In this document: one piece after another, positions 1 to 64,000 of the stretch
How positions within the stretch are numbered: position 1 is the first letter of the stretch
How the letters are laid out: every line of letters starts with the position of its first letter
Made by a program: the position numbers and the translations under genes
Notes under the pieces: generated by a model
The model's database searches: none
Told to the model about the DNA's origin: nothing
What the model saw: the letters and a program-made list of their open reading frames with translations, nothing else
Assembly (NCBI RefSeq): GCF_001182895.1
Contig: NZ_LFQR01000058.1
Span: 1-64,000 of the forward strand
Reading direction: 5' to 3'
DNA length: 64,000 nt
From: Frateuria defendens
GTDB lineage: Bacteria > Pseudomonadota > Gammaproteobacteria > Xanthomonadales > Rhodanobacteraceae

Positions 1-439
1 CTGCCGCCCAGGCTCCTAGGCGATTCGGCCAACCTGTTCTCCACGTCGCGCCACTTGGTGCAGACCACCTCCCTCCTGCGCTATCCGGTATTCGTCAAGG
101 ACGACGATTACCGTGGCTCCCCAGATATGACCAAGCATCCGCTGCTGCGGAAGTACCTGCTGGAGCACTTCGCGGCGGAAGTCGAAGAACTGAAGGATGC
201 CGTGTTCGTTGGCCTGGGGCCGCAGGTCCAGAAGGTGCTTGATGCTTGATCGCCTGATCCAGGAGCGGGTTCTGAAACCCGACCGGGTGATTGGCGGCAT
301 GCTGCACCCATCCGGCAACTGCACCTACCGGATCAATTACCTCATTGGGGACAGAAGCGCGCCGGTCCCCCACGCCACCAACCCTGTGCCTTACGACCAG
401 GGCCGGCGAGCATTTCGGGAGCGGTTCGTCACCGCCTGA
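1..439 (+). pseudogene. Uracil-DNA glycosylase-like protein, C-terminal part, frameshifted
   Basis: The reading frame enters from the left edge and runs to a TGA at 247-249; a second frame from about 242 continues the same protein to a TGA at 437-439. The joined product reads as an alpha/beta protein with the element GLGPQVQKVL followed by GMLHPSG, which resembles the HPS motif that closes the active site of uracil-DNA glycosylase superfamily members. The break is explained by a 7-bp tandem duplication (GCTTGAT at 237-243 and 244-250): removing one copy restores a continuous frame. The start lies outside the window. Family assignment is by motif only; the disruption itself is directly visible. 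Confidence 0.5.
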
Positions 440-462
440 TCGAACGTCGGATGAGTGGATGC

Positions 463-500
463 GGACGCGGGTTCAATTCCGCAAATGGGAATCGAACTGG
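463..500. other. tRNA/tmRNA T-arm-like scar, possible attachment-site remnant
   Basis: GCGGACGCGGGTTCAATTCC looks like the T-arm of a tmRNA or tRNA, but no acceptor stem or CCA follows. Immediately downstream GGAATCGAAC forms an imperfect inverted repeat with GTTCAATTCC (one mismatch, 7-nt spacer). Integrases often use tRNA or tmRNA 3' ends, and smpB lies about 0.7 kb away, so this may be a decayed attachment site. The evidence is only sequence resemblance. Confidence 0.25.
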
Positions 501-663
501 CGTCCTGTCTGATGCACTTGGCTGGTGACCCCGGCCGGGCAGAACTGGTAGGATTGTTGGCAGTTGGGGCTGGATTCCGCACCTTTCCGCAGGAGTTCGC
601 AGCGGTTCTAAGGCGCTGAGTTACATAGGTTTGGCGCAGGGTTCCACCCCACCACCAATCCCA

Positions 664-692
664 AGGCCCTTGCACTGCAAGGGCCTTTTTTT
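664..692 (+). terminator. Rho-independent terminator
   Basis: A perfect 10-bp stem (AGGCCCTTGC / GCAAGGGCCT) with a 3-nt loop is followed by seven T residues. No intact gene lies directly upstream on this strand, so it may terminate a lost or unrecognised RNA. Confidence 0.8.
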
Positions 693-900
693 CATGGAAG
701 CGCCTCGGATAATTCCTACACGACGCAGGGGCGTCCGCTGCCAGACCGCCAGTGGAACGAACGGGCAAAGTGACCGCGGGTTCCTTGCCCGTCGTTCGTC
801 CAACGACAGGAAGTGTGGCGAAGGCAGGACGCCTGGCGTGGACGCGGCGAGGTCCCAACCTTCTGGACGCTCAGCCCCCGAGCGGACCGTGGCATCTTTC
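693..900 (+). other. Structured non-coding stretch between two terminators
   Basis: No convincing coding sequence is present. An interrupted hairpin spans roughly 755-802: CGAAC and GGGCAA pair with TTGCCC and GTTCG across a 3-nt bulge. The stretch ends at a strong terminator, which would fit a small RNA of about 200 nt, but I do not recognise a family and see no clear promoter. Confidence 0.3.
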
Positions 901-925
901 GGCGCCGTTCTGCGGCGCCTTTTTC
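901..925 (+). terminator. Rho-independent terminator
   Basis: GGCGCCG, loop TTCTG, CGGCGCC, then TTTTTCTTT. It isolates the following tRNA-Leu gene from upstream transcription. Confidence 0.8.
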
Positions 926-1001
926 TTTGTGACGCAAACGTACTAGGATGCCCGGCCTGCCGGGCGGCGGGGCCTTTGCTCCGACACGTCCCGATGAACC
1001 G

Positions 1002-1088
1002 GCCCAGGTGGCGAAACTGGTATACGCAAGGGACTTAAAATCCCTCGGCCTCGCGGCCATGCGGGTTCGATCCCCGCCCTGGGCACCA
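1002..1088 (+). tRNA. tRNA-Leu (anticodon TAA)
   Basis: The 87-nt sequence folds as a class II tRNA with a long variable arm. The acceptor GCCCAGG pairs with CCTGGGC and is followed by an encoded CCA. The anticodon stem AGGGA/TCCCT encloses CTTAAAA, giving anticodon TAA at 1036-1038. The T-loop is TTCGATC. It decodes UUA and UUG leucine codons. Confidence 0.97.
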
Positions 1089-1203
1089 CGTCTCATGGGT
1101 CGCCGGCGCCCGGCCTGCGCGGCGCGGAAGGAGGCTGTGCGGTTGATGCGTCCGGGCGCGCCGGAGCGCCGCCCGTCATCGCCAGGATTGCCGGCCGCGT
1201 GGA

Positions 1204-1695
1204 TCAGGCCGAACGGTTGTGCGCGCGCATGGTGCGCTGCTTCTCGCGCTGCCAGTCGCGTTCTTTCTCGGTGTCGCGCTTGTCGTGCGCCTGCTTGCCG
1301 CGGGCGAGGCCGATCTCGACCTTCACCTTGTTGCCCTTCCAGTACATCGCGGTGGGCACCATGGTGTAGCCCTTGCGCTCCACCGCGCCGATCAGCTGGT
1401 CGATCTCCTCGCGATGCAGCAGCAGCTTGCGGATGCGCCGGTCGTCCGCGACGACGTGGGTGGAGGCGCTGATCAGTGGCGGGATCGAGGCGCCGAACAG
1501 GTAGATTTCGTTCTGCCGGACGATCGCGTAGCTGTCGCCGAAGTTGATCCGCCCGGCGCGCAGTGCCTTCAGCTCCCAGCCCTGCAGCGCCACGCCGGCC
1601 TCGTAGCGCCGGTCGATGTGGTACTCATGGCGGGCGCGCTTGTTCAGCGCGATGGTTCCGCCGGCGTGTTTGTCCTTGTCCTTCGCTTTGGCCAT
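1204..1695 (-). CDS. smpB: SsrA-binding protein SmpB
   Basis: SmpB binds tmRNA and delivers it to ribosomes stalled on broken messages. The 163-residue product has the expected length and core: [13 protein letters not shown] near the N-terminus, [11 protein letters not shown], then a lysine/arginine-rich tail ending in a helix that enters the mRNA channel. The start is set at MAKAKDK because the upstream extension is not family-like and lies in the leader shared with the divergent ratA. The tmRNA gene itself is not in the window. Divergence from ratA is the usual order in Gammaproteobacteria. Confidence 0.97.
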
Positions 1696-1790
1696 GTCCG
1701 GTAAACTTCGGGCCTTGTTGCCCTGTGCAGATCCGGCTCCGCGCACATGCGGGAGGAGCCGGACCTGTTGATGATGAAGAAGAGGCTATC

Positions 1791-2219
1791 GTGATCGAAA
1801 TCCGCCGCAGCGCATTGGTGGGGTACACGCCGGCGCAGATGTTCGAGCTGGTCAACGACGTTGAAGCATACCCAAAGCGCTTCGGCTGGTGTTCCGGCGC
1901 GCAGGTGCTCGAGCGCGAAGGCAATGTGCTGGTGGCCCGGCTCGATCTCAAGTTCGCCGGGCTGCGGCACAGTTTCACGACCCGCAACACCCTCGATCCG
2001 CCGCAGCGCCTGAAGATCAGCCTGGTGGAAGGGCCGTTCCACAGCCTGGAGGGGCTGTGGGAGTTCGTGGCGCTGGGCGATCGCGGCTGCCGGATCAGCG
2101 TGGCGCTGGACTTCGCCTATTCGGGCCTGGCAAGCGGTGCCCTCAAGCTCGGCTTCCAGGGCCTGGCCAGCCGCATGGTCGAGGATTTCTGCCGCGCGGC
2201 CGAGCGCATCTATGGCTGA
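1791..2219 (+). CDS. ratA: RatA-type START/coenzyme Q-binding domain protein
   Basis: This 142-residue single-domain protein belongs to the polyketide cyclase/START family. Members include E. coli RatA, reported to affect ribosomal subunit association, and Coq10-like proteins that handle ubiquinone. The signature EAYPKRFGWC lies near residue 25, and the body carries the alternating strands of the helix-grip fold. A GTG start is chosen: it is preceded by AGAGG at a 6-nt spacing, and no in-frame ATG lies nearby. It overlaps the next gene by 8 nt, implying translational coupling. Confidence 0.9.
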   Translation: MIEIRRSALVGYTPAQMFELVNDVEAYPKRFGWCSGAQVLEREGNVLVARLDLKFAGLRHSFTTRNTLDPPQRLKISLVEGPFHSLEGLWEFVALGDRGCRISVALDFAYSGLASGALKLGFQGLASRMVEDFCRAAERIYG

Positions 2220-2490
2220 GCGGGTGGGCGTGGAGGTCGTGCTTGCCTTGCCGGATCGCCAGCTGTCGTGGCGCGGGCAACTCGATGCCGGCGCCACTGT
2301 GCGGGATGCGGTCCAGGCTTCCGGCTTGGCGGCGGAGCAGGGCGATGCGGTCGACCTTTCGCGGGTAGGCGTCTTCGGTCGCCGCGTGGAGCCCGATCAA
2401 CCGCTTCGCGACGGCGACCGCGTCGAAATCTACCGCCCGCTGGCGCTGGATCCGAAGGAGGCCCGCCGGCAGCGGGCCCGTCGGCCCTGA
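2212..2490 (+). CDS. RnfH/RatB family ubiquitin-like protein
   Basis: A 92-residue beta-grasp protein of the RnfH family (also called RatB in E. coli), usually encoded directly after ratA. It begins VGVEVVLALPDRQ, has DGDRVEIYRPL near residue 70 and ends in the arginine-rich tail typical of the family, DPKEARRQRARR. Its ATG lies inside the 3' end of ratA, so the two are co-translated. The molecular role of this family is poorly defined. It converges on bamE with only 3 bp between the stop codons. Confidence 0.9.
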   Translation: MAERVGVEVVLALPDRQLSWRGQLDAGATVRDAVQASGLAAEQGDAVDLSRVGVFGRRVEPDQPLRDGDRVEIYRPLALDPKEARRQRARRP

Positions 2491-2493
2491 GCG

Positions 2494-3009
2494 TCAGGGC
2501 TTGCTCGCCCCCGAGTCGCTGCTGCCGCTGCTGTTGCCACTGCCACTGCCACTGCCACTGCCACTGCCACTGCCACCACTGTCGCTCCCGCTCCCGCCGT
2601 TGCCGCCGGAAGTGTTTTTGTCGCCGCGGGTTTCGTTGACCGGATAGTCGGTGTGGTACTTCTTGCTGTCCTTGAGCAGCTGGGCGTTGTCCTGGGCGAA
2701 GAAGTCGCCTTCCTGGCGCACCAGGGCGTCGTTGTTGAAGGTCAGCGTGAGCGTGCGGATCTTCACCGGGCCGCCGCGATGCTGCTGGGTGGAGACGTAG
2801 TCCCAGCGATCCTGGTCGAACGGCGAGCTCACCGACGGCGAGCCGAGCAGTACCAGCACCTGGCGCTTGGTCATGCCGGGCTTGAGCTGATCGACATTCT
2901 TCTTGTCGAGCAGGTTGCCCTGCTGCACGTCGGGGACATAGACCAGGCGGCAGCTGGCGAGCGACAAGGCCAGCATGGCGAAACCCAGCGTGCGAATCAG
3001 CTTTTGCAT
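2494..3009 (-). CDS. bamE: Outer membrane assembly lipoprotein BamE with Ser-Gly tail
   Basis: BamE is a lipoprotein of the BAM complex that inserts beta-barrels into the outer membrane. The N-terminus has a signal peptide with a lipobox ending LASC, giving a lipidated Cys at residue 20. The SmpA/OmlA domain follows (KPGMTKRQVLVLLGSP, then a Trp-Asp-Tyr strand). The last 40 or so residues are almost entirely Ser and Gly, with alternating S-G encoded by a 6-bp tandem repeat. That tail is longer and lower in complexity than in typical BamE. The gene is divergent from fur, as is common in this group. Confidence 0.95.
   Translation of the reverse strand: MQKLIRTLGFAMLALSLASCRLVYVPDVQQGNLLDKKNVDQLKPGMTKRQVLVLLGSPSVSSPFDQDRWDYVSTQQHRGGPVKIRTLTLTFNNDALVRQEGDFFAQDNAQLLKDSKKYHTDYPVNETRGDKNTSGGNGGSGSDSGGSGSGSGSGSGSGNSSGSSDSGASKP
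2536..2577. repeat. Hexanucleotide microsatellite inside bamE
   Basis: Six perfect tandem copies of GCCACT (2536-2571) are followed by a degenerate seventh (GCCACC). Each unit encodes Ser-Gly on the minus strand, so copy-number change alters tail length by two residues without a frameshift. Confidence 0.9.
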
Positions 3010-3086
3010 GCGTGTTGCGTCCGGATCGTGAAGAGGGTCGATGATACACTAACGCCTTGCTGGCGCTGTCGTTGCGGGGTGGTCGG

Positions 3087-3506
3087 ATGGAACAGGAATC
3101 GAGAGAATTGCGCCGAGCCGGGCTCAAGGTCACCCATCCCCGCATGCGCATCCTGCAGTTGTTCGAAGAGGACAATGCGCGCCATCTCACCGCCGAGGAT
3201 GTCTACAAGAGACTGCTGGCCGACCAGGAGGACATCGGCCTGGCCACGGTCTATCGCGTGCTGACCCAGTTCGAGGCCGCCGGCATCCTCATCAAGCACA
3301 ACTTCGAAGGCGGGCAGGCGGTGTACGAGCTCGATCGCGGCCAGCACCACGATCACATGATCGATGTGGACAGCGGAAAGGTGATCGAGTTCGTCAGCGA
3401 GGAGATCGAGCGCCTGCAGCACGAGATCGCCGACCGCTACGGCTACATCATCGAGGACCACAGCCTGGTGCTGTACGTGCGGCCCAAGAAGCGCGGCTCG
3501 TTATAA
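3087..3506 (+). CDS. fur: Ferric uptake regulator Fur
   Basis: Fur is the Fe(II)-dependent dimeric repressor of iron acquisition genes. The 139-residue product has the winged helix (GLKVTHPRMRILQLF, then GLATVYRVLTQFEAAG near residues 55-70) and the metal-binding HHDH motif. The CxxC pair found in E. coli Fur is replaced (HMIDVDSGKV), so a structural Cys4 zinc site is absent. I recall the same pattern in Xanthomonas Fur. The start at MEQES is preferred over an upstream in-frame ATG because it matches family length. It is divergent from bamE. Confidence 0.95.
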   Translation: MEQESRELRRAGLKVTHPRMRILQLFEEDNARHLTAEDVYKRLLADQEDIGLATVYRVLTQFEAAGILIKHNFEGGQAVYELDRGQHHDHMIDVDSGKVIEFVSEEIERLQHEIADRYGYIIEDHSLVLYVRPKKRGSL

Positions 3507-3621
3507 AGGCGGATCGGGCGGAGCGGCGGCGAAGCGGCCGGATTCGCCGCCAGGGAACTCGACCTACGGCCGAAAGGCACATAACGCCGGTGCTCCGGCA
3601 ATCGCTATGGGCATGGGCAAG

Positions 3622-3658
3622 AAAAAAGCCGCAAGCGGACTCCTGTCCACCTGCGGCT
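3622..3658 (-). terminator. Rho-independent terminator of the candidate RNA
   Basis: On the minus strand AGCCGCA pairs with TGCGGCT around an inner GGAC-AGGA-GTCC hairpin, and six T residues follow directly. Confidence 0.8.
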
Positions 3659-3835
3659 GACCCCGGAGCCCGCGATGCCCGGCACTGGCGAGTTGCTCGC
3701 ACTGCCTGGCGGCATCCTGACCCGGCGGAACGGCATCCTGCCGTTCTTCGGGGCTACCGTCCCCACGGTAGCCCCGGCTCATCACCTCGCGGTGATGGCT
3801 CCCCCACATCGATGGGTCGATCCTAAACGAGTCTT
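3622..3835 (-). ncRNA. Candidate structured small RNA with intrinsic terminator
   Basis: Within about 210 nt the minus strand can form a chain of hairpins: ATCACC/GGTGAT (3781-3796), an 11-bp perfect stem with a 4-nt loop (3750-3775), a 7-bp stem with loop GGA (3729-3745), an interrupted stem (3681-3706), and a final compound hairpin followed by U6 (3622-3658). The inner terminator loop reads AGGA. Reading frames across it have no family resemblance. GGA in loops is the recognition element of CsrA/RsmA, so a titrating RNA is one possibility. It lies just downstream of a histidine kinase gene and may be a separate transcript or its 3' end. I have the impression that similar sequence recurs in Xanthomonadales but cannot verify it. 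Confidence 0.45.
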
Positions 3836-3861
3836 TCACGTCTTCGGTATTGGAAAAATTC

Positions 3862-5460
3862 CTATGCCAGGCGGCCGGCATCCGAGGTGCCGTGATTGCT
3901 GCGCAGCATGATGCGAAGGTGCGTGCCCTGGACGCCCGGTCGCAGCCGGAACAGGCCGCCGAGCGAGGTCACCCGGTCGCGCATGCCTTGCAGGCCATGC
4001 CCGCCGCGGGGCAGCCGCGGTGGCAACCCGATGCCGTCGTCGCGGATGTCGAGCAGGGCCAGCATGGTCCCGTGCCGCGGGCCGATCCGCAGTCGCAGCC
4101 GGAACTCGCTGGCCCGGGCATGCTTGACCGTGTTGGTGGCGCTCTCCTGCACCAGGCGATAGATCGCCGTGCGGGTATCGTCGTCGAGCAGGCGCGGGTC
4201 GCCGTGGAAGTCGGTGACGAAGACGATGCCGGCCGTGGCCAGCAGGTCGCGGATGGGGCCTTCGTCGAGGGCGCGGAACAGGCCGAACTCGTCCAGCACG
4301 GCGGGGCGCAGGTCGTCGAGCAGGCGGTGCAGCGCGCGGCGCATGTGGGCCAGGATGAGGTTGAGCGAGAGGCTGACGTCCTCCAGGCCGGCGTTCTTCA
4401 TCCGGGCCTGGGCCAGCTTGATGTGGGTCTGGATGGCGGTGATGTTCTGCCCCAGTTCGTCGTGCAGCTCCGCGGCCATGTGGCGACGCTGGGTTTCCTC
4501 CGCATGTAGGTTGCCGCGGGCGGCGTCGCGCAGCTGCCGGGCCAGTTGGTCCAGCCGACGGTTGACGGCGCCCAGGTAGACGTTTTGTTCGCTCACGCGC
4601 TCGCTGCTGCGGCGGAGCGCGTCGCTGGCGGAGCCAAGCATCAGGGCGCCGGTGCCGGCCACGGCCAGGAACAGGTAGCTGGTGGCGCTGGGCGCGACCT
4701 GGTGCGTTTCGAAATCGGCCACGGCCATCGACAGGTTGGTGACCAGCAGGGACAGGCAGGCGCCGCGCCAGCCGTGGCGGAAGGCGAAGAACAGCACTGG
4801 GGCCAGCGAGAGCACCCGGGCGAACTGGGGCTGCGGCGCGGCGTGCCGGGACAGCATCAGCAGTATCGCGATCGCCGGCAGCATGACCAGCATGCCGTCC
4901 ATCACCAGCGAGGCCAGGGCCTTGTGGGAGGGCGGCGCGCGCAGCAGCATGACCAGCAGCGGCGCCACCAGCAGCACGCCCAGGTAATCGCCGAGCATGG
5001 ACTGGCCGAGCATCTGAGCCATCGCCCCCGAGGTCTCCGCATCGTGCAGCAGCGACAGCAGCACCGCGTCCGTGGCGGTGGTGGCGGCCACCACCAGGAC
5101 CGCCGACAGCAGCAGGCGGGTGGTGTCTTCCGGGGTGCGCAGGCTGGCGTGCAGGTTGGCCCGGCGCAGCAGCCCCAGGCCGATCGCGACCACCAGCGGC
5201 TGCGGCAGATCGCCGGCCAGGAATTCGATCCAGCCCAGCGGCATGCCGGCGTGCAGATCGATGACTGCGGTGGCGGCGATCTCCGGCCCGAGCAGCCAGA
5301 ACCACTGGCGCATCGGCACCAGCAGCAGGGCGCTGAAGCGCAGGCCGAACGGCAGGATCCAGTAGAGGTGCTCGGTCGGCCGCAGCAGCAGCCACAGGGC
5401 GACGTAGGCCGCGCCGAGCAGCGGGCCCGACTCGGGCAGGGTGAGGGTTCTCGGTTGCAT
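3862..5460 (-). CDS. MASE1-type sensor histidine kinase (NarL/UhpB class)
   Basis: A membrane sensor kinase of about 532 residues. The N-terminal ~290 residues contain roughly eight hydrophobic helices typical of a MASE1-like sensor. A short linker helix leads into the HisKA_3 dimerisation domain, with the phosphorylated His in MAAELHDELGQ. A HATPase_c domain with a DIRDDGIGLPP box closes the protein. It is divergent from a LuxR/NarL-type response regulator, its obvious partner. The start at MQPRTLT is chosen; in-frame ATGs at 5475 and 5481 would add 5 or 7 residues. The signal sensed cannot be told. Confidence 0.85.
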   Translation of the reverse strand: MQPRTLTLPESGPLLGAAYVALWLLLRPTEHLYWILPFGLRFSALLLVPMRQWFWLLGPEIAATAVIDLHAGMPLGWIEFLAGDLPQPLVVAIGLGLLRRANLHASLRTPEDTTRLLLSAVLVVAATTATDAVLLSLLHDAETSGAMAQMLGQSMLGDYLGVLLVAPLLVMLLRAPPSHKALASLVMDGMLVMLPAIAILLMLSRHAAPQPQFARVLSLAPVLFFAFRHGWRGACLSLLVTNLSMAVADFETHQVAPSATSYLFLAVAGTGALMLGSASDALRRSSERVSEQNVYLGAVNRRLDQLARQLRDAARGNLHAEETQRRHMAAELHDELGQNITAIQTHIKLAQARMKNAGLEDVSLSLNLILAHMRRALHRLLDDLRPAVLDEFGLFRALDEGPIRDLLATAGIVFVTDFHGDPRLLDDDTRTAIYRLVQESATNTVKHARASEFRLRLRIGPRHGTMLALLDIRDDGIGLPPRLPRGGHGLQGMRDRVTSLGGLFRLRPGVQGTHLRIMLRSNHGTSDAGRLA

Positions 5461-5517
5461 GCGCGGATGGTACATGGGCATGCTCGGGGGTATGGCGCAT
5501 GGCGCGCATGGGTAGAT

Positions 5518-6147
5518 ATGGACATGTACAGCATCGTTCTTGTCGACGATCACGCGATCGTCCGCGAGGGCTTCAAGCGCTTGATCGAGATGGAGCCGGA
5601 CCTGGAGGTCGTGGCCGAATGCCGCTGTGCGGACGATGCGGTGGAGGCGGTCAACCAGCGCCATCCCGACCTGGTCGCACTGGACCTGTCCCTGCCCGAC
5701 GGCAGCGGCCTGCCGTTGATCGAGCACTTGCGCAGCGTGTCGCCGCAGACGCGCATCGTGGTGCTCAGCATGCACAACGGCGAGCCGTACGTGTCCGAGG
5801 CGCTGCGCCGCGGCGCCAGCGGCTACGTGACCAAGGGCGTGGCGCCGGAGGAACTGGTAGCCGGCCTGCGCGCGGTGATGGCGGGCGAGTGCTACTTGAG
5901 TTCCGACCTGCGCCAGCGGCCGAGCGACGCGCTGGACCCGCTCAGCCGGCTCACCGTGCGTGAGCGCGAGGTGTTCCTGCTGCTGGCGGCGGGGCGGGCA
6001 CCCAAGCAGGTGGCGGCCGAGTTGGGGGTGGGGCAGAAGACCATCTACATCCACCGCGCCAGCTTGATGGGCAAGCTGGGCGCGGGGTCGGAGCTGGATC
6101 TCTATCGCATCGCGGCGGCGCGTGGCTTGCTGCCGGCGCGGCAGTGA
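5518..6147 (+). CDS. NarL/LuxR-family response regulator
   Basis: This 209-residue regulator has a receiver domain (acidic pair D10-D11, predicted phospho-acceptor D56 in VALDLSLPDG, conserved Lys in GYVTKG) and a C-terminal LuxR-type helix-turn-helix (LTVREREVFLLLAAGRAPK). It should be phosphorylated by the divergent MASE1 kinase, whose gene starts under 60 bp away, so both promoters sit in a very short shared region. The second in-frame ATG, two codons in, is an alternative start. Targets are unknown; autoregulation of the pair is plausible. Confidence 0.9.
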   Translation: MDMYSIVLVDDHAIVREGFKRLIEMEPDLEVVAECRCADDAVEAVNQRHPDLVALDLSLPDGSGLPLIEHLRSVSPQTRIVVLSMHNGEPYVSEALRRGASGYVTKGVAPEELVAGLRAVMAGECYLSSDLRQRPSDALDPLSRLTVREREVFLLLAAGRAPKQVAAELGVGQKTIYIHRASLMGKLGAGSELDLYRIAAARGLLPARQ

Positions 6148-6150
6148 GAC

Positions 6151-6179
6151 GGATCGCTGCGGACGGCGCGCAGCGATCC
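6151..6179 (+). terminator. Hairpin after the response regulator
   Basis: A perfect 11-bp stem (GGATCGCTGCG / CGCAGCGATCC) with a 7-nt loop starts 3 nt after the stop codon. No T-run follows, so it is a terminator-like or mRNA-stabilising hairpin. The remaining ~200 bp up to recN show nothing recognisable. Confidence 0.5.
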
Positions 6180-6375
6180 GCTGTCCATGGCGCTGTTGCA
6201 CCATGGCGACCAGCAGAACCCACATCGACACAGCCGTCCGTCATGCCGGCGCAGGCCGACATCCCGTGACGTTGCACTGACGAGGCGGCGACGGCGCCAC
6301 GGCACTTGGCTGGATCGGGGCGACAAGGCATCCCGCGGCAGGCATCTGCCAGCCCCTTCGGATGGCCGCCCGCAT

Positions 6376-8049
6376 TCAGGCCGTCTGCGCGCGTTCCAGC
6401 ATCTGCTTGGCGTGGGCGCGCGTCTCGCGGGTGATCTCCACGCCGCCGAGCATGCGCGCCAGCTCGTCGCGGCGGCCCTGGGCGCTCAGCTTCTCGATCG
6501 CGGTGCGGGTGCTGTCGCCGTCGCTTTGCTTGACCACGCGCAGGTGGGCATGGCCCTGCGCGGCCACCTGTGGCAGGTGGGTGACGCACAGCACCTGGCG
6601 GCTGCCGCCCAGCGCGCGCAGTTTCTGGCCGACCACCTCCGCCACGGCGCCGCCGATGCCGGTGTCGACCTCGTCGAAGACCATGCTGCCCACGGTGTCC
6701 TTGCCCAGCGTGGCGACTTCGATCGCCAGGCTGATGCGCGCCAGCTCGCCGCCGGAGGCGACCTTGCGCAGCGGCCGCAGCGGCTGGCCCGGGTTGGCGC
6801 TGACCAGCAGCTCGCAGCGCTCGCGGCCCTGCGCATCCGGTTCGTCGCCGTCGACGGTTTCCAGCGAGGCTTCGAGCCGGCCGCCGGCCATGCCCAGCTC
6901 CGCCATCAGCGCGCTGACTTCCTCGCCGAGGCGGGCCGCCGCCGCATGCCGTGCCTGGGACAGCGTTCCGGCGGCCTTGGCGTAGTCGTGCCGGAGGCGC
7001 TCGCGCTGCGCCTCGACCTGTAGCAGCGCCTCGCCCGCGCCTTCCAGCTCGGCCAGTTCGGTGCGCAGGGCGGCCAGCTTGTCGTGCAGTTCGTCCACCG
7101 GCAGCCGGTGGCGGCGACCCAGTTCGTGCAGGTGCGCGAGGTGGGTGTCGACCTGGGCGTAGCGCTCCGGGTCGAGGTCCACGTCCTGCGCGTAGCGGCC
7201 GAGGCCGTCGGCCGCTTCGGCGAGCTGGATCTCGGCGCCGGCGAGGAGCTCCTGCAACGGGGCGAGCCGGTCGTCGAGCGTCGCCAGCTTGCCGAGCTCG
7301 GCCTGGGCGCGGCCCAGCGCGCGGCGCAGGGCGAATTCGCTGTCGCCGTCGAGCAGCTCGACCACGCCGGCCGCGCCTTCGGCCAGCCGGCCGGCGTTGG
7401 CGAGGCGCTTGTGGCTGGTTTCCAGCTCGGCCAGCTCGGCGGGCGGCAGTGCCCACTGCTCCAGCTCGTCCAGCTCGTGGCGGAGCAGCTCCAGGCGCTG
7501 CCCGCGGTCCTCGCCGCCGCTCAGCTTGCGGACGCGCGCGCCGAGCTCTCGCCACTGTGTGGCCAGTTCGCGCACCTGGGCGACCAGGGTCTCGTTGCCG
7601 GCATAGGCGTCGAGCAGGGCGAGCTGGTGGGCGCGCGCGAGCAGGGCCTGGTGCTCGTGCTGGCCGTGGATCTCCAGCAGCAGCGTGGCCAGCTCGCCGA
7701 GCTGGCTGGCGTTGGCCGGGCGGCCGTTGATCCAGGCGCGCGAACTGCCTTCGGCGCGGATCACCCGCCGCAGCTGGCAGGCGCCGTCTTCGTCCAGCTC
7801 CTCGCGGCGGAGCCAGTCGCGGGCTTCCGGCAGGCCGGCGAGGTCGAACTCGGCGGCGAGTTCGGCGCGGTCGCTGCCGGCGCGCACCATGCCGCTGTCG
7901 GCGCGGGCGCCGGCCAGCAACATCAGGGCGTCGACCAGCAGCGACTTGCCGGCGCCGGTCTCGCCGCTGACTACGGTGAGGCCGGGGCCGAAGGCGATCT
8001 CGGCTTCTTCGACGACGGCGAAATGGCGGACGTAGAGCGAGGTAAGCAT
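6376..8049 (-). CDS. recN: DNA repair protein RecN
   Basis: RecN is an SMC-like ATPase that acts early in recombinational repair of double-strand breaks. The 557-residue product has the family length: Walker A GETGAGKS at residues 29-36, a long central coiled coil rich in Leu, Glu and Ala, the ABC signature SGGELARISLA and Walker B VFDEVDTGIGG. It is divergent from hrcA, the standard order in this lineage. I saw no clear LexA box in the ~175-bp gap. Confidence 0.97.
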   Translation of the reverse strand: MLTSLYVRHFAVVEEAEIAFGPGLTVVSGETGAGKSLLVDALMLLAGARADSGMVRAGSDRAELAAEFDLAGLPEARDWLRREELDEDGACQLRRVIRAEGSSRAWINGRPANASQLGELATLLLEIHGQHEHQALLARAHQLALLDAYAGNETLVAQVRELATQWRELGARVRKLSGGEDRGQRLELLRHELDELEQWALPPAELAELETSHKRLANAGRLAEGAAGVVELLDGDSEFALRRALGRAQAELGKLATLDDRLAPLQELLAGAEIQLAEAADGLGRYAQDVDLDPERYAQVDTHLAHLHELGRRHRLPVDELHDKLAALRTELAELEGAGEALLQVEAQRERLRHDYAKAAGTLSQARHAAAARLGEEVSALMAELGMAGGRLEASLETVDGDEPDAQGRERCELLVSANPGQPLRPLRKVASGGELARISLAIEVATLGKDTVGSMVFDEVDTGIGGAVAEVVGQKLRALGGSRQVLCVTHLPQVAAQGHAHLRVVKQSDGDSTRTAIEKLSAQGRRDELARMLGGVEITRETRAHAKQMLERAQTA

Positions 8050-8224
8050 GGCTCGGGATACGTTGGGGTCGGTGGATTGTAAGGGGCGGAGGCGTTTTGC
8101 AGGAGGTCGCCGTGGCGCCCGGAGGCGGCCCGCCGGCCGCGTCCCCGGCGGGCGCGGGGGTGGTTCCTTGCAAACTTGCGTCCTACACCTTATTTCTTGC
8201 TCGTCTCACGGATTGCCACAGTGC

Positions 8225-9286
8225 ATGTTTCCTTCCTCCGGCCCTGAACTCGACGCCCGCGCCCGGCGCCTGCTGCGCACGCTGATCGCTCAATACCTGG
8301 TCGATGGCGAGCCGGTGGGGTCGCGCACGCTGTCGCGCTCGTCCGGGCTGGACGTGAGCCCGGCGACGATCCGCAACATCATGGCCGATCTCGAGGAGGC
8401 CGGGTTGCTGGTCTCGCCGCATACCTCGGCGGGACGGGTGCCGACGCCGCGCGGCCTGCGCCTGTTCGTCGACAGCCTGATCGAATTGCAGCCGCTGCAT
8501 CCGGACGAGCGCGTGCGCCTGCAGCGCGAGCTGTCGCCGGCGCCGGCGACCACGCGCGACCTGCTTGGCAGCGTTTCCACGCTGCTGTCGGCGATGACCC
8601 ATTTCGCCGGCGTGGTCAGCGTGCCGCGGCAGGCCGACTTCCCGCTGCGCCACATCGACTTCGTGCCGCTGCCGGACGCGCGGGTGCTGGTGATCCTGGT
8701 GTTCTCCGACAACCAGGTGCAGAACCGCATCGTGCAGCTGGCCAAGCCGCTGGACGGGCGTGAGCTGGAGCAGGCGGCCAACTACATCAACGAGCACTTC
8801 GTCGGCCTGCGCGTGGACGACATCCGCGCGCACCTGCTGCGCGAACTGCGCGAGGCCAGCAGCGAGCTCAAGCGGCTGCTGGCCAGCGCGGTGGACCTGG
8901 CGGCGGCCTCCTTCGCGCCGCAGGTGAAGGACGAGGACGTGCTGGTCAGCGGCCAGACCAACCTGATGACCTATGCGGAGCTGGCCGACCTGGGCCGGCT
9001 GCGCGAGCTGTTCGAGGCGTTCCAGCAGAAGAACGAACTGCTGCAGCTGATGGAGGTGTGCGCCCGGGCGCCGGGCGTGCGCCTGTTCATCGGCGAGGAA
9101 TCGGGCTTCGCCGCGCTGGACGGCTGCAGCGTGGTGACCGCCAGCTACGGCGCCCAGGGCCGCATGCTGGGGGCGGTGGGCGTGATCGGGCCGACCCGCA
9201 TGGCCTACGACCGGGTGATCCCGGTGGTGCAGGCCACCGCCGATTTGCTGAGCGACGCCTTGAATCGGGCGGCGACGGCCTTATAA
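8225..9286 (+). CDS. hrcA: Heat-inducible transcription repressor HrcA
   Basis: HrcA represses chaperone operons by binding CIRCE operators and is kept active by GroEL. The 353-residue product has the N-terminal winged helix (LDVSPATIRNIMADLEEAGL, then SAGRVPTPRG) and the GAF-like domain to the end. The ATG at 8225 is chosen to match family length; longer upstream frames are low-quality. Upstream, TTGCAA (about 8168) and TTATTT spaced by 16 nt could serve as a promoter. It heads the grpE-dnaK-dnaJ cluster, but no CIRCE repeat was found here, so its operator is probably elsewhere, such as groESL. Confidence 0.95.
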   Translation: MFPSSGPELDARARRLLRTLIAQYLVDGEPVGSRTLSRSSGLDVSPATIRNIMADLEEAGLLVSPHTSAGRVPTPRGLRLFVDSLIELQPLHPDERVRLQRELSPAPATTRDLLGSVSTLLSAMTHFAGVVSVPRQADFPLRHIDFVPLPDARVLVILVFSDNQVQNRIVQLAKPLDGRELEQAANYINEHFVGLRVDDIRAHLLRELREASSELKRLLASAVDLAAASFAPQVKDEDVLVSGQTNLMTYAELADLGRLRELFEAFQQKNELLQLMEVCARAPGVRLFIGEESGFAALDGCSVVTASYGAQGRMLGAVGVIGPTRMAYDRVIPVVQATADLLSDALNRAATAL

Positions 9287-9368
9287 AGCCCCGCGGGAGG
9301 CGGGATTCCCCGCATATATCGATCGTCGGCACCAGTGGCTGGCGTAGGTTTTTTGTTGGAGTGAAGGC

Positions 9369-9899
9369 ATGCAGAACAACGATCAGCAGGCGTCCCAGGA
9401 GACGCAGACCGGCCAGCCGGCAGCGGCCGATGCCGCCGACGTGGAGGCGCTCAAGGCCCGCGTCGCCGAACTGGAAGCCAGCAACGCCGAGCTGCGCGAA
9501 ACCGTGCTGCGCGAAAAGGCGGAGCTCGAGAACCAGCGCCGTCGCCTGCACCGCGACGTGGAGCAGGCGCGCCGCTTCGCCAACGAGAAGCTGCTCAATG
9601 AACTGCTGCCGGTCTACGACGGCCTAGAGCTGGGTCTGGCGACCGAGGCGGGCGACGCGGCCGCGGTGCGCGAGGGCATCAGCCTGACGCTGAAGTCGCT
9701 GCTGAAGATCGCCGAGGGCAACGGCCTGGTGCAGATCGACCCCCGCGGGCAGCCGCTCGATCCGGAGCGCCACCACGCGGTGAGCATGGTCGAGGCGCCC
9801 GGGCAGGCGCCAGGCACCGTGGTCAGCGTGCTGCAGAAGGGCTACCTGCTGAACGACCGTCTGCTGCGCCCGGCCCTGGTGGCCGTGGCGAAGGAATGA
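9369..9899 (+). CDS. grpE: Nucleotide exchange factor GrpE
   Basis: GrpE releases ADP from DnaK to restart the chaperone cycle. The 176-residue product has an acidic, glutamine-rich disordered N-terminus, a long coiled coil (VEALKARVAELEASNAELRE) and the C-terminal beta domain ending GYLLNDRLLRPALVAVA. It lies 82 bp downstream of hrcA and 164 bp upstream of dnaK, the conserved order. No sigma-32-like promoter is obvious in the upstream gap. Confidence 0.97.
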   Translation: MQNNDQQASQETQTGQPAAADAADVEALKARVAELEASNAELRETVLREKAELENQRRRLHRDVEQARRFANEKLLNELLPVYDGLELGLATEAGDAAAVREGISLTLKSLLKIAEGNGLVQIDPRGQPLDPERHHAVSMVEAPGQAPGTVVSVLQKGYLLNDRLLRPALVAVAKE

Positions 9900-10063
9900 C
9901 CGGAACCGCCCCGGCGACAAGCCTGAACGGGCGCCGGCGGCGGTCATTCCGGGCCCTCGGGGCCGGGCCGCGACGCGATTGAATCGACGGACGCCGGCCC
10001 CCACTTGACAAACATCGCGGTCGCAAGAGCCGCTCACAAGAATCGAATTCGGAGTAGAGAGAC

Positions 10064-11980
<1,917 letters not shown>

Positions 11981-12011
11981 GTCGTCGCGATGGTCGGCAC
12001 GACCGATCCAT

Positions 12012-12046
12012 GCAGCCCGCGCCCGGAAACACCGGGCGCGGGCTGC
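12012..12046 (+). terminator. dnaK-dnaJ intercistronic hairpin
   Basis: A perfect 15-bp GC-rich stem (GCAGCCCGCGCCCGG and its complement) with loop AAACA lies 31 bp after the dnaK stop. No U-run follows, so it probably attenuates or processes the message to give more DnaK than DnaJ. Confidence 0.7.
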
Positions 12047-12113
12047 GCGTTGAATGGGGAACGGAAGCGCGCCGGCATGCTGGCCGGCAGTGGCTTCGAA
12101 TCGAGAAGTACCG

Positions 12114-13241
12114 ATGAGCAAGCGTGATTATTACGAAGTCCTCGGGGTGGAGCGCAGCGTCACCGAGGTCGAACTGAAGAAGTCGTTCCGGCGGCTGGCG
12201 ATGAAGTACCACCCGGACCGCTGCCCGGACGATCCGGCGGCGCAGGAGAAGTTCAAGGAGGCCAAGGAGGCCTACGAGGTGCTCGCCGACGCGCAGAAGC
12301 GCGGCCTGTACGACCAGTACGGCCACGCCGCCTTCGAGGGCGGCATGGGGGGCGGCGGTGGCGCCGGCTTCGGCGACGTGGGCGACATTTTCGGCGACAT
12401 TTTCGGCGACATCTTCGGCATGGGCGGCGGTCGCGGCGGCCGCCAGCGGCGGGGCGCCGACCTGCGCTACATCATGGAGCTCGATCTCGAGGAAGCCGTG
12501 TTCGGCGTCGAGAAGAAGATCGAGATCCCCACCCAGGTCAACTGCCACCACTGCAACGGCAGCGGCTCGGCCGACGGCAAGACGGCCACCTGCCGCACCT
12601 GCAACGGCCATGGCCGGGTGCGCATGCAGAACGGCATCTTCTCGATCCAGCAGGGCTGCCCGACCTGTGGCGGCAGCGGCCAGGTGATCGAGAACCCGTG
12701 CAAGGCCTGCCACGGCGAGGGCCGCCTGGAGGAGGCTCGCACGCTGTCGGTGCGTATTCCCGAGGGCGTCGACAACGGCGACCGCATCCGTCTCACCGGC
12801 CAGGGCGAGGCCGGCGCCAGCGGCGCGCCGGCGGGCGACCTCTACGTCGAGGTGCGGGTGCGCGAGCACAAGATTTTCCAGCGCGAGGGCAACGACCTGC
12901 ATTGCGAGCTGCCGATCCGCTTCTCGCAGGCGGCACTGGGCGCCGAACTGCAGGTGCCGACGCTGGAGGGCGACGTGGCGATCACGGTGCCGCCCGAGAC
13001 GCAGACCGGCCAGCAGTTCCGCCTGCGCGGGCGCGGCGTGAAGTCGGTGCGCAGCGGCCGCCATGGCGACCTGATCTGCCGCGTGGTGGTGGAGACGCCG
13101 GTGCGCCTGACGCGCCAGCAGCGCGAGCTGTTCGAACAGCTGGAAACCACCTTCGCCGACGGCAAGGCGGAGGAGCACACCCCGCGCGCCAAGACCTGGG
13201 TGGACGGCGTCAAGCAGTTCTGGTCGCGGGTCACCTCGTGA
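12114..13241 (+). CDS. dnaJ: Chaperone DnaJ (Hsp40)
   Basis: DnaJ delivers unfolded clients to DnaK and stimulates its ATPase. The 375-residue protein has a J domain with HPD at residues 33-35, a Gly/Phe region with three tandem copies of DIFG, and a zinc finger with four CxxCxGxG repeats ([32 protein letters not shown]). The C-terminal client-binding domains follow. The start [11 protein letters not shown] is family-conserved. It is downstream of dnaK, beyond the strong hairpin. Confidence 0.99.
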
Positions 13242-13290
13242 GACCTCCGCGCGCGCCCCTTTTCGCCGGCCGTCGCCACAGGAGTCGTGC

Positions 13291-14091
13291 ATGAGCCATC
13301 CCGTTCGCGTCGCCATCAACGGCGCCACCGGCCGTATGGGGCGGGTGCTGATCGAGCTTTTGCAGCACGACCGGCGCTTCGAGCTGGTCGCCGCGCTCGC
13401 GACGCCCACGAATGCGCTGCAGGGCACGCCGGTCGCGCCGGGCAGCGCGGTGCGCTACGCGCACGACTGGTCGCAGGTCGGGCCGCTCGACGTGGTGGTC
13501 GACTTCAGCGGCCCCGGCGGCCTGGCCGCGGCGCTGGCGCATTGCGAGGTGCACGGTGTGGCCCTGGTGTGCGGCACCACCGGCCTCGACGCCGCGTTGG
13601 CGCAGCGGCTGGACGCCGTCTCAGAGCGCATCGCGCTGCTGCGCTCGGCCAACTTCAGCCTCGGCGTCGCCGTGCTCGCGCGCCTGCTGCGCGAAGCGGC
13701 GGCGGCGCTGCGCGAGTGGGACCTGGAGATCGTCGAGGCGCATCACGGCCGCAAGGAGGATGCGCCCTCGGGCACCGCGCTGCTGCTCGGCGAGGCCGCC
13801 GCCGCGGCGCGCGGCACCACGCTGGCCGAGGCGGCGACCTATGCGCGCGAGGGCCGCACCGGTCCGCGCGAGGCCGGCACGATCGGCTTCGCCGTGGTGC
13901 GCGGCGGCGACATCGTGGGCGAACACGCCGCGATGCTGATCGGGCAGGGCGAGCGCGTGGAGCTGTCCCACCGCGCCACCGACCGCTCGATCTTCGCCCG
14001 CGGCGCGCTCGAGGCCGCGTACTGGCTGGCCGGCAAGGCGCCGGGCGCCTACGGGCTCGATGCCATGCTGGGCGATCGCATCGGGCGTTGA
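13291..14091 (+). CDS. dapB: 4-hydroxy-tetrahydrodipicolinate reductase
   Basis: DapB makes tetrahydrodipicolinate with NAD(P)H in the lysine and diaminopimelate pathway. The 266-residue product has the nucleotide-binding GATGRMGR at residues 11-18, VCGTTGL near 95, the catalytic EAHHGRKEDAPSGTA and the C-terminal HRATDRSIFARGA. RBS AGGAG sits just before the ATG. In many proteobacteria dapB follows dnaJ, as here. Confidence 0.98.
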   Translation: MSHPVRVAINGATGRMGRVLIELLQHDRRFELVAALATPTNALQGTPVAPGSAVRYAHDWSQVGPLDVVVDFSGPGGLAAALAHCEVHGVALVCGTTGLDAALAQRLDAVSERIALLRSANFSLGVAVLARLLREAAAALREWDLEIVEAHHGRKEDAPSGTALLLGEAAAAARGTTLAEAATYAREGRTGPREAGTIGFAVVRGGDIVGEHAAMLIGQGERVELSHRATDRSIFARGALEAAYWLAGKAPGAYGLDAMLGDRIGR

Positions 14092-14224
14092 TCCTTCGGC
14101 GCGGTGCCGCCGTCGGCCTGCTTGCCGCGGTGGGCGGCAGGCAGGCTCCCGGCCCGCTCGCCCTGTCGCGCGATGACTCGGCCGGGTACGCTGCACATTC
14201 CGCCGCCGTGAAGCCCCGAGCGCC

Positions 14225-14656
14225 ATGTCCTGGTCCACTTTTCCGCTGCTGGCCGTCGCCGGCTCGCTCAGCCTGCTGGCGTCGGCGCTGCATGTCGCCG
14301 TCCTGTTCGGTGGGCCTGCGTGGTATCGCCGCTTCGGTGCCGGCGAGCGGATCGCGCGGCTGGCGGAGGCCGGGCATTGGTACCCGGTCGTGGTCACCAG
14401 CTTCGTGGCGTTGATGCTGCTGGTCTGGGCCGGCTATGCCTTCTCGGGCGCCAGCCTGCTGCCGCGGTTTCCGCTGCTCAAGCCGGCGCTGTGCGCGATC
14501 GCTGGCGTCTACCTCTTGCGCGGTCTGGTCATCGTGCCGATGGTGTTGTTCGCCTTCGACCGCGTGACCGGCTTCTGGGTGTGGAGTTCGCTGGTCTGCC
14601 TGATTTACGCCGCCGCCTATGGGCTGGGACTGATCCAGGCCTGGCCGCGGCTCTGA
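14225..14656 (+). CDS. Small four-helix membrane protein of unknown function
   Basis: A 143-residue hydrophobic protein with about four predicted transmembrane helices (near residues 5-25, 55-75, 88-110 and 118-138). I do not recognise a defined family. It lies between dapB and the riboswitch-controlled transporter, on the same strand as both. It may be co-transcribed with neither, because the riboswitch leader begins about 65 bp after its stop. Confidence 0.6.
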   Translation: MSWSTFPLLAVAGSLSLLASALHVAVLFGGPAWYRRFGAGERIARLAEAGHWYPVVVTSFVALMLLVWAGYAFSGASLLPRFPLLKPALCAIAGVYLLRGLVIVPMVLFAFDRVTGFWVWSSLVCLIYAAAYGLGLIQAWPRL

Positions 14657-14719
14657 GGCGCCGCGACGGGCGGCCGTCACTTGCCGCGCGCGGAACGCCT
14701 CGCTACCATGCCGCCCGTT

Positions 14720-14870
14720 GTCATTGGGGAGTAGCCATCCTCACCGCGAAGGCGCATGGCCTTCGTTCCCCCGAGGAATCCGCGTCAACAGACTTGAGGC
14801 ATCGCCTCATGGCGCGGATGGCCGCTGCGGCATGCTGCATGCCGCAACGCGCCCGGCGAGACCTTTGGCC
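14720..14870 (+). ncRNA. yybP-ykoY (Mn2+) riboswitch aptamer
   Basis: The conserved blocks of the yybP-ykoY aptamer are present in order: GGGGAGTAGCC (14726-14736), GTCAACAGACTTGAGGC (14784-14800) and GGCGAGACCTTTGGCC (14855-14870). In this class Mn2+ docks the two conserved loops and stabilises an ON state for metal export genes. It directly precedes a cation exchanger gene. Recognition is by remembered consensus; no covariance model was run. Confidence 0.88.
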
Positions 14871-14886
14871 GCGACGTGCTCACCCC

Positions 14887-14934
14887 GGCCGGGCGAGCCG
14901 CGTCGTCGCGCCAATGGTTTCCGCTCGCCCGGCC
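14887..14934 (+). promoter_or_regulatory. Likely expression platform of the riboswitch
   Basis: A perfect 12-bp inverted repeat (GGCCGGGCGAGC at 14887-14898, complement at 14923-14934) ends 11 nt before the transporter ATG. It could alternate with the aptamer 3' stem and block ribosome access. The lack of a U-run favours translational control. Confidence 0.6.
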
Positions 14935-14945
14935 CGGTTCGTCTC

Positions 14946-15953
14946 ATGCTGACAGCGCTCCTGTTCCTGGTTTCCGCCGGCGCGATCTATTTCGCCTGCG
15001 AGTATTTCGTCAACGGCATCGAATGGCTCGGACGTCGTTTCAACCTCGGCGCCACCGCCGTGGGCACCGTGCTGGCCGCGTTCGGCACGGCCCTGCCGGA
15101 GAGCGCGGTGACCTTCGTCGCGGTGATGCTCGGGCGCACGCCGGCGCAGCGCGACATCGGCGTCGGCGCCGCCCTGGGCGGTCCGCTGGTGCTGGCCACC
15201 ATCGCCTATGCGGTGGTCGGTGTGGCGCTGTGGTGCAATCGCCGCCGCCTGCGGCGCGTCGACCACGCGGTGCGCGTCGACCACCGGCGGCTGGCGCATG
15301 ACCAGTCGTGGTTTCTGGCCATCTTCGTGGTGAAGTGCGGGCTTGGTCTGGTCGCGTTCGCGGTCAAGCCGTGGTTGGGCGTGGCCTTCCTGGTCGCCTA
15401 TGCGCTCTACGTATGGCGCGAATTGCGCGACGGCGACACCGCGCCGGAAGAGGAGGAGCTGGAGCCGCTCAAGTTCCAGCCGACCGCGGAGCAGCCGGCG
15501 CTGTCGCGCATCGTCGCGCAGAGCGTGCTGGCGCTGGCGGTGATCGCCGCCGCCTCGCGCCTGTTCGTGGGGCAGATCGAGGCGATCGGCGAGGCGCTCA
15601 AGCTCTCGCCGCACCTGGTGGCGCTGGTGCTGAGCCCGGTGGCGACCGAGCTGCCGGAGACCATGAACGCGCTGATCTGGGTGCGCCAGGGCAAGGAGCG
15701 CCTGGCGCTGGCCAACATCTCCGGCGCGATGATGATCCAGGCCACCGTGCCCAGCGCGCTGGCGCTGTTCGCCACGCCCTGGATGTTCGATGCGCCGCTG
15801 ATCGTGGCCGGCGTGCTCACCATGGCCGCGATCGTGTACCTGCTGTGGCTGTTCCGGCGCGGTCGCGTGGATGCGCGCTGGCTGCTGCCGGCCGGGCTGA
15901 TGTACGGCGTGTTCGCGGTGTTCGTGGCCTGGTATTCCGGCAGCAGGCTCTGA
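14946..15953 (+). CDS. Na/Ca-exchanger family cation transporter
   Basis: A 335-residue inner-membrane antiporter of the calcium/cation exchanger superfamily. It has two homologous halves carrying the alpha repeats: GTVLAAFGTALPESAVTFVA in the first and LVLSPVATELPETMNALIW in the second. The acidic residues in these repeats bind the cation. About 10-11 membrane helices are separated by an acidic cytosolic loop (EEEELE). The start is the ATG just after the riboswitch platform; upstream in-frame codons lie inside the aptamer. Control by a Mn2+ riboswitch suggests Mn2+ export rather than, or besides, Ca2+. Confidence 0.88.
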   Translation: MLTALLFLVSAGAIYFACEYFVNGIEWLGRRFNLGATAVGTVLAAFGTALPESAVTFVAVMLGRTPAQRDIGVGAALGGPLVLATIAYAVVGVALWCNRRRLRRVDHAVRVDHRRLAHDQSWFLAIFVVKCGLGLVAFAVKPWLGVAFLVAYALYVWRELRDGDTAPEEEELEPLKFQPTAEQPALSRIVAQSVLALAVIAAASRLFVGQIEAIGEALKLSPHLVALVLSPVATELPETMNALIWVRQGKERLALANISGAMMIQATVPSALALFATPWMFDAPLIVAGVLTMAAIVYLLWLFRRGRVDARWLLPAGLMYGVFAVFVAWYSGSRL

Positions 15954-15963
15954 GGCCGAGCCT

Positions 15964-16278
15964 TCAGTGCATGCGGAGCAAGCCGAAGCAGGCGGCCACC
16001 AGCAGCAGGGCCAGCGCGAGCATCGAGGCCAGGCCGAGGAAAACGCCCAGGCCCATGCGGGTCCTGCCCTGCGCGAGCAGGACGATCGCCGCGACCAGGA
16101 TGGCGACGAGCGGCAGCGGCAGCAGCATGCCATACAGCAACGGCACGGCCATGCCCAGCGCGACCAGCAGCACGCTGCCGCCGAGGCCGATCGCCCAGGC
16201 CAGGCCAAAGCCCTTGGCGAGGGAGCCCTTGGGGTTGCGCGGCGGGTCGCCGGGCAGGGGCGGCGGCTGCTCGCTCAT
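15964..16278 (-). CDS. Small membrane protein, last gene of the lipid-enzyme operon
   Basis: A 104-residue protein with a proline-rich N-terminus (PPPLPGDPPRNP) and about three hydrophobic helices (residues 25-50, 52-69 and 75-100). The N-terminal half resembles DUF4190-like small membrane proteins, but I cannot assign a family. Its ATG overlaps the stop of the radical SAM gene by 4 nt (ATGA), so the two are translationally coupled. It may anchor or present substrate to the upstream enzymes; that is inference from position. Confidence 0.65.
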   Translation of the reverse strand: MSEQPPPLPGDPPRNPKGSLAKGFGLAWAIGLGGSVLLVALGMAVPLLYGMLLPLPLVAILVAAIVLLAQGRTRMGLGVFLGLASMLALALLLVAACFGLLRMH

Positions 16279-17709
16279 GGCGCGCCTGCCCTTTCGGCGT
16301 AGTCGCGTTCGATCTCGCGGCGCAGGCGCGCGAGGGTGTCGGCCTTGCCGTCGCGGTAGAACAGGTTGAAGGTATCGAACGGCACGATGCGGCCGTCCGG
16401 CTGCGCGATGTGCACGCAGGACTTCTTCACCGCGCGCAGGTCGAAGCTGTGGGCGTCGATGAACTGCATGATCAGCACGCGGAACACGTTGCGATACGAC
16501 AGGTCCGCCGGCGCCTGCACCTGCGGCAGGCAGCACAGCAGGTCCGACAGCGAGCAGGCCTGCGACGCGGGCGAGTGGTTGGTGGCGAAGAGCTCGAACA
16601 CGTGCGCGCGCAGCGCCTCGTCGCGCTCCACCACGATGGTGTTGCGGCCCTTGCTCACCAGTGTCTCCGGCGAGACGAAGCGGGTCAGCGGCTGCACTTG
16701 GCCGCCGAGCTTGAGCGCGTAGGCCATCGCCAGGCAGTCCGGGTTGCACGGCACGGGGATCAGGTCATCGGGCTGGAACAGCGGGCTCTGCTCGAGGATG
16801 CGCCGGCGCACCTCGCTCAAGGTCAGCCGGTCGTGTGCCGGATCGTAGCCGTCCAGGCGGCCGGCGGCCTGGATCGGCTGGAAGGTGACGCCCCGCACGC
16901 AGGGCTGGGTCAGGGCGAAGTCGATGATCTCGCCGAGCTCGTGGTCGTTGAGCCCTTTCTTCACCGTTACCACCAGCGTGGTGGAGATGTCGTGGGTTGA
17001 GGTGTTCCAGCGCCTTCAGCCGCACCTCGCGCAGCCTGGCGCCGCGCAGGTCGCGGTGCACCGCCTCGCGCAGGGAGTCGAATTGCAGGTAGAGCTCGAA
17101 GCCTGGCTGGTAGTCGGCCAGGCGGGCGGCGAAGTCCGGCTCCCTGGCAATGCGCAGGCCGTTGGTGTTGACCATCAGGTGGTGGATCGGCCGCCGCCGC
17201 GCCGCGTCGAGGATGGCGAAGAACGCCGGATGCAGGGTGGGCTCGCCGCCGGAGATCTGCACTACGTCGGGCTCGCCCTCGTTCGCCACCACGGCGTCGA
17301 GCATGCGCTCCACCGTGGCGAGGTCGCGGAAGCCCGGCCGGTGCGGGCCGCTTTCGGCGTAGCAGATCGGGCAGCGCAGGTTGCAGTGGTCGGTGATCTC
17401 GACCAGGGTGAGGCAGGAGTGCTGCATGTGCTCGGGGCACAGGCCGCAGTCGTAGGGGCAGCCGAAGTGCTGCGGCGTGTTGAAGCGCTGCGGCAGCTCC
17501 GGCGGCTTGACGTAGACCTCGCGGCATTGCCGGTAATACGCCGCGTCGTCGGCCAGCAGCACGCGCTCGCGGCCGTGCTGGGGGCACCATTTCTCCAGGT
17601 AGACGCGTTCGTCCTTGATCAGGATCTTCGCCTCCACCCGCCGCAGGCAGGTGGCGCAGACCGACACCGCGCTGTCGTAGAACAGGTACGGCCTTACCTT
17701 GGCTCCCAT
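16275..17709 (-). pseudogene. Tes-like radical SAM protein, frameshifted
   Basis: A product of about 477 residues if the frame is repaired. It begins with a rubredoxin-like Cys set (CATC, then CPQHG), continues with CPYDCGLCPEH and the radical SAM motif CNLRCPIC, has the SAM-binding ISGGEPTLHP, and ends with a Cys-containing region (PVPCNPDCLAMAYALK). This arrangement matches my memory of archaeal tetraether synthase (Tes, MJ0619), which joins lipid tails by C-C bonds. The frame breaks at 16994-16996, where the minus strand reads AACCCACGAC; dropping one C gives a continuous protein (HDISTTLVVTVKKG). It overlaps the Lgt-like gene by 16 bp and the downstream membrane protein by 4 bp. The intact coupling argues for recent loss or a sequencing error. 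Confidence 0.8.
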
Positions 17710-18446
17710 GCCTTGCGCCCCCTCGTGCGCAGCGATGCGGCGATACGCGGAATGTCGCGACGGTAATAGCACAGCCCGGCCAGGCAAAGCAGTTGCAGTC
17801 CGGACAGGGCGCCGACATAGGCGTAGGGCAGGGGCTTGATGAACTCGACCAGCAGGCGGAAGGCCAGGTAGCCGATCATGAAGGCACGGAAGCGGTCGCC
17901 GGGGTGGCCCAGCGCGTGGCGGTAGCGGTGGATCAACCCGTATTGCGCGAGCAGGAAGGCGATCTCGTAGAGCTGGGTGGGATGCCGCGCCACTCCGTCG
18001 CCGAAATCGACACCCCACGGCAGCGAGGTCGGGTTGCCGTAGGTGTGATCGTCCAGCCCGGCGAGGAAGCAGCCGATGCGGCCGATGCACATGCCCACGG
18101 TCAACGGAAGCACGAAGGCGTCGCCGGTCGAGCGCCGCACGCCGGCGATGCGCTTGGCGAGCTCCACGCCCACCAGGCCGCCGAGCAGGGCGCCGATGAT
18201 GGACTTGCCCTCCAGCAGGTGGCCGAGATCGGGAAAATCGGCGAAGGCCCGCAGCGGGTCGTCCAGCCAGAACGCGAGCTTGGCGCCCAGCGCCGCGCCC
18301 ACGATGGCGCCGACGCCGACCGACACCACGTCGTCCTCGCGCTCGAAGGCGGCGGGCGCCAGCCGCTTGCGGGTCCACAGGAAAGTGCGCAAGCCGGCCG
18401 CGTAGGCCAGCATCTCGAACACGGTATGCAGGGCGACGGGCGGCAT
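17694..18446 (-). CDS. Lgt-like (prolipoprotein diacylglyceryl transferase family) membrane protein
   Basis: A 250-residue protein with about six to seven membrane helices. It shows the Lgt family pattern: SIIGALLGGLVGVELAKR near residues 85-100, GRIGCFLAGL near 140 and RHPTQLYEI near 175. In housekeeping Lgt the equivalent of GRIGCF is GRIGNF with a nearby essential Glu; here Asn is Cys and the segment reads LDDHTYG, as in Lgt paralogs of unknown substrate. The true lgt is expected elsewhere in the genome. It lies 13 bp after the oxygenase and overlaps the radical SAM gene, so all are one operon. Confidence 0.82.
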   Translation of the reverse strand: MPPVALHTVFEMLAYAAGLRTFLWTRKRLAPAAFEREDDVVSVGVGAIVGAALGAKLAFWLDDPLRAFADFPDLGHLLEGKSIIGALLGGLVGVELAKRIAGVRRSTGDAFVLPLTVGMCIGRIGCFLAGLDDHTYGNPTSLPWGVDFGDGVARHPTQLYEIAFLLAQYGLIHRYRHALGHPGDRFRAFMIGYLAFRLLVEFIKPLPYAYVGALSGLQLLCLAGLCYYRRDIPRIAASLRTRGRKAWEPR

Positions 18447-18459
18447 CGGCGCGCCCGGG

Positions 18460-19155
18460 TCAGTCCCGGTGCGCGGCGTTACGGTCGCGGTCGGCGCCGA
18501 AGCGGCGGTCCAGCGAGCCGAACAGCTTCTTGAAGACGCGCGAGAACTTGCCGCGCTTGGTCTTGCGCAGCTTCTCCTCCTCGCTGGTGAGCCAGGCCAC
18601 CTGGATCACCCGGCGCTCGCCCTCGTAGGGCAGGTGGCCGTGGAAGGAGTTGTCGCAGCGCTTGAACACGGCGAACTCGCCGTACAGCGGCTTGAGTTCG
18701 GGCGCCAGCAGGGCGTCGATGTCGTCGATCTTGCCGAGGAAGCGCAGGCAGCCGTCGCTGCTGTCCGGCCACATCGGGTTCAGGTAGAGCAGGGCGGTGG
18801 CGACCTTGGAGCGGCTGTCGGTGTGGATGGTGCCGTGGCGCTTGTTGAGCGAGCGGCACAGCGTCACCAGGGTCGGGTAGTCGCCGAGGTTGGCGATGCC
18901 CAGGCGCTTGCCGATCGCGTCGGCGAACTCGGGCGCGGTCAGGCCTTCCACCAGCGCGTTGACCGAGGGGCCGCAGTCGCTCGGGTCGTAGGGGAAGAAG
19001 CCGGCGCCCGCATAGCGGGGAAAGTCGCGGTCCAGGTCGCTGCGCGCCTCGTCCGGCAGCTGGCCGTGCGCCACCAGGAACGGGAACGGCTCCAGCCGGA
19101 CCTCGGTGTCGGGACGATCGAGGCGGGCGGGGTCGAGCAGTACGGTGGCGAGCAT
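18460..19155 (-). CDS. Fe(II)/2-oxoglutarate-dependent oxygenase
   Basis: A 231-residue protein with the facial triad of the 2OG-Fe(II) superfamily: HTD in GTIHTDSRSKVATALLYLN (about residue 115), a distal His in NSFHGH (about 173) and the 2OG-binding Arg in ERRVIQVAW (about 184). The C-terminus is basic. It is the first gene of the minus-strand operon with the Lgt-like, radical SAM and small membrane proteins, and is divergent from carA. A hydroxylase in a lipid-enzyme operon suggests acyl chain or head-group oxidation, but the substrate is not known. Confidence 0.85.
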   Translation of the reverse strand: MLATVLLDPARLDRPDTEVRLEPFPFLVAHGQLPDEARSDLDRDFPRYAGAGFFPYDPSDCGPSVNALVEGLTAPEFADAIGKRLGIANLGDYPTLVTLCRSLNKRHGTIHTDSRSKVATALLYLNPMWPDSSDGCLRFLGKIDDIDALLAPELKPLYGEFAVFKRCDNSFHGHLPYEGERRVIQVAWLTSEEEKLRKTKRGKFSRVFKKLFGSLDRRFGADRDRNAAHRD

Positions 19156-19265
19156 GGAGTGTCGGTATCCGGCACGGAAATCGGGGGCAGTTTAACGCCA
19201 TTGTCATGCCGGGGCGTTTTCGCGCGTTGGCGGCGGCTGCGACCGCGTGTTCATGCTCCATCCGG

Positions 19266-19294
19266 TGGACAAAAAGGGGCGTCGCACCTATCAT
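19266..19294 (+). promoter_or_regulatory. Sigma-70-type promoter of carAB
   Basis: TGGACA (19266-19271) and TATCAT (19289-19294) are separated by exactly 17 bp and lie about 95 bp upstream of carA. Confidence 0.7.
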
Positions 19295-19322
19295 TGTTTC
19301 CCGCCCGAGACTTCCACGACCC

Positions 19323-19362
19323 AAGGTCCACAAGCCTGCTTCCGCAGCGGCTTGCGGACCTT
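19323..19362 (+). promoter_or_regulatory. carA leader hairpin
   Basis: AAGGTCC/GGACCTT and CAAGCC/GGCTTG form a two-part stem across one mismatch in the 5' leader. No U-run follows. It may act in attenuation or mRNA stability of carAB. Confidence 0.5.
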
Positions 19363-19388
19363 GCTGTACCTAAAAGGCGGCCATCCCC

Positions 19389-20516
19389 ATGCCCATTTCC
19401 GCTCTGCTCGCCCTCGAAGACGGCAGCGTGTTCCACGGCCACGCCGTGGGCGCTACCGGCGAAACCGTCGGCGAGGTGGTGTTCAACACCGCGATGACCG
19501 GCTACCAGGAGATCCTCACCGATCCCTCGTACGCGCGCCAGATCGTCACCCTCACTTACCCCCACATCGGCAACACCGGCGTCAACGCCGTCGATGCCGA
19601 ATCCACCGCGGTGCATGCCGCCGGCCTGATCGTGCGCGACGTGCCGCGCCTGGCCAGCAACTGGCGCAGCACGGAAAGCCTGCCCGATTACTTGAAGCGC
19701 CACGGCATCGTGGCGATCGCCGGCATCGACACGCGCCGGCTCACCCGCATCCTGCGCGACAAGGGCGCGCAGAACGGCTGCCTGGTGGCCGGCGAGAACC
19801 TCGACGTGGAGGCCGCGCTGGCCAAGGCGCGCGCCTGCCCGGGCCTGAACGGCATGGACCTGGCCAAGGTGGTCAGCGTCGACAAGCCCTACGGCTGGAC
19901 CGAGGGCGTGTACGACCTCGACCGCCAGGCCTTCAACCAGCCCGGGCGCCGCTTCAAGGTGGTGGCCTACGACTACGGCGTGAAGCACAACATCCTGCGC
20001 CTGCTCGCCGAACGCGGCTGCGACATCACCGTGGTGCCGGCGCAGACGAGCGCCGCCGAGGTGCTGGCGATGGCCCCCGACGGCGTGTTCCTCTCCAACG
20101 GCCCCGGCGACCCGGCGGCCTGCGACTACGCCATCGAGGCCACGCGCGTGTTCCTCGACCGGAAGATCCCGCTGTTCGGCATCTGCCTGGGCCACCAGAT
20201 CATGGGCCTGGCCGTGGGCGCCAGGACGCTCAAGATGAAGTTCGGCCACCACGGCGCCAACCATCCGGTGAAGGACCTGGACGACGGCCGCGTGCTGATC
20301 ACCTCGCAGAACCACGGCTTCGCGGTGGACCCGGGCACGCTGCCGGCCAACGTGCGCGTCACCCACACCTCGCTGTTCGACGGCTCGCTGCAGGGCTTCG
20401 CACTCACCGACCGCCCGGCGTTCTGCTTCCAGGGCCATCCGGAAGCGAGCCCCGGCCCGCACGACATCGATTACCTGTTCGACCGTTTCGCCACGCTGAT
20501 GCAGGAGACCCGCTGA
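19389..20516 (+). CDS. carA: Carbamoyl phosphate synthase small subunit
   Basis: CarA is the glutamine amidotransferase subunit that feeds ammonia to CarB for arginine and pyrimidine synthesis. The 375-residue protein has the N-terminal CPSase domain ([18 protein letters not shown]) and a class I glutaminase domain with the nucleophile Cys in [12 protein letters not shown] (about residue 263) and the His/Glu pair near the end ([11 protein letters not shown]). It is followed after one base by carB. Confidence 0.99.
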
Positions 20517-20517
20517 G

Positions 20518-23741
<3,224 letters not shown>

Positions 23742-23745
<4 letters not shown>

Positions 23746-24218
23746 ATCGCGTCCCCATCACCAAAGCCGGTTCGGAACGCCTGCGGGCCGAGCTGGATCG
23801 ACTGAAGTCCGTCGAGCGCCCGCGCATCATCGCCGCCATCGCAGAGGCGCGCGCGCACGGCGACCTGAAGGAAAACGCCGAGTACCACGCCGCGCGCGAG
23901 CAGCAGAGCTTCACCGAGGGACGCATCGCCGAGCTGGAAGCGGCGCTGTCCACGGCGGAAGTGATCGACGTGGTGCGCCTGGGCGCGGGCAGCAAGGTGG
24001 TGTTCGGCGCCACCGTGGAGCTGGAGGACGAGGACAGTGGCGAGACGGTGACCTACCAGATCGTCGGCGACCTCGAGGCCGATATCAAGCGGCGCATGAT
24101 CGCGGTGTCCTCGCCCATCGCGCGCGCGATGATCGGCAAGACCGAGGGCGACAGCTTCGAGTTCCAGGCGCCGAACGGCGTGAAGCATTACGGCATCATC
24201 GGCGTGCGCTACGAGTGA
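23742..24218 (+). CDS. greA: Transcription elongation factor GreA
   Basis: GreA rescues backtracked RNA polymerase by stimulating transcript cleavage. The 158-residue product has the N-terminal coiled coil with the acidic tip ([20 protein letters not shown], about residues 36-55) and the C-terminal FKBP-like domain. The ATG overlaps the carB stop (ATGA), so it is co-expressed with carAB, a known arrangement in Gammaproteobacteria. Confidence 0.98.
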
Positions 24219-24310
24219 GCGGGCGGGGCGCGGAGCCTTCGGGCTTCGCGCCTGGCCGAGCGGGCGGTCGCCGCACCGGACTTGCCGCCATCGCCGGGCA
24301 AACGCCGGGC

Positions 24311-24339
24311 AACAAAAAAGGGCCGCTCTCGCGGCCCTT
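24311..24339 (-). terminator. Rho-independent terminator of rpmJ
   Basis: A 9-bp stem AAGGGCCGC/GCGGCCCTT with a 4-nt loop; on the minus strand it is followed by TTTTTT-G. On the plus strand the same stem lies about 100 bp after greA and could act weakly in both directions. Confidence 0.75.
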
Positions 24340-24363
24340 CTTCGTGGCGCATCGCAGCTGTGA

Positions 24364-24489
24364 TCAGCGCTGACGAGCCTTGAAACGCGGGTTGCTCTTG
24401 CAGATCACGAACACCTTGCCGCGACGGCGCACAACCTTGCAGTCGCGATGCCGCTGCTTGGCGGACTTCAAAGAGGAAAGCACCTTCAC
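24364..24489 (-). CDS. rpmJ: 50S ribosomal protein L36 (zinc-less type)
   Basis: A 41-residue basic protein reading [18 protein letters not shown], then [20 protein letters not shown], ending RQR. It matches the longer ykgO-like L36 paralog, which lacks the full Cys/His zinc set of the 38-residue form. The start is GTG, preceded by AGGAGCT. It lies 64 bp downstream of the lysR stop and ends in its own terminator. In Xanthomonadales this form is a standard L36 gene. Confidence 0.92.
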
Positions 24490-24553
24490 GGCCAGCTCCT
24501 AAGAACAAATAGGGAAAACACAAGCTGGCTAGTATAGCCGGCCCATTGACAGC

Positions 24554-25465
24554 TCACAAGCCCATGGCGGCCTTGGCGCCGCTCAGGGTCTCGAGGAAGC
24601 GCGCCACCACCGCCGAGTCGTCGTCGCGGCGGCTCGCCGCGGCGAGCAGGAGATAGGCGTCCGGGTCCTCCAGCGGCACGTAGCTTACTCCGGCCAGGCG
24701 CACGACTTGCATGGTGGCGGGCACCAGTGCCAGGCCCATGCCGGCGGCCACCAGGGCGATCACGCCGTTGAGCTGCTGCGCCTGCTGGTGGATGTGCGGG
24801 TGGAAGCCGGCCCGGGCGGCCAACTGCACCAGGCGGTCGTAGAGCGTCGGGGCCAGCTCCCGCGGTTGGATCACGAAGCCCTCGCCGGCGGCTTCGTCCA
24901 GGCGCAGGCTGGAGCGCCCGGCCAGCGGATGTCCGGAGGGCAGGGCGAGCAGCAGGCGTTCGCGGTCGATCATGTGCAGGCGCAGGGCGCGCGCATCCGC
25001 TTCGTGGCGGGGGAGGTCGCGGACGAAGCCAAGGTCGATCTCCCCGGCGCGCAGCGCGGCGAACTGGTCCTCCGTGTACATCTCGTGCAGCCGCACGCGC
25101 ACGTTGGGCGCCAGCTCGCCGAAGCGCAGCAGCGTTCGCGGCAGGGTCGGGTGGAACGACACCGAAACGGTGTAGGCGAGCCGCAGCTGTCCGTTGAAGC
25201 CGGCGGCGGTTTCGCTCACCAGGCTGCGCATCTCCTCCGCCTTGGCGAGGATCTGCCGCGCCTGCTCGAGCAGCACCGAGCCGGCCTCGGTCAGCGCCAC
25301 GTTGCGCCGGTCGCGGTCGAACAGCCGCACGCCGAGGTCGAGCTCCAGCGCCTGGATCTGCTGGGAGAGTGGCGGCTGCGAGATGTGCAGGCGCTGCGCG
25401 GCGCGGGTGAAGCTGAGCTCTTCCGCGACCGTCACGAAGTAGCGCAGTTGGCGGAGATCGAACAT
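24554..25465 (-). CDS. LysR-family transcriptional regulator
   Basis: A 303-residue LTTR with an N-terminal winged helix (LRQLRYFVTVAEELSFTRAA, then SQPPLSQQIQALE) and a two-lobe substrate-binding domain from about residue 90. It resembles regulators of aromatic or fatty acid catabolism (BenM/CatM-like length and the LRLDE segment). It sits downstream of, and on the same strand as, the fadH-like gene, separated by an unusually AT-rich promoter. Targets are not provable from sequence. Confidence 0.93.
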   Translation of the reverse strand: MFDLRQLRYFVTVAEELSFTRAAQRLHISQPPLSQQIQALELDLGVRLFDRDRRNVALTEAGSVLLEQARQILAKAEEMRSLVSETAAGFNGQLRLAYTVSVSFHPTLPRTLLRFGELAPNVRVRLHEMYTEDQFAALRAGEIDLGFVRDLPRHEADARALRLHMIDRERLLLALPSGHPLAGRSSLRLDEAAGEGFVIQPRELAPTLYDRLVQLAARAGFHPHIHQQAQQLNGVIALVAAGMGLALVPATMQVVRLAGVSYVPLEDPDAYLLLAAASRRDDDSAVVARFLETLSGAKAAMGL

Positions 25466-25505
25466 ATATAAATTTCGGATAAATGCTCGGGGAAATATAT
25501 ATTGG
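25461..25505 (-). promoter_or_regulatory. AT-rich promoter/operator region of lysR
   Basis: An AT-rich island in otherwise GC-rich DNA begins inside the lysR start and contains ATATATAAATTTC and GGAAATATATAT, an imperfect dyad of the kind bound by LysR regulators for autoregulation. The next 185 bp toward fadH hold only pyrimidine-rich tracts, with CCCCCTCCCCCTTGG-like runs occurring twice. Confidence 0.45.
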
Positions 25506-25690
25506 ATTCGAGGCCGGGGCGCTCTTATCCTTTGTTCGTCCCGCCACTCCCCCTCCCCCTTGGTGGCGGTGACCCTCGCCCCGTCGGCGACGCTCTTCCC
25601 CCGGTACTCGGCTTTCCCCCTCCCCCTTGGCCAGTACCGATGCGTCGTCGGCGGGGCGCTTCCCTATCTGCGCCCTGCCGCAAGGTCGCC

Positions 25691-27743
<2,053 letters not shown>

Positions 27744-27871
27744 TGGAACCTGGTCGGCCGAGGCGTCAAGGTGCGGCGCAGCGAGTGCGGCCGGGGTGAC
27801 TCGTGGCGTGCGTGGGCCGCCCGCCGCCGACGCGCTACCATGTCGGTTTGCCTTGCCCGCCAGGAGAAACC

Positions 27872-28552
27872 ATGAACCGTGCCGCGCCCGTTCCCGTGCT
27901 GACCATCGACGGCCCCTCGGGGTCGGGGAAGGGGACCGTGAGCCGGCTGGTGGCCGAGCGGCTGGGCTGGCGGATGCTGGATTCCGGTGCGCTGTACCGC
28001 GCGATCGGCTACGCCGCGGGCATGGCCGACCTGGACCTGTCCGACGCCGAGGCGATGACCCGCTGCGCGCAGACCACCAAGATCCGCTTCCATCCCAGCG
28101 CGGACGGCCACGACACCCATATCTTTGTCAACGGCCACGACGCGACCGACGAACTGCGCACCGAAACGGCCGGTGCGGCGGCCTCGGCGATCGCCTCGAT
28201 TCCCTCGGTGCGTCAAGCACTTGTGGAGCTTCAGCTGAGTTTCCGCAAGGCGCCGGGGCTGGTCGCCGACGGGCGCGACATGGGCACCGTGATCTTCCCC
28301 GACGCGCCGTTCAAGGTGTTCCTCACCGCCAGCGCCGCCGAGCGTGCGCGCAGGCGGCATAAGCAGTTGAAAGAAAAGGGGCTCAAGGTTACACTTACAG
28401 ACCTTCAGCGCGAGATTGAAGCGCGTGACGCCCGCGATGCATCGCGGACCGTGGCGCCGCTCAAGCCCGCCCCCGACGCGGTACTGCTGGATACCACCGG
28501 CATGCCGATCGAGGACGTGGTCGCGAACGTATTGACCGTCGTGCAGCGGTAA
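27872..28552 (+). CDS. cmk: Cytidylate kinase
   Basis: Cmk phosphorylates CMP and dCMP. The 226-residue product has the P-loop [16 protein letters not shown] at residues 12-27, the CMP-binding [14 protein letters not shown], and [16 protein letters not shown] near residue 132. The start is supported by RBS CAGGAGA 5 nt upstream. It precedes rpsA, the usual arrangement. Confidence 0.97.
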
Positions 28553-28575
28553 CCTGGCCGCCGACGGACTTGGTG

Positions 28576-28593
28576 CCCCTGCCGCGGCAGGGG
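28576..28593 (+). promoter_or_regulatory. Hairpin in the rpsA leader
   Basis: CCCCTGC-CGCG-GCAGGGG forms a 7-bp stem between cmk and rpsA. S1 represses its own translation in E. coli through leader hairpins; this could be the local equivalent, but the structure alone does not prove it. Confidence 0.4.
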
Positions 28594-28717
28594 AGCGTGG
28601 TAACGGTGCCGATGGGGCCAGCCCCCGAGACACCCACAACCGGTGGGCCGCTTTCCCTTTGCGCATACATCCGACGGCGCGCATCGGGCACGGCCTTTTC
28701 TCATTTCTGGAATCAAC

Positions 28718-30391
28718 ATGACCGAAAGTTTTGCCGAGCTGTTTGAACAGAGCCAGCAGGCCATTGCCAAGCTGAAGCCGGGTGCCATCGTCACCGGCAT
28801 CGTGGTGGAAATCCGCAACGACGTCGTCGTGATCAACGCCGGCCTCAAGAGCGAAGGCATCGTCCCCATCGAGCAGTTCAAGAACGAGGACGGCTCGCTG
28901 GAAGTGCAGGTAGGCGACGAGGTGAAGGTTGCCCTCGACGCCCTGGAGGACGGCTTCGGCGAGACCAAGCTCTCCCGCGAGAAGGCCAAGCGTTCCATGG
29001 TGTGGGACGAGCTGGAAGAGGCCTTCGACAAGGAGGCGACCATCTCCGGCAAGATCTCCGGCAAGGTCAAGGGCGGCTTCACCGTCGACATCAAGGACGT
29101 CCGCGCATTCCTGCCGGGCTCGCTGGTCGACGTGCGTCCGGTCCGTGACCCGGTCTACCTCGAGGGCAAGGACCTCGAGTTCAAGATCATCAAGCTGGAC
29201 CGTAAGCGCAACAACGTGGTGGTCAGCCGCCGCGCCGTCGTCGAGACCGAGTTCTCCGAGGAGCGCGAGAAGCTGATGGAGCGCCTGACCGAGGGCGCGG
29301 TGGTCAAGGGCGTGGTGAAGAACCTCACCGACTACGGCGCGTTCGTGGACCTGGGCGGCATCGACGGCCTGCTGCACATCACCGACATGGCGTGGAAGCG
29401 CGTGCGCCATCCGTCCGAGGTGGTCAACGTCGGCGACGAGCTGGAAGTGCGTGTGCTCAAGTACGACCGCGAGCGTAACCGCGTGTCGCTGGGCCTCAAG
29501 CAGCTGGGCGACGATCCGTGGGTCAACATCTCGCGTCGCTACCCGGTCGGCAGCCGCCTGTTCGGCAAGGTCTCCAACGTCACCGACTACGGCTGCTTCG
29601 TCGAGATCGAGCCGGGCGTCGAGGGCCTGGTCCATGTGTCCGAGATGGACTGGACCAACAAGAACGTCAACCCGGCCAAGGTGGTGCAGGTCGGCGACGA
29701 GACCGAGGTGATGGTGCTGGACGTGGACGAAGAGCGTCGCCGCATCTCGCTGGGCATCAAGCAGACCCGCTCCAACCCGTGGGAAGCCTTCGCCGCCATG
29801 CACAAGAAGGGCGACAAGGTCTCCGGCCAGATCAAGTCGATCACCGACTTCGGCATCTTCATCGGCCTGGACGGCGGCATCGACGGCCTGGTGCACCTGT
29901 CCGACATCTCCTGGCAGGCCTCCGGCGAAGACCTGGTGCGCAACTTCAAGAAGGGCGACGAGGTCGAGGCCGTGGTGCTGGCGGTGGATCCGGAGCGCGA
30001 GCGCATCTCGCTCGGCATCAAGCAGATGGAGCAGGACCCGCTCGGCCAGTTCATGGCGCTCAACACCCGCGGCACCATCGTCAACGGCACCGTGAAGGAA
30101 GTGGACGCCAAGGGTGCGCTGATCGACCTGGGCGAGGGCGTGGAAGGCTATCTGCGCGCCAACGACATCGCCAAGGAGCGCATCGACGACGCCACCCAGC
30201 ACCTGAAGGTGGGCGACAAGGTCGAGGCCAAGTTCATCGGCACCGACCGCAAGAGCCGTCAGCTGCAGCTCTCCATCCGCGCCAAGGACGAAGAGGAACT
30301 GCAGGACGCCATGGCCGAATACTCCTCGGCCAGCGGTGGCACGACCAAGCTCGGCGCGCTGCTCAAGGAGCAGCTCAACAAGGCCGACTGA
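28718..30391 (+). CDS. rpsA: 30S ribosomal protein S1
   Basis: S1 binds mRNA and brings it to the 30S subunit. The 557-residue protein contains six S1 (OB-fold) repeats, seen as recurring GAIV(T/K)G starts and LSDISW- or ITDMAW-type strands, for example [20 protein letters not shown] near residue 205 and [20 protein letters not shown] near 378. The start at MTESFAELF is family-conserved. ihfB follows beyond a strong hairpin. Confidence 0.99.
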
Positions 30392-30414
30392 CCGTCGGTT
30401 CGCAAGAAGCCTGA

Positions 30415-30444
30415 AGCGGGGCGGCGGTCGTTCGCCGCCCCGCT
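30415..30444 (+). terminator. Hairpin between rpsA and ihfB
   Basis: A perfect 12-bp stem (AGCGGGGCGGCG and its complement) with loop GTCGTT follows 23 nt after rpsA. Only a short GTTT comes after it, so it is likely a partial terminator that lowers ihfB read-through. Confidence 0.65.
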
Positions 30445-30470
30445 GTTTCACGTCAAGGACATAGGGGACC

Positions 30471-30770
30471 ATGACCAAATCCGAATTGATCGAGGCGCTC
30501 GCGCGGCGTCAGACCCATCTTGCATTTGGTGACGTGGAGCTCGCGGTCAAAAGCCTGATTGAGCAGATGAGCCAGGCCCTGTCGCACGGCGAACGTATCG
30601 AGATTCGTGGTTTCGGCAGCTTCTCCCTGCATTACCGGCCGCCGCGCATGGGGCGCAACCCCAAGACCGGCGATGCGGTGGCCTTGCCCGGCAAGCATGT
30701 CCCGCATTTCAAGCCCGGCAAGGAACTGCGCGAGCGCGTGAACCAGTCGGTGCAGCTCCAGGACGCCTGA
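30471..30770 (+). CDS. ihfB: Integration host factor subunit beta
   Basis: A 99-residue DNA-bending protein of the HU/IHF family. It has [11 protein letters not shown] at the N-terminus, the beta-arm RNPKTGDAV (about residues 61-70) with the Pro that intercalates into the minor groove, and [14 protein letters not shown] at the C-terminus. Position after rpsA and the sequence fit the beta subunit rather than HU. Confidence 0.97.
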
Positions 30771-30900
30771 GTGTCCGTTCCGAATTATCCGAGGCAGGCG
30801 GCGCGAGCCGGTCCTGCCTTCTTTTTTGTCCGTCGCGCGGCGCTTGGCGGGCCGGGCAGCGCCTGTGCCGGTCTTCCGCATTCGGGTAAAGTCCGCTTCT

Positions 30901-31164
30901 ATGCGACTGCTTGCCTTGCTCATTCTCCTGTTGTCGATCGGCGCCGGCGTGGTGGTCGGCGCGCTCAATGCCGATCTCGTCGGCTACGACCTCGCCTTTG
31001 CGCAGGTGCAGTGGCCCAAGGGCGCGGCCTTGCTGGTGGCGCTGGTGTTCGGATGGCTGCTCGGCGGGCTGACCGCCTGGCTGGGCACCCGCCTCGGCCA
31101 TCGCCGTGCCCGCCGCCGGGCGCGCCGGGCCGAGTCGGGCAACGGTACGTCGGCGGGTCCATGA
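30901..31164 (+). CDS. lapA: Lipopolysaccharide assembly protein LapA
   Basis: LapA is a small inner-membrane partner of LapB in control of LPS synthesis. The 87-residue product has two membrane helices (about residues 2-20 and 41-62) joined by a short loop with NADLVGYDLAFAQ, and a very basic C-terminus. The ATG at 30901 is chosen because the upstream extension is not family-like. Its stop overlaps lapB by 4 nt. Confidence 0.9.
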   Translation: MRLLALLILLLSIGAGVVVGALNADLVGYDLAFAQVQWPKGAALLVALVFGWLLGGLTAWLGTRLGHRRARRRARRAESGNGTSAGP

Positions 31165-32333
31165 CGGCGCTCTATGTGATGGCACTGCTGGTGCCGGTCG
31201 CGTTCCTCAGCGGCTGGTTCGGCGCCCGGCGGGCGGTCGCGCACCGCTCGGGCATGCGCGTGAGCGAGTTTTCCTCGGACTACTTCCGCGGCTTGAACTA
31301 CCTGCTCAACGAAGAGCAGGACAAGGCGATCGAGGTGTTCCTGCGATTGGCCGAATACAACCGCGACACGGTGGAGACGCATCTCGCGCTCGGCAACCTG
31401 TTCCGCCGCCGCGGCGAGGTGGACCGGGCGATCCGCCTGCACCAGCACCTGGTGTCGCGTCCGGGCCTGACCGACGCGATGAAGACGGTGGCGCTGCTGG
31501 AGCTGGGCGAGGACTACATGCGCGCCGGCCTGCTCGATCGCGCCGAGGCGCTGTTCTCCGACCTGGTGGCGATGGACGCGCACGCACCCTCGGCACTGCG
31601 CCACCTGGTGGCGATCTACCAGCACGAGCGCGACTGGCACAAGGCGATCGACCACGCGCGCCGGCTCGAGGCAATGACCGGCGAGAGCGAAGCGCCGATG
31701 ATCGCGCAGTTCTACTGCGAGCTGGCCGACCGCGCGCGGCAGCACGGCGCCCGCGCCGAGGCGCGCGAGCACCTGCAGCAGGCCTTCCAGTGCCAGCCCG
31801 ACTGCGTGCGCGCCTACATGCTCACCGGCCGCCTGCATGCGGAAGCGGGCGAGCACGTCGAGGCGGCGGAGGCCTACGAAGCGGCGGTGGCGGCCGACGT
31901 CGCCTTCGTGCCGGAGATCTTGCCGCCGCTGCTCGACAGCTACGCGCGCACCGGGCAGATGGCGCGGGCCGAGCGCTTCCTGCGCGACATCCTGACCCGC
32001 TACCACGGCATCTCGCCGGTGCTCGCGCTGGCGCACCTGTACGAACAGCGCGACGGCGAGCGCACGGCGGTCGAGTTCCTCACCTCGCAGTTGCGCCAGC
32101 GTCCTTCGGTGCGTGGCCTGATGGCCCTGATCGATGCCACCATGGACAAGGTGGAGGGCGAGGCGAGGGAGAACTTCCTGATCCTGCGCGATCTCACCCG
32201 CAAGCTGCTCGAGGGCCAGGCGATGTATCGCTGCAGCCGATGCGGCTTCGGCGCCAAGGCACACCACTGGCAGTGCCCGAGCTGCAAGAGCTGGGGCACG
32301 ATCCGGCCGATCCATGGCGTGGCGAATGAGTGA
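31161..32333 (+). CDS. lapB: Lipopolysaccharide assembly protein LapB
   Basis: LapB (YciM) adjusts LpxC degradation and so LPS amount. The 390-residue protein has an N-terminal membrane anchor (residues 3-18), about nine TPR units built on motifs such as YLLNEEQDKAIEVFLRLAEY, and a C-terminal rubredoxin-like metal domain (CSRCGFGAKAHHWQCPSCKS). It begins within the lapA stop (ATGA) and overlaps the start of the next gene, so it heads a tightly coupled envelope operon. Confidence 0.97.
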   Translation: MTALYVMALLVPVAFLSGWFGARRAVAHRSGMRVSEFSSDYFRGLNYLLNEEQDKAIEVFLRLAEYNRDTVETHLALGNLFRRRGEVDRAIRLHQHLVSRPGLTDAMKTVALLELGEDYMRAGLLDRAEALFSDLVAMDAHAPSALRHLVAIYQHERDWHKAIDHARRLEAMTGESEAPMIAQFYCELADRARQHGARAEAREHLQQAFQCQPDCVRAYMLTGRLHAEAGEHVEAAEAYEAAVAADVAFVPEILPPLLDSYARTGQMARAERFLRDILTRYHGISPVLALAHLYEQRDGERTAVEFLTSQLRQRPSVRGLMALIDATMDKVEGEARENFLILRDLTRKLLEGQAMYRCSRCGFGAKAHHWQCPSCKSWGTIRPIHGVANE

Positions 32334-33381
32334 GGCGGTGGCTTTCGCCTGGCCGCTGACGGGATGGCTGCTGGCAAGTTTCCTTCTCGCGCTGGTGTGC
32401 GTGCGCGGCGCCATCGCCTATGCCCATCGACGCGGCATGCTGGACCAGCCGGGGCAGCGTCGCTCGCACACGGTGCCGACGCCGCGCGGCGGCGGCATCG
32501 GCGTGGTGGTCGGCATGTTGCTGACGGCGCCGTCGGCATTGGTGTTCCTGGGCGCGGCCTGGCCGGTATCGGTGGCCGCCGCGCTGGGCGCGGCACTGCT
32601 GCTGGTGGCGGCCGTCGGCTGGTGGGACGACCACCGGCCGCTCGGCGTGCGCCTGCGGCTGCTGGTGCAACTGGCGGCCACGGCCTTGTTCTCGCTGGCG
32701 CTGTTGCGGGCCACCGAGGGCGCATGGCTGTGGCTGCCGCTGCTCGTGCTGGCCGGCGCCTGGAGCATCAACCTGCACAACTTCATGGACGGCATCGACG
32801 GCCTGCTGGCCCAGCAAGCCATTTTCGCCAGCGCGGGGATGGGCCTCCTGGCCTGGTTCGCCGGGCAGCCGGCGCTGGCGGCCGCGAGCTTCTGCCTGAC
32901 TGCGGCGAGCATGGGCTTCTGGCTGTACAACCGGCCGCCGGCGAAAATTTTCATGGGCGACGTGGGCAGCGGCAGCATCGGCCTGTTGCTGTTCGCGTTC
33001 GCCGCGATGCTGTGGCGCGCGGCTTCGCATCTGCTGTGGCCGGCCCTGCTGCTCTGCTCGGCCTTCGTGGCGGACGCCAGCCTGACCCTGCTCACACGCT
33101 TTCTTCGCGGCAGGCGCTGGTATGCTGCGCACCGCGAGCACCTCTACCAGTGGGTGGTGCGCAGTGGCCGCAGCCATGCAGGGAGCGATCGCCTTTATCT
33201 GTATTGGAATCTGCTGATCGCGGCGCCGGCCGCGGCCATCGCGGCGTGCGTGCCGGCAGCGGGATTGCCGCTCTGCGTGCTGGGCTATGCAACGGCCTTC
33301 ATCGTATGGATAAGTAGCAAGCGGTATATCTTGCGTCGTTTGCGACGCCGCCGTCCCAGGGAGAGGCATGTCACTGCGTAA
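32326..33381 (+). CDS. WecA/WbpL-like polyprenyl-phosphate sugar-1-phosphate transferase
   Basis: A multi-spanning enzyme of about 351 residues from the MraY/WecA family, which starts surface glycan synthesis by moving a sugar-1-phosphate onto undecaprenyl phosphate. Signatures are RRSHTVPTPRGGGIG (residues 45-60), WWDDHRPLG, NLHNFMDGIDGL, FMGDVGSGSIG and the cytosolic HREHLYQ motif. The start at 32326 overlaps the lapB stop. It is followed directly by the nucleotide-sugar dehydratase, consistent with an O-antigen or exopolysaccharide initiation unit. Confidence 0.92.
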   Translation: MSEAVAFAWPLTGWLLASFLLALVCVRGAIAYAHRRGMLDQPGQRRSHTVPTPRGGGIGVVVGMLLTAPSALVFLGAAWPVSVAAALGAALLLVAAVGWWDDHRPLGVRLRLLVQLAATALFSLALLRATEGAWLWLPLLVLAGAWSINLHNFMDGIDGLLAQQAIFASAGMGLLAWFAGQPALAAASFCLTAASMGFWLYNRPPAKIFMGDVGSGSIGLLLFAFAAMLWRAASHLLWPALLLCSAFVADASLTLLTRFLRGRRWYAAHREHLYQWVVRSGRSHAGSDRLYLYWNLLIAAPAAAIAACVPAAGLPLCVLGYATAFIVWISSKRYILRRLRRRRPRERHVTA

Positions 33382-35257
33382 ATACATCGGAACCATTCAT
33401 CCGCGTGCGGCGGTCGTGCTCCACGACCTGACCATGGCGGCGCTTGCATGGTGGATCGCCAAGGACCTGCGCTACGCGATGATTCCCGACGAGGCGCTCG
33501 GGTTCCAGCTGCTGGAGTTCCCCCTGGTACTGCTGGTGCAGGGCCTGGTGTTCACCTGGACGGGCCTCTACAAGGGCCTGTGGCGCTTCGCCAGCCTGCC
33601 CGACCTGTGGAACATCCTGCGCGCCGCGGTGGTGGGCGCGGCCATCACCGGCCTGGTGCTGTTCCTGTATGGCCGCCTGGACGGCGTGCCACGTTCGGTG
33701 CTGCTGCTGTATCCGGTGGTGCTGGTGGTGCTGCTCGGCGTGCCGCGGCTCGCCTACCGTTTCTGGAAGGACAGCCGCCTGGACCTGTTCCAGACCCAGC
33801 AGGTGAAGCGGGTGCTGATCGTGGGCGCCGACCCGGCCGGCGAGGCGCTGTCGCGCGACCTGCGCCGCGACGGGCATTTCAGCGTGGTGGGCTTCGTCGA
33901 CGACCGGCCGAGCCTGCGCGGCGCCAGCATCAACGGCCACCCGGTGCTGGGGCGGCTGGAGCAATTGCCCGAACTCACGCACGAGGCGGCCGTCGAGATG
34001 CTGCTGATCGCGCTGCCCGGCGCCACCACGTCCGAGATGCGCCGGGTGGTGGAGCTGTGCGACGGCACCGGCCTGCCGTACCGCACGGTGCCGCGGCTGG
34101 AGGACGTCGTGGCCGGCCGCGCGCAGTTCAACGAGATCAAGGAGGTGGCGATCGAGGACCTGCTCGGCCGCGACGCGGTGGAACTGGACTGGACCGCCAT
34201 CCGCGAGTCGCTGATGGGCCGGCGCGTGCTGGTCACCGGCGGCGGCGGCTCGATCGGCTCGGAGCTGTGCCGGCAGGTGGCGTGCCTGGGCATCGCCTCG
34301 CTCACCGTGGTCGAGCACAGCGAGTACAACCTCTACCGCATCAGCCAGGAGCTGCGCTCGCAGTTCCCCGAACTGCTGTTCGAGAGCATCCTGGCCGACG
34401 TCGGCGACCCGGTGGCGATGCGCCGGCTGTTCGCCAGCCAGCGGCCGCAGGTGGTGTTCCATGCGGCGGCCTACAAGCACGTGCCGATGCTGCAGGGCCA
34501 GCTGCGCAGCGCCTTCCGCAACAACGTGCTGGGCTCGCGCACGGCCGCGGACCTTGCCGACGAATTCCACGCCGAATGCTTCGTGCTGATCTCCACCGAC
34601 AAGGCGGTCAACCCCACCAGCGTGATGGGCGCCTGCAAGCGCGTGGCGGAGATCTACTGCCAGAACCTCAACGCGCGTTCGCAGACGCACTACATCACGG
34701 TGCGCTTCGGCAACGTGCTCGACTCGGCCGGCTCGGTGGTGCCGCTGTTCCGCGAGCAGATCCGCAGCGGCGGGCCGGTGACGATCACGCATCCGGAGAT
34801 CTCGCGCTACTTCATGACCATTCCCGAGGCCTGCCAGCTGATCCTGCAGGCGGCCAGCCTGGGCAAGGGCGGCGAGATCTTCGCGCTGGACATGGGCGAG
34901 CCGGTGAAGATCCGCGACCTCGCCGAGCAGATGATCCGCCTGGCCGGCAAGAAGCCGGGCACCGAGGTGCCGATCATCTACACCGGCCTGCGCGCCGGCG
35001 AGAAGCTGTTCGAGGAGTTGTTCCACCCGCTGGAGAACTACAGCGCCACGACCCACGCCAAGATCTTCCTCGCCCAGCATCGCGAGGTGGCGTGGGAGCT
35101 GCTGCTGGCGCTGCTCGCCAAGGCGGCCGAGGCGGTGACGGTGTTCGACGAGGACGAACTGCGCCGCTGCGTGTCCAGCCTGCTGCCGGCCTTCCGCTGG
35201 AGCGATACGGCCCAGCCGGCCGACGTGATTTCCATCCGACGCAACGACACGAAGTAA
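33368..35257 (+). CDS. Membrane UDP-sugar 4,6-dehydratase (WbpM/PglF/CapD type)
   Basis: A 629-residue protein with four N-terminal membrane helices, a CoA-binding-like Rossmann fold (VLIVGADPAGEAL near residue 155), and a C-terminal SDR dehydratase domain with GGGGSIGSEL (about 290) and STDKAVNPTSVMGACKR (about 410), which has the Met-Lys pair typical of the family. Enzymes of this type make UDP-4-keto-6-deoxy-GlcNAc for O-antigen or glycoprotein sugars. It overlaps the upstream transferase by 14 nt. Confidence 0.93.
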   Translation: MSLRKYIGTIHPRAAVVLHDLTMAALAWWIAKDLRYAMIPDEALGFQLLEFPLVLLVQGLVFTWTGLYKGLWRFASLPDLWNILRAAVVGAAITGLVLFLYGRLDGVPRSVLLLYPVVLVVLLGVPRLAYRFWKDSRLDLFQTQQVKRVLIVGADPAGEALSRDLRRDGHFSVVGFVDDRPSLRGASINGHPVLGRLEQLPELTHEAAVEMLLIALPGATTSEMRRVVELCDGTGLPYRTVPRLEDVVAGRAQFNEIKEVAIEDLLGRDAVELDWTAIRESLMGRRVLVTGGGGSIGSELCRQVACLGIASLTVVEHSEYNLYRISQELRSQFPELLFESILADVGDPVAMRRLFASQRPQVVFHAAAYKHVPMLQGQLRSAFRNNVLGSRTAADLADEFHAECFVLISTDKAVNPTSVMGACKRVAEIYCQNLNARSQTHYITVRFGNVLDSAGSVVPLFREQIRSGGPVTITHPEISRYFMTIPEACQLILQAASLGKGGEIFALDMGEPVKIRDLAEQMIRLAGKKPGTEVPIIYTGLRAGEKLFEELFHPLENYSATTHAKIFLAQHREVAWELLLALLAKAAEAVTVFDEDELRRCVSSLLPAFRWSDTAQPADVISIRRNDTK

Positions 35258-35269
35258 GGAGAAAGATTG

Positions 35270-36142
35270 GTGAGCAAGCCCCTGCGCAAAGTGGTGTTTC
35301 CGGTGGCCGGCCTCGGCACGCGCTTCCTGCCCGCGACCAAGGTGGTGGCCAAGGAAATGCTGCCGGTGCTCGACCGCCCGCTGATCCAGTACGCCGTGGA
35401 CGAGGCGGTGGAGGCCGGCGCCGATACCCTGGTGTTCGTCACCAACCGCTACAAGCACGCCATCGCCGACTACTTCGACAAGGCCTACGAGCTGGAGGCG
35501 AAGCTGCAGGAGAAGGGCAAGGACGAGCTGCTCAAGCTGGTGCAGGGCACCTTGCCCAAGCACGTGCGTGCGATCTTCGTCACCCAGCCCGAGGCGCTCG
35601 GCCTCGGCCACGCCGTGCTGTGCGCCAAGCCGGTGGTGGGCGACGAGCCCTTCGGCGTGATCCTGCCCGACGACCTGATCTGGCATACCGCCAAGGGCGC
35701 GCTGCGCCAGATGGCGGAACTGGGGCAGGCCGAAGAGGCCGGGGTGATCGCGGTGGAGGAAGTGCCGGCGGACGAGACGGACAAGTACGGCGTGGTCGAC
35801 GCCACGCCGGTGGACGAGCGCAGCGCGCGCATCCGCCACATGGTGGAGAAGCCCAAGCCGGCCGAAGCGCCCTCCAACCTCGCCGTGGTCGGCCGCTACG
35901 TGCTGCCGGGGCGCATCTTCGAGCTGCTGGAGGCGACCACGCCGGGTGCCGGCGGCGAGATCCAGCTCACCGACGCCATCGAGGCGCTGCTCAAGGAGCA
36001 GGGCAAGGTGCTGGCCTACCGCTTCGAGGGCACGCGCTTCGATTGCGGCAACAAGGCCGGCCTGGTGCGCGCCACCATGCACATGGCGATGCAGGATCCC
36101 AAGCTGGCGCCGGTGGTGCGGGAGTTCGCGGGCAAGCTCTGA
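35270..36142 (+). CDS. galU: UTP-glucose-1-phosphate uridylyltransferase
   Basis: GalU makes UDP-glucose for LPS, exopolysaccharide and periplasmic glucans. The 290-residue product shows VFPVAGLGTRFLPATKVVAKE (nucleotide-binding, here in two overlapping parts of 18 and 13), VTQPEALGLGHAVL and the C-terminal FDCGNKAGLV. GTG at 35270 is preferred over TTG at 35267 because AGGAGA then lies 7 nt upstream. It ends the polysaccharide operon before a strong terminator. Confidence 0.96.
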   Translation: MSKPLRKVVFPVAGLGTRFLPATKVVAKEMLPVLDRPLIQYAVDEAVEAGADTLVFVTNRYKHAIADYFDKAYELEAKLQEKGKDELLKLVQGTLPKHVRAIFVTQPEALGLGHAVLCAKPVVGDEPFGVILPDDLIWHTAKGALRQMAELGQAEEAGVIAVEEVPADETDKYGVVDATPVDERSARIRHMVEKPKPAEAPSNLAVVGRYVLPGRIFELLEATTPGAGGEIQLTDAIEALLKEQGKVLAYRFEGTRFDCGNKAGLVRATMHMAMQDPKLAPVVREFAGKL

Positions 36143-36161
36143 CCGCGGCCGATGCGACAGG

Positions 36162-36190
36162 GGCCGGCCTCGTCGAGGCCGGCCTTTTTT
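36162..36190 (+). terminator. Rho-independent terminator after galU
   Basis: GGCCGGCCT, loop CGTCG, AGGCCGGCC, then TTTTTT. It ends the lapA-to-galU transcript. Confidence 0.9.
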
Positions 36191-36455
36191 GTTTTGCGCA
36201 GTGGGTTTGTTTGCACAGCGGGCCGTGGCCCTCTTGCATGGCGGCCGTCGTGTCCGTTTGCGTCTGATCGACCGATGCGCGTCGGGCTCGGCCTGCATCT
36301 GCCGATGTGTCCCGCTCCTTGGCGGCCGGCGCCTTGGCAGGGAGGCGAAGAAGCAGAGTGGGCGGCTGATCGTCATCAGCAGTCGGCCCGATCCACCCAC
36401 CTGGCGCTATGCTGGGGCCGTCTCCCCCGTTATTGCGCACGCCACCACCGTGATC
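36191..36455. other. Intergenic region upstream of the FAD oxidoreductase
   Basis: No coding or repeat structure was seen. A TATGCT hexamer near 36408 could be a -10 box for the downstream gene, but no good -35 accompanies it. Confidence 0.4.
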
Positions 36456-37745
36456 ATGCAGCCGCCGGCGGACGAGTCCTACTACCGCGCCACCGCCGCA
36501 CCCTATGAACCCTACGTGCCGCTTCGCGGCAGCCATGAGGCGCGCGTGGCGATCGTCGGCGGCGGCTTCGCGGGGCTCAATACCGCCCTGGGGCTGGCCG
36601 AACGCGGCTGGCCGGACGTGGCGGTGCTCGAACGCGAGCGGATCGGCCACGGTGCCTCCGGACGCAACGGTGGTTTCGTGTTCGCCGGCTACTCGCTGGG
36701 CGAGCAGGCCTTGCTCGCCCAGCGCGGCGAAGCGCAGGCGCATGCCCTGTTCGGGCTCACCGTCGAGGGCGTGCATCGCATCCGCCGGCGCATCGCCGAG
36801 TACGGCATCGCCTGCGGCGCGGTCGATGCCGGCGTGATCTGGGCCAACTGGTTCCGCGACCCAGAGGTGCTGCGCCGGCGCCAGCGGCTGCTGGCCGAAC
36901 GCTATGGCGTGGCCTGGGAGTGGCTGCCGGAGGCGCAGCTGCGCGAGATGGTGCGCAGCGCGCGCTACCACGACGGCTTGTTCGAGCGTGATGCGCTGCA
37001 CCTGCACCCACTCGACTACGCGCTCGGCCTGGCGCAGGCTGCGGCGGCGCGCGGCGTGCGCCTGCACGAGCACAGCGGCGTGCGGCGGCTCAAGCGCGAG
37101 GGCGCGCACTGGCGCATCGAGACGGCCGAGGGCACGCTGCGCGCCGAGCAGGTGGTACTGGCCTGCGGCGGCTATCTCGCCGGGCTGGAGCGGCGCATCG
37201 ACCGCGCGGTGCTGCCCATCGCCACCTACGTGGTGGTCACCGAGCCGCTAAACGAGCGCCTGGAGGCGTGCCTTGCCACGCGCGCCGCGGTCTACGACAC
37301 GCGCTTCGCCTTCGACTATTACCGGCCGCTGCCCGATACGCGGCTGCTGTGGGGCGGGCGCGTCTCCATCCGCGAGCGCTCGCCGCAGGCGGTGCGGCGC
37401 CTGCTCCGACGCGATTTGCTGCGCGTGTTTCCCCAGCTCGAAGGCGTGCGGATCGATTACGCCTGGTCCGGCCTGATGAGCTACGCGCGGCACCTGATGC
37501 CGCAGCTCGGCGGGCGCGGGAACGGCCTGTGGTGGGCGCAGGCCTTCGGCGGGCACGGCTTGAGCTCCACCTGCGCCGCGGGCGAGCTGCTGGCGGCGGC
37601 GATCGTCGAAGGCGACGAGGGCTGGCGGCAGTTCGCCGCCTACGGCCTGGAGAGCGCCTGGCGCCCGTTCGGCTTCCTCGCCGCGCAGGCCGGCTACTGG
37701 CGCGCCGAATTCAACGATTGGCTGAAGACGAGACTGGAAGGATGA
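36456..37745 (+). CDS. FAD-dependent amine oxidoreductase (DAO/PuuB-like)
   Basis: A 429-residue flavoprotein of the D-amino acid oxidase superfamily. It has the dinucleotide fold [20 protein letters not shown] at residue 31, [15 protein letters not shown] near 66, typical of gamma-glutamylputrescine oxidase and glycine/sarcosine oxidase relatives, and a C-terminal [15 protein letters not shown]. The substrate cannot be fixed; putrescine catabolism genes are absent nearby. The start is at MQPPADE, with GTG at 36450 possible. It overlaps the next gene by 4 nt. Confidence 0.87.
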
Positions 37746-38095
37746 GCGAACCGAACAAGGACTACGGCGAGATCGGCTGGGACGATTTCGAGAAGGTGCT
37801 GATCGTCGCCGGCACGGTGACGCGGGTGGAGGCCTTTCCCGAGGCGCGCAAGCCGGCCTGGAAGGTGTGGGCCGACTTCGGCCCCTATGGCGAACGCAAG
37901 ACCAGCGCGCAGATCGCCGCGCTCTACCGGCCCGAGGACCTGCTCGGCCGGCAGATCGTCGGCGTGATCAATTTTCCGGAGAAGCAGATCGGGCCGTTCC
38001 GCTCGCAGTTTCTGCTGACCGGCTTTCCCACCGGCGAGGGCGTGGTGATCACCCGCCCGGAACGCGCGGTGCCCAACGGCACGCGCCTGGCCTGA
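37742..38095 (+). CDS. CsaA-like tRNA-binding domain protein
   Basis: A 117-residue stand-alone OB-fold tRNA-binding protein like CsaA and YgjH. It has the family core: [20 protein letters not shown] (residues 22-41), then [12 protein letters not shown] and [20 protein letters not shown]. CsaA has been linked with export chaperone activity in Bacillus, while the domain also occurs in Met- and Phe-tRNA synthetases. It is translationally coupled to the FAD oxidoreductase (ATGA overlap). Confidence 0.92.
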
Positions 38096-38287
38096 CGGCG
38101 GCTGCGCCGCGCGGTGACTCTGTCCCGCGCGGCTGCGTGTGCCAAAGGGTCGATGTGGCCCATGCCGTGTGGTGCGATGTCCAAAAACTTCCGCGTGATC
38201 ACGTGCCCGCGATTCGCCCGCGGCGCGCCATGCCGGCCGCCACCGCGGCCGCTAGCCTTGGAGTGCTTTCCATCGAGGCATTCCCGC

Positions 38288-39156
38288 ATGAGTCGCACGA
38301 TCCGTCTGCTTGGCCTGGGTGCCGTGCTCTGCCTGTGGCAGCCGTTCGCCCAGGCGCACCTTCCAGCTGGACCCAGCCGCACACGCCCTTCCGCCTCTAC
38401 GGCAACACCTGGTACGTGGGCACACAGGGGCTCTCGGCCATCCTCGTCACCTCGCCGCAGGGGCATGTGCTGATCGACGGCACGGCGACGGAGAACGCGG
38501 CGATGATCGAGGCCAACATCCGCGCGCTCGGCTTCCGCGTGGAGGACGTCCGGCTGATCCTCGACTCGCATGCCCATGCCGATCATGCCGGCGCGATCGC
38601 CCGGCTCGCCAAGGACAGCGGCGCCGTGGTGGGCGCGAGCGTGGCCGGCGCCAAGGCGATCGAAGCGGGCGGCGACGATCCGGACGATCCGCAACACGGC
38701 GAGGCGCCGCGGTTTCCGGCGGCGGCCGGGGTGCGGCGCATCGCCGACGGCGAGCGGGTGCAGGTCGGGCCGCTCGCGCTGACCGCGCACTACACGCCGG
38801 GCCACACGCCGGGCAGCACCAGCTGGACCTGGCAGTCGTGCGAGCGGGGGCGCTGCCTTGCCATGGTCTATGCCGACAGCCTCACGCCGCTCAGCCGCGA
38901 GGGTTTCCGCTATGGCGACGACGCCCGCCGCGTGGCCGGCTTCCGGCAGGCGATCAAGGCCGTGGCCGGGCTGCCTTGCGACATCCTGATGACCCCGCAC
39001 CCCGACGCCAACGGCCTGCTCGACCGGGCTGCGGCCCGCGACCGCGGGACGCAGCCGGATCCGCTGGTCGACCGCGAAGCCTGCCGGCGCTATGCGGCCA
39101 GGAACGCGGCCGCGCTCGATGAGCGGCTGGCGAAGGAGCATTCGCCGCCGCGGTGA
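38288..39156 (+). pseudogene. Subclass B3 metallo-beta-lactamase, frameshifted in the signal region
   Basis: Two frames together encode a secreted class B3 enzyme of about 290 residues. The signal peptide is in frame 2 (MSRTIRLLGLGAVLCLWQPF, cleavage near AQA). The mature part is in frame 1 and starts SWTQPHTPFRLYGNTWYV. Zinc ligands are all present: HAHADH (H116/H118/D120/H121 in standard numbering), GHTPGS (H196) and MTPHPDAN (H263). One missing base at about 38363-38364, in TTCCAGC, separates the two; adding one C restores AHLPSWTQ. Without it no exported enzyme would be made. Chromosomal B3 enzymes are common in environmental Xanthomonadales. Confidence 0.85.
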
Positions 39157-39162
39157 GCGCCT

Positions 39163-40131
39163 TCAGCGGACCGCGTTCTGCGCCTGCGCGTTGCCGTCGC
39201 TGTGCGCCTCGCGGTCGAGCCACACCTCCAGCCCCTGCGTGTTGAGCTCGATGTCCATGCCGAGCAGTTCCTTCAGCCGCTTGCGGCCGCCGCTCCAGCC
39301 GTGCGCGGCGGCGCGGGCGCCGTAGTAGTCGGTGAGCGCGTCGGACAGCCAGGCGTGGCGGTCGCGCTTGCTGGCCGCGGCGTGTGCGAAGGCCACCATG
39401 GCGTCGATCTGTTCGTGCAGGTCGCCGGCGAGCCGCTGCACCGGTTCCACGCGGCCGTAGTGGGTGGGATACACGGCTTCGGGTTCGAGCGCCGCCAGCC
39501 GGTCGATCGAGGCGTGCAGGGCGACCGGGTCGAACTGCACCGGCGAGGTGGTCGGCAGGACGAAGGGGCCCTTGGCGGTGTCCAGTTCGCGGTAGGAGAG
39601 GCCGAAGGTGTCGCCGGTGAAGCACACCTTCGCCCGCGCGTCGTGCACGCTGAGGTGGTGGCGGGCGTGGCCGGGCGTGTCGAGGCAGCGCAGCGGCCGG
39701 CCGGCCAGGTCGATCACGTGGCCGTCCGCCGCTTCCACCACGCGCCCGGCGGGCACCGGGCGCAGCCGTCCGTAGGTGTGTTCCATGGTCGCCTCGCCAT
39801 ACACCGCGCTGGCGCCGGCCCACAGCTGCGAGGGGTCGATCATGTGCCGCGCCCCGCGCGGATGCACCGCCAGCTTCGCCTGCGGCAGCCGCGCCAGCAG
39901 CTCGCCGGCGCCGCCTGCGTGGTCGAGGTGCACGTGGGTGAGGATCAGCCAGTCCACATCCGCCGGCGCCAGGCCGGCCCCGGCCAGGGCCTCCAGCAGG
40001 CGCAGCACCGAATGGTTGGTGCCGCAGTCGATGAAGGCGCCGCGGCCGCGCTCGACCACCAGGTAGGCCGCGTCGAACTGCGGGCGGACGAAGCCGGTGT
40101 CGATGGTGTGGATGCCGTGCGGGGAGTCCAT
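39163..40131 (-). CDS. MBL-fold metallo-hydrolase
   Basis: A 322-residue metallo-beta-lactamase-fold protein without a signal peptide. It has THVHLDHAGG (HxHxDH) near residue 65, a metal-ligand His in DTPGHARHHLSV (about 152), FTGDTFG (Asp ligand, about 172) and PTHYG (about 225). It belongs with glyoxalase II-like or lactonase-like hydrolases rather than the antibiotic-degrading B3 group. It converges on the B3 gene with 6 bp between them. Substrate unknown. Confidence 0.88.
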   Translation of the reverse strand: MDSPHGIHTIDTGFVRPQFDAAYLVVERGRGAFIDCGTNHSVLRLLEALAGAGLAPADVDWLILTHVHLDHAGGAGELLARLPQAKLAVHPRGARHMIDPSQLWAGASAVYGEATMEHTYGRLRPVPAGRVVEAADGHVIDLAGRPLRCLDTPGHARHHLSVHDARAKVCFTGDTFGLSYRELDTAKGPFVLPTTSPVQFDPVALHASIDRLAALEPEAVYPTHYGRVEPVQRLAGDLHEQIDAMVAFAHAAASKRDRHAWLSDALTDYYGARAAAHGWSGGRKRLKELLGMDIELNTQGLEVWLDREAHSDGNAQAQNAVR

Positions 40132-40231
40132 GGCAAGCCCTCGCCATTTGGGGATGGCGGGAGCCTAGCAAGGCGCCGCACGGCGATCTGTTCCACCTTG
40201 GTCGAGCGCGGCCGGTTGCCGCAGCGCCGGC

Positions 40232-41050
40232 TCAGCGCGATGGCGCGGCCGCGCCCGGCAGGCCCCAGCCGTAGGACTCCATCGACAGCACGCCGTAGGT
40301 GATGCCGCCCTCGATCACCTCGGCCGCCTCGCCGTCGCGGCTGGCGCCGAGCGCGACCAGCAGCGGCAGGAAATGTTCCTCGGTGGGATGGGCGCGCTCG
40401 GCGGCGGGTGCCAGGTGCCGGTAGTCGCGCAGGCGCAGCGCGTCGTGCGCCAGCACCGCCTCGCGCACCCAGCGCGTGAAGTCGCGGGCATACGGCGCCT
40501 CGCTGTGGGCGCCGATCTCGTACAGGTTGTGCGTGAGGCTGCCGGAGCCGACGATCAGCACGCCGCGTCCGCGCAGCGGCGCCAGCGCCCGGCCGAGGCG
40601 CAGCGCGCCGGCGGTGTCGAGATCGTGCGGCAGGGAAACCTGGAACACCGGCACGCGCGCGGCGGGCAGGAGGTGCAGCAGCGGCACCCAGGCGCCGTGG
40701 TCGCGGCCGCGCGCCGCATCCGGCGTTACCGCGAAGCCGGCCTCGGCCAGCAGCGCGGCCGCTTCGCGCGCCAGTTCCGGCGCGCCGGGCGCGGGGTATT
40801 GCAGCGCGTACAGCGGCTCGGGGAAGCCGCCGAAGTCGTGCACGGTCGAGGGCACCTGCGCCGTCATCACCTTCACGCCGCGGGTGCTCCAGTGCGGCGA
40901 CACCACCAGTACGGCGCGGAGGCCGTCGAGCCGCCGCCCCAGCGCGGCCAGGCGCGGGCCGAGTTCGCCCGGATCGAGCGCGAAGGTGGGCGCCCCGTGC
41001 GAGACGAACAGGACGGGGGCGGTCGAGGGCGCGGCGGCGGTCGAATCCAT
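40232..41050 (-). CDS. ygiD: Extradiol ring-cleavage dioxygenase, YgiD type
   Basis: A 272-residue member of the LigB superfamily, close to E. coli YgiD, which has 4,5-DOPA extradiol dioxygenase activity. Metal-ligand positions are visible: SHGAP (residue 18), SPHWSTRG (about 51), HDFGGFP and SGSLTHNLYEIG (about 170), and HPTEEHFLPL (about 220). It is monocistronic, 100 bp upstream of the MBL-fold gene on the same strand. Its natural role is unclear. Confidence 0.92.
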   Translation of the reverse strand: MDSTAAAPSTAPVLFVSHGAPTFALDPGELGPRLAALGRRLDGLRAVLVVSPHWSTRGVKVMTAQVPSTVHDFGGFPEPLYALQYPAPGAPELAREAAALLAEAGFAVTPDAARGRDHGAWVPLLHLLPAARVPVFQVSLPHDLDTAGALRLGRALAPLRGRGVLIVGSGSLTHNLYEIGAHSEAPYARDFTRWVREAVLAHDALRLRDYRHLAPAAERAHPTEEHFLPLLVALGASRDGEAAEVIEGGITYGVLSMESYGWGLPGAAAPSR

Positions 41051-41280
41051 GCGTGCAATCTAAGGCCGGCGGCCGTGGCGATAAACGCACGGTGGGGAGA
41101 CGCAGTGTTGCCTGGAACGGACAGCGGCGCGTGGGCCGTGCCCGCGCAGCGGGGTTGTGCACGCCGTTGGGAGCGGCGAACGGAACCGTCGCCGCCTGCG
41201 AAGCCGAGGCGTGGCCCGGGGCCGCACTCCCACGCCACGAATGGGGCGGGGAGTCGCGCTCGTGGACTGCGAGCCGGCCC

Positions 41281-42465
41281 TCAGGCCGCGCGCGCCGCCT
41301 GCCGGCGGAACTTCATCACGCCCATCGTCGCCAGCCCGCCCACCAGCCCCCAGAACGCCGAGCCGATGCCGCCGAGGGTGAGGCCCGACGCGGTGACGAG
41401 GAAGGTGACCAGGGCGGCCTCGCGGTCCTGTTCCTTCGCCACCGCGGTGGCGAGGCCGTTGCCGATGGTGCCGAACAGCGCGATGCCGGCAATGGCCATC
41501 ACCAGCTCACGCGGCAGCGCGGCGAACAGCGCCGCCACGGTGGCGCCGAACAGGCCGATCAGGATGTAGAACGCGCCGGCGGCGACCGCGGCCACATAGC
41601 GGCGGCGGTGGTCCTCGTGCGCCTCGTGGCCCATGCAGATGGCGGCGGTGATCGCGGCGAGGTTGAGCGCGTAGGCGCCGAACGGCGCCAGCAGCAGGGT
41701 GGCGAGGCCGGTCCAGCCGATCAGCGGCGAGGTGGGCGTGTCGCCGTAGCCGTGCGCGCGCAGGATCGCCACGCCCGGCACGTTCTGCGAGGCCATCGTC
41801 ACCACGAACAGCGGCAGCGCCGCGCCGACGATCGCGGCGAGGGAGAAGTGCGGCATCACGAACACCGGCGAGGCCATCGCCAGGTGCAGGTGCTCCGCGT
41901 GCAGCGAGCCCTGCGCTGCGGCCACCAGCAGGCCGATCGCCAGCGTGACCATCACCGCGTAGCGTGGCAGCCAGCGCCGCGCCAGCAGCCAGCCGGCGAA
42001 CATGGCGAGCACCAGCGCGAGGCGATGCTGCATGGCCACGAACACGTCCAGCCCGAAGCGCAGCAGCACGCCGGCCAGCATGCCCGAGGCCAGCGCCACC
42101 GGCAGCTTGCCCATGGCGCGCTCGAACCAGCCGCTGAAGCCGAACACGGTGAGCAGCACCGCGCTCACCACGAAGGCGCCGACCACGTCGGCCAGCGGCA
42201 GCCCGGCCACGCTGGTGATCAGCATCGCCGCGCCCGGCGTGGACCACGCCGTCACCACCGGCACCCGGTAGCGCAGCGACAGGCCGATGCAGGTGAGGCC
42301 CATGCCGAGGCCGAGCGCCCACATCCACGAAGCTGTTTCCGCCTCCGAGGCGCCGGCCGCGTGCGCGGCCTGGAACACGATCACCGCCGAGCTGGTGAAG
42401 CCCACCAGCACCGCCACGAAGCCCGCCACCACGGCGGAGAAGGAAAAGTCGCGCAGCAGCGACAT
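41281..42465 (-). CDS. benE: Benzoate/H+ symporter family transporter BenE
   Basis: A 394-residue permease of the BenE family with about 12 membrane helices (VVAGFVAVLVGFTSSAVIVF at residue 12; TAWSTPGAAMLITS near 82; ASQNVPGVAILRAHGY near 242). BenE proteins are proposed to take up benzoate with protons. No benzoate catabolic genes are in the window, so the substrate may differ. The 230 bp upstream of ygiD and downstream of benE (41051-41280) shows no features. Confidence 0.92.
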   Translation of the reverse strand: MSLLRDFSFSAVVAGFVAVLVGFTSSAVIVFQAAHAAGASEAETASWMWALGLGMGLTCIGLSLRYRVPVVTAWSTPGAAMLITSVAGLPLADVVGAFVVSAVLLTVFGFSGWFERAMGKLPVALASGMLAGVLLRFGLDVFVAMQHRLALVLAMFAGWLLARRWLPRYAVMVTLAIGLLVAAAQGSLHAEHLHLAMASPVFVMPHFSLAAIVGAALPLFVVTMASQNVPGVAILRAHGYGDTPTSPLIGWTGLATLLLAPFGAYALNLAAITAAICMGHEAHEDHRRRYVAAVAAGAFYILIGLFGATVAALFAALPRELVMAIAGIALFGTIGNGLATAVAKEQDREAALVTFLVTASGLTLGGIGSAFWGLVGGLATMGVMKFRRQAARAA

Positions 42466-42644
42466 CGGCGCATCCCCTCAAGATCGAACGCAACCGTGCG
42501 AGCATGCCGCAGTGGCGGATGCTGCGCCAGCACAAGCATGCAGCTATCGACGGCGACGGAGATCCCCGCGGGGCGTTGTGCGTAGCGATAGTGCGATGGC
42601 GTCGCGCGTCGCGCCTGATCGACGCCCCGCCGCCGCGCCGGAGG

Positions 42645-43076
42645 TCAGAACGACACGCACGCCGCCGAGCGCACGCGCAGCACCGCCTCCTGCTCGTAGC
42701 GCCGCTTGTAGGTCTCGGCGATCTCCACGATGGCGGCGTCGCTGGCCGCGTCGTCCGCATGCACCAGGGTCAGCACGTAGGAAGGCTCGCGCCCGATCAC
42801 GCCCTTGGCGTTGCGCCACTGGCCGTCGGCCGCCGTCACGGTGAGCCCCTGCGGGAAGCGCGGCGTCACGGTGTCGTCCAGGAAGGCGCGCCAGCGTTCC
42901 GGCGTGACGTCGCCGTGCGGCGTGTGGATGCCGAAGTACAGCACGTCCTGCACCTGGACCTGCAGGCCGGCCTTGCAGGCGCCGCCGGAGGCGCCGGGCG
43001 CAGGCAGGTGCGCGCAGGCGGCGAGCGAGAAGGCGAGCAGGGCGAGGGCGGGCGGGCGGAAGGCGGAGATCGGCAT
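42645..43076 (-). CDS. DUF3574 lipoprotein
   Basis: A 143-residue protein with a lipoprotein signal (LLAFSLAAC, Cys at residue 21) and a DUF3574-like domain: VLYFGIHTPHGDVTPERW, then FLDDTVTPRFPQGLTV and SYVLTLVHADD. The C-terminal CVSF suggests a possible disulfide with the early CKAG cysteine. The function of the family is unknown; it is predicted to sit in the outer membrane or periplasm. It is divergent from hsp20. Confidence 0.8.
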   Translation of the reverse strand: MPISAFRPPALALLAFSLAACAHLPAPGASGGACKAGLQVQVQDVLYFGIHTPHGDVTPERWRAFLDDTVTPRFPQGLTVTAADGQWRNAKGVIGREPSYVLTLVHADDAASDAAIVEIAETYKRRYEQEAVLRVRSAACVSF

Positions 43077-43236
43077 GGCGGTCCGGTACTGGCAGTGGAT
43101 GTCGCACACGAGTGTGCCCGGCATCGCGGGCGGCCGACAGGGGGCGGCGGCGCCGTGCGGTGCGTCGAGACGCCGCGCCCGGCGCGGCGTATCCTTAAGC
43201 GAGGTCCCGCCTTCGGGGTCGCCGGGGCGGGTGTGG

Positions 43237-43299
43237 CACGGCAGCCTTGCCGTGCGGCATGGGGCAAGGCTGCAACCGTCAGCGGAGGTAATCCCCATG
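43237..43299 (+). promoter_or_regulatory. Candidate RNA thermometer in the hsp20 leader
   Basis: Three overlapping hairpins are possible: CACGGCA-GCCT-TGCCGTG (43237-43254); GCAGCCTTGCC with GGCAAGGCTGC (43241-43273), which excludes the first; and CATGGGG (43258-43264) with CCCCATG (43293-43299), which captures the start codon. Small heat-shock genes of proteobacteria often carry ROSE-type thermometers, and mutually exclusive stems next to the ribosome site fit such a device. Confidence 0.5.
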
Positions 43300-43743
43300 G
43301 CAACACTGGCACGCTGGAATCCGTTCAAGTCGGTCGTCCGCATGGACCCGATGACCACCTTCGACGACCTGATCCGCGGCATGGCCGCGCGCCCGCTGTG
43401 GCGCGAGATGGAATCCGCCTCGGACATGCGCCTGGACGTCACCGAGGACGACGGTGCATTCCATGTCCTGGCCGACATCCCCGGCGTCGGGAAGAACGAC
43501 ATCGAGGTCTCGGTCGAAGGCAACCAGGTGGCGATCAGCGCCGAGATCAGGCGCGAGCAGCAGAGTCCCAACGACCAGAAGGAACTCTGCGCCGAGCGCT
43601 ATTACGGCCGCATCTATCGCAGCTTCACCTTGCCCGCGGACCTGGACAACGAGCGGGCGGACGCACACTACGAAAACGGCGTACTGAGCCTCACCCTGCC
43701 GAAGAAGCACAACGGCGGCACGCGCCGGATCACCGTGAGCTGA
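43297..43743 (+). CDS. Hsp20/alpha-crystallin small heat-shock protein
   Basis: A 148-residue holdase chaperone with the alpha-crystallin domain at about residues 45-140: MRLDVTEDDGAFHVLADIPG, then the strand ISAEIRREQ, the conserved RSFTLPADLD and the closing YENGVLSLTLPK. A short C-terminal RITVS provides the I-x-V oligomerisation motif. The RBS is AGCGGAGG, 8 nt before the ATG. The leader folds around the start codon. Confidence 0.96.
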   Translation: MATLARWNPFKSVVRMDPMTTFDDLIRGMAARPLWREMESASDMRLDVTEDDGAFHVLADIPGVGKNDIEVSVEGNQVAISAEIRREQQSPNDQKELCAERYYGRIYRSFTLPADLDNERADAHYENGVLSLTLPKKHNGGTRRITVS

Positions 43744-43988
43744 AACGGCGGCGAGGGCCTGGCCGTGCAGGCGTAGAGGCGCGTAGCGCCGTGGTGCCCA
43801 TTGCCGATGTTGCGTGCTGACGCAGCGTCGTCGACGGCGGGCCATTTCCAGCGTGCGTGGGGTGGCGCGCACGAGGGAGAAGCGCGTGCCGTTCGTTGAC
43901 GGCAGGCGTCGCGGTATGGCGGCTCCTCCGCGCACCGTGGCGTCAGCGCGTCGCGGCCATGACAGGCAACCGCGGGCGCGATTTTTTA

Positions 43989-44024
43989 GCGTGCGGACCG
44001 TCGCCGTGGCGGCGGTCCGCACGC
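43989..44024 (-). terminator. Strong hairpin downstream of the host-attachment gene
   Basis: A perfect 12-bp stem (GCGTGCGGACCG and its complement) with a 12-nt loop lies just past the stop of the minus-strand gene. No U-run follows on the minus strand. The rest of 43744-43988 is featureless. Confidence 0.4.
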
Positions 44025-44029
44025 CGGTT

Positions 44030-44473
44030 TCAGTGCAGCAGCCGACGCGGCAGCCGCTCCAGGATCTCCGGCGTGGGCAGGGCGGTGAAGTTGCGCCGCA
44101 CTTCGCCGACCACGCGGCCGAGCAGGGGCTTGCCGATGCAGCCGTGCAGCGCGCCGAGGAAGCGCGCCGGCGCCACCAGCACGAGCCGCTCGTAGAGGCG
44201 GTCGAGCCGGCCGCGTTCGAGCGCCGCGCTTAAGGTCCGCGCGAAGCGTTCGGTGCTCTTCTCCCGCAGCGTGGTGTGCGGCTCGATCGCATGGCGGGCG
44301 CCGCCCACGCTTTCGTCGACGCGCGGCGGGCGCTCGGTGACCAGTTCGCGGCCGGGCAGGCGGCCGTCGGGATTGGCGAAACAGGCCACTTCGCTCAGCG
44401 TGCGTCCGGGCGGCTCGCAGGCGAACAGGCGCGCGCGGCCGCCATCGGCCACCAGAATCCAGGTATTCCTCAT
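44030..44473 (-). CDS. Host attachment-family protein
   Basis: A 147-residue soluble protein of the Host_attach family (named from Agrobacterium and Rhizobium genes needed for attachment to plant cells). It begins TWILVADGGRARLFACEP, has the FARTLSAALERGRLDRLYER helix and LVLVAPARFLGALH, a fold related to the eRF1 central domain. The biochemical role is not established. It may be stress- or surface-linked here; the neighbours do not help. Confidence 0.85.
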   Translation of the reverse strand: MRNTWILVADGGRARLFACEPPGRTLSEVACFANPDGRLPGRELVTERPPRVDESVGGARHAIEPHTTLREKSTERFARTLSAALERGRLDRLYERLVLVAPARFLGALHGCIGKPLLGRVVGEVRRNFTALPTPEILERLPRRLLH

Positions 44474-44806
44474 GTCGGCCTCCTGCCCCGGGCGTGGGGC
44501 TGGCTCCCTTCGGCGCCTGCGGCCGCCGCCGGCGAGGGCGCCGGTGCGCCGGAGGTGGCGCGGCCCGATCCGATCCGATCCGATCCGGGCTACGCCGTGG
44601 CCGCCGGAGGATGTGCTCGATGCCCACTCTAGCGCGCCCGCGTGGCGTGGCGGTGACGAACGCTAGGGGCCGCGCTCGCGATGCCGGGATAGCGGCCGCC
44701 GGTGCATGGCAGAGTCCAGTCGAGCCGGCGGCGGCCGGGGCACGCACGAGCCCGCTTCTGCCGAGCCGTGCCGATGGCGTGCGCGTCGCCACCGGCACGC
44801 GCCCGG
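44474..44806. other. Intergenic region with a 5-bp tandem repeat
   Basis: Four tandem copies of GATCC occupy 44567-44586. Nothing else is recognisable; this is the space between the end of the receptor gene and the start of the host-attachment gene. Confidence 0.7.
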
Positions 44807-46948
44807 TCAGAACGTCAGCTCGGCGCCCAGCATGACGCTGCGGCCCGGGCCCGGCTCGAAGTAGCGGCCGTTGCCGTCGTTGACGATCACCGAGCCCACG
44901 TAGCGGCGGTCGAGGAGGTTGTCCACGCGCGCGCTCAGCCGCAGCGTGGCCGGCGCCAGGTTGAACACGTAGGCGGCGTCCACGCCGGTCAGTAGGTAGC
45001 CGGCGGCGTAGGCGGTGTTGGCGTCGTTCACCGGCGTCTTGCCCGCGCCGCTCAGCTCCAGCCCCTGCTGCCAGCCGAAGCGGCCGCCGTGCTCCAGGCG
45101 CAGCGAGCCGTAGCTGCCGGGCACGCCGGGCAGGTCGTTGCCCGCGCGCACCGGCTGGCCGCTGCTGGCGTAGCCCTGGCGGAAGGTGGCCTGCAGGTGG
45201 GTGTAGGCGGCGATCAGCCGCGTGTCGCCGCCCAGGTCGCCGGTGAAGGACAACTCATAGCCCTGCCGGCGCGTGTTGCCCAGGTTCTGGTAGGTGGCGC
45301 GCCCGTCGAGGGTGGCGTACACCGCCAGTTCGCCGCGGGTGTTGGTGCGGAACACCGCAGCGTCCAGCTCCACCGCGCTGCTCGGCTGCCACTTCGCGCC
45401 CAGCTCGTAGTTCTGGCTGCGCGCGGGGCGCAGGTTGAAGGCGAGGCCGGGCTCGCCGTCGGCGCGGTAGCCCAGCTCGTTGTAGGTCGGCGTCTCGAAG
45501 CCCTTGCCGTAGCTGGCGTGGAAGCGCAGCGCGTCGGTGGCGCGGAACTGCAGGCCGGCCACCGGCGTGGTGGCGCCGTAGCTCACATGGCCGCTGTCGT
45601 CGGGGTTGCCGGCGGTGATGTAGTGGTCGCGCTCCTTGAAGCGCACGGCGTCGTGGCGCGCGCCCAGCAGCATCGTCCAGCGGTCGGCGAGGTGCCAGTA
45701 CCACTGCGCGTACTGGTCGAGGTTGTAGACGTTGTCGTCCTCGTTGCGGCGCAGGCGGCCGCGCACGCCCAGTTCGCTGCCGATGAAGTTCTCGTAGCCC
45801 TTGCGGCGCTGGTCCTGGTTGTCGTAGCTGGCGCCGAGCACCCATTCGTACGGGCGTCCGGCCAGCTCGCCGCGGTGCGTCCAGCGCGCGTCCAGGCCTT
45901 CGTAGTCGGTGACCGGGTAGACCACGCCGCCCGCGTGCTTGGGATTGCGCTGCGGCGCCTGCGGGATCGACAGGTACTGGATGATGCTGCGGCGGCCGCC
46001 GTAGGCGGTGAAGCGCAGGTCGTCGCTGGTCCCCAGCGACTGCTCGTACACGGCGCCGAGCTGGGTCTGGTGGGCGGCCTTGCGGGTGTCGTACTGCGTC
46101 GCCAGCGGCGCCTGGCGGCGATCGGCCTTGTACTGCGCGGCGGTGAGGCCCAGCGGGTCCTGCGCGTGCGGCAGCGCCATGCTGTTGAGCACCAGGGTGA
46201 GCTTGCCGGACTCGCCCACCGGGATGCCGAACTTGGCGTTGAGCGAGTCGCGCATCGCGCGCGAGTGGTCGCGGTAGCCGTCGGTCTGGAAGTGGCTCAC
46301 ACCCACGTTGTAGCTGACGCCGCCGAGCTTGCCGCTGGTGCCAAGGTGGGTGGAGAAGGTGCCGTAGCTGCCGCCGTACACGCCGATGCGCGTCACCGGC
46401 GTGTCGCCGCCCTCGGCCGTGGTCACTTCCACCACGCCGCCGGAGGAGTTGCCGTACAGCGCCGAGAACGGCCCGCGCAGCACCTCGATGCGCTCGGCGG
46501 TGGCGAGGTTGATCTGCGAGATCTGACCCTGGCCGTCGGGCAGGGTGCCGGGGATGCCGTCGGTGTACACGCGCACGCCGCGCACGCCGAAGGTGGAGCG
46601 GGCGCCGAAGCCGCGCAGCGTGAGCTGCGCGTCCTGCGCGTAGTTCTGGCGGTCGCGCACCAGCACGCCGGGCACGCCCACCAGGGCCTCGGACAGGTTC
46701 ACGCCGGGCTTGCCGCCGTGGCTCGGGTCGAGCTCGACGTCGCTGATCGAGGCGGGGATGTCGAATGGCGGTATATCCATCCGGATGGCCGAAACCTGTA
46801 CCGGCGCGAGATCCTTGGCCTGCGGCCCGGGCGGCGGTGTTTGCGCGGGGGCATCGGCGGCGGCGGCGCCGCCGGCGAGCGATGCGCCCAGCGCCAGCCA
46901 CAGCGCGCGGCTCAGCGGCCGGTGGCGGTTCTTGTTGTTTGCGGACAT
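44807..46948 (-). CDS. pqqU: TonB-dependent receptor, PqqU/YncD type
   Basis: A 713-residue outer-membrane receptor with a signal peptide, a plug (VRDRQNYAQDAQLTLRGFGA, then GIPGTLPDGQGQISQINLAT) and a 22-strand barrel ending ...MLGAELTF with terminal Phe. The plug and the C-terminus (GSVIVNDGNGRYFEPGPGRS) read very like E. coli YncD, now called PqqU, which imports pyrroloquinoline quinone. It lies directly downstream of the PQQ-dependent glucose dehydrogenase on the same strand, which supports PQQ uptake. The TonB box is not clear. Confidence 0.88.
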   Translation of the reverse strand: MSANNKNRHRPLSRALWLALGASLAGGAAAADAPAQTPPPGPQAKDLAPVQVSAIRMDIPPFDIPASISDVELDPSHGGKPGVNLSEALVGVPGVLVRDRQNYAQDAQLTLRGFGARSTFGVRGVRVYTDGIPGTLPDGQGQISQINLATAERIEVLRGPFSALYGNSSGGVVEVTTAEGGDTPVTRIGVYGGSYGTFSTHLGTSGKLGGVSYNVGVSHFQTDGYRDHSRAMRDSLNAKFGIPVGESGKLTLVLNSMALPHAQDPLGLTAAQYKADRRQAPLATQYDTRKAAHQTQLGAVYEQSLGTSDDLRFTAYGGRRSIIQYLSIPQAPQRNPKHAGGVVYPVTDYEGLDARWTHRGELAGRPYEWVLGASYDNQDQRRKGYENFIGSELGVRGRLRRNEDDNVYNLDQYAQWYWHLADRWTMLLGARHDAVRFKERDHYITAGNPDDSGHVSYGATTPVAGLQFRATDALRFHASYGKGFETPTYNELGYRADGEPGLAFNLRPARSQNYELGAKWQPSSAVELDAAVFRTNTRGELAVYATLDGRATYQNLGNTRRQGYELSFTGDLGGDTRLIAAYTHLQATFRQGYASSGQPVRAGNDLPGVPGSYGSLRLEHGGRFGWQQGLELSGAGKTPVNDANTAYAAGYLLTGVDAAYVFNLAPATLRLSARVDNLLDRRYVGSVIVNDGNGRYFEPGPGRSVMLGAELTF

Positions 46949-47031
46949 AGCTTCCTCGTTGCCATCCCGTGCCGCCGCGGCGGGCGGGATGCGTAAAGCG
47001 GAGAGGGTGGCGGTCCCTCCAAATCAAAGAC

Positions 47032-47064
47032 GGCTCCGACCCGGCCAGGGATCGGAGCCGTTTT
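47032..47064. terminator. Hairpin between gcd and pqqU
   Basis: GGCTCCGA pairs with TCGGAGCC around a 12-nt loop. TTTT follows on the plus strand and a mixed T-rich stretch on the minus strand, so it may partially terminate gcd transcription before pqqU. Confidence 0.5.
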
Positions 47065-47104
47065 CCTGTCGCCGGCCTGCCCTAGCGGCAGCCGGCATCG
47101 GTGC

Positions 47105-49543
47105 TTACTTGCCGGCTTCGTCGGGCAGCGCGTAGGCCATGATGTAGTCGCCCGAGCGGGTGCCCAGGCCACCATGGCCGCCGGCGGCGATCAGCACGTA
47201 CTGCTTGCCGTTCACCTCGTACGACATCGGCGTGGCCTGGCCGCCGGCCGGCAGCCGCGCCTGCCACAGCGTCTTGCCGTTGGCCAGGTCGATGGCACGC
47301 AGGTAGTCGTCCGCGGTGGCGCCGATGAAGACCAGGCCGCCCTTGGTGACGATGTTGCCGCCGATATTGTACATGCCGGTCGGCAGCGGCAGATTGTTGT
47401 GGGTGCGGAACGGCCCGGTGTCGCGGGTGGTGCCGATCGGGCGCTGCCACACGATCTTCTTGCTGACCAGGTCGATCGCGGTGAGCGTGCCCCAGATCGG
47501 GCCCTTGCACGGCACGCCCAGCGGGTTCAGCCACGGCGAGGTGTGCGCCACGTACGGCGTGCCGAACATCGGCGACACGCCCAGGCCCGCGTCGCCCTTG
47601 GTGGGCGGCTCGTTGCCGCTGCCGTCCCAGTGCGGCACGATCACGCCGCCGTTCACCAGGTTGTCGCGCTTGTCCATGGTGATGCGGAAGGGCAGGTAGC
47701 TGGCGTTGGCGATCAGCAGCTTGCGGCTGGGATCGATGGTGGCGCCCTGCCAGTCCACGATGCCGTAGAAGGCCGGGTACACGATGGTGGGCTTGCCCAG
47801 GTGCGGCGGGGTGAACTGGCCGTCATAGGCGGAGTCGCGGAACTGGATGCGGCAGATCAGCTGGTCCAGCGGGGTGGCGCCCCACATGTCGGTTTCCTTC
47901 AGGTCGGGCGGGGTCAGCGAGGGCAGGCCCGCGGCGAACGGCTGGGTCGGCGAGACATGGTCGCCCGGCAGCACGCCGTCGGTCGGCACCTTGCGCTCCT
48001 CCACCGGGTAGCCGGGCACCAGCTGGCCGGTGCGGCGGTCGAGCACGAAGAACTCGCCGCGCTTGTTCGACTGCACCAGCGCCGGAATGCTCTGGCCGTC
48101 CGGGCCGGGCAGGTCGACCAGCGAGGGGCCGATCGGCACGTCCATGTCCCACAGGTCGTGGTGCACGGTCTGGAAGGTCCAGCGGCGCTCGCCGGTGGCG
48201 ATGTCCAGCGCGATGGTGGCGCTGGAGGTGGCGTCGTCGAACGGCCGGCGCGTGCCGCCGTAGTTGTCCGGCGGCGCATTGCCGGTGGGGATGTAGATCA
48301 GGCCCAGCTTGGGGTCGGCCGTGTACACGCCCCAGGCGTTGGGGGTGTCCTTGGTGAGTGTCTCGCCCGGACCAGGGTTCCAGTTCTCCGGCGTGTGGCC
48401 GGCGTCCCACGACCACACCATCTTGCCGGTGATGGGGTCGAACGCGCGCACCGCGCCGGAGGGCTCGAAGTTGGCCTGGTTGTCGAAGATCCAGCCGCCC
48501 AGCACCACGCGGTCGTTGGCCACCAGCGGCGGCGAGGTGATGAAGTGGAAGCCGCCGGGGATGTGGCCCATGTGCTCGCGCAGCGAGATGAAGCCGTGCT
48601 CGCCGAAGTCCTCGCACGGCTGGCCGGTCTGCGCGTTGAGCGCCATCACGCGCACGTCGGCCACCGGCGAGATGATGCGCTCGGGGCAGCTGGTGGCCAC
48701 GTTGGCCGGCGCCTTGTAGTACGACACGCCGCGGCAGGCGAGGTATACGTTGGCGTCGAGGTCGGCCTTGTTCGGCTTGGGGTCGTACTTCCACTTGATC
48801 TTGCCGGTGGCCGCGTCCATCGCCACCACCCAGCTGTGCGGGGTGCACATGTACAGCGTGTCGCCGACCTTGAGCGGCGTCACCTCGAGGTTGAACTCAT
48901 GGCCGCTGTCAGGGCCGAGCGAGACGTCCTCGCCCGCCTGCTGGGTGTCGCCGGTGCGCGTCTGCCAGGCGAGCTTGAGGTTCTTCACGTTGACTGGCGT
49001 GATCTGCGCCAGCGGCGAGTAGCGGTCGCCGTGGGCGGTGCGGCCGTAGAAGGCCCAGTCGCCGTCGCTCACCGAGTCGTCGTGCTGGTCGGCCACCGGC
49101 GCGGTGGTGTCGGCGGAGCCCTGCACGCCGTACGGTCGGAACGCGGAGGCGCCGAGCACCAGCACCGCCAGCGCCGTGGCCGCCGCCAGCGCGAGGCTGG
49201 CCGGGCGCTGCAACGGCAACAGCTTGCGCCGCACCCACGGCAGCAGCAGCCACACGCCGAGCACGACCGGCATCACCAGCCGCACTTCCAGCGACCACAG
49301 GTCGAGGCCCACCTCGGCCAGCGACCAGGCCACGGTGCCCAGCAGCACGAGCGCGTAGAGCCAGTAGGCGAGCCGCTTGCGGGCCCAGGTCAAAAGGCCC
49401 GCGGCGAGGATGCCCAGGCCCGCCAGCAGGTAGTACCAGGAGCCGTCCAGCGTCGCCAGGCGGATACCGCCGACGGCCATGAACAGGCCGATCAGCACGA
49501 AGGCGAGACCGGTGATCACCGGTCTTGCGCGGAAGAATTGCAT
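47105..49543 (-). CDS. gcd: Membrane-bound PQQ-dependent glucose dehydrogenase
   Basis: An 812-residue quinoprotein with five N-terminal membrane helices (to about residue 150) and a periplasmic eight-bladed propeller. It oxidises glucose to gluconolactone and passes electrons to ubiquinone. Signatures are HGDRYSPLAQITPVNVKNLK (about 168), CTPHSWVVAMDAATGKIKWK, GGWIFDN and GGHGGLGTRSGDYIMAYALP at the end. No pqqA-F genes occur in the window, so cofactor may be imported through the adjacent PqqU-like receptor. It is divergent from a LysR regulator. Confidence 0.96.
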   Translation of the reverse strand: MQFFRARPVITGLAFVLIGLFMAVGGIRLATLDGSWYYLLAGLGILAAGLLTWARKRLAYWLYALVLLGTVAWSLAEVGLDLWSLEVRLVMPVVLGVWLLLPWVRRKLLPLQRPASLALAAATALAVLVLGASAFRPYGVQGSADTTAPVADQHDDSVSDGDWAFYGRTAHGDRYSPLAQITPVNVKNLKLAWQTRTGDTQQAGEDVSLGPDSGHEFNLEVTPLKVGDTLYMCTPHSWVVAMDAATGKIKWKYDPKPNKADLDANVYLACRGVSYYKAPANVATSCPERIISPVADVRVMALNAQTGQPCEDFGEHGFISLREHMGHIPGGFHFITSPPLVANDRVVLGGWIFDNQANFEPSGAVRAFDPITGKMVWSWDAGHTPENWNPGPGETLTKDTPNAWGVYTADPKLGLIYIPTGNAPPDNYGGTRRPFDDATSSATIALDIATGERRWTFQTVHHDLWDMDVPIGPSLVDLPGPDGQSIPALVQSNKRGEFFVLDRRTGQLVPGYPVEERKVPTDGVLPGDHVSPTQPFAAGLPSLTPPDLKETDMWGATPLDQLICRIQFRDSAYDGQFTPPHLGKPTIVYPAFYGIVDWQGATIDPSRKLLIANASYLPFRITMDKRDNLVNGGVIVPHWDGSGNEPPTKGDAGLGVSPMFGTPYVAHTSPWLNPLGVPCKGPIWGTLTAIDLVSKKIVWQRPIGTTRDTGPFRTHNNLPLPTGMYNIGGNIVTKGGLVFIGATADDYLRAIDLANGKTLWQARLPAGGQATPMSYEVNGKQYVLIAAGGHGGLGTRSGDYIMAYALPDEAGK

Positions 49544-49607
49544 CGCAGTGGCCTCTGTTGGGATGAAGCGGAGGCGCGCAGCTTGCTGCGACAAGTTGCC
49601 ACTGTCT

Positions 49608-49647
49608 AATATATGAATGATGAGTGTTGCCAACGAAAAATATATGA
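49608..49647. promoter_or_regulatory. Direct repeats in the gcd-lysR intergenic region
   Basis: AATATATGA occurs at 49608-49616 and 49639-49647, 31 bp apart (about three helical turns). The AT-rich island lies between the divergent gcd and lysR starts and is a candidate LysR binding region. Confidence 0.4.
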
Positions 49648-50555
49648 CGTTGCGCTACCTCCGCTATTTCGTGGTGATCGCGGAGGAGCTGCACCTGACC
49701 CGCGCCGCCGAGCGCCTGCAGATGGCGCAGCCGCCGCTCAGCCAGCAGTTGCGCAAGCTCGAGCAACACGTCGGCACGCCGCTGTTCCGCCGTTACGCGC
49801 GCGGGCTGGAGCTGACCGCGGCGGGGCGCTCGCTGTACCGCGATGCGGTGCACATCCTGGAACTCTCCCAGCGCGCCACCGACAAGGCGCGCAGCATCGG
49901 CGCGGGACTGGGCGGGCGCATCGTGGTCGGCTTCTGCAGCTCCACCGTGTTCGAGCAGCGCCTGGCGGAACTGATCCGCGACTACCGCGCGCAGTATCCC
50001 GAGGTGACCCTGTCGCCGGTGGAGGACAGCTCCGTGCGCCTGGTGGAGCGCCTGCGCGAGGGCGAGCTGGACGCCGCCGTGATCCGCCTGCCGTGCGCGG
50101 GCATCGACGACTTCGCGCGGCAGGACGTGCTGTCGGAAGACATGCTCCTGGCCCTGCCGCCGGGCCACCGGCTGGAGCGGCGCAAGACCATCGCGCTCGA
50201 AGAGATGGCCGACGAGGCGCTGATCGTCTTCCCGCGCGCCACCGCGCCCTCGCTGCACGACGCCATCATCGCCAGCTGCCAGCAGGCCGGCTTCTCGCCG
50301 CGGCTCTCGCAGGAATCCTCGCAGGTGCCCTCGGCCATCAACCTGGTTGCTGCCGGCTTCGGCTACGCCATCGTGCCGCCGTCCATCCGCCACATCCGCG
50401 GCGAAGACGTGAGCTACCACTCGATCCGCCACGGGCGCATCCGCACCCACGTCACCCTGCTGCACCGCAAGGGCGGGCACGACCAGGCGGTGCTCAACCT
50501 GGCCGCGCTGATCAAGGGCAGCGCCGGCACCGGCCGCGCCGCCCGCCGGGCCTAG
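49644..50555 (+). CDS. LysR-family transcriptional regulator
   Basis: A 303-residue LTTR (312 if the ATG at 49617 is used). The helix-turn-helix is MTLRYLRYFVVIAEELHLTR, then AQPPLSQQLRKLEQHV; the effector domain starts near residue 85. Start choice is uncertain because neither ATG has a good RBS. Divergence from gcd makes it the likely regulator of the gcd-pqqU unit, for example by sugar acids or aromatics, but no ligand can be read from sequence. Confidence 0.9.
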   Translation: MTLRYLRYFVVIAEELHLTRAAERLQMAQPPLSQQLRKLEQHVGTPLFRRYARGLELTAAGRSLYRDAVHILELSQRATDKARSIGAGLGGRIVVGFCSSTVFEQRLAELIRDYRAQYPEVTLSPVEDSSVRLVERLREGELDAAVIRLPCAGIDDFARQDVLSEDMLLALPPGHRLERRKTIALEEMADEALIVFPRATAPSLHDAIIASCQQAGFSPRLSQESSQVPSAINLVAAGFGYAIVPPSIRHIRGEDVSYHSIRHGRIRTHVTLLHRKGGHDQAVLNLAALIKGSAGTGRAARRA

Positions 50556-50692
50556 CGCATCGACTCGTGTGCAAGCGCTTGTGCAAAATGCTTGACGCAG
50601 CTTGACGCCTCCTCCTGTCTGCAGGGGATGGCCGGGAGGGAGTGAACCTTCGCCCCGAGGCTCAGGGGCAAGAGTTCATGCCTCCCCCTGCG

Positions 50693-50947
50693 GGCCTGAT
50701 TAGCGTTGAATCTCAGCGGGTCTTTGCGAGCGCCTTGCCATGGCCTCACTTCCCCAGGCCGAATCCTTCTCCCCTCGGGAGAAGGTGCCGGCAGGCGGAT
50801 GAGGGTTCGGCCGGAGCACAGCCCTTCGCTCCGCCCGAACCCTCACCCCCAAACCCCTCACCCGTCGGGAGCGGGGCTTCACGTCGCTGCATCGACAGCC
50901 TTTGCCACGTGCGCAGGCCATCGCTGAGATTCAACGCCAATCAGGCC
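50693..50947. mobile_element. MITE-like element with 26-bp terminal inverted repeats
   Basis: GGCCTGATTAGCGTTGAATC and the following CTCAGCG (50693-50718) recur in inverse orientation at 50922-50947 with one mismatch. The 255-bp interior carries no gene; it contains a 9-bp hairpin CCTTCTCCC/GGGAGAAGG and a pyrimidine-rich CCCTCACCC repeat tract. No transposase and no clear target duplication are seen. The remaining 50556-50692 and 50948-51021 show nothing. Confidence 0.55.
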
Positions 50948-51021
50948 ATGCGGGTGCGGGCAGAGGAGGGAGCCGGGCACCGACTGGCTCCAAAAAGCCA
51001 CCGCGCCGGAGGCCGTTTCGC

Positions 51022-51650
51022 TCACGGCACCGGATGCCCCTTGCTGGCCGTCCAGATCGCATACCAGTCTTCCGCCTCCAGCGTCACGTCCAGCGCGGCG
51101 GTAGCCTCGCGCAGTCCCTCGATGCGGCCGGTGCCGGTGATCGGGTGCGGGCGCGAGGGATGGCGCAGTACCCAGGCGAAGGCGGGCGTGGCGAGGCCGA
51201 TGCCGTAGCGCGCGGCGATGGCCGTCATCTCGGCACGCACGCGCAGTGCCTGCGCGTCGTCGCCGGTGAACAGGCGGCCGCCGCCGAGCGGCGACCACAC
51301 CATCGGGCGCAGGCCGAGCTGCTTGGCCTGGTCCAGCGTGCCGTTGTCCAGTGCATCCATCCGCAGCGGCGACAGTTCGAGCTGGTTGGTCTGCAACGGG
51401 TAATGCCGGTGCAGCAGCTCGAACTGGCTGCGGCTGTGGTTGGACACGCCCCAGTGGCCCACCTTGCCCTCGCGGGTGAGCGCGGCGAAGGTGCCGGCGA
51501 GCGCGGCGGCGTCCATCAGGTAATCGGGCCGGTGGATCAGCACCAGGTCCAGCCGTTCGGTGTGCAGGTGGCGCAGCGACTGCTCCACCTGCGCGCGCAC
51601 GTACGCCGCGGAGGTGTCGTAGTGGTTGACGCGGTACGGGCGCTGCGCCT
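51022..51650 (-). pseudogene. Aldo/keto reductase (YdhF-like), N-terminus lost
   Basis: From about 51633 the frame encodes a recognisable aldo/keto reductase C-terminal two-thirds: RVNHYDTSAAYVRAQVEQSL, then LVLIHRPDYLMDA, HWGVSNHSRSQFELL and the end EDWYAIWTASKGHPVP. The family's first ~90 residues, with catalytic Asp, Tyr and Lys, are absent; upstream sequence in the same frame (to 51798) is unrelated. The catalytic His in LIHRPD remains. The gene is therefore a 5'-truncated remnant, in a region rich in repeats. Confidence 0.75.
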
Positions 51651-51821
51651 CGAGGACGCAGCTTCCGACCGGCGCTGATCCATCGGCAGCGTCGTGAAAA
51701 GGGGATGCCGGACGCGCGTGGTGCCTGGTGCCGCCTGCGAAGCTTGCCGCGCAACGAAAAAGTGGCGAGGGCATGCCTTCGCCACGATCCCCGCGCACGC
51801 ATCGCCATGCGTGGCGATGGC

Positions 51822-52277
51822 TTAGTGTCTGCTGGCCAGCTTGGGAGGCTGGATCACGGCGTCGATGGCGTGGATGACGCCGTTGCTGGACGGGATATCC
51901 ACGCCGACCAAGTGCGCCCCGTCGATGCTGATCTGCTCGCCCTCTTTCTTGATGTCGGCCGAGTGGCCTTGCAGCATCCTCGGGTGCGTCATGGTGCCGA
52001 TGTCCGCCGATGACGCATAGCCGCGCAGCACGTGGTACTTGAGCACGGAAAGCAGCTCCGCCTTGTTCTGCGGTTTCAGCCAGTTCTCAAGGGTGCCGTT
52101 CGGCAGCCTGCCGAAGGCTTCGTCGGTCGGCGCGAACACGGTATAGGGCCCGGTGCCTTGCAGCACGTGGGTCAGCTCTGCGGCATCCAGTGCCTTGCGC
52201 AGCGTGGTGAAGGAGCCATGGGCGGCGGCGGTGGCGATGAGATCGGTGGCCGGAAGCTGGGTGACGGGCTTGTTCAT
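51822..52277 (-). CDS. Fasciclin (FAS1) domain protein
   Basis: A 151-residue protein holding one FAS1 domain, an adhesion-type fold. It has DLIATAAAHGSFTTLRKALD at the start, the conserved YTVFAPTDEAF (about residue 46) and NGVIHAIDAVIQP near the end. From the chosen ATG there is no signal peptide; an in-frame ATG at 52424 would add a weakly hydrophobic N-terminus. It is usually secreted or surface-exposed, so the longer start cannot be excluded. A hairpin (CATCGCCA/TGGCGATG) lies just after the stop. Confidence 0.85.
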   Translation of the reverse strand: MNKPVTQLPATDLIATAAAHGSFTTLRKALDAAELTHVLQGTGPYTVFAPTDEAFGRLPNGTLENWLKPQNKAELLSVLKYHVLRGYASSADIGTMTHPRMLQGHSADIKKEGEQISIDGAHLVGVDIPSSNGVIHAIDAVIQPPKLASRH

Positions 52278-52765
52278 GGGTTGCCTATGCGTAGAGATCC
52301 GCAGTTGCAGATCCTGGGCGGCCGAAACCGCAACCCCGGTATTGCGCGGGGAAGTTCTCAGTGGCGTTAGGGAGAGAACCGCAAAGCTGAGGCGCCGAAC
52401 AACGGAGAACATTCGAGACGCCAAGCGACTATGCGCGGGATGGTGTTATGCCGGTGTAACGCACGGCGCGGCCATGATCCAAAGAGCGACGCGGCTCTCA
52501 GAGCCTGTTCAAAGTCTCTCGCACCTGCACCTGCAGGGGAGGGTTGGGGAGGCGCCAAGCCGCGTCAACGGCAAGACTTTGAACAGGCTCTAACGCCGGA
52601 CACGTGGCGGCCCGCAAGGCTCTTGCAGGTGCGCCGTGGCCGGCCCGCAAACACTGCCGTCACCGCCATTACAACCATCTAATGCCCAAGCGCGCACATT
52701 GGTTGCAGGGGTAAACACGTTCGTTGCAAGTCGACGAGCGACGAAGCATTGCCGAGGACATGATC
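52278..52765. other. Intergenic region containing a MITE-like repeat
   Basis: Apart from the 92-bp inverted-repeat element at 52500-52591 and a possible upstream fasciclin leader, no coding sequence or other feature is seen. Confidence 0.5.
52500..52591. mobile_element. 92-bp element with perfect 18-bp inverted repeats
   Basis: AGAGCCTGTTCAAAGTCT (52500-52517) is repeated exactly in reverse complement at 52574-52591. The ends resemble IS5-like termini from memory, and the 56-bp interior has no coding capacity, so it is probably a MITE or solo-IR relic. No transposase is nearby. Confidence 0.65.
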
Positions 52766-52993
52766 ATGACCGCTCACGCCACATCGCTGTCTCGCGCCCC
52801 CCCGCTGTTCAAGGTGTGGCTGGAGCGCGTCATCCGCACCGCCCGCCACATGAGGCTCATCGAGCCGGCTCCCGTGCCCGCCCCCCTGACACGCAGGCAG
52901 GAGTTGATGATGGCCCAGGATCAGAGGACGGCCGAGGAGCGCGCACGAAGGCTCGCGCTTCTACGCCAGGTCAGGAATCCAGGCCGGTTTTGA
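52766..52993 (+). CDS. Small basic protein of unknown function
   Basis: A 75-residue product (MTAHATSLSRAPPLFKVWLE...) with an amphipathic N-terminal helix and a charged C-terminal helix (RTAEERARRLALLRQ). GAGG lies 8 nt before the chosen ATG; an ATG at 52760 is an alternative. No family is recognised. Small size and repeat-rich surroundings leave the call uncertain. Confidence 0.4.
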   Translation: MTAHATSLSRAPPLFKVWLERVIRTARHMRLIEPAPVPAPLTRRQELMMAQDQRTAEERARRLALLRQVRNPGRF

Positions 52994-53136
52994 CCGTTAC
53001 CTTTAGGAATGGGCTGCATCGTCATGCAGCCTCGTCCAGCCATCTGTCCGAAGCGATGGTGTGTCTCCTCACGGCAATGCGGTGGCGCCGCCCCCTTTGA
53101 ACCATCGCGGCCAAGGCCGCCAAAGAGCATGCGCGC

Positions 53137-53376
53137 ATGTCGGCAATCATCGTAGAGACGTGGACGGACGGCCCGAACGCAGCGGGCCAGTGGCGTGGTC
53201 GCTGGCATCTGTCCAGCGAAGGCGAAACCATTCGCGGTCGATTCGGCGTCACGCCGCATTGGTATGGCCTGGAGAGCGATGCGCACAGCGCGGCCGCCGA
53301 TATGGCGAACGCGGATCGCCGGAATTTGCCCGATAGGGCGCGCGTTCTCGGATTCCACCGCAGGCCGGATGCGTGA
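53137..53376 (+). CDS. Small hypothetical protein
   Basis: A 79-residue product starting MSAIIVETWTDGPN with GQWRGRWHLSSEGET and ending VLGFHRRPDA. Composition (Trp, Gly and polar residues in an alternating pattern) looks like a compact beta domain, but no family is recognised. No strong RBS is visible. Confidence 0.35.
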   Translation: MSAIIVETWTDGPNAAGQWRGRWHLSSEGETIRGRFGVTPHWYGLESDAHSAAADMANADRRNLPDRARVLGFHRRPDA

Positions 53377-53509
53377 ACAGGAGGGCGCCGCCACGATTCC
53401 ACGATGCGTAGACTTCGACCGGCTGCATGCGCGGACGGCCACGTGCTGCGGGGCATGAGGCACCGTTGAGCTTCGTTGTCCCATGTCACGGAGGAAGGCT
53501 CGCTCCTGC

Positions 53510-54251
53510 TCAAGGGGCATCGTGGAAGATGATGCCCAGCGTATGGCGCTGTCCGTCGCGCAACGTGCTCACGCCATGCCGCAGATTGACGCGATGGATG
53601 CTCCCGGCCGCTCCGCAGGGGGCGGTGGTGCACGGCGAAGACCACGGCGTCGCCCTGGCGCAGCGGCACCACCTGCGGCCGCGACTGCATGCGGGGGCGC
53701 TGCTCGGTCAGCACGAATTCGCCGCCGCTGAAGTCCCGCTCCGGCTCGGACAGCAGAATCGCCAGTTGCAGCGGAAACACGTGCTCGCCGTAGAGGTCCT
53801 GGTGCAGGCGGTTGTAGTCGCCCGGCCGGTAACGCAGCAGCAGGGGCGTGGGGCGCCGCTGGCCCGCACGGTGGCAGCGGGCCATGAAGCCCGCGTGCGC
53901 GGCCGGGTGGCGCACGTCGATGCCCATGGCCGCGTTCCGGGCATCGGCGAGCGGCGCCAGATGCGGGTAGACGGCCGCGCGCAGGTCTTCGACGAGATCG
54001 GGCAGCGGGTAGCGAAAGTACTGGTACTCGCCGCGGCCGAAGCCGTGGCGTGCCATCACCACGCGGCGGCGGAAGTGTTCGTCGTGGTCGTAGAGCGCGG
54101 CGAGGGCGTCGCATTCGGCCGGGCGCAGCAGGGCGGGGAGCAGGACATAGCCGTTGCCGTCCAGGGCGGCGAGGAGGCGCGGCCAGTCGTAGCCGTCCAG
54201 GCGCGCAGCCATCGACGTCGTCGGGAGCGCCGCTTGTGGCCGTGCATTCAT
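53510..54251 (-). pseudogene. 2OG-Fe(II) oxygenase, frameshifted near the C-terminus
   Basis: A prolyl-hydroxylase-like oxygenase of about 245 residues. The N-terminal part (MNARPQ...) contains YDHDEHFRRRVVMARHGFG and the iron/2OG core YNRLHQDLYGEHVFPLQLAI (H-x-D). The distal His/Arg strand is split: after AVHHRPLRSG the frame is lost, but the next frame gives SIHRVNLRHGVSTLRDGQ, then RHTLGIIFHDAP and a TGA at 53510. One extra base in the GGG at 53603-53605 explains it. The true stop would be at 53510; the shifted frame runs on to about 53022. Confidence 0.75.
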
Positions 54252-54449
54252 CGCCGTGCAACGCGCCGTGGGCGCTTCATAAGCAGGATTTATCACAGCT
54301 CAATCGCCATGGTTTGTCAGGCGTTGCCGCCGCTGGCAAAACTTGGGGCCGCATGCATCCCGTTCGGCTGTTTGCTTGCCGGAGAGACCTGCGGCCCAAG
54401 GCCCTGCCGGCAAGCCCGTGGGACCGGAGCGGGTGGCCGGGAGTGCTGG

Positions 54450-54647
54450 CGGGCATGGCTCCGGCAAGAACGCACCGATGGACGCTCGCCGGGCAACTAC
54501 GACCGCCTGCTCGATTTCAGCAGGGCGGTGACGGGCACGCTGTTCTTCGCGCCCTCGGCGACCTTCCTCGCCAACGTGCCGGCGAAGGCCGCCGTTCCGG
54601 CGGCGGCCGGCGCCCCCGCCCCCGAGGCGGAGGCGGTCGACGAGTAA
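54450..54647 (+). pseudogene. DyP-type peroxidase, C-terminal remnant
   Basis: Only the end of a dye-decolorizing peroxidase survives: PGNYDRLLDFSRAVTGTLFF followed by APSATFLANVP and an Ala/Pro-rich tail ending EAEAVDE. The rest of the haem domain is missing, including the catalytic Asp and Arg. No start is assigned. The fragment lies between the broken oxygenase and a small intact gene. Confidence 0.65.
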
Positions 54648-54682
54648 AAAAGCGCGACCCACCAACCGGGGTGTTTCCAGCC

Positions 54683-54880
54683 ATGCAGGCATTCGATTTC
54701 TACATCAACCCGAAGAAACCGACGCTCGGTCTTTACGTGCGAAAGGGCGCGGGCCTGCCGGATCTCGCCGAGGCGAGCCCGTGGCAGCTGGAAGGCCAGG
54801 TCTGGGCGAACGAACTGCCGCCCGCGGTGTTGCAGGGACTTGAAGCCAACGGGCACACCTTCCAGGAATTGGGCGGTTAG
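54683..54880 (+). CDS. Conserved small protein of unknown function
   Basis: A 65-residue protein, MQAFDFYINPKKPTLGLYVR and following KGAGLPDLAEASPWQLEG, with an even charge and a mixed alpha/beta look. It resembles small conserved proteobacterial hypotheticals, but no family is certain. It is 135 bp upstream of the FdhF-like gene on the same strand; a link to it is only positional. Confidence 0.65.
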   Translation: MQAFDFYINPKKPTLGLYVRKGAGLPDLAEASPWQLEGQVWANELPPAVLQGLEANGHTFQELGG

Positions 54881-55015
54881 CCGTCCAAACGCGCCACACG
54901 GGCCGCGACCTGCCGGTGACGGCGCGCGGGCCGGCCGCCGCCGCGGAACGGGGGCGCAGCCGACCGGCGCATCCGGGACGCGGACACCTCAAAAAAACTT
55001 GCCGGAGGACATCGC

Positions 55016-57313
55016 ATGGCCAAAGAAGACGAGAAGATTCCCGGGGTCAAACCCTACGCCGGCTCCGCCGGCGGCTGGGGCGCCCTCGGCGCCGTGGCGC
55101 GCGCGCTCAAGGGGCAGATGGCCGTTGCGGAGGACGTGCGCACCCTCATGCGGGTGAACCAGCCGTGGGGGTTCGACTGCCCGGGCTGCGCGTGGCCGGA
55201 CCCCAGGCACAGCTCCTCGTTCGAGTTCTGCGAGAACGGCGCCAAGGCGGTGTCGTGGGAGGCGACCAGCAAGCGCACCACGCCGGAATTCTTCGCCCGG
55301 CACACCGTTTCCGAGCTGTGGACATGGTCGGACTACGCCCTGGAAAACGAGGGCCGCCTGACCCACCCGATGGCCTACGATCACGCCACGGACCGCTACG
55401 TGCCCATCGCATGGGCCGACGCCTTCATGCGCATCGGCCAGGTCCTGCGCGGCTATGCCGACCCGAACGTGGTCGAGTTCTACACCTCGGGCAGGACTTC
55501 GAACGAAGCCGCGTTCCTGTATCAGCTGTTCGTGCGGGAATACGGGACCAACAACTTCCCCGACTGCTCGAACATGTGCCACGAGGCGACGAGCGTGGGG
55601 TTGCCCGTGTCGATCGGCGTGGGCAAGGGCACGGTGACCCTGGAAGACTTCGATCACTGCGATGCGATCTTCTCGATCGGCCACAACCCCGGCACCAATC
55701 ACCCGCGCATGCTGGCGACGCTGCGCGAGGCCTCCAGGCGGGGCGTACCGATCGTGGTCTTCAATCCGCTGAAGGAACGCGGGCTGGAGCGCTTCGCCGC
55801 GCCGCAGGACCCGCTGGAGATGTTGACGCTCGGTTCGACCCCGATCGCCTCGACCTACTACCAGGTGAAGGTGGGCGGCGACGTGGCGGTGCTCAAAGGC
55901 ATGATGAAGGCGCTGCTTGCCATGGACGCCGAGGACCTCGCCTCCGGCGGCCCGGGGCTGCTCGACCGCGGCTTCATCGCCGGGCACACCACCGGCTTCG
56001 AGGCGCTGGAGGCCGACCTCGCCGCGGTGTCCTGGGACACCATCGAGACCCATTCCGGCCTGACCGAGGCGGACATCACGGCCGCGGCCAAGGTCTATGC
56101 CTCGGCCAAGAACGTCATCCTCTGCTACGGCATGGGCATCACCCAGCATCGGCATGGCACGTCCAACGTGCAGCAGCTGGCCAACCTGCTGCTGCTGCGC
56201 GGGAACATCGGCCGTCCCGGCGCCGGCATCTGCCCGTTGCGCGGCCACTCCAACGTGCAGGGCGACCGCACGGTCGGCATCACCGAGATTCCCTCGCAGG
56301 GGCTGCTGCAGGCCATCGAGCGCAGCTTCGGCTTCCGGCCTCCGCAGGCGAAAGGGCACAACGCGGTGGAGGCGCTCCAGGCCATCATCGAGGGGCACGC
56401 CAAGGCCCTGGTCTGCCTTGGCGGCAACCTGGCCGTCGCCATGTCCGACCCGGAGGCGGTGTTCCCCGGCATGCGCAAGCTGGACCTGGCCGTGCACGTG
56501 GCCACCAAGTTGAACCGCTCCCACCTGCTGGTGGGGCGCGAGTCCATCATCCTGCCGTGCCTGGGCCGGGCCGAGCGCGACATGCAGGAGGCCGGGCCCC
56601 AGGCCGTCACGGTCGAGGATTCGATGTCGATGGTGCACGCCTCGCGGGGCACCTTGCGCCCGGCCTCCGAGCAGCTGCGCTCGGAGCCGGCCATCGTCGC
56701 CGGCATCGCGCTGGAGACGCTGCCGCAGAGCAAGGTGGACTGGACCTGGCTGATCGCCGACTACGCACGCATCCGCGACAAGATCGAGGCCGTGTTTCCC
56801 GACTTCTACCGCTTCAACGAGCGCGTCGCCGTACCGGGCGGCTTCCGGCTGGACGTGCCGGCGTCGAGGCGCGAATGGCGCACCGCGACCGGCAAGGCCA
56901 ATTTCCTGGTGTGCGCCGGTCTCGAGGAGGATTCGCGCACCAGCGGCTCGAACGTGCTCCGGCTGGCGACCATCCGCAGCCACGACCAGTACAACACGAC
57001 GATCTACGGCCTGAACGACCGCTACCGCGGCATCACCGGCCGCCGCGACATCGTCTTCGTGAACCCGGGGGACCTCGAGGCGCTGGGGCTGGCGCACGGC
57101 GACCTCGTCGACGTCGAAGCCGTGCCCGAGGTTCCCGGCGGTGCGCCCCGGGTGCTCCCGCGCCAGACCGTCGTGGCCTACGAGATCGCGCCGGGCTCCG
57201 CCGCCGCCTACTACCCGGAGGCCAACGGGCTCGTCGCGCTCGACCGGTACGACGCGCAGAGCGGAACGCCGTCCTACAAATCCATCCCGGTGGTCATTCG
57301 CCGGGCGCTTTGA
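55016..57313 (+). CDS. FdhF/YdeP family molybdopterin oxidoreductase
   Basis: A 765-residue soluble molybdenum enzyme of the YdeP group. The N-terminus has WGFDCPGCAWPDPRHSS instead of a full 4Fe-4S Cys set. It then shows FYTSGRTSNEAAFLYQLFVR (about 160), NFPDCSNMCHEAT (about 183, with the probable molybdenum-ligand Cys), and NPGTNHPRMLATL; the C-terminal domain carries RGITGRRDIVFVNPGDLEAL. E. coli YdeP is tied to acid resistance, but its substrate is unknown. No partner subunits are adjacent. Confidence 0.93.
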   Translation: MAKEDEKIPGVKPYAGSAGGWGALGAVARALKGQMAVAEDVRTLMRVNQPWGFDCPGCAWPDPRHSSSFEFCENGAKAVSWEATSKRTTPEFFARHTVSELWTWSDYALENEGRLTHPMAYDHATDRYVPIAWADAFMRIGQVLRGYADPNVVEFYTSGRTSNEAAFLYQLFVREYGTNNFPDCSNMCHEATSVGLPVSIGVGKGTVTLEDFDHCDAIFSIGHNPGTNHPRMLATLREASRRGVPIVVFNPLKERGLERFAAPQDPLEMLTLGSTPIASTYYQVKVGGDVAVLKGMMKALLAMDAEDLASGGPGLLDRGFIAGHTTGFEALEADLAAVSWDTIETHSGLTEADITAAAKVYASAKNVILCYGMGITQHRHGTSNVQQLANLLLLRGNIGRPGAGICPLRGHSNVQGDRTVGITEIPSQGLLQAIERSFGFRPPQAKGHNAVEALQAIIEGHAKALVCLGGNLAVAMSDPEAVFPGMRKLDLAVHVATKLNRSHLLVGRESIILPCLGRAERDMQEAGPQAVTVEDSMSMVHASRGTLRPASEQLRSEPAIVAGIALETLPQSKVDWTWLIADYARIRDKIEAVFPDFYRFNERVAVPGGFRLDVPASRREWRTATGKANFLVCAGLEEDSRTSGSNVLRLATIRSHDQYNTTIYGLNDRYRGITGRRDIVFVNPGDLEALGLAHGDLVDVEAVPEVPGGAPRVLPRQTVVAYEIAPGSAAAYYPEANGLVALDRYDAQSGTPSYKSIPVVIRRAL

Positions 57314-57572
57314 AGCGAGGTCGTTTTGCGGCCTGGGGCGGGCGTCTTCAGGCGCCCCGAGTCACCATGAGCCGGCGGCGAGGGCGCGGCGCCGGCCTGC
57401 ATCGCGGGGGCGCCGGCGGGCGTGAAACGCATCACGCCCGTCCATGCCGGCGGCCGCCGGCCGCGCCGATGATGCTTTGCCGCGCGCACGGAGCCTCGCT
57501 TTCCCCTACATTTCAAGAGCCGAAAGGCGTCGCCCGTCCAGGGCGGTCCATTTCATCCACACGGACATACAC

Positions 57573-57941
57573 ATGGCCACAAAAGCTGCAGTCAAGAAGG
57601 CGCCTGCCAAGGCGAGCCCCACCGTCAAGCCGATCAAGGACGCGCTGACCAAGTCTGCGCTGGTTTCGCGCCTGGCCGAGCAGGCCAGCGTGGAGGCCAA
57701 GCACGTCAAGGCGGTGCTGGCCGCGCTCGAGCACACGGTGCTGGGGGCGATCCACAAGAAGGGCGCGGGGCAGTTCACCTTGCCGGGCCTCTTCAAGATC
57801 AACGCGATCCAGGTACCGGCCAAGCCCAAGCGCAAGGGCAAGAACCCCTTCACGGGCGAAGAGCAGGTGTTCGCCGCGAAGCCGGCGACGGTGAAGGTCA
57901 AGGTGCGTCCGCTCAAGAAGCTCAAGGACGCGGCGCTCTGA
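57573..57941 (+). CDS. HU-family DNA-binding protein with Lys/Ala tail at the N-terminus
   Basis: A 122-residue nucleoid protein. A 30-residue Lys/Ala/Pro-rich N-terminal arm (MATKAAVKKAPAKASPTVKP) precedes the HU fold: KSALVSRLAEQASVEAKHVK, then GAGQFTLPGLFKI and the arm region RKGKNPFTGEEQ. This extended HU type is common in Xanthomonadales. A strong terminator ends the gene. Confidence 0.92.
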   Translation: MATKAAVKKAPAKASPTVKPIKDALTKSALVSRLAEQASVEAKHVKAVLAALEHTVLGAIHKKGAGQFTLPGLFKINAIQVPAKPKRKGKNPFTGEEQVFAAKPATVKVKVRPLKKLKDAAL

Positions 57942-57948
57942 CCGGCCG

Positions 57949-57992
57949 GATGCGGCCTGCCCGGGGCGATCCGGGCGGGCCGCATCGATTTT
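57949..57992 (+). terminator. Rho-independent terminator of the HU-like gene
   Basis: GATGCGGCCTGCCCGG pairs with CCGGGCGGGCCGCATC (one G-T pair) around GGCGAT, followed by TTTTT. Confidence 0.88.
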
Positions 57993-58043
57993 TGGGGGAG
58001 GGCGGCACGCCGTCTCTCCTATTGCGGGTGCGGTGGACATATC

Positions 58044-58061
58044 TGGACGTATAGACGTCCA
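58044..58061. other. Perfect palindrome
   Basis: TGGACGT-ATAG-ACGTCCA is an isolated 7-bp inverted repeat between convergent genes, preceded by a second GGACATATC. It has the look of an operator, but no promoter is near it. Confidence 0.4.
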
Positions 58062-58148
58062 TGGGTGATTGCCTCGCGCCGTGCACGACGTGCCGGGCGC
58101 GCCGGCGAGGCGCACGCGGCAAGGATGCGCCCGGCAGCCGGCGAGGTT

Positions 58149-58385
58149 TCAGCCGTTGTGGTCGACCAGCCCGTCCACGCCGGCCTTGCGCGCGCAGAAC
58201 GCGCAGCAATAGACATGCTCGCCGTGTTCCACGCCGTGCCCGATCACCGGGCAGTGGCAGGACTGGCAACGCGGCGCCAGTGCCTGGATGGCGCACTCGA
58301 AGGCGTCGAACACGTGCTCGCGCCCGTGCATGAAGACGATGAAGGTGTTCGCGTAGCTGTTGCCGCAGACTTCGCAGGTGGCCAT
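58149..58385 (-). CDS. Small zinc-ribbon protein
   Basis: A 78-residue protein with four Cys pairs: CEVCGNSY (residues 4-11), FECAIQALAPRC, CQSCHCPVIGHGVEH and CCAFCARKAG. The spacing suggests two metal knuckles, probably binding zinc, with His residues as possible ligands. It is a small conserved hypothetical in proteobacteria; its function is unknown. Confidence 0.75.
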   Translation of the reverse strand: MATCEVCGNSYANTFIVFMHGREHVFDAFECAIQALAPRCQSCHCPVIGHGVEHGEHVYCCAFCARKAGVDGLVDHNG

Positions 58386-58611
58386 GGCTCGCTCCCGTCG
58401 GTGGTTCGCCGGTGCTGCACCGCGTGCGCGCGGTACGTTCCGCGGGCAAGTAGACGCCATGCCGGGTCGTCGCGGCGTCGAAGCCGCCAAGGCTCCGGGG
58501 CAGGGTTGTCCGGAGCTGTCCCGGCGAATGCCGCGGGTCATGCGCGGCATGGATTGACGCGCTGCGGCCGGCCACGCAGAGTGCCCGCATCGCACATCCA
58601 CGAGGCAGTCG

Positions 58612-58779
58612 ATGAAACCCAGCGTTCCTGGCCTGATCCTGGTCGCGGTCGGCGTACTGTTCCTGCTGCGCAACTTCGGCATCAACCTGCACCTGGGCGA
58701 ACTGTTCGCCACCTGGTGGCCGGCGGTGCTGATCGCGGTGGGCATCGGCATGATGGTCGGCCGCAAGCCGCGCGGCTGA
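58612..58779 (+). CDS. Small LiaF-like two-helix membrane protein
   Basis: A 55-residue protein with two membrane helices (GLILVAVGVLFLLRNFGI and WWPAVLIAVGIGMMVG). The pattern ILVGVGVLFLLxNxG...WWPxxLIxxG is that of the LiaF transmembrane-like (DUF5668) family, usually a sensor or anchor module. It is intact but stands alone here. Confidence 0.75.
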   Translation: MKPSVPGLILVAVGVLFLLRNFGINLHLGELFATWWPAVLIAVGIGMMVGRKPRG

Positions 58780-58791
58780 GCGGCGCGGCCG

Positions 58792-59289
58792 CTAGCGGAG
58801 CAGCCCCAGCGAGCCGGTGAGCGAGCGGACCCAGCGGGAGGGGCCGGCAAGCCCCAGGCCTTCCATGGGCTCGGCCAGGACGTCCCGGTTCGCCAGTTCG
58901 CGCTCGTAGGCGGCGTAGTCGTGGATGCTGCGCGCGAAGCGGGGGAACGGGACGACGCAGGCCCCCTCGGGGATGGGGTGAGCCTTGCCCAGCAAAGCCC
59001 CGATCACGGCCGTCGTGCCGCGCAGGATGGGCACCGGGCGATTGGCGCTGGTGCGGAGGGTGCAGCCCTGCGCATCCGGCGCCAGGCCGCCGGCCAGTCC
59101 CGGCATCGCGGCGCCGAGGCCGATCGAGATGGTCGCCACCGTGTTCGCCAGCAGGCCGGGAGGCAGGTCGGGATCGACCACGATCACCACGCGGATGTCG
59201 GGGGCCGCGGCTTCGGCAGCTCCGGGCGCGCGGCCTGTCGGAAGTTCGGGCCGGTGCGCGTGGTCGGGCGCGAAGTCGTCGGGTTGCAT
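58792..59289 (-). CDS. DUF2000 family protein
   Basis: A 165-residue protein that matches the DUF2000 pattern: IRVVIVVDPDLPPGLLANTV (residues 32-51), ATISIGLGAAMPGLAG and a middle segment TTAVIGALLGKAH. These soluble proteins have an unassigned role, related in fold to peptidyl-tRNA hydrolase II. An N-terminal extension rich in His, Pro and Ala (about 30 residues) is unusual for the family. Confidence 0.8.
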   Translation of the reverse strand: MQPDDFAPDHAHRPELPTGRAPGAAEAAAPDIRVVIVVDPDLPPGLLANTVATISIGLGAAMPGLAGGLAPDAQGCTLRTSANRPVPILRGTTAVIGALLGKAHPIPEGACVVPFPRFARSIHDYAAYERELANRDVLAEPMEGLGLAGPSRWVRSLTGSLGLLR

Positions 59290-59510
59290 GGCGGTCCTGT
59301 GAAAGCGGGGCAGGCCGCGCAGCGTAGTCCAGGCGTCGAGCAATAGGGTTGCGTGTTGCCGCGGGAAACCGGCGCGCGACGACGCATTGTTGCGGGGTGT
59401 GCTGGATGCGGTAGCGGAGCTTCGCCGGTTGCCTTGAGCCGGCGGCGTCCCTGATCGGCACGTGCGCCGATCAGGGACACCTTCCGGAAGCGGGCGCCTG
59501 CCTGGCGCGC

Positions 59511-60758
59511 TCAGAGTCCGAAGCGCATCGCCAAGCCTCGCCGCTCCAGCGTGCTCACCGCCGACTGGTCCTGCAGGCGCAGGTCGTGCAGTTCGTAGGG
59601 CGGGGCGATGTCGCGCACGCTCGAAGGGTCGAAGCGCAGCGCCAGCGGCTGCGTGCCGGCCGGCAGCACGGCCGCGGCCTGCGCGTAGGCGCCGGCGCGC
59701 AGGCGGCCGTCGCGGTCGCGGCCGTAGAGCACGCCGGAGACGGCGTAGCGGCTGCCTGCCGCGGCCTCGATGCCGAGCGTGACCTGCACGCCGCCGTCGG
59801 CCAGCCGTTGCGGCTGGGCGCGGCCGGTGAAGCGGGCGCTGGGCGCCGCCACGGCCAGTACCGTGGTGCCGTCGCGGCGCACGGCGTGGCCGTCCGCGTC
59901 GGTGCCCAGGGTGAAGCTCTGCACTTCCCACAGGCCGCCGGGCTGGCTCGATGCCGCCTGCGGCGAAACCTCGGCGGCGTAGCGGCCGTCGCCGAGCGGG
60001 CGGTAGCGCAGCGGCACCGAACTGCCGTCGGGCGCGAGCAGGAAGCCGCCGGCGGCGGTGATCGGCCGGCGGCCGGCGTCGTCGCGCAGGTCGAGCTCGA
60101 CGGTGGCTGTCTCGCCCGCGAGCAGGCTCGCGTGGTCGGCGCGCGCGGAGAGGCTGGTGCGGCTCTGCGGCTCCAGCACCTGTACCAGGTAGCGTCCGCT
60201 GGCGCCCTCGACCTGCAACGTGGCGGCGCCGCTGCCGAGTTCGGGCTTGAGCTGCAGGGCCAGGCTGCCGGCCGGCACCGCCATGCCCGCCGCCTGCAGG
60301 GCCGGCGCGTCGGCGATATGCAGGCTGGCGGCGTCGGCGCGCAGGCTGCGGCCGCCCAGGTGCAGTTGGATGCGCGCCGGGTCGAGCCGGCCGGCCTGCG
60401 TGTCGCTGGCGCTCAGCCGGATCACCGCGCCGGGTGCGCTGAGCGGCAGGTCGACGCCCTGCTTAAGTTCCGTGGCGGAGGTGTCGAAGGCATAGCCTCG
60501 GCTGGGGCGGGAGAACGGCTCGGGCGTGGAAACCACTGCGGCGTCCGCGGCCAGCGGCCAGCTGACCTGGATCGGCTGCGATTCGCGGTGTACCCGCGGG
60601 CGGGCCGGGCCCGGCGCGACGGTGCTGCGTGCCGACTGCGCCAGCAGGGCGTGCGGTACCAGGTCATCGGCCTGCGCCGGCAGCAGGGTCTGCGCGTGGG
60701 CGAGCGCGGGCAGGGCGAACGCGCACAGCGCGGCGAGGGAGAAGGGGTGCAGGCGCAT
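59511..60758 (-). CDS. Secreted DUF4785 protein
   Basis: A 415-residue exported protein with signal peptide (LAALCAFALPALAHA, cleavage near residue 22). It has DUF4785-like features: YAFDTSATELKQGVDLPLSA (about 88), an alternating beta-sandwich segment, and a C-terminal Ig-like domain with LHDLRLQDQSAVSTLERRGL. It follows the secreted hydrolase gene after 3 nt. The pair is probably secreted together; a helper or accessory role for the hydrolase is inferred. Confidence 0.78.
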   Translation of the reverse strand: MRLHPFSLAALCAFALPALAHAQTLLPAQADDLVPHALLAQSARSTVAPGPARPRVHRESQPIQVSWPLAADAAVVSTPEPFSRPSRGYAFDTSATELKQGVDLPLSAPGAVIRLSASDTQAGRLDPARIQLHLGGRSLRADAASLHIADAPALQAAGMAVPAGSLALQLKPELGSGAATLQVEGASGRYLVQVLEPQSRTSLSARADHASLLAGETATVELDLRDDAGRRPITAAGGFLLAPDGSSVPLRYRPLGDGRYAAEVSPQAASSQPGGLWEVQSFTLGTDADGHAVRRDGTTVLAVAAPSARFTGRAQPQRLADGGVQVTLGIEAAAGSRYAVSGVLYGRDRDGRLRAGAYAQAAAVLPAGTQPLALRFDPSSVRDIAPPYELHDLRLQDQSAVSTLERRGLAMRFGL

Positions 60759-60761
60759 GAC

Positions 60762-61616
60762 TCAGTTCCTCACGTCGTTGGCCAGGATCGACTCGAGCCC
60801 GAAGCAGGCGCGGCGGCTCTGGTTGTGGTTGAGCACGGCGCCGCCGCTGGTACGCTGGGTGTCCTTGAACCACAGGCTGCCGGCGGCGGTGGCGCTGCTG
60901 CACTCGATGAAGCCGTCCGAACAGCTGTCGAGCCAGTTCTGGGTGATCTCCAGGCCCACGCTCTGGGTATAGCCGCCGCAGTAGGCCTGGCCGCTCCACA
61001 CCGCGGAAACCACGTCGGTGCCCGCCACGTCGCGGAAGGGCGCGGGCAGCGCCGGGCGGCCGGCGCTGCCGAGCAGGTAGTTCTGGTTGTAGCTCGCCAT
61101 CCAGCCCACCTGCTGCTGGCGCACGGCGTCGGTCTTGTAGCCGAGCAGCCAGCCGAGCGAACTCTCGAACACGTTGCCGGCGATCACCGCGTCGGCCAGC
61201 GGCGTGCCGGCGCTGGACGGGGCCAGCGCGTCCACCTTGACGACGCGCTGGATGATGCCGGGATAGCGCGCGTCGTAGGTGGGGTTGGAGAGGATCCAGC
61301 GCATCACGTTGCCGCCGTTGGAGTGCGTGATGACCACCAGCCGGTCGATCTGCCGTGCCTTGATGAAGTCGGTGAGCTGCTGCGCCAGGCAGCCGGCGGC
61401 GCGGTCGTCCCACATGTACTGGTCGAAGTCGCAGTTGACCACCACCAGGTTGGCCGGATCGGCGAGGCCCTTGCGCACGCCCTCCACCATCGGGCTCTGC
61501 CAGTAGTCGTTGTAGGCGTCGGTCTGGTGGCCGGTGCCGTGCACCAGCGCCACGCCGGTGGCGGCCTCGGCCGCGGTGGCGACGGCGAGCAGGGCCGCTG
61601 TGAACAGTCTTCGCAT
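60762..61616 (-). CDS. Secreted alpha/beta hydrolase (lipase-like)
   Basis: A 284-residue exported hydrolase with a signal peptide ending about residue 19 (ALLAVATAAEA). Features: ALVHGTGHQTDAYNDYW (oxyanion region), VVITHSNGGNVMRWIL (nucleophile elbow with the catalytic Ser in HSNGG) and several Cys pairs (CDFDQY, CLAQQ, CGGYTQ, CSDGFIEC). It resembles extracellular lipases/esterases; the substrate is unknown. It is cotranscribed with the DUF4785 gene. Confidence 0.82.
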   Translation of the reverse strand: MRRLFTAALLAVATAAEAATGVALVHGTGHQTDAYNDYWQSPMVEGVRKGLADPANLVVVNCDFDQYMWDDRAAGCLAQQLTDFIKARQIDRLVVITHSNGGNVMRWILSNPTYDARYPGIIQRVVKVDALAPSSAGTPLADAVIAGNVFESSLGWLLGYKTDAVRQQQVGWMASYNQNYLLGSAGRPALPAPFRDVAGTDVVSAVWSGQAYCGGYTQSVGLEITQNWLDSCSDGFIECSSATAAGSLWFKDTQRTSGGAVLNHNQSRRACFGLESILANDVRN

Positions 61617-61866
61617 GATCGTCCTCCCTCGATGGGCGCAATGGCTGCGCGAGCGGGCAGGGGCGTGCATACGGCCATCCCTGTCCGTGTTGCGGTGTCG
61701 TGCGTCGTTGTGGCCGCCGTCCGTTCCCCCGGCGCTGGCGGCCGGACGACTGTAGCAACGCGCCCGCGCGGGGCCTGTGACAGGGTTGGGCGAAAGCGAT
61801 GCTGCAAACGCACAGCCGGGCGCTCTATGCTCGTGCCGATAGCTGGCTTGCCGAGACTCTCGCCCC

Positions 61867-62265
61867 ATGTCGCAGTTGCTGTTGACGCGCATCCACCATG
61901 TCGCCGTGATCTGCTCGGACTACGCGCGCTCGCGCGCCTTCTACAGCGAGACGCTCGGCCTGCCGATCGTGCGCGAGGTCTACCGCGAGGCGCGCGATTC
62001 GTGGAAGTGCGACCTGGAAGTGGCGCCGGGCGTGACGCTGGAGCTGTTCTCCTTCCCCGCGCCGCCGCCACGGCCCTCCTACCCGGAAGCGGCCGGGCTG
62101 CGCCACCTGGCCTTCGCCGTGGAGGACATCGAGGTGGCCGTGCGCGCGCTCGGCGAATGCGGCGTGGCGTGCGAGCCGGTGCGGGTGGACGAGTACACCG
62201 GCCAGCGCTTCACCTTCTTCGCCGACCCGGACGGCTTGCCGCTGGAGCTGTACGAGACGGCGTGA
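61867..62265 (+). CDS. VOC family protein (GloA2/YaeR-like)
   Basis: A 132-residue metalloenzyme-fold protein of the glyoxalase/bleomycin-resistance superfamily. It has the start IHHVAVICSDYARSRAFYSE, LELFSFPAPP, LRHLAFAVEDIEVAV and the end FFADPDGLPLELYE. Metal ligands His and Glu are at the expected places. Similar proteins in E. coli (YaeR) are annotated as glyoxalase-like, but activity is not proven. Confidence 0.9.
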   Translation: MSQLLLTRIHHVAVICSDYARSRAFYSETLGLPIVREVYREARDSWKCDLEVAPGVTLELFSFPAPPPRPSYPEAAGLRHLAFAVEDIEVAVRALGECGVACEPVRVDEYTGQRFTFFADPDGLPLELYETA

Positions 62266-62412
62266 GCGCCTGTTCAAGACGCATGGCGTTCCACTCCTTC
62301 GTGCGTAGCCATGGTCTTTCAGGCGGCTGCCTGCCGTACGCGAGGGAGTGGCCATTCGGCATCACGGCAAGAGTGTGGACCGATCCGTGCGCCGGCCGCG
62401 CGGGCGCTGCGG

Positions 62413-63114
62413 TCAATCGCGGCTTTCCAGCAGGTGGCGATAGAGCAGGCCGCCGACCGCGCCGCCGATCAGCGGCACCAGCCAGAACAGCCACAGCTGC
62501 CCGATCGCCCAGCCGCCCTGGAACAACGCCACGCCGGTGCTGCGCGCCGGGTTCACCGAGGTGTTGGTGACCGGGATGCTGATCAAGTGGATCAGGGTGA
62601 GGGCGAGGCCGATCGCCAGCGGCGCGAAGCCGCTCGGGGCCAGCCGGTCGGTGGCGCCGTTTATCACGATCAGGAAGAACGCCGTCATCACCAGCTCGCA
62701 CACGATCGCCGCGGTGATCGAGTAGCCGCCGGGCGAATGTTCGCCGTAGCCGTTGGAGGCGAAGCCGCCGGCCGCCGCGTCGAAGCCGGCCTTGCCGCTG
62801 GCGATGACGTAGAGCACCGCCGCCGCCGCGATCGCGCCGACCACCTGGACCACCAGGTAGGGCACGACGTCCCGCGCCGGAAAACGGCCGCCGGCTCACA
62901 GGCCCACGGTTACCGCCGGGTTGAAGTGTCCGCCCGAGATGTGGCCCACCGCGTAGGCCATGGTCACCACGGTGAGGCCGAAGGCGAGCGCCACGCCCGC
63001 GAAGCCGATGCCCAGTTGTGGAAAGGCCGCGGCCAGTACGGCGCTGCCGCAGCCGCCGGTGACCAGCCAGTACGTGCCGAAGAATTCGGCCGCCAAACGC
63101 TTGCCCATGCTCAT
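62413..63114 (-). pseudogene. aqpZ: Aquaporin Z with an in-frame nonsense codon
   Basis: A 233-residue aquaporin with two NPA motifs ([10 protein letters not shown] near 72 and [11 protein letters not shown]) and six membrane segments. After GL a TGA (at 62896-62898) replaces the Trp expected in VGLWAGGRFP; the frame then continues correctly to the real stop at 62413. One base change (TGG to TGA) is enough. The N-terminal fragment alone would be nonfunctional. Whether it is a true mutation or an error needs read support. Confidence 0.85.
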
Positions 63115-63323
63115 AGGAAGATTCCTTATGCAGGCCAGACAACGTTTTTCCCCTGACCGGACCGGCACCCCGCATAGCCAGCGGTAGGCCGGGACCGGGT
63201 CCGGCGCGGTGGCCGGACGGCGGCAGCATACGCGAAGGCGCAGGCCGTGGCGTCGGGCAACGCAGCATGGGCCCGCGCATCAGGCCGGCGGGACGGCGCA
63301 GGCCGGCCCGCCACGCCCGGAGG

Positions 63324-64000
63324 TCAGAACGTGGCGCCCACCGCGAAGCTCAGGAAGTCGTGGTCCTTGAGCACGTCGTAGGGCGCGTTGTCCACCCAGT
63401 TGGTGTAGCTCAGCGTGGCGAAGTAGTGCTTGCGATACTGCGCGGTGAGGCTGGCGGTGTACTGCTTGCGGCCGTCCACCAGCTGGTTGTCGACGGAGAA
63501 GCCGTGCACGTCCTGCGCCCAGCCGAGCGCCGGCGACAGCGTCCAGCCGCCCGCCAGCGCGTAGTTGAGCTGGCCCTTCAGGCGATAGCCCCAGGCCTGG
63601 CGGGTGTAGAAACCGCGGCTCAGGCAGCCCTGCGGGTTCTGCACCGCCGAGCAGGCGCCGTCGCTCCACTGCGGCGAGAAGCCCCAGGCGAAGCCGCGGC
63701 CGTAGCGCGTGTCGGCCAGCGCGGGCAGGTTGGCGTGGCTCCACACCGCCTCGCCGGCGAGGAGCGCGCTGTCGGCGCCCCACACGTCCTTGAACACACG
63801 CACCGCGTTGACCTGCGCCTGGGTCTTGTCGAAGCGGTCGTAGCCCGCCAGCACGCCGCCCGGCGCGATACCGGCCATGCGGTCGCCGATCGGGCCGCCG
63901 TTGCGGGTGAGCGCGGCGAACATGTCGGCGGTGTTGATCTGCACCGGCAGGTCCTTGGTGTAGGACACCTCGCCGGCCAGCTTCCAGCCCGCCACGCGGG
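63324..64000 (-). CDS. DUF1302-type outer-membrane protein, partial (N-terminus cut by the window)
   Basis: The 3' end of a beta-barrel gene runs off the right edge. The visible 225 residues show barrel strands with alternating Gly, Tyr and Trp (GYRLKGQLNYALAGGW, then HYFATLSYTNWVDNAPYDVL) and end FLSFAVGATF with a terminal Phe, a signal for outer-membrane insertion. Pro-rich and His-poor composition and DTRYGRGFAWGFSP fit the DUF1302 family. The start is not visible; a GTG at 63995 is not the real one. Confidence 0.8.
   Translation of the reverse strand, partial: RVAGWKLAGEVSYTKDLPVQINTADMFAALTRNGGPIGDRMAGIAPGGVLAGYDRFDKTQAQVNAVRVFKDVWGADSALLAGEAVWSHANLPALADTRYGRGFAWGFSPQWSDGACSAVQNPQGCLSRGFYTRQAWGYRLKGQLNYALAGGWTLSPALGWAQDVHGFSVDNQLVDGRKQYTASLTAQYRKHYFATLSYTNWVDNAPYDVLKDHDFLSFAVGATF

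Follow-up and report, generated by a model that had tools for sequence, protein, structure and literature searches.

Do four tightly packed genes on the minus strand of Frateuria defendens, encoding a 2OG-Fe(II) oxygenase, an Lgt-like enzyme, a radical SAM protein resembling Tes and a small membrane protein, form a single system, and if so, on what would it act? The genes lie within a window of 64,000 nucleotides (the whole stretch of DNA that was analysed), and the preliminary description took them for one operon that may make or modify a lipid or lipoprotein. The four reading frames are present at the positions listed in Table 1, and the spacings of +13, -16 and -4 bp given for them are confirmed.

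Table 1. Features of the locus, with positions counted in the window.
Feature	Position	Strand	Remarks
2OG-Fe(II) oxygenase	18460..19155	-	PF13640 match (4e-7); adjoins the cassette, not part of it
Lgt-like integral membrane enzyme, 250 aa	17694..18446	-	PF01790 LGT match (2e-25)
Cys126 codon, in GRIGC	18069..18071	-	family-defining replacement of Lgt Asn146
Tes-fold radical SAM gene, frameshifted	16275..17709	-	PF04055 (6e-21) and PF23545 HMPTM zinc ribbon (5e-17)
Frameshift in the radical SAM gene	16995	-	two separate matches in G000, one continuous match in relatives
Small membrane protein of 104 aa with a Pro-rich N-terminus; proposed acceptor	15964..16278	-	orthologs adjoin the radical SAM gene
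Codons of the C-terminal motif LLLVAACFG	15982..16008	-	Cys97 codon at 15988-15990

The idea of one four-gene system holds for the Lgt-like, radical SAM and small-protein genes but not for the oxygenase. The latter occurs in 36 of 37 genomes of the same family, against 4 of those 37 for the Lgt-like and radical SAM genes, and is therefore placed outside the system, as a resident gene of the family that is independent of the cassette. With its removal, the suggestion of a hydroxylated lipid is left without support. The actual unit consists of three genes, those for the Lgt-like enzyme, the Tes-fold radical SAM enzyme and the small membrane protein, and their association exceeds chance. Among 80 loci with room to judge adjacency, the Lgt-like gene adjoins the radical SAM gene in all except L029 and L095, where it is missing. 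Among 61 relatives the two genes share the same genomes, the sole exception being a radical SAM fragment on a contig of G059. Their distance matrices are correlated (r = 0.81; none of 2000 permutations was as high, and p-values here and below are optimistic because related loci are not independent). A small protein with a cysteine at the membrane edge was found beside the pair by a script at 65 of 82 loci, compared with 3 of 89 control gene pairs; the overlap filter of this script drops some real small proteins and manual reading adds more, while a version made too strict by barring the N in LLNAACFG gives 42 of 71. No visible small protein was seen at L042, L051, L081 and L085. The pairing of Lgt and Tes-like proteins passed the neighbourhood check proposed for it, being real and conserved across phyla (Proteobacteria, Bacilli, Acidobacteria and others, as well as Poseidoniales archaea). 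The Gram-negative setting originally supposed is too narrow, as the system is also present in Paenibacillus, Brevibacillus, Bacillus and the Poseidoniales.

In the Frateuria defendens assembly, a draft of 333 contigs, the radical SAM gene is broken at ~16995 into pieces at 17709-16996 and 16994-16275, which the preliminary description had missed. Uninterrupted orthologs of 478 aa are found at L015, L016 and L017, and dN/dS is low on both sides of the break (0.05 and 0.10), pointing either to a lesion of recent origin or to a mistake in the assembly. An AlphaFold model of the L024 ortholog has 7tom as its best structural match (E 4e-36, TM 0.78), all others lying far below, and the relatives match 7tol/7tom in both sequence and fold. 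The suggested comparison with MJ0619 thus bears out a shared Tes (GDGT-MAS) fold. The metal sites of Tes are present as well, with conserved rubredoxin CX2C-X20-CX2H ligands (C18/C21/C42/H45), N-cluster CX3CX2C (C84/C88/C91) and RS cluster CX3CX2C (C109/C113/C116). In archaeal Tes, Tyr459 is fully conserved and Met439 is also given as conserved (PMC9433317); here the Met439 position aligns with M415, and that of Tyr459 with Ile or Phe, so that the tyrosine is not conserved. Placement within the Tes family itself did not survive: the protein scores 274 of 450 bits against NF045702, under the cut-off, and in a tree from a quick search with long branches the Tes rows cluster together (SH-aLRT 99) to the exclusion of the Lgt-paired proteins. 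Membership of either Tes or TrsS was rejected on scores and tree. By its sequence and predicted structure, the protein has the Tes fold and metal sites, yet belongs to a separate clade. A defence role was also discarded, PADLOC having returned only a generic radical SAM similarity to viperin.

The Lgt-like protein falls within the Lgt family by profile (89.8 bits against PF01790, cut-off 24.9), and its AlphaFold model has a pLDDT of 92.9. It misses the two NCBIfam Lgt equivalog thresholds (59.2 of 334 and 28.6 of 118.9 bits). It is a paralog of the canonical housekeeping Lgt (252.7 bits), which this genome encodes on contig C66. E. coli Lgt (5azb) was absent among the 50 Foldseek matches listed for the model and was recovered by sequence search. 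Residues R143, R239 and Y235 are kept in all 74 Lgt-like sequences and G154 in 73 of them; judging by the alignment, the conserved arginines are the phospholipid-binding ones. Position 146 is Cys in 74/74, compared with Asn in 5/5 canonical Lgt, Y26 is mostly changed to His, H103 is V, I or L in all 74, E151 is lost, and an invariant ExxK motif is new. Of the six residues compared as essential for an Lgt enzyme (Y26, H103, R143, N146, G154, R239), three are therefore swapped: Y26, H103 and N146, each of them essential in E. coli according to PMC4728403 and PMC13251419. The same two sources differ on E151, which is essential in the first and dispensable in the second. Because all four of these residues are replaced, diacylglyceryl transfer by the Lgt-like enzyme is not assured.

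The small membrane protein, merely listed in the preliminary description, is the most informative part of the locus. No Pfam family matched it. Across loci the small proteins are mostly unrelated, forming several families in which the cysteine differs in position, at the end of a C-terminal helix or within two-helix proteins, and in nearly all it lies at the outer edge of a TM helix. Some loci have tandem copies. In 10 aligned homologs, otherwise of low similarity, A95-A96-C97-F98 is invariant. One cassette, in G039, has no small protein, and an unlinked copy ending LLLVAACFGLVFVGSTF is encoded in the same genome; no second substrate was found elsewhere in the Frateuria defendens genome. Within a sample of 233 genomes of the same family, the cysteine is retained in all 20 that have the radical SAM gene and gone in all three intact homologs from genomes lacking it (p = 6e-4). 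Two of these three sit between carA and dapB. This count of intact proteins leaves out G102, with only a 25-residue C-terminal remnant bearing the motif, and a match in G215 was spurious, being a transporter. Lysine plus arginine residues average 2.18 before the cysteine helix and 0.51 after it (p = 5e-9), so the cysteine is predicted to face outwards; the Lgt active site is likewise on the outer side (PMC4728403). Only 6 of 76 candidate cysteine sites match the lipobox [LVI][ASTVI][GAS]C. Comparison among genomes shows that the three genes belong together, that selection on the cysteine depends on the enzymes, and that its predicted location is the outer side.

Could the radical SAM enzyme instead couple the tails of free membrane lipids into a membrane-spanning lipid, with the Lgt-like enzyme supplying or using diacylglycerol and the small protein as an accessory? 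The Tes fold and metal sites are present, and surveys treat bacterial 'Tes homologs' as possible makers of brGDGT (PMC8941075, PMC11868695). However, the clade is separate from archaeal Tes and from the Tes homologs that Acidobacterial genomes carry in addition to the Lgt-paired protein, and free-lipid synthesis leaves unexplained why unrelated small proteins keep a cysteine at one and the same place in the membrane and why it is lost with the enzymes. On these two points the synthesis of free brGDGT was downgraded; we regard it as quite improbable, and the conserved membrane-edge cysteine favours modification of a protein. A co-loss of cysteine and enzymes would also be expected of a complex in which the small protein serves as partner or assembly factor, its cysteine binding a metal or forming a disulfide with the enzymes, for example with the invariant (74/74) Cys126 of the Lgt-like protein at the Asn146 position. 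This appears very unlikely, as unrelated small-protein families with differing cysteine positions are more in keeping with a site that is recognised than with a structural partner. In maturation of the RiPP type, the radical SAM enzyme would modify the peptide of the small protein, through a Cys thioether or a C-C crosslink in its helix or tail, and the Lgt-like enzyme would add a lipid to it or export it, the product being a modified lipopeptide or signal. Such a pathway would agree with a small precursor adjoining the radical SAM gene, with an invariant short C-terminal motif in an otherwise variable protein, and with the tandem copies; a precedent for the union of RiPP and lipoprotein pathways is given by DAG-RiPPs (PMC12636315). 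We consider it unlikely, since no RiPP maturase family came near its cut-off, maturase structures are distant matches (TM ~0.36 vs 0.78 for Tes), and the cysteine, being on the outer face, is remote from any chemistry in the cytosol.

A lipid or lipoprotein reaction, as first proposed for the operon, remains the best reading. In the form that we somewhat favour from the sequence comparisons, a dedicated cassette puts a lipid on the cysteine of the small protein and uses radical chemistry to change that lipid or the site. The Lgt-like enzyme would move a diacylglyceryl or similar lipid group to the cysteine thiol at the outer end of the TM helix, as its homology to Lgt and the topology suggest. 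Since most sites are not canonical lipoboxes, the small protein would probably stay embedded in the membrane, uncut by LspA. The cytosolic Tes-fold enzyme may carry out radical chemistry on the alkyl tail of the lipid or of the molecule that donates it, such as linking this tail with a second one or with the protein; fold and metal sites point to this step, which may come before or after lipid transfer. Several observations count against the cassette acting in this way: besides the replaced Lgt residues, the unconserved Tyr459, the loci without a small protein or an Lgt-like gene and the absence of 5azb among the listed Foldseek matches, the Lgt-like and radical SAM active sites would be on opposite sides of the membrane, and the radical SAM copy at this locus is itself broken. 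A more specific version, possible though doubtful, is a widespread post-translational modification in which the Lgt paralog anchors a lipid on the membrane-edge cysteine and the Tes-fold enzyme forms a C-C bond between an alkyl tail of this anchor and either a second tail or the protein. The product, in bacteria and in part of the archaea, would be a lipoprotein covalently stapled by lipid and perhaps spanning the membrane.

The cassette may represent an undescribed way of attaching lipids to proteins and chemically reworking them. If true, there would be a second branch of bacterial protein lipidation, with its own enzyme, acceptor motif and radical SAM step, spanning Bacilli to Proteobacteria and including archaea of the Poseidoniales, in which Lgt is reported to be missing (PMC13251419). 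The reading of bacterial 'Tes homologs' would also change: the Lgt-paired clade, which by similarity is likely to be within lists of such hits, probably does something other than brGDGT synthesis. Because the proposed acceptor is a cysteine of a single small protein, mass spectrometry of that protein could test the question directly.

Among known systems, the TrsS radical SAM (seleno)protein (NF045646) gives the radical SAM protein its top NCBIfam score, 331 bits over a full-length alignment, under the cut-off of 490; the literature searched gave no role for TrsS, so no function can be transferred from it. DAG-RiPPs (dyb cluster, PMC12636315) are alike in having a small genome-encoded protein with an unusual modification and S-diacylglyceryl-cysteine, but depend on an MNIO, on a normal signal peptide and on Lgt/LspA/Lnt of the housekeeping pathway. 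Here the cysteine sits at the end of a C-terminal helix or in a protein with two helices rather than behind an N-terminal lipoprotein signal peptide, and the neighbour tables, judged by size and sequence, showed no MNIO. With Tes / GDGT-MAS (MJ0619; 7TOL, 7TOM; NF045702), the radical SAM protein shares the fold, the rubredoxin, N-terminal and RS ligands and, in the alignment, the Met439 position; it differs in its separate clade, its family score, the lack of a conserved Tyr459 and the Lgt paralog that nearly always adjoins it. The same Y26H and N146C changes are reported in PMC13251419 for MSMEG_5408, the second Lgt of Mycolicibacterium smegmatis, described there only as presumably low in Lgt activity. 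With Lgt itself (PF01790; E. coli 5AZB/5AZC), the Lgt-like enzyme has in common the family, R143/R239/Y235/G154, an integral membrane location and a nearby membrane-edge cysteine as likely acceptor. It differs as a second copy besides the housekeeping enzyme, in Y26H, H103 to V/I/L, N146C, the loss of E151 and the new ExxK, in its linkage to a radical SAM gene, and in an acceptor motif that is mostly no lipobox and often C-terminal.

Comparison of loci and genomes shows the Lgt-like, radical SAM and small membrane protein genes to form one functional unit, the cassette. A scan of GTDB genomes with a radical SAM alignment found at least 556 relatives, and the best 80 were analysed; these include Gamma- and Betaproteobacteria, Acidobacteria, Bacilli, Myxococcota, Omnitrophota, Elusimicrobia, Planctomycetota, Verrucomicrobiota and three Poseidoniales-type archaeal MAGs. 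Among these 80, an Lgt-like gene adjoins the radical SAM gene wherever there is enough flank, except at loci L029 and L095, so the pairing noticed in the preliminary description is near-constant. Usually the Lgt-like gene lies directly upstream, overlapping, and at L081, L085 and L092 it is on the opposite strand. Correlation between the distance matrices of the Lgt-like and radical SAM proteins reaches r = 0.81 over 81 pairs, a value matched by none of 2000 permutations. L029 and L095 carry paired-clade radical SAM proteins with neither an Lgt-like gene nor a small protein nearby. A second, more distant cassette form (L020, L021) consists of Lgt-like, small, weakly ferritin-like and radical SAM proteins. 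Its tiny membrane proteins end in LGACLLGAR or FGTCALSGR, and at L020 a fatty-acid-hydroxylase-like gene follows.

Coordinates of the window genes and of the distant cassette form
Feature	Coordinates	Strand	Remark
Small membrane protein	15964-16278	-	
Radical SAM, second piece	16994-16275	-	frame change ~16995
Radical SAM, first piece	17709-16996	-	frame change ~16995
Lgt-like	17694-18446	-	
Oxygenase, 2OG-Fe(II)	18460-19155	-	
Distant cassette form, L020	4186-8505		ferritin-like 238 aa; radical SAM about 520 aa
Distant cassette form, L021	3688-7840		ferritin-like 238 aa; radical SAM about 520 aa

In the window, the four genes are arranged as first described, on the minus strand with spacings of +13, -16 and -4 bp. 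Pfam gives 2OG-FeII_Oxy_3, LGT, and Radical_SAM with an HMPTM zinc ribbon, and the Pfam search found no family for the small membrane protein. The radical SAM gene changes frame at about 16995; orthologs of three relatives are single open frames of 478 aa. Compared with L015, the two sides of the break have dN/dS values of 0.05 and 0.10; the break may be a sequencing error (this is a 333-contig draft) or mark a young pseudogene.

The oxygenase, proposed earlier as a fourth operon member, is a resident gene and no component of the cassette. Among 61 relatives, 36 of the 37 same-family genomes have it, against only four, always the same ones, for the Lgt-like and radical SAM genes; the exception to their co-presence is genome G059, with a radical SAM fragment only. 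L178 and L179 have the oxygenase and lack both enzymes. The cassette was therefore either inserted beside a resident gene or lost from there. A TPR-type gene, likewise variable, separates oxygenase and Lgt-like gene in some relatives. The oxygenase adjoins carA in several same-family genomes; at L179 (genome G102) carA and the oxygenase are followed only by the final 25 residues of the small protein, an apparent deletion remnant that looks as though both enzymes and the rest of the small protein had been excised.

The small protein of the window's family has one strongly conserved stretch, the C-terminal LLLVAACFG. Bacilli have a different small protein in the same position (end ...LLNAACFG...), Betaproteobacteria and Acidobacteriaceae have two-helix proteins with Cys after helix 1 (SLCGG, GLCG, FTACG), the small protein of one archaeal MAG ends in GFCLLMIGSGNML, and two archaeal MAGs have a 360-aa membrane protein ending GFFGCVA..SAGW. 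With a Paenibacillus small protein, the only match in the window's whole genome, a weak one (E 0.05), is the window's small protein. A script detected a small membrane protein with a membrane-edge Cys, adjacent and on the same strand, at 65 of 82 cassette loci; for control gene pairs on these contigs the figure was 3 of 89 (p = 4e-27, with the caveat that related loci are not independent). Several of the 17 remaining loci are filter losses; the protein is clearly absent at L018, L042, L051, L081 and L085, among others. Judged from charges the Cys lies on the outer side, and only 6 of 76 Cys sites are canonical lipoboxes. Two or three tandem small proteins accompany the enzyme pair at L025, L030, L044, L052, L078, L082 and L084; one copy lacks the Cys at L030, as does one in genome G103.

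At the level of sequence, comparison also shows this Cys to depend on the enzymes. Among 233 genomes of the window's family, the radical SAM gene occurs with neighbouring sequence in 20, and in every one of these there is a small protein that bears the Cys motif (a single additional tandem copy is without it). Genomes G014, G116 and G271 lack the radical SAM gene and keep an intact small-protein homolog, two between carA and dapB and one beside the oxygenase; the Cys is lost in all three (p = 6e-4), the number of independent losses being small and G102 keeping only its 25-residue remnant. Genome G039 has no small protein at its cassette (L018), and its single good match to the family is an unlinked gene ending in LLLVAACFGLVFVGSTF.

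In the Lgt-like enzyme, 74 sequences were compared with five canonical Lgt (E. coli numbering, mapped from the alignment). R143, R239 and Y235 are kept in all 74 and G154 in 73; N146 is always Cys, H103 is Val, Ile or Leu and never His, Y26 is mostly His, E151 is absent, and an invariant Glu and Lys are new. In E. coli Lgt, Mao et al. (PMC4728403) report Y26, H103, R143 and E151 as essential, and PMC13251419 gives Y26, H103, R143, N146, G154 and R239, with E151 dispensable. The AlphaFold model is confident; Foldseek returned no Lgt structure among the matches listed, and a sequence search found 5azb. Canonical Lgt is also present in all 18 bacterial cassette genomes tested, and two archaeal MAGs tested have the Lgt-like form only. 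Lgt is reported absent from archaea in PMC13251419; Lgt-like genes occur at L086, L087 and L089 (Poseidoniales-type MAGs). The radical SAM proteins of these three loci make up a supported clade, an argument against stray contamination.

The small protein's Cys is a candidate acceptor, to which the Lgt-like enzyme would transfer lipid, the active site of the Lgt family facing outwards; the cytosolic Tes-fold enzyme may reach the lipid tails and perform radical chemistry on them.

The suggested likeness of the radical SAM protein to Tes (GDGT-MAS) holds for the fold and ligands, and not for Tes score or tree position. The alignment finds Tes (7tol) at 1e-74, and the AlphaFold model of the L024 ortholog matches 7tom (E 4e-36, TM 0.78), the next best structure being SuiB (TM 0.36). 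Ligands of the rubredoxin site, N-terminal cluster and radical SAM cluster, as given in PMC9433317, are conserved, whereas Tyr459 of Tes is not. Scores fall below the cut-offs for Tes (274 vs 450) and TrsS (331 vs 490). A quick ML tree, with long branches and an unsure root, places MJ0619 together with six Acidobacterial Tes homologs (SH-aLRT 99) and leaves the Lgt-paired proteins outside this group. Both kinds occur in the same Acidobacterial genomes: those of L104-L108 and L124 carry a separate Tes homolog as well as the Lgt-paired one, and one of these homologs scores above the Tes cut-off. Tallies of Tes homologs in bacteria may lump both kinds together. The Lgt-like substitutions Y26H and N146C recur in M. 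smegmatis MSMEG_5408, according to PMC13251419. No description of a pairing between an Lgt paralog and a Tes-like radical SAM protein was found in the open-access literature searched; as far as checked, neither the combination nor the acceptor motif has been described, while the component families are already known.
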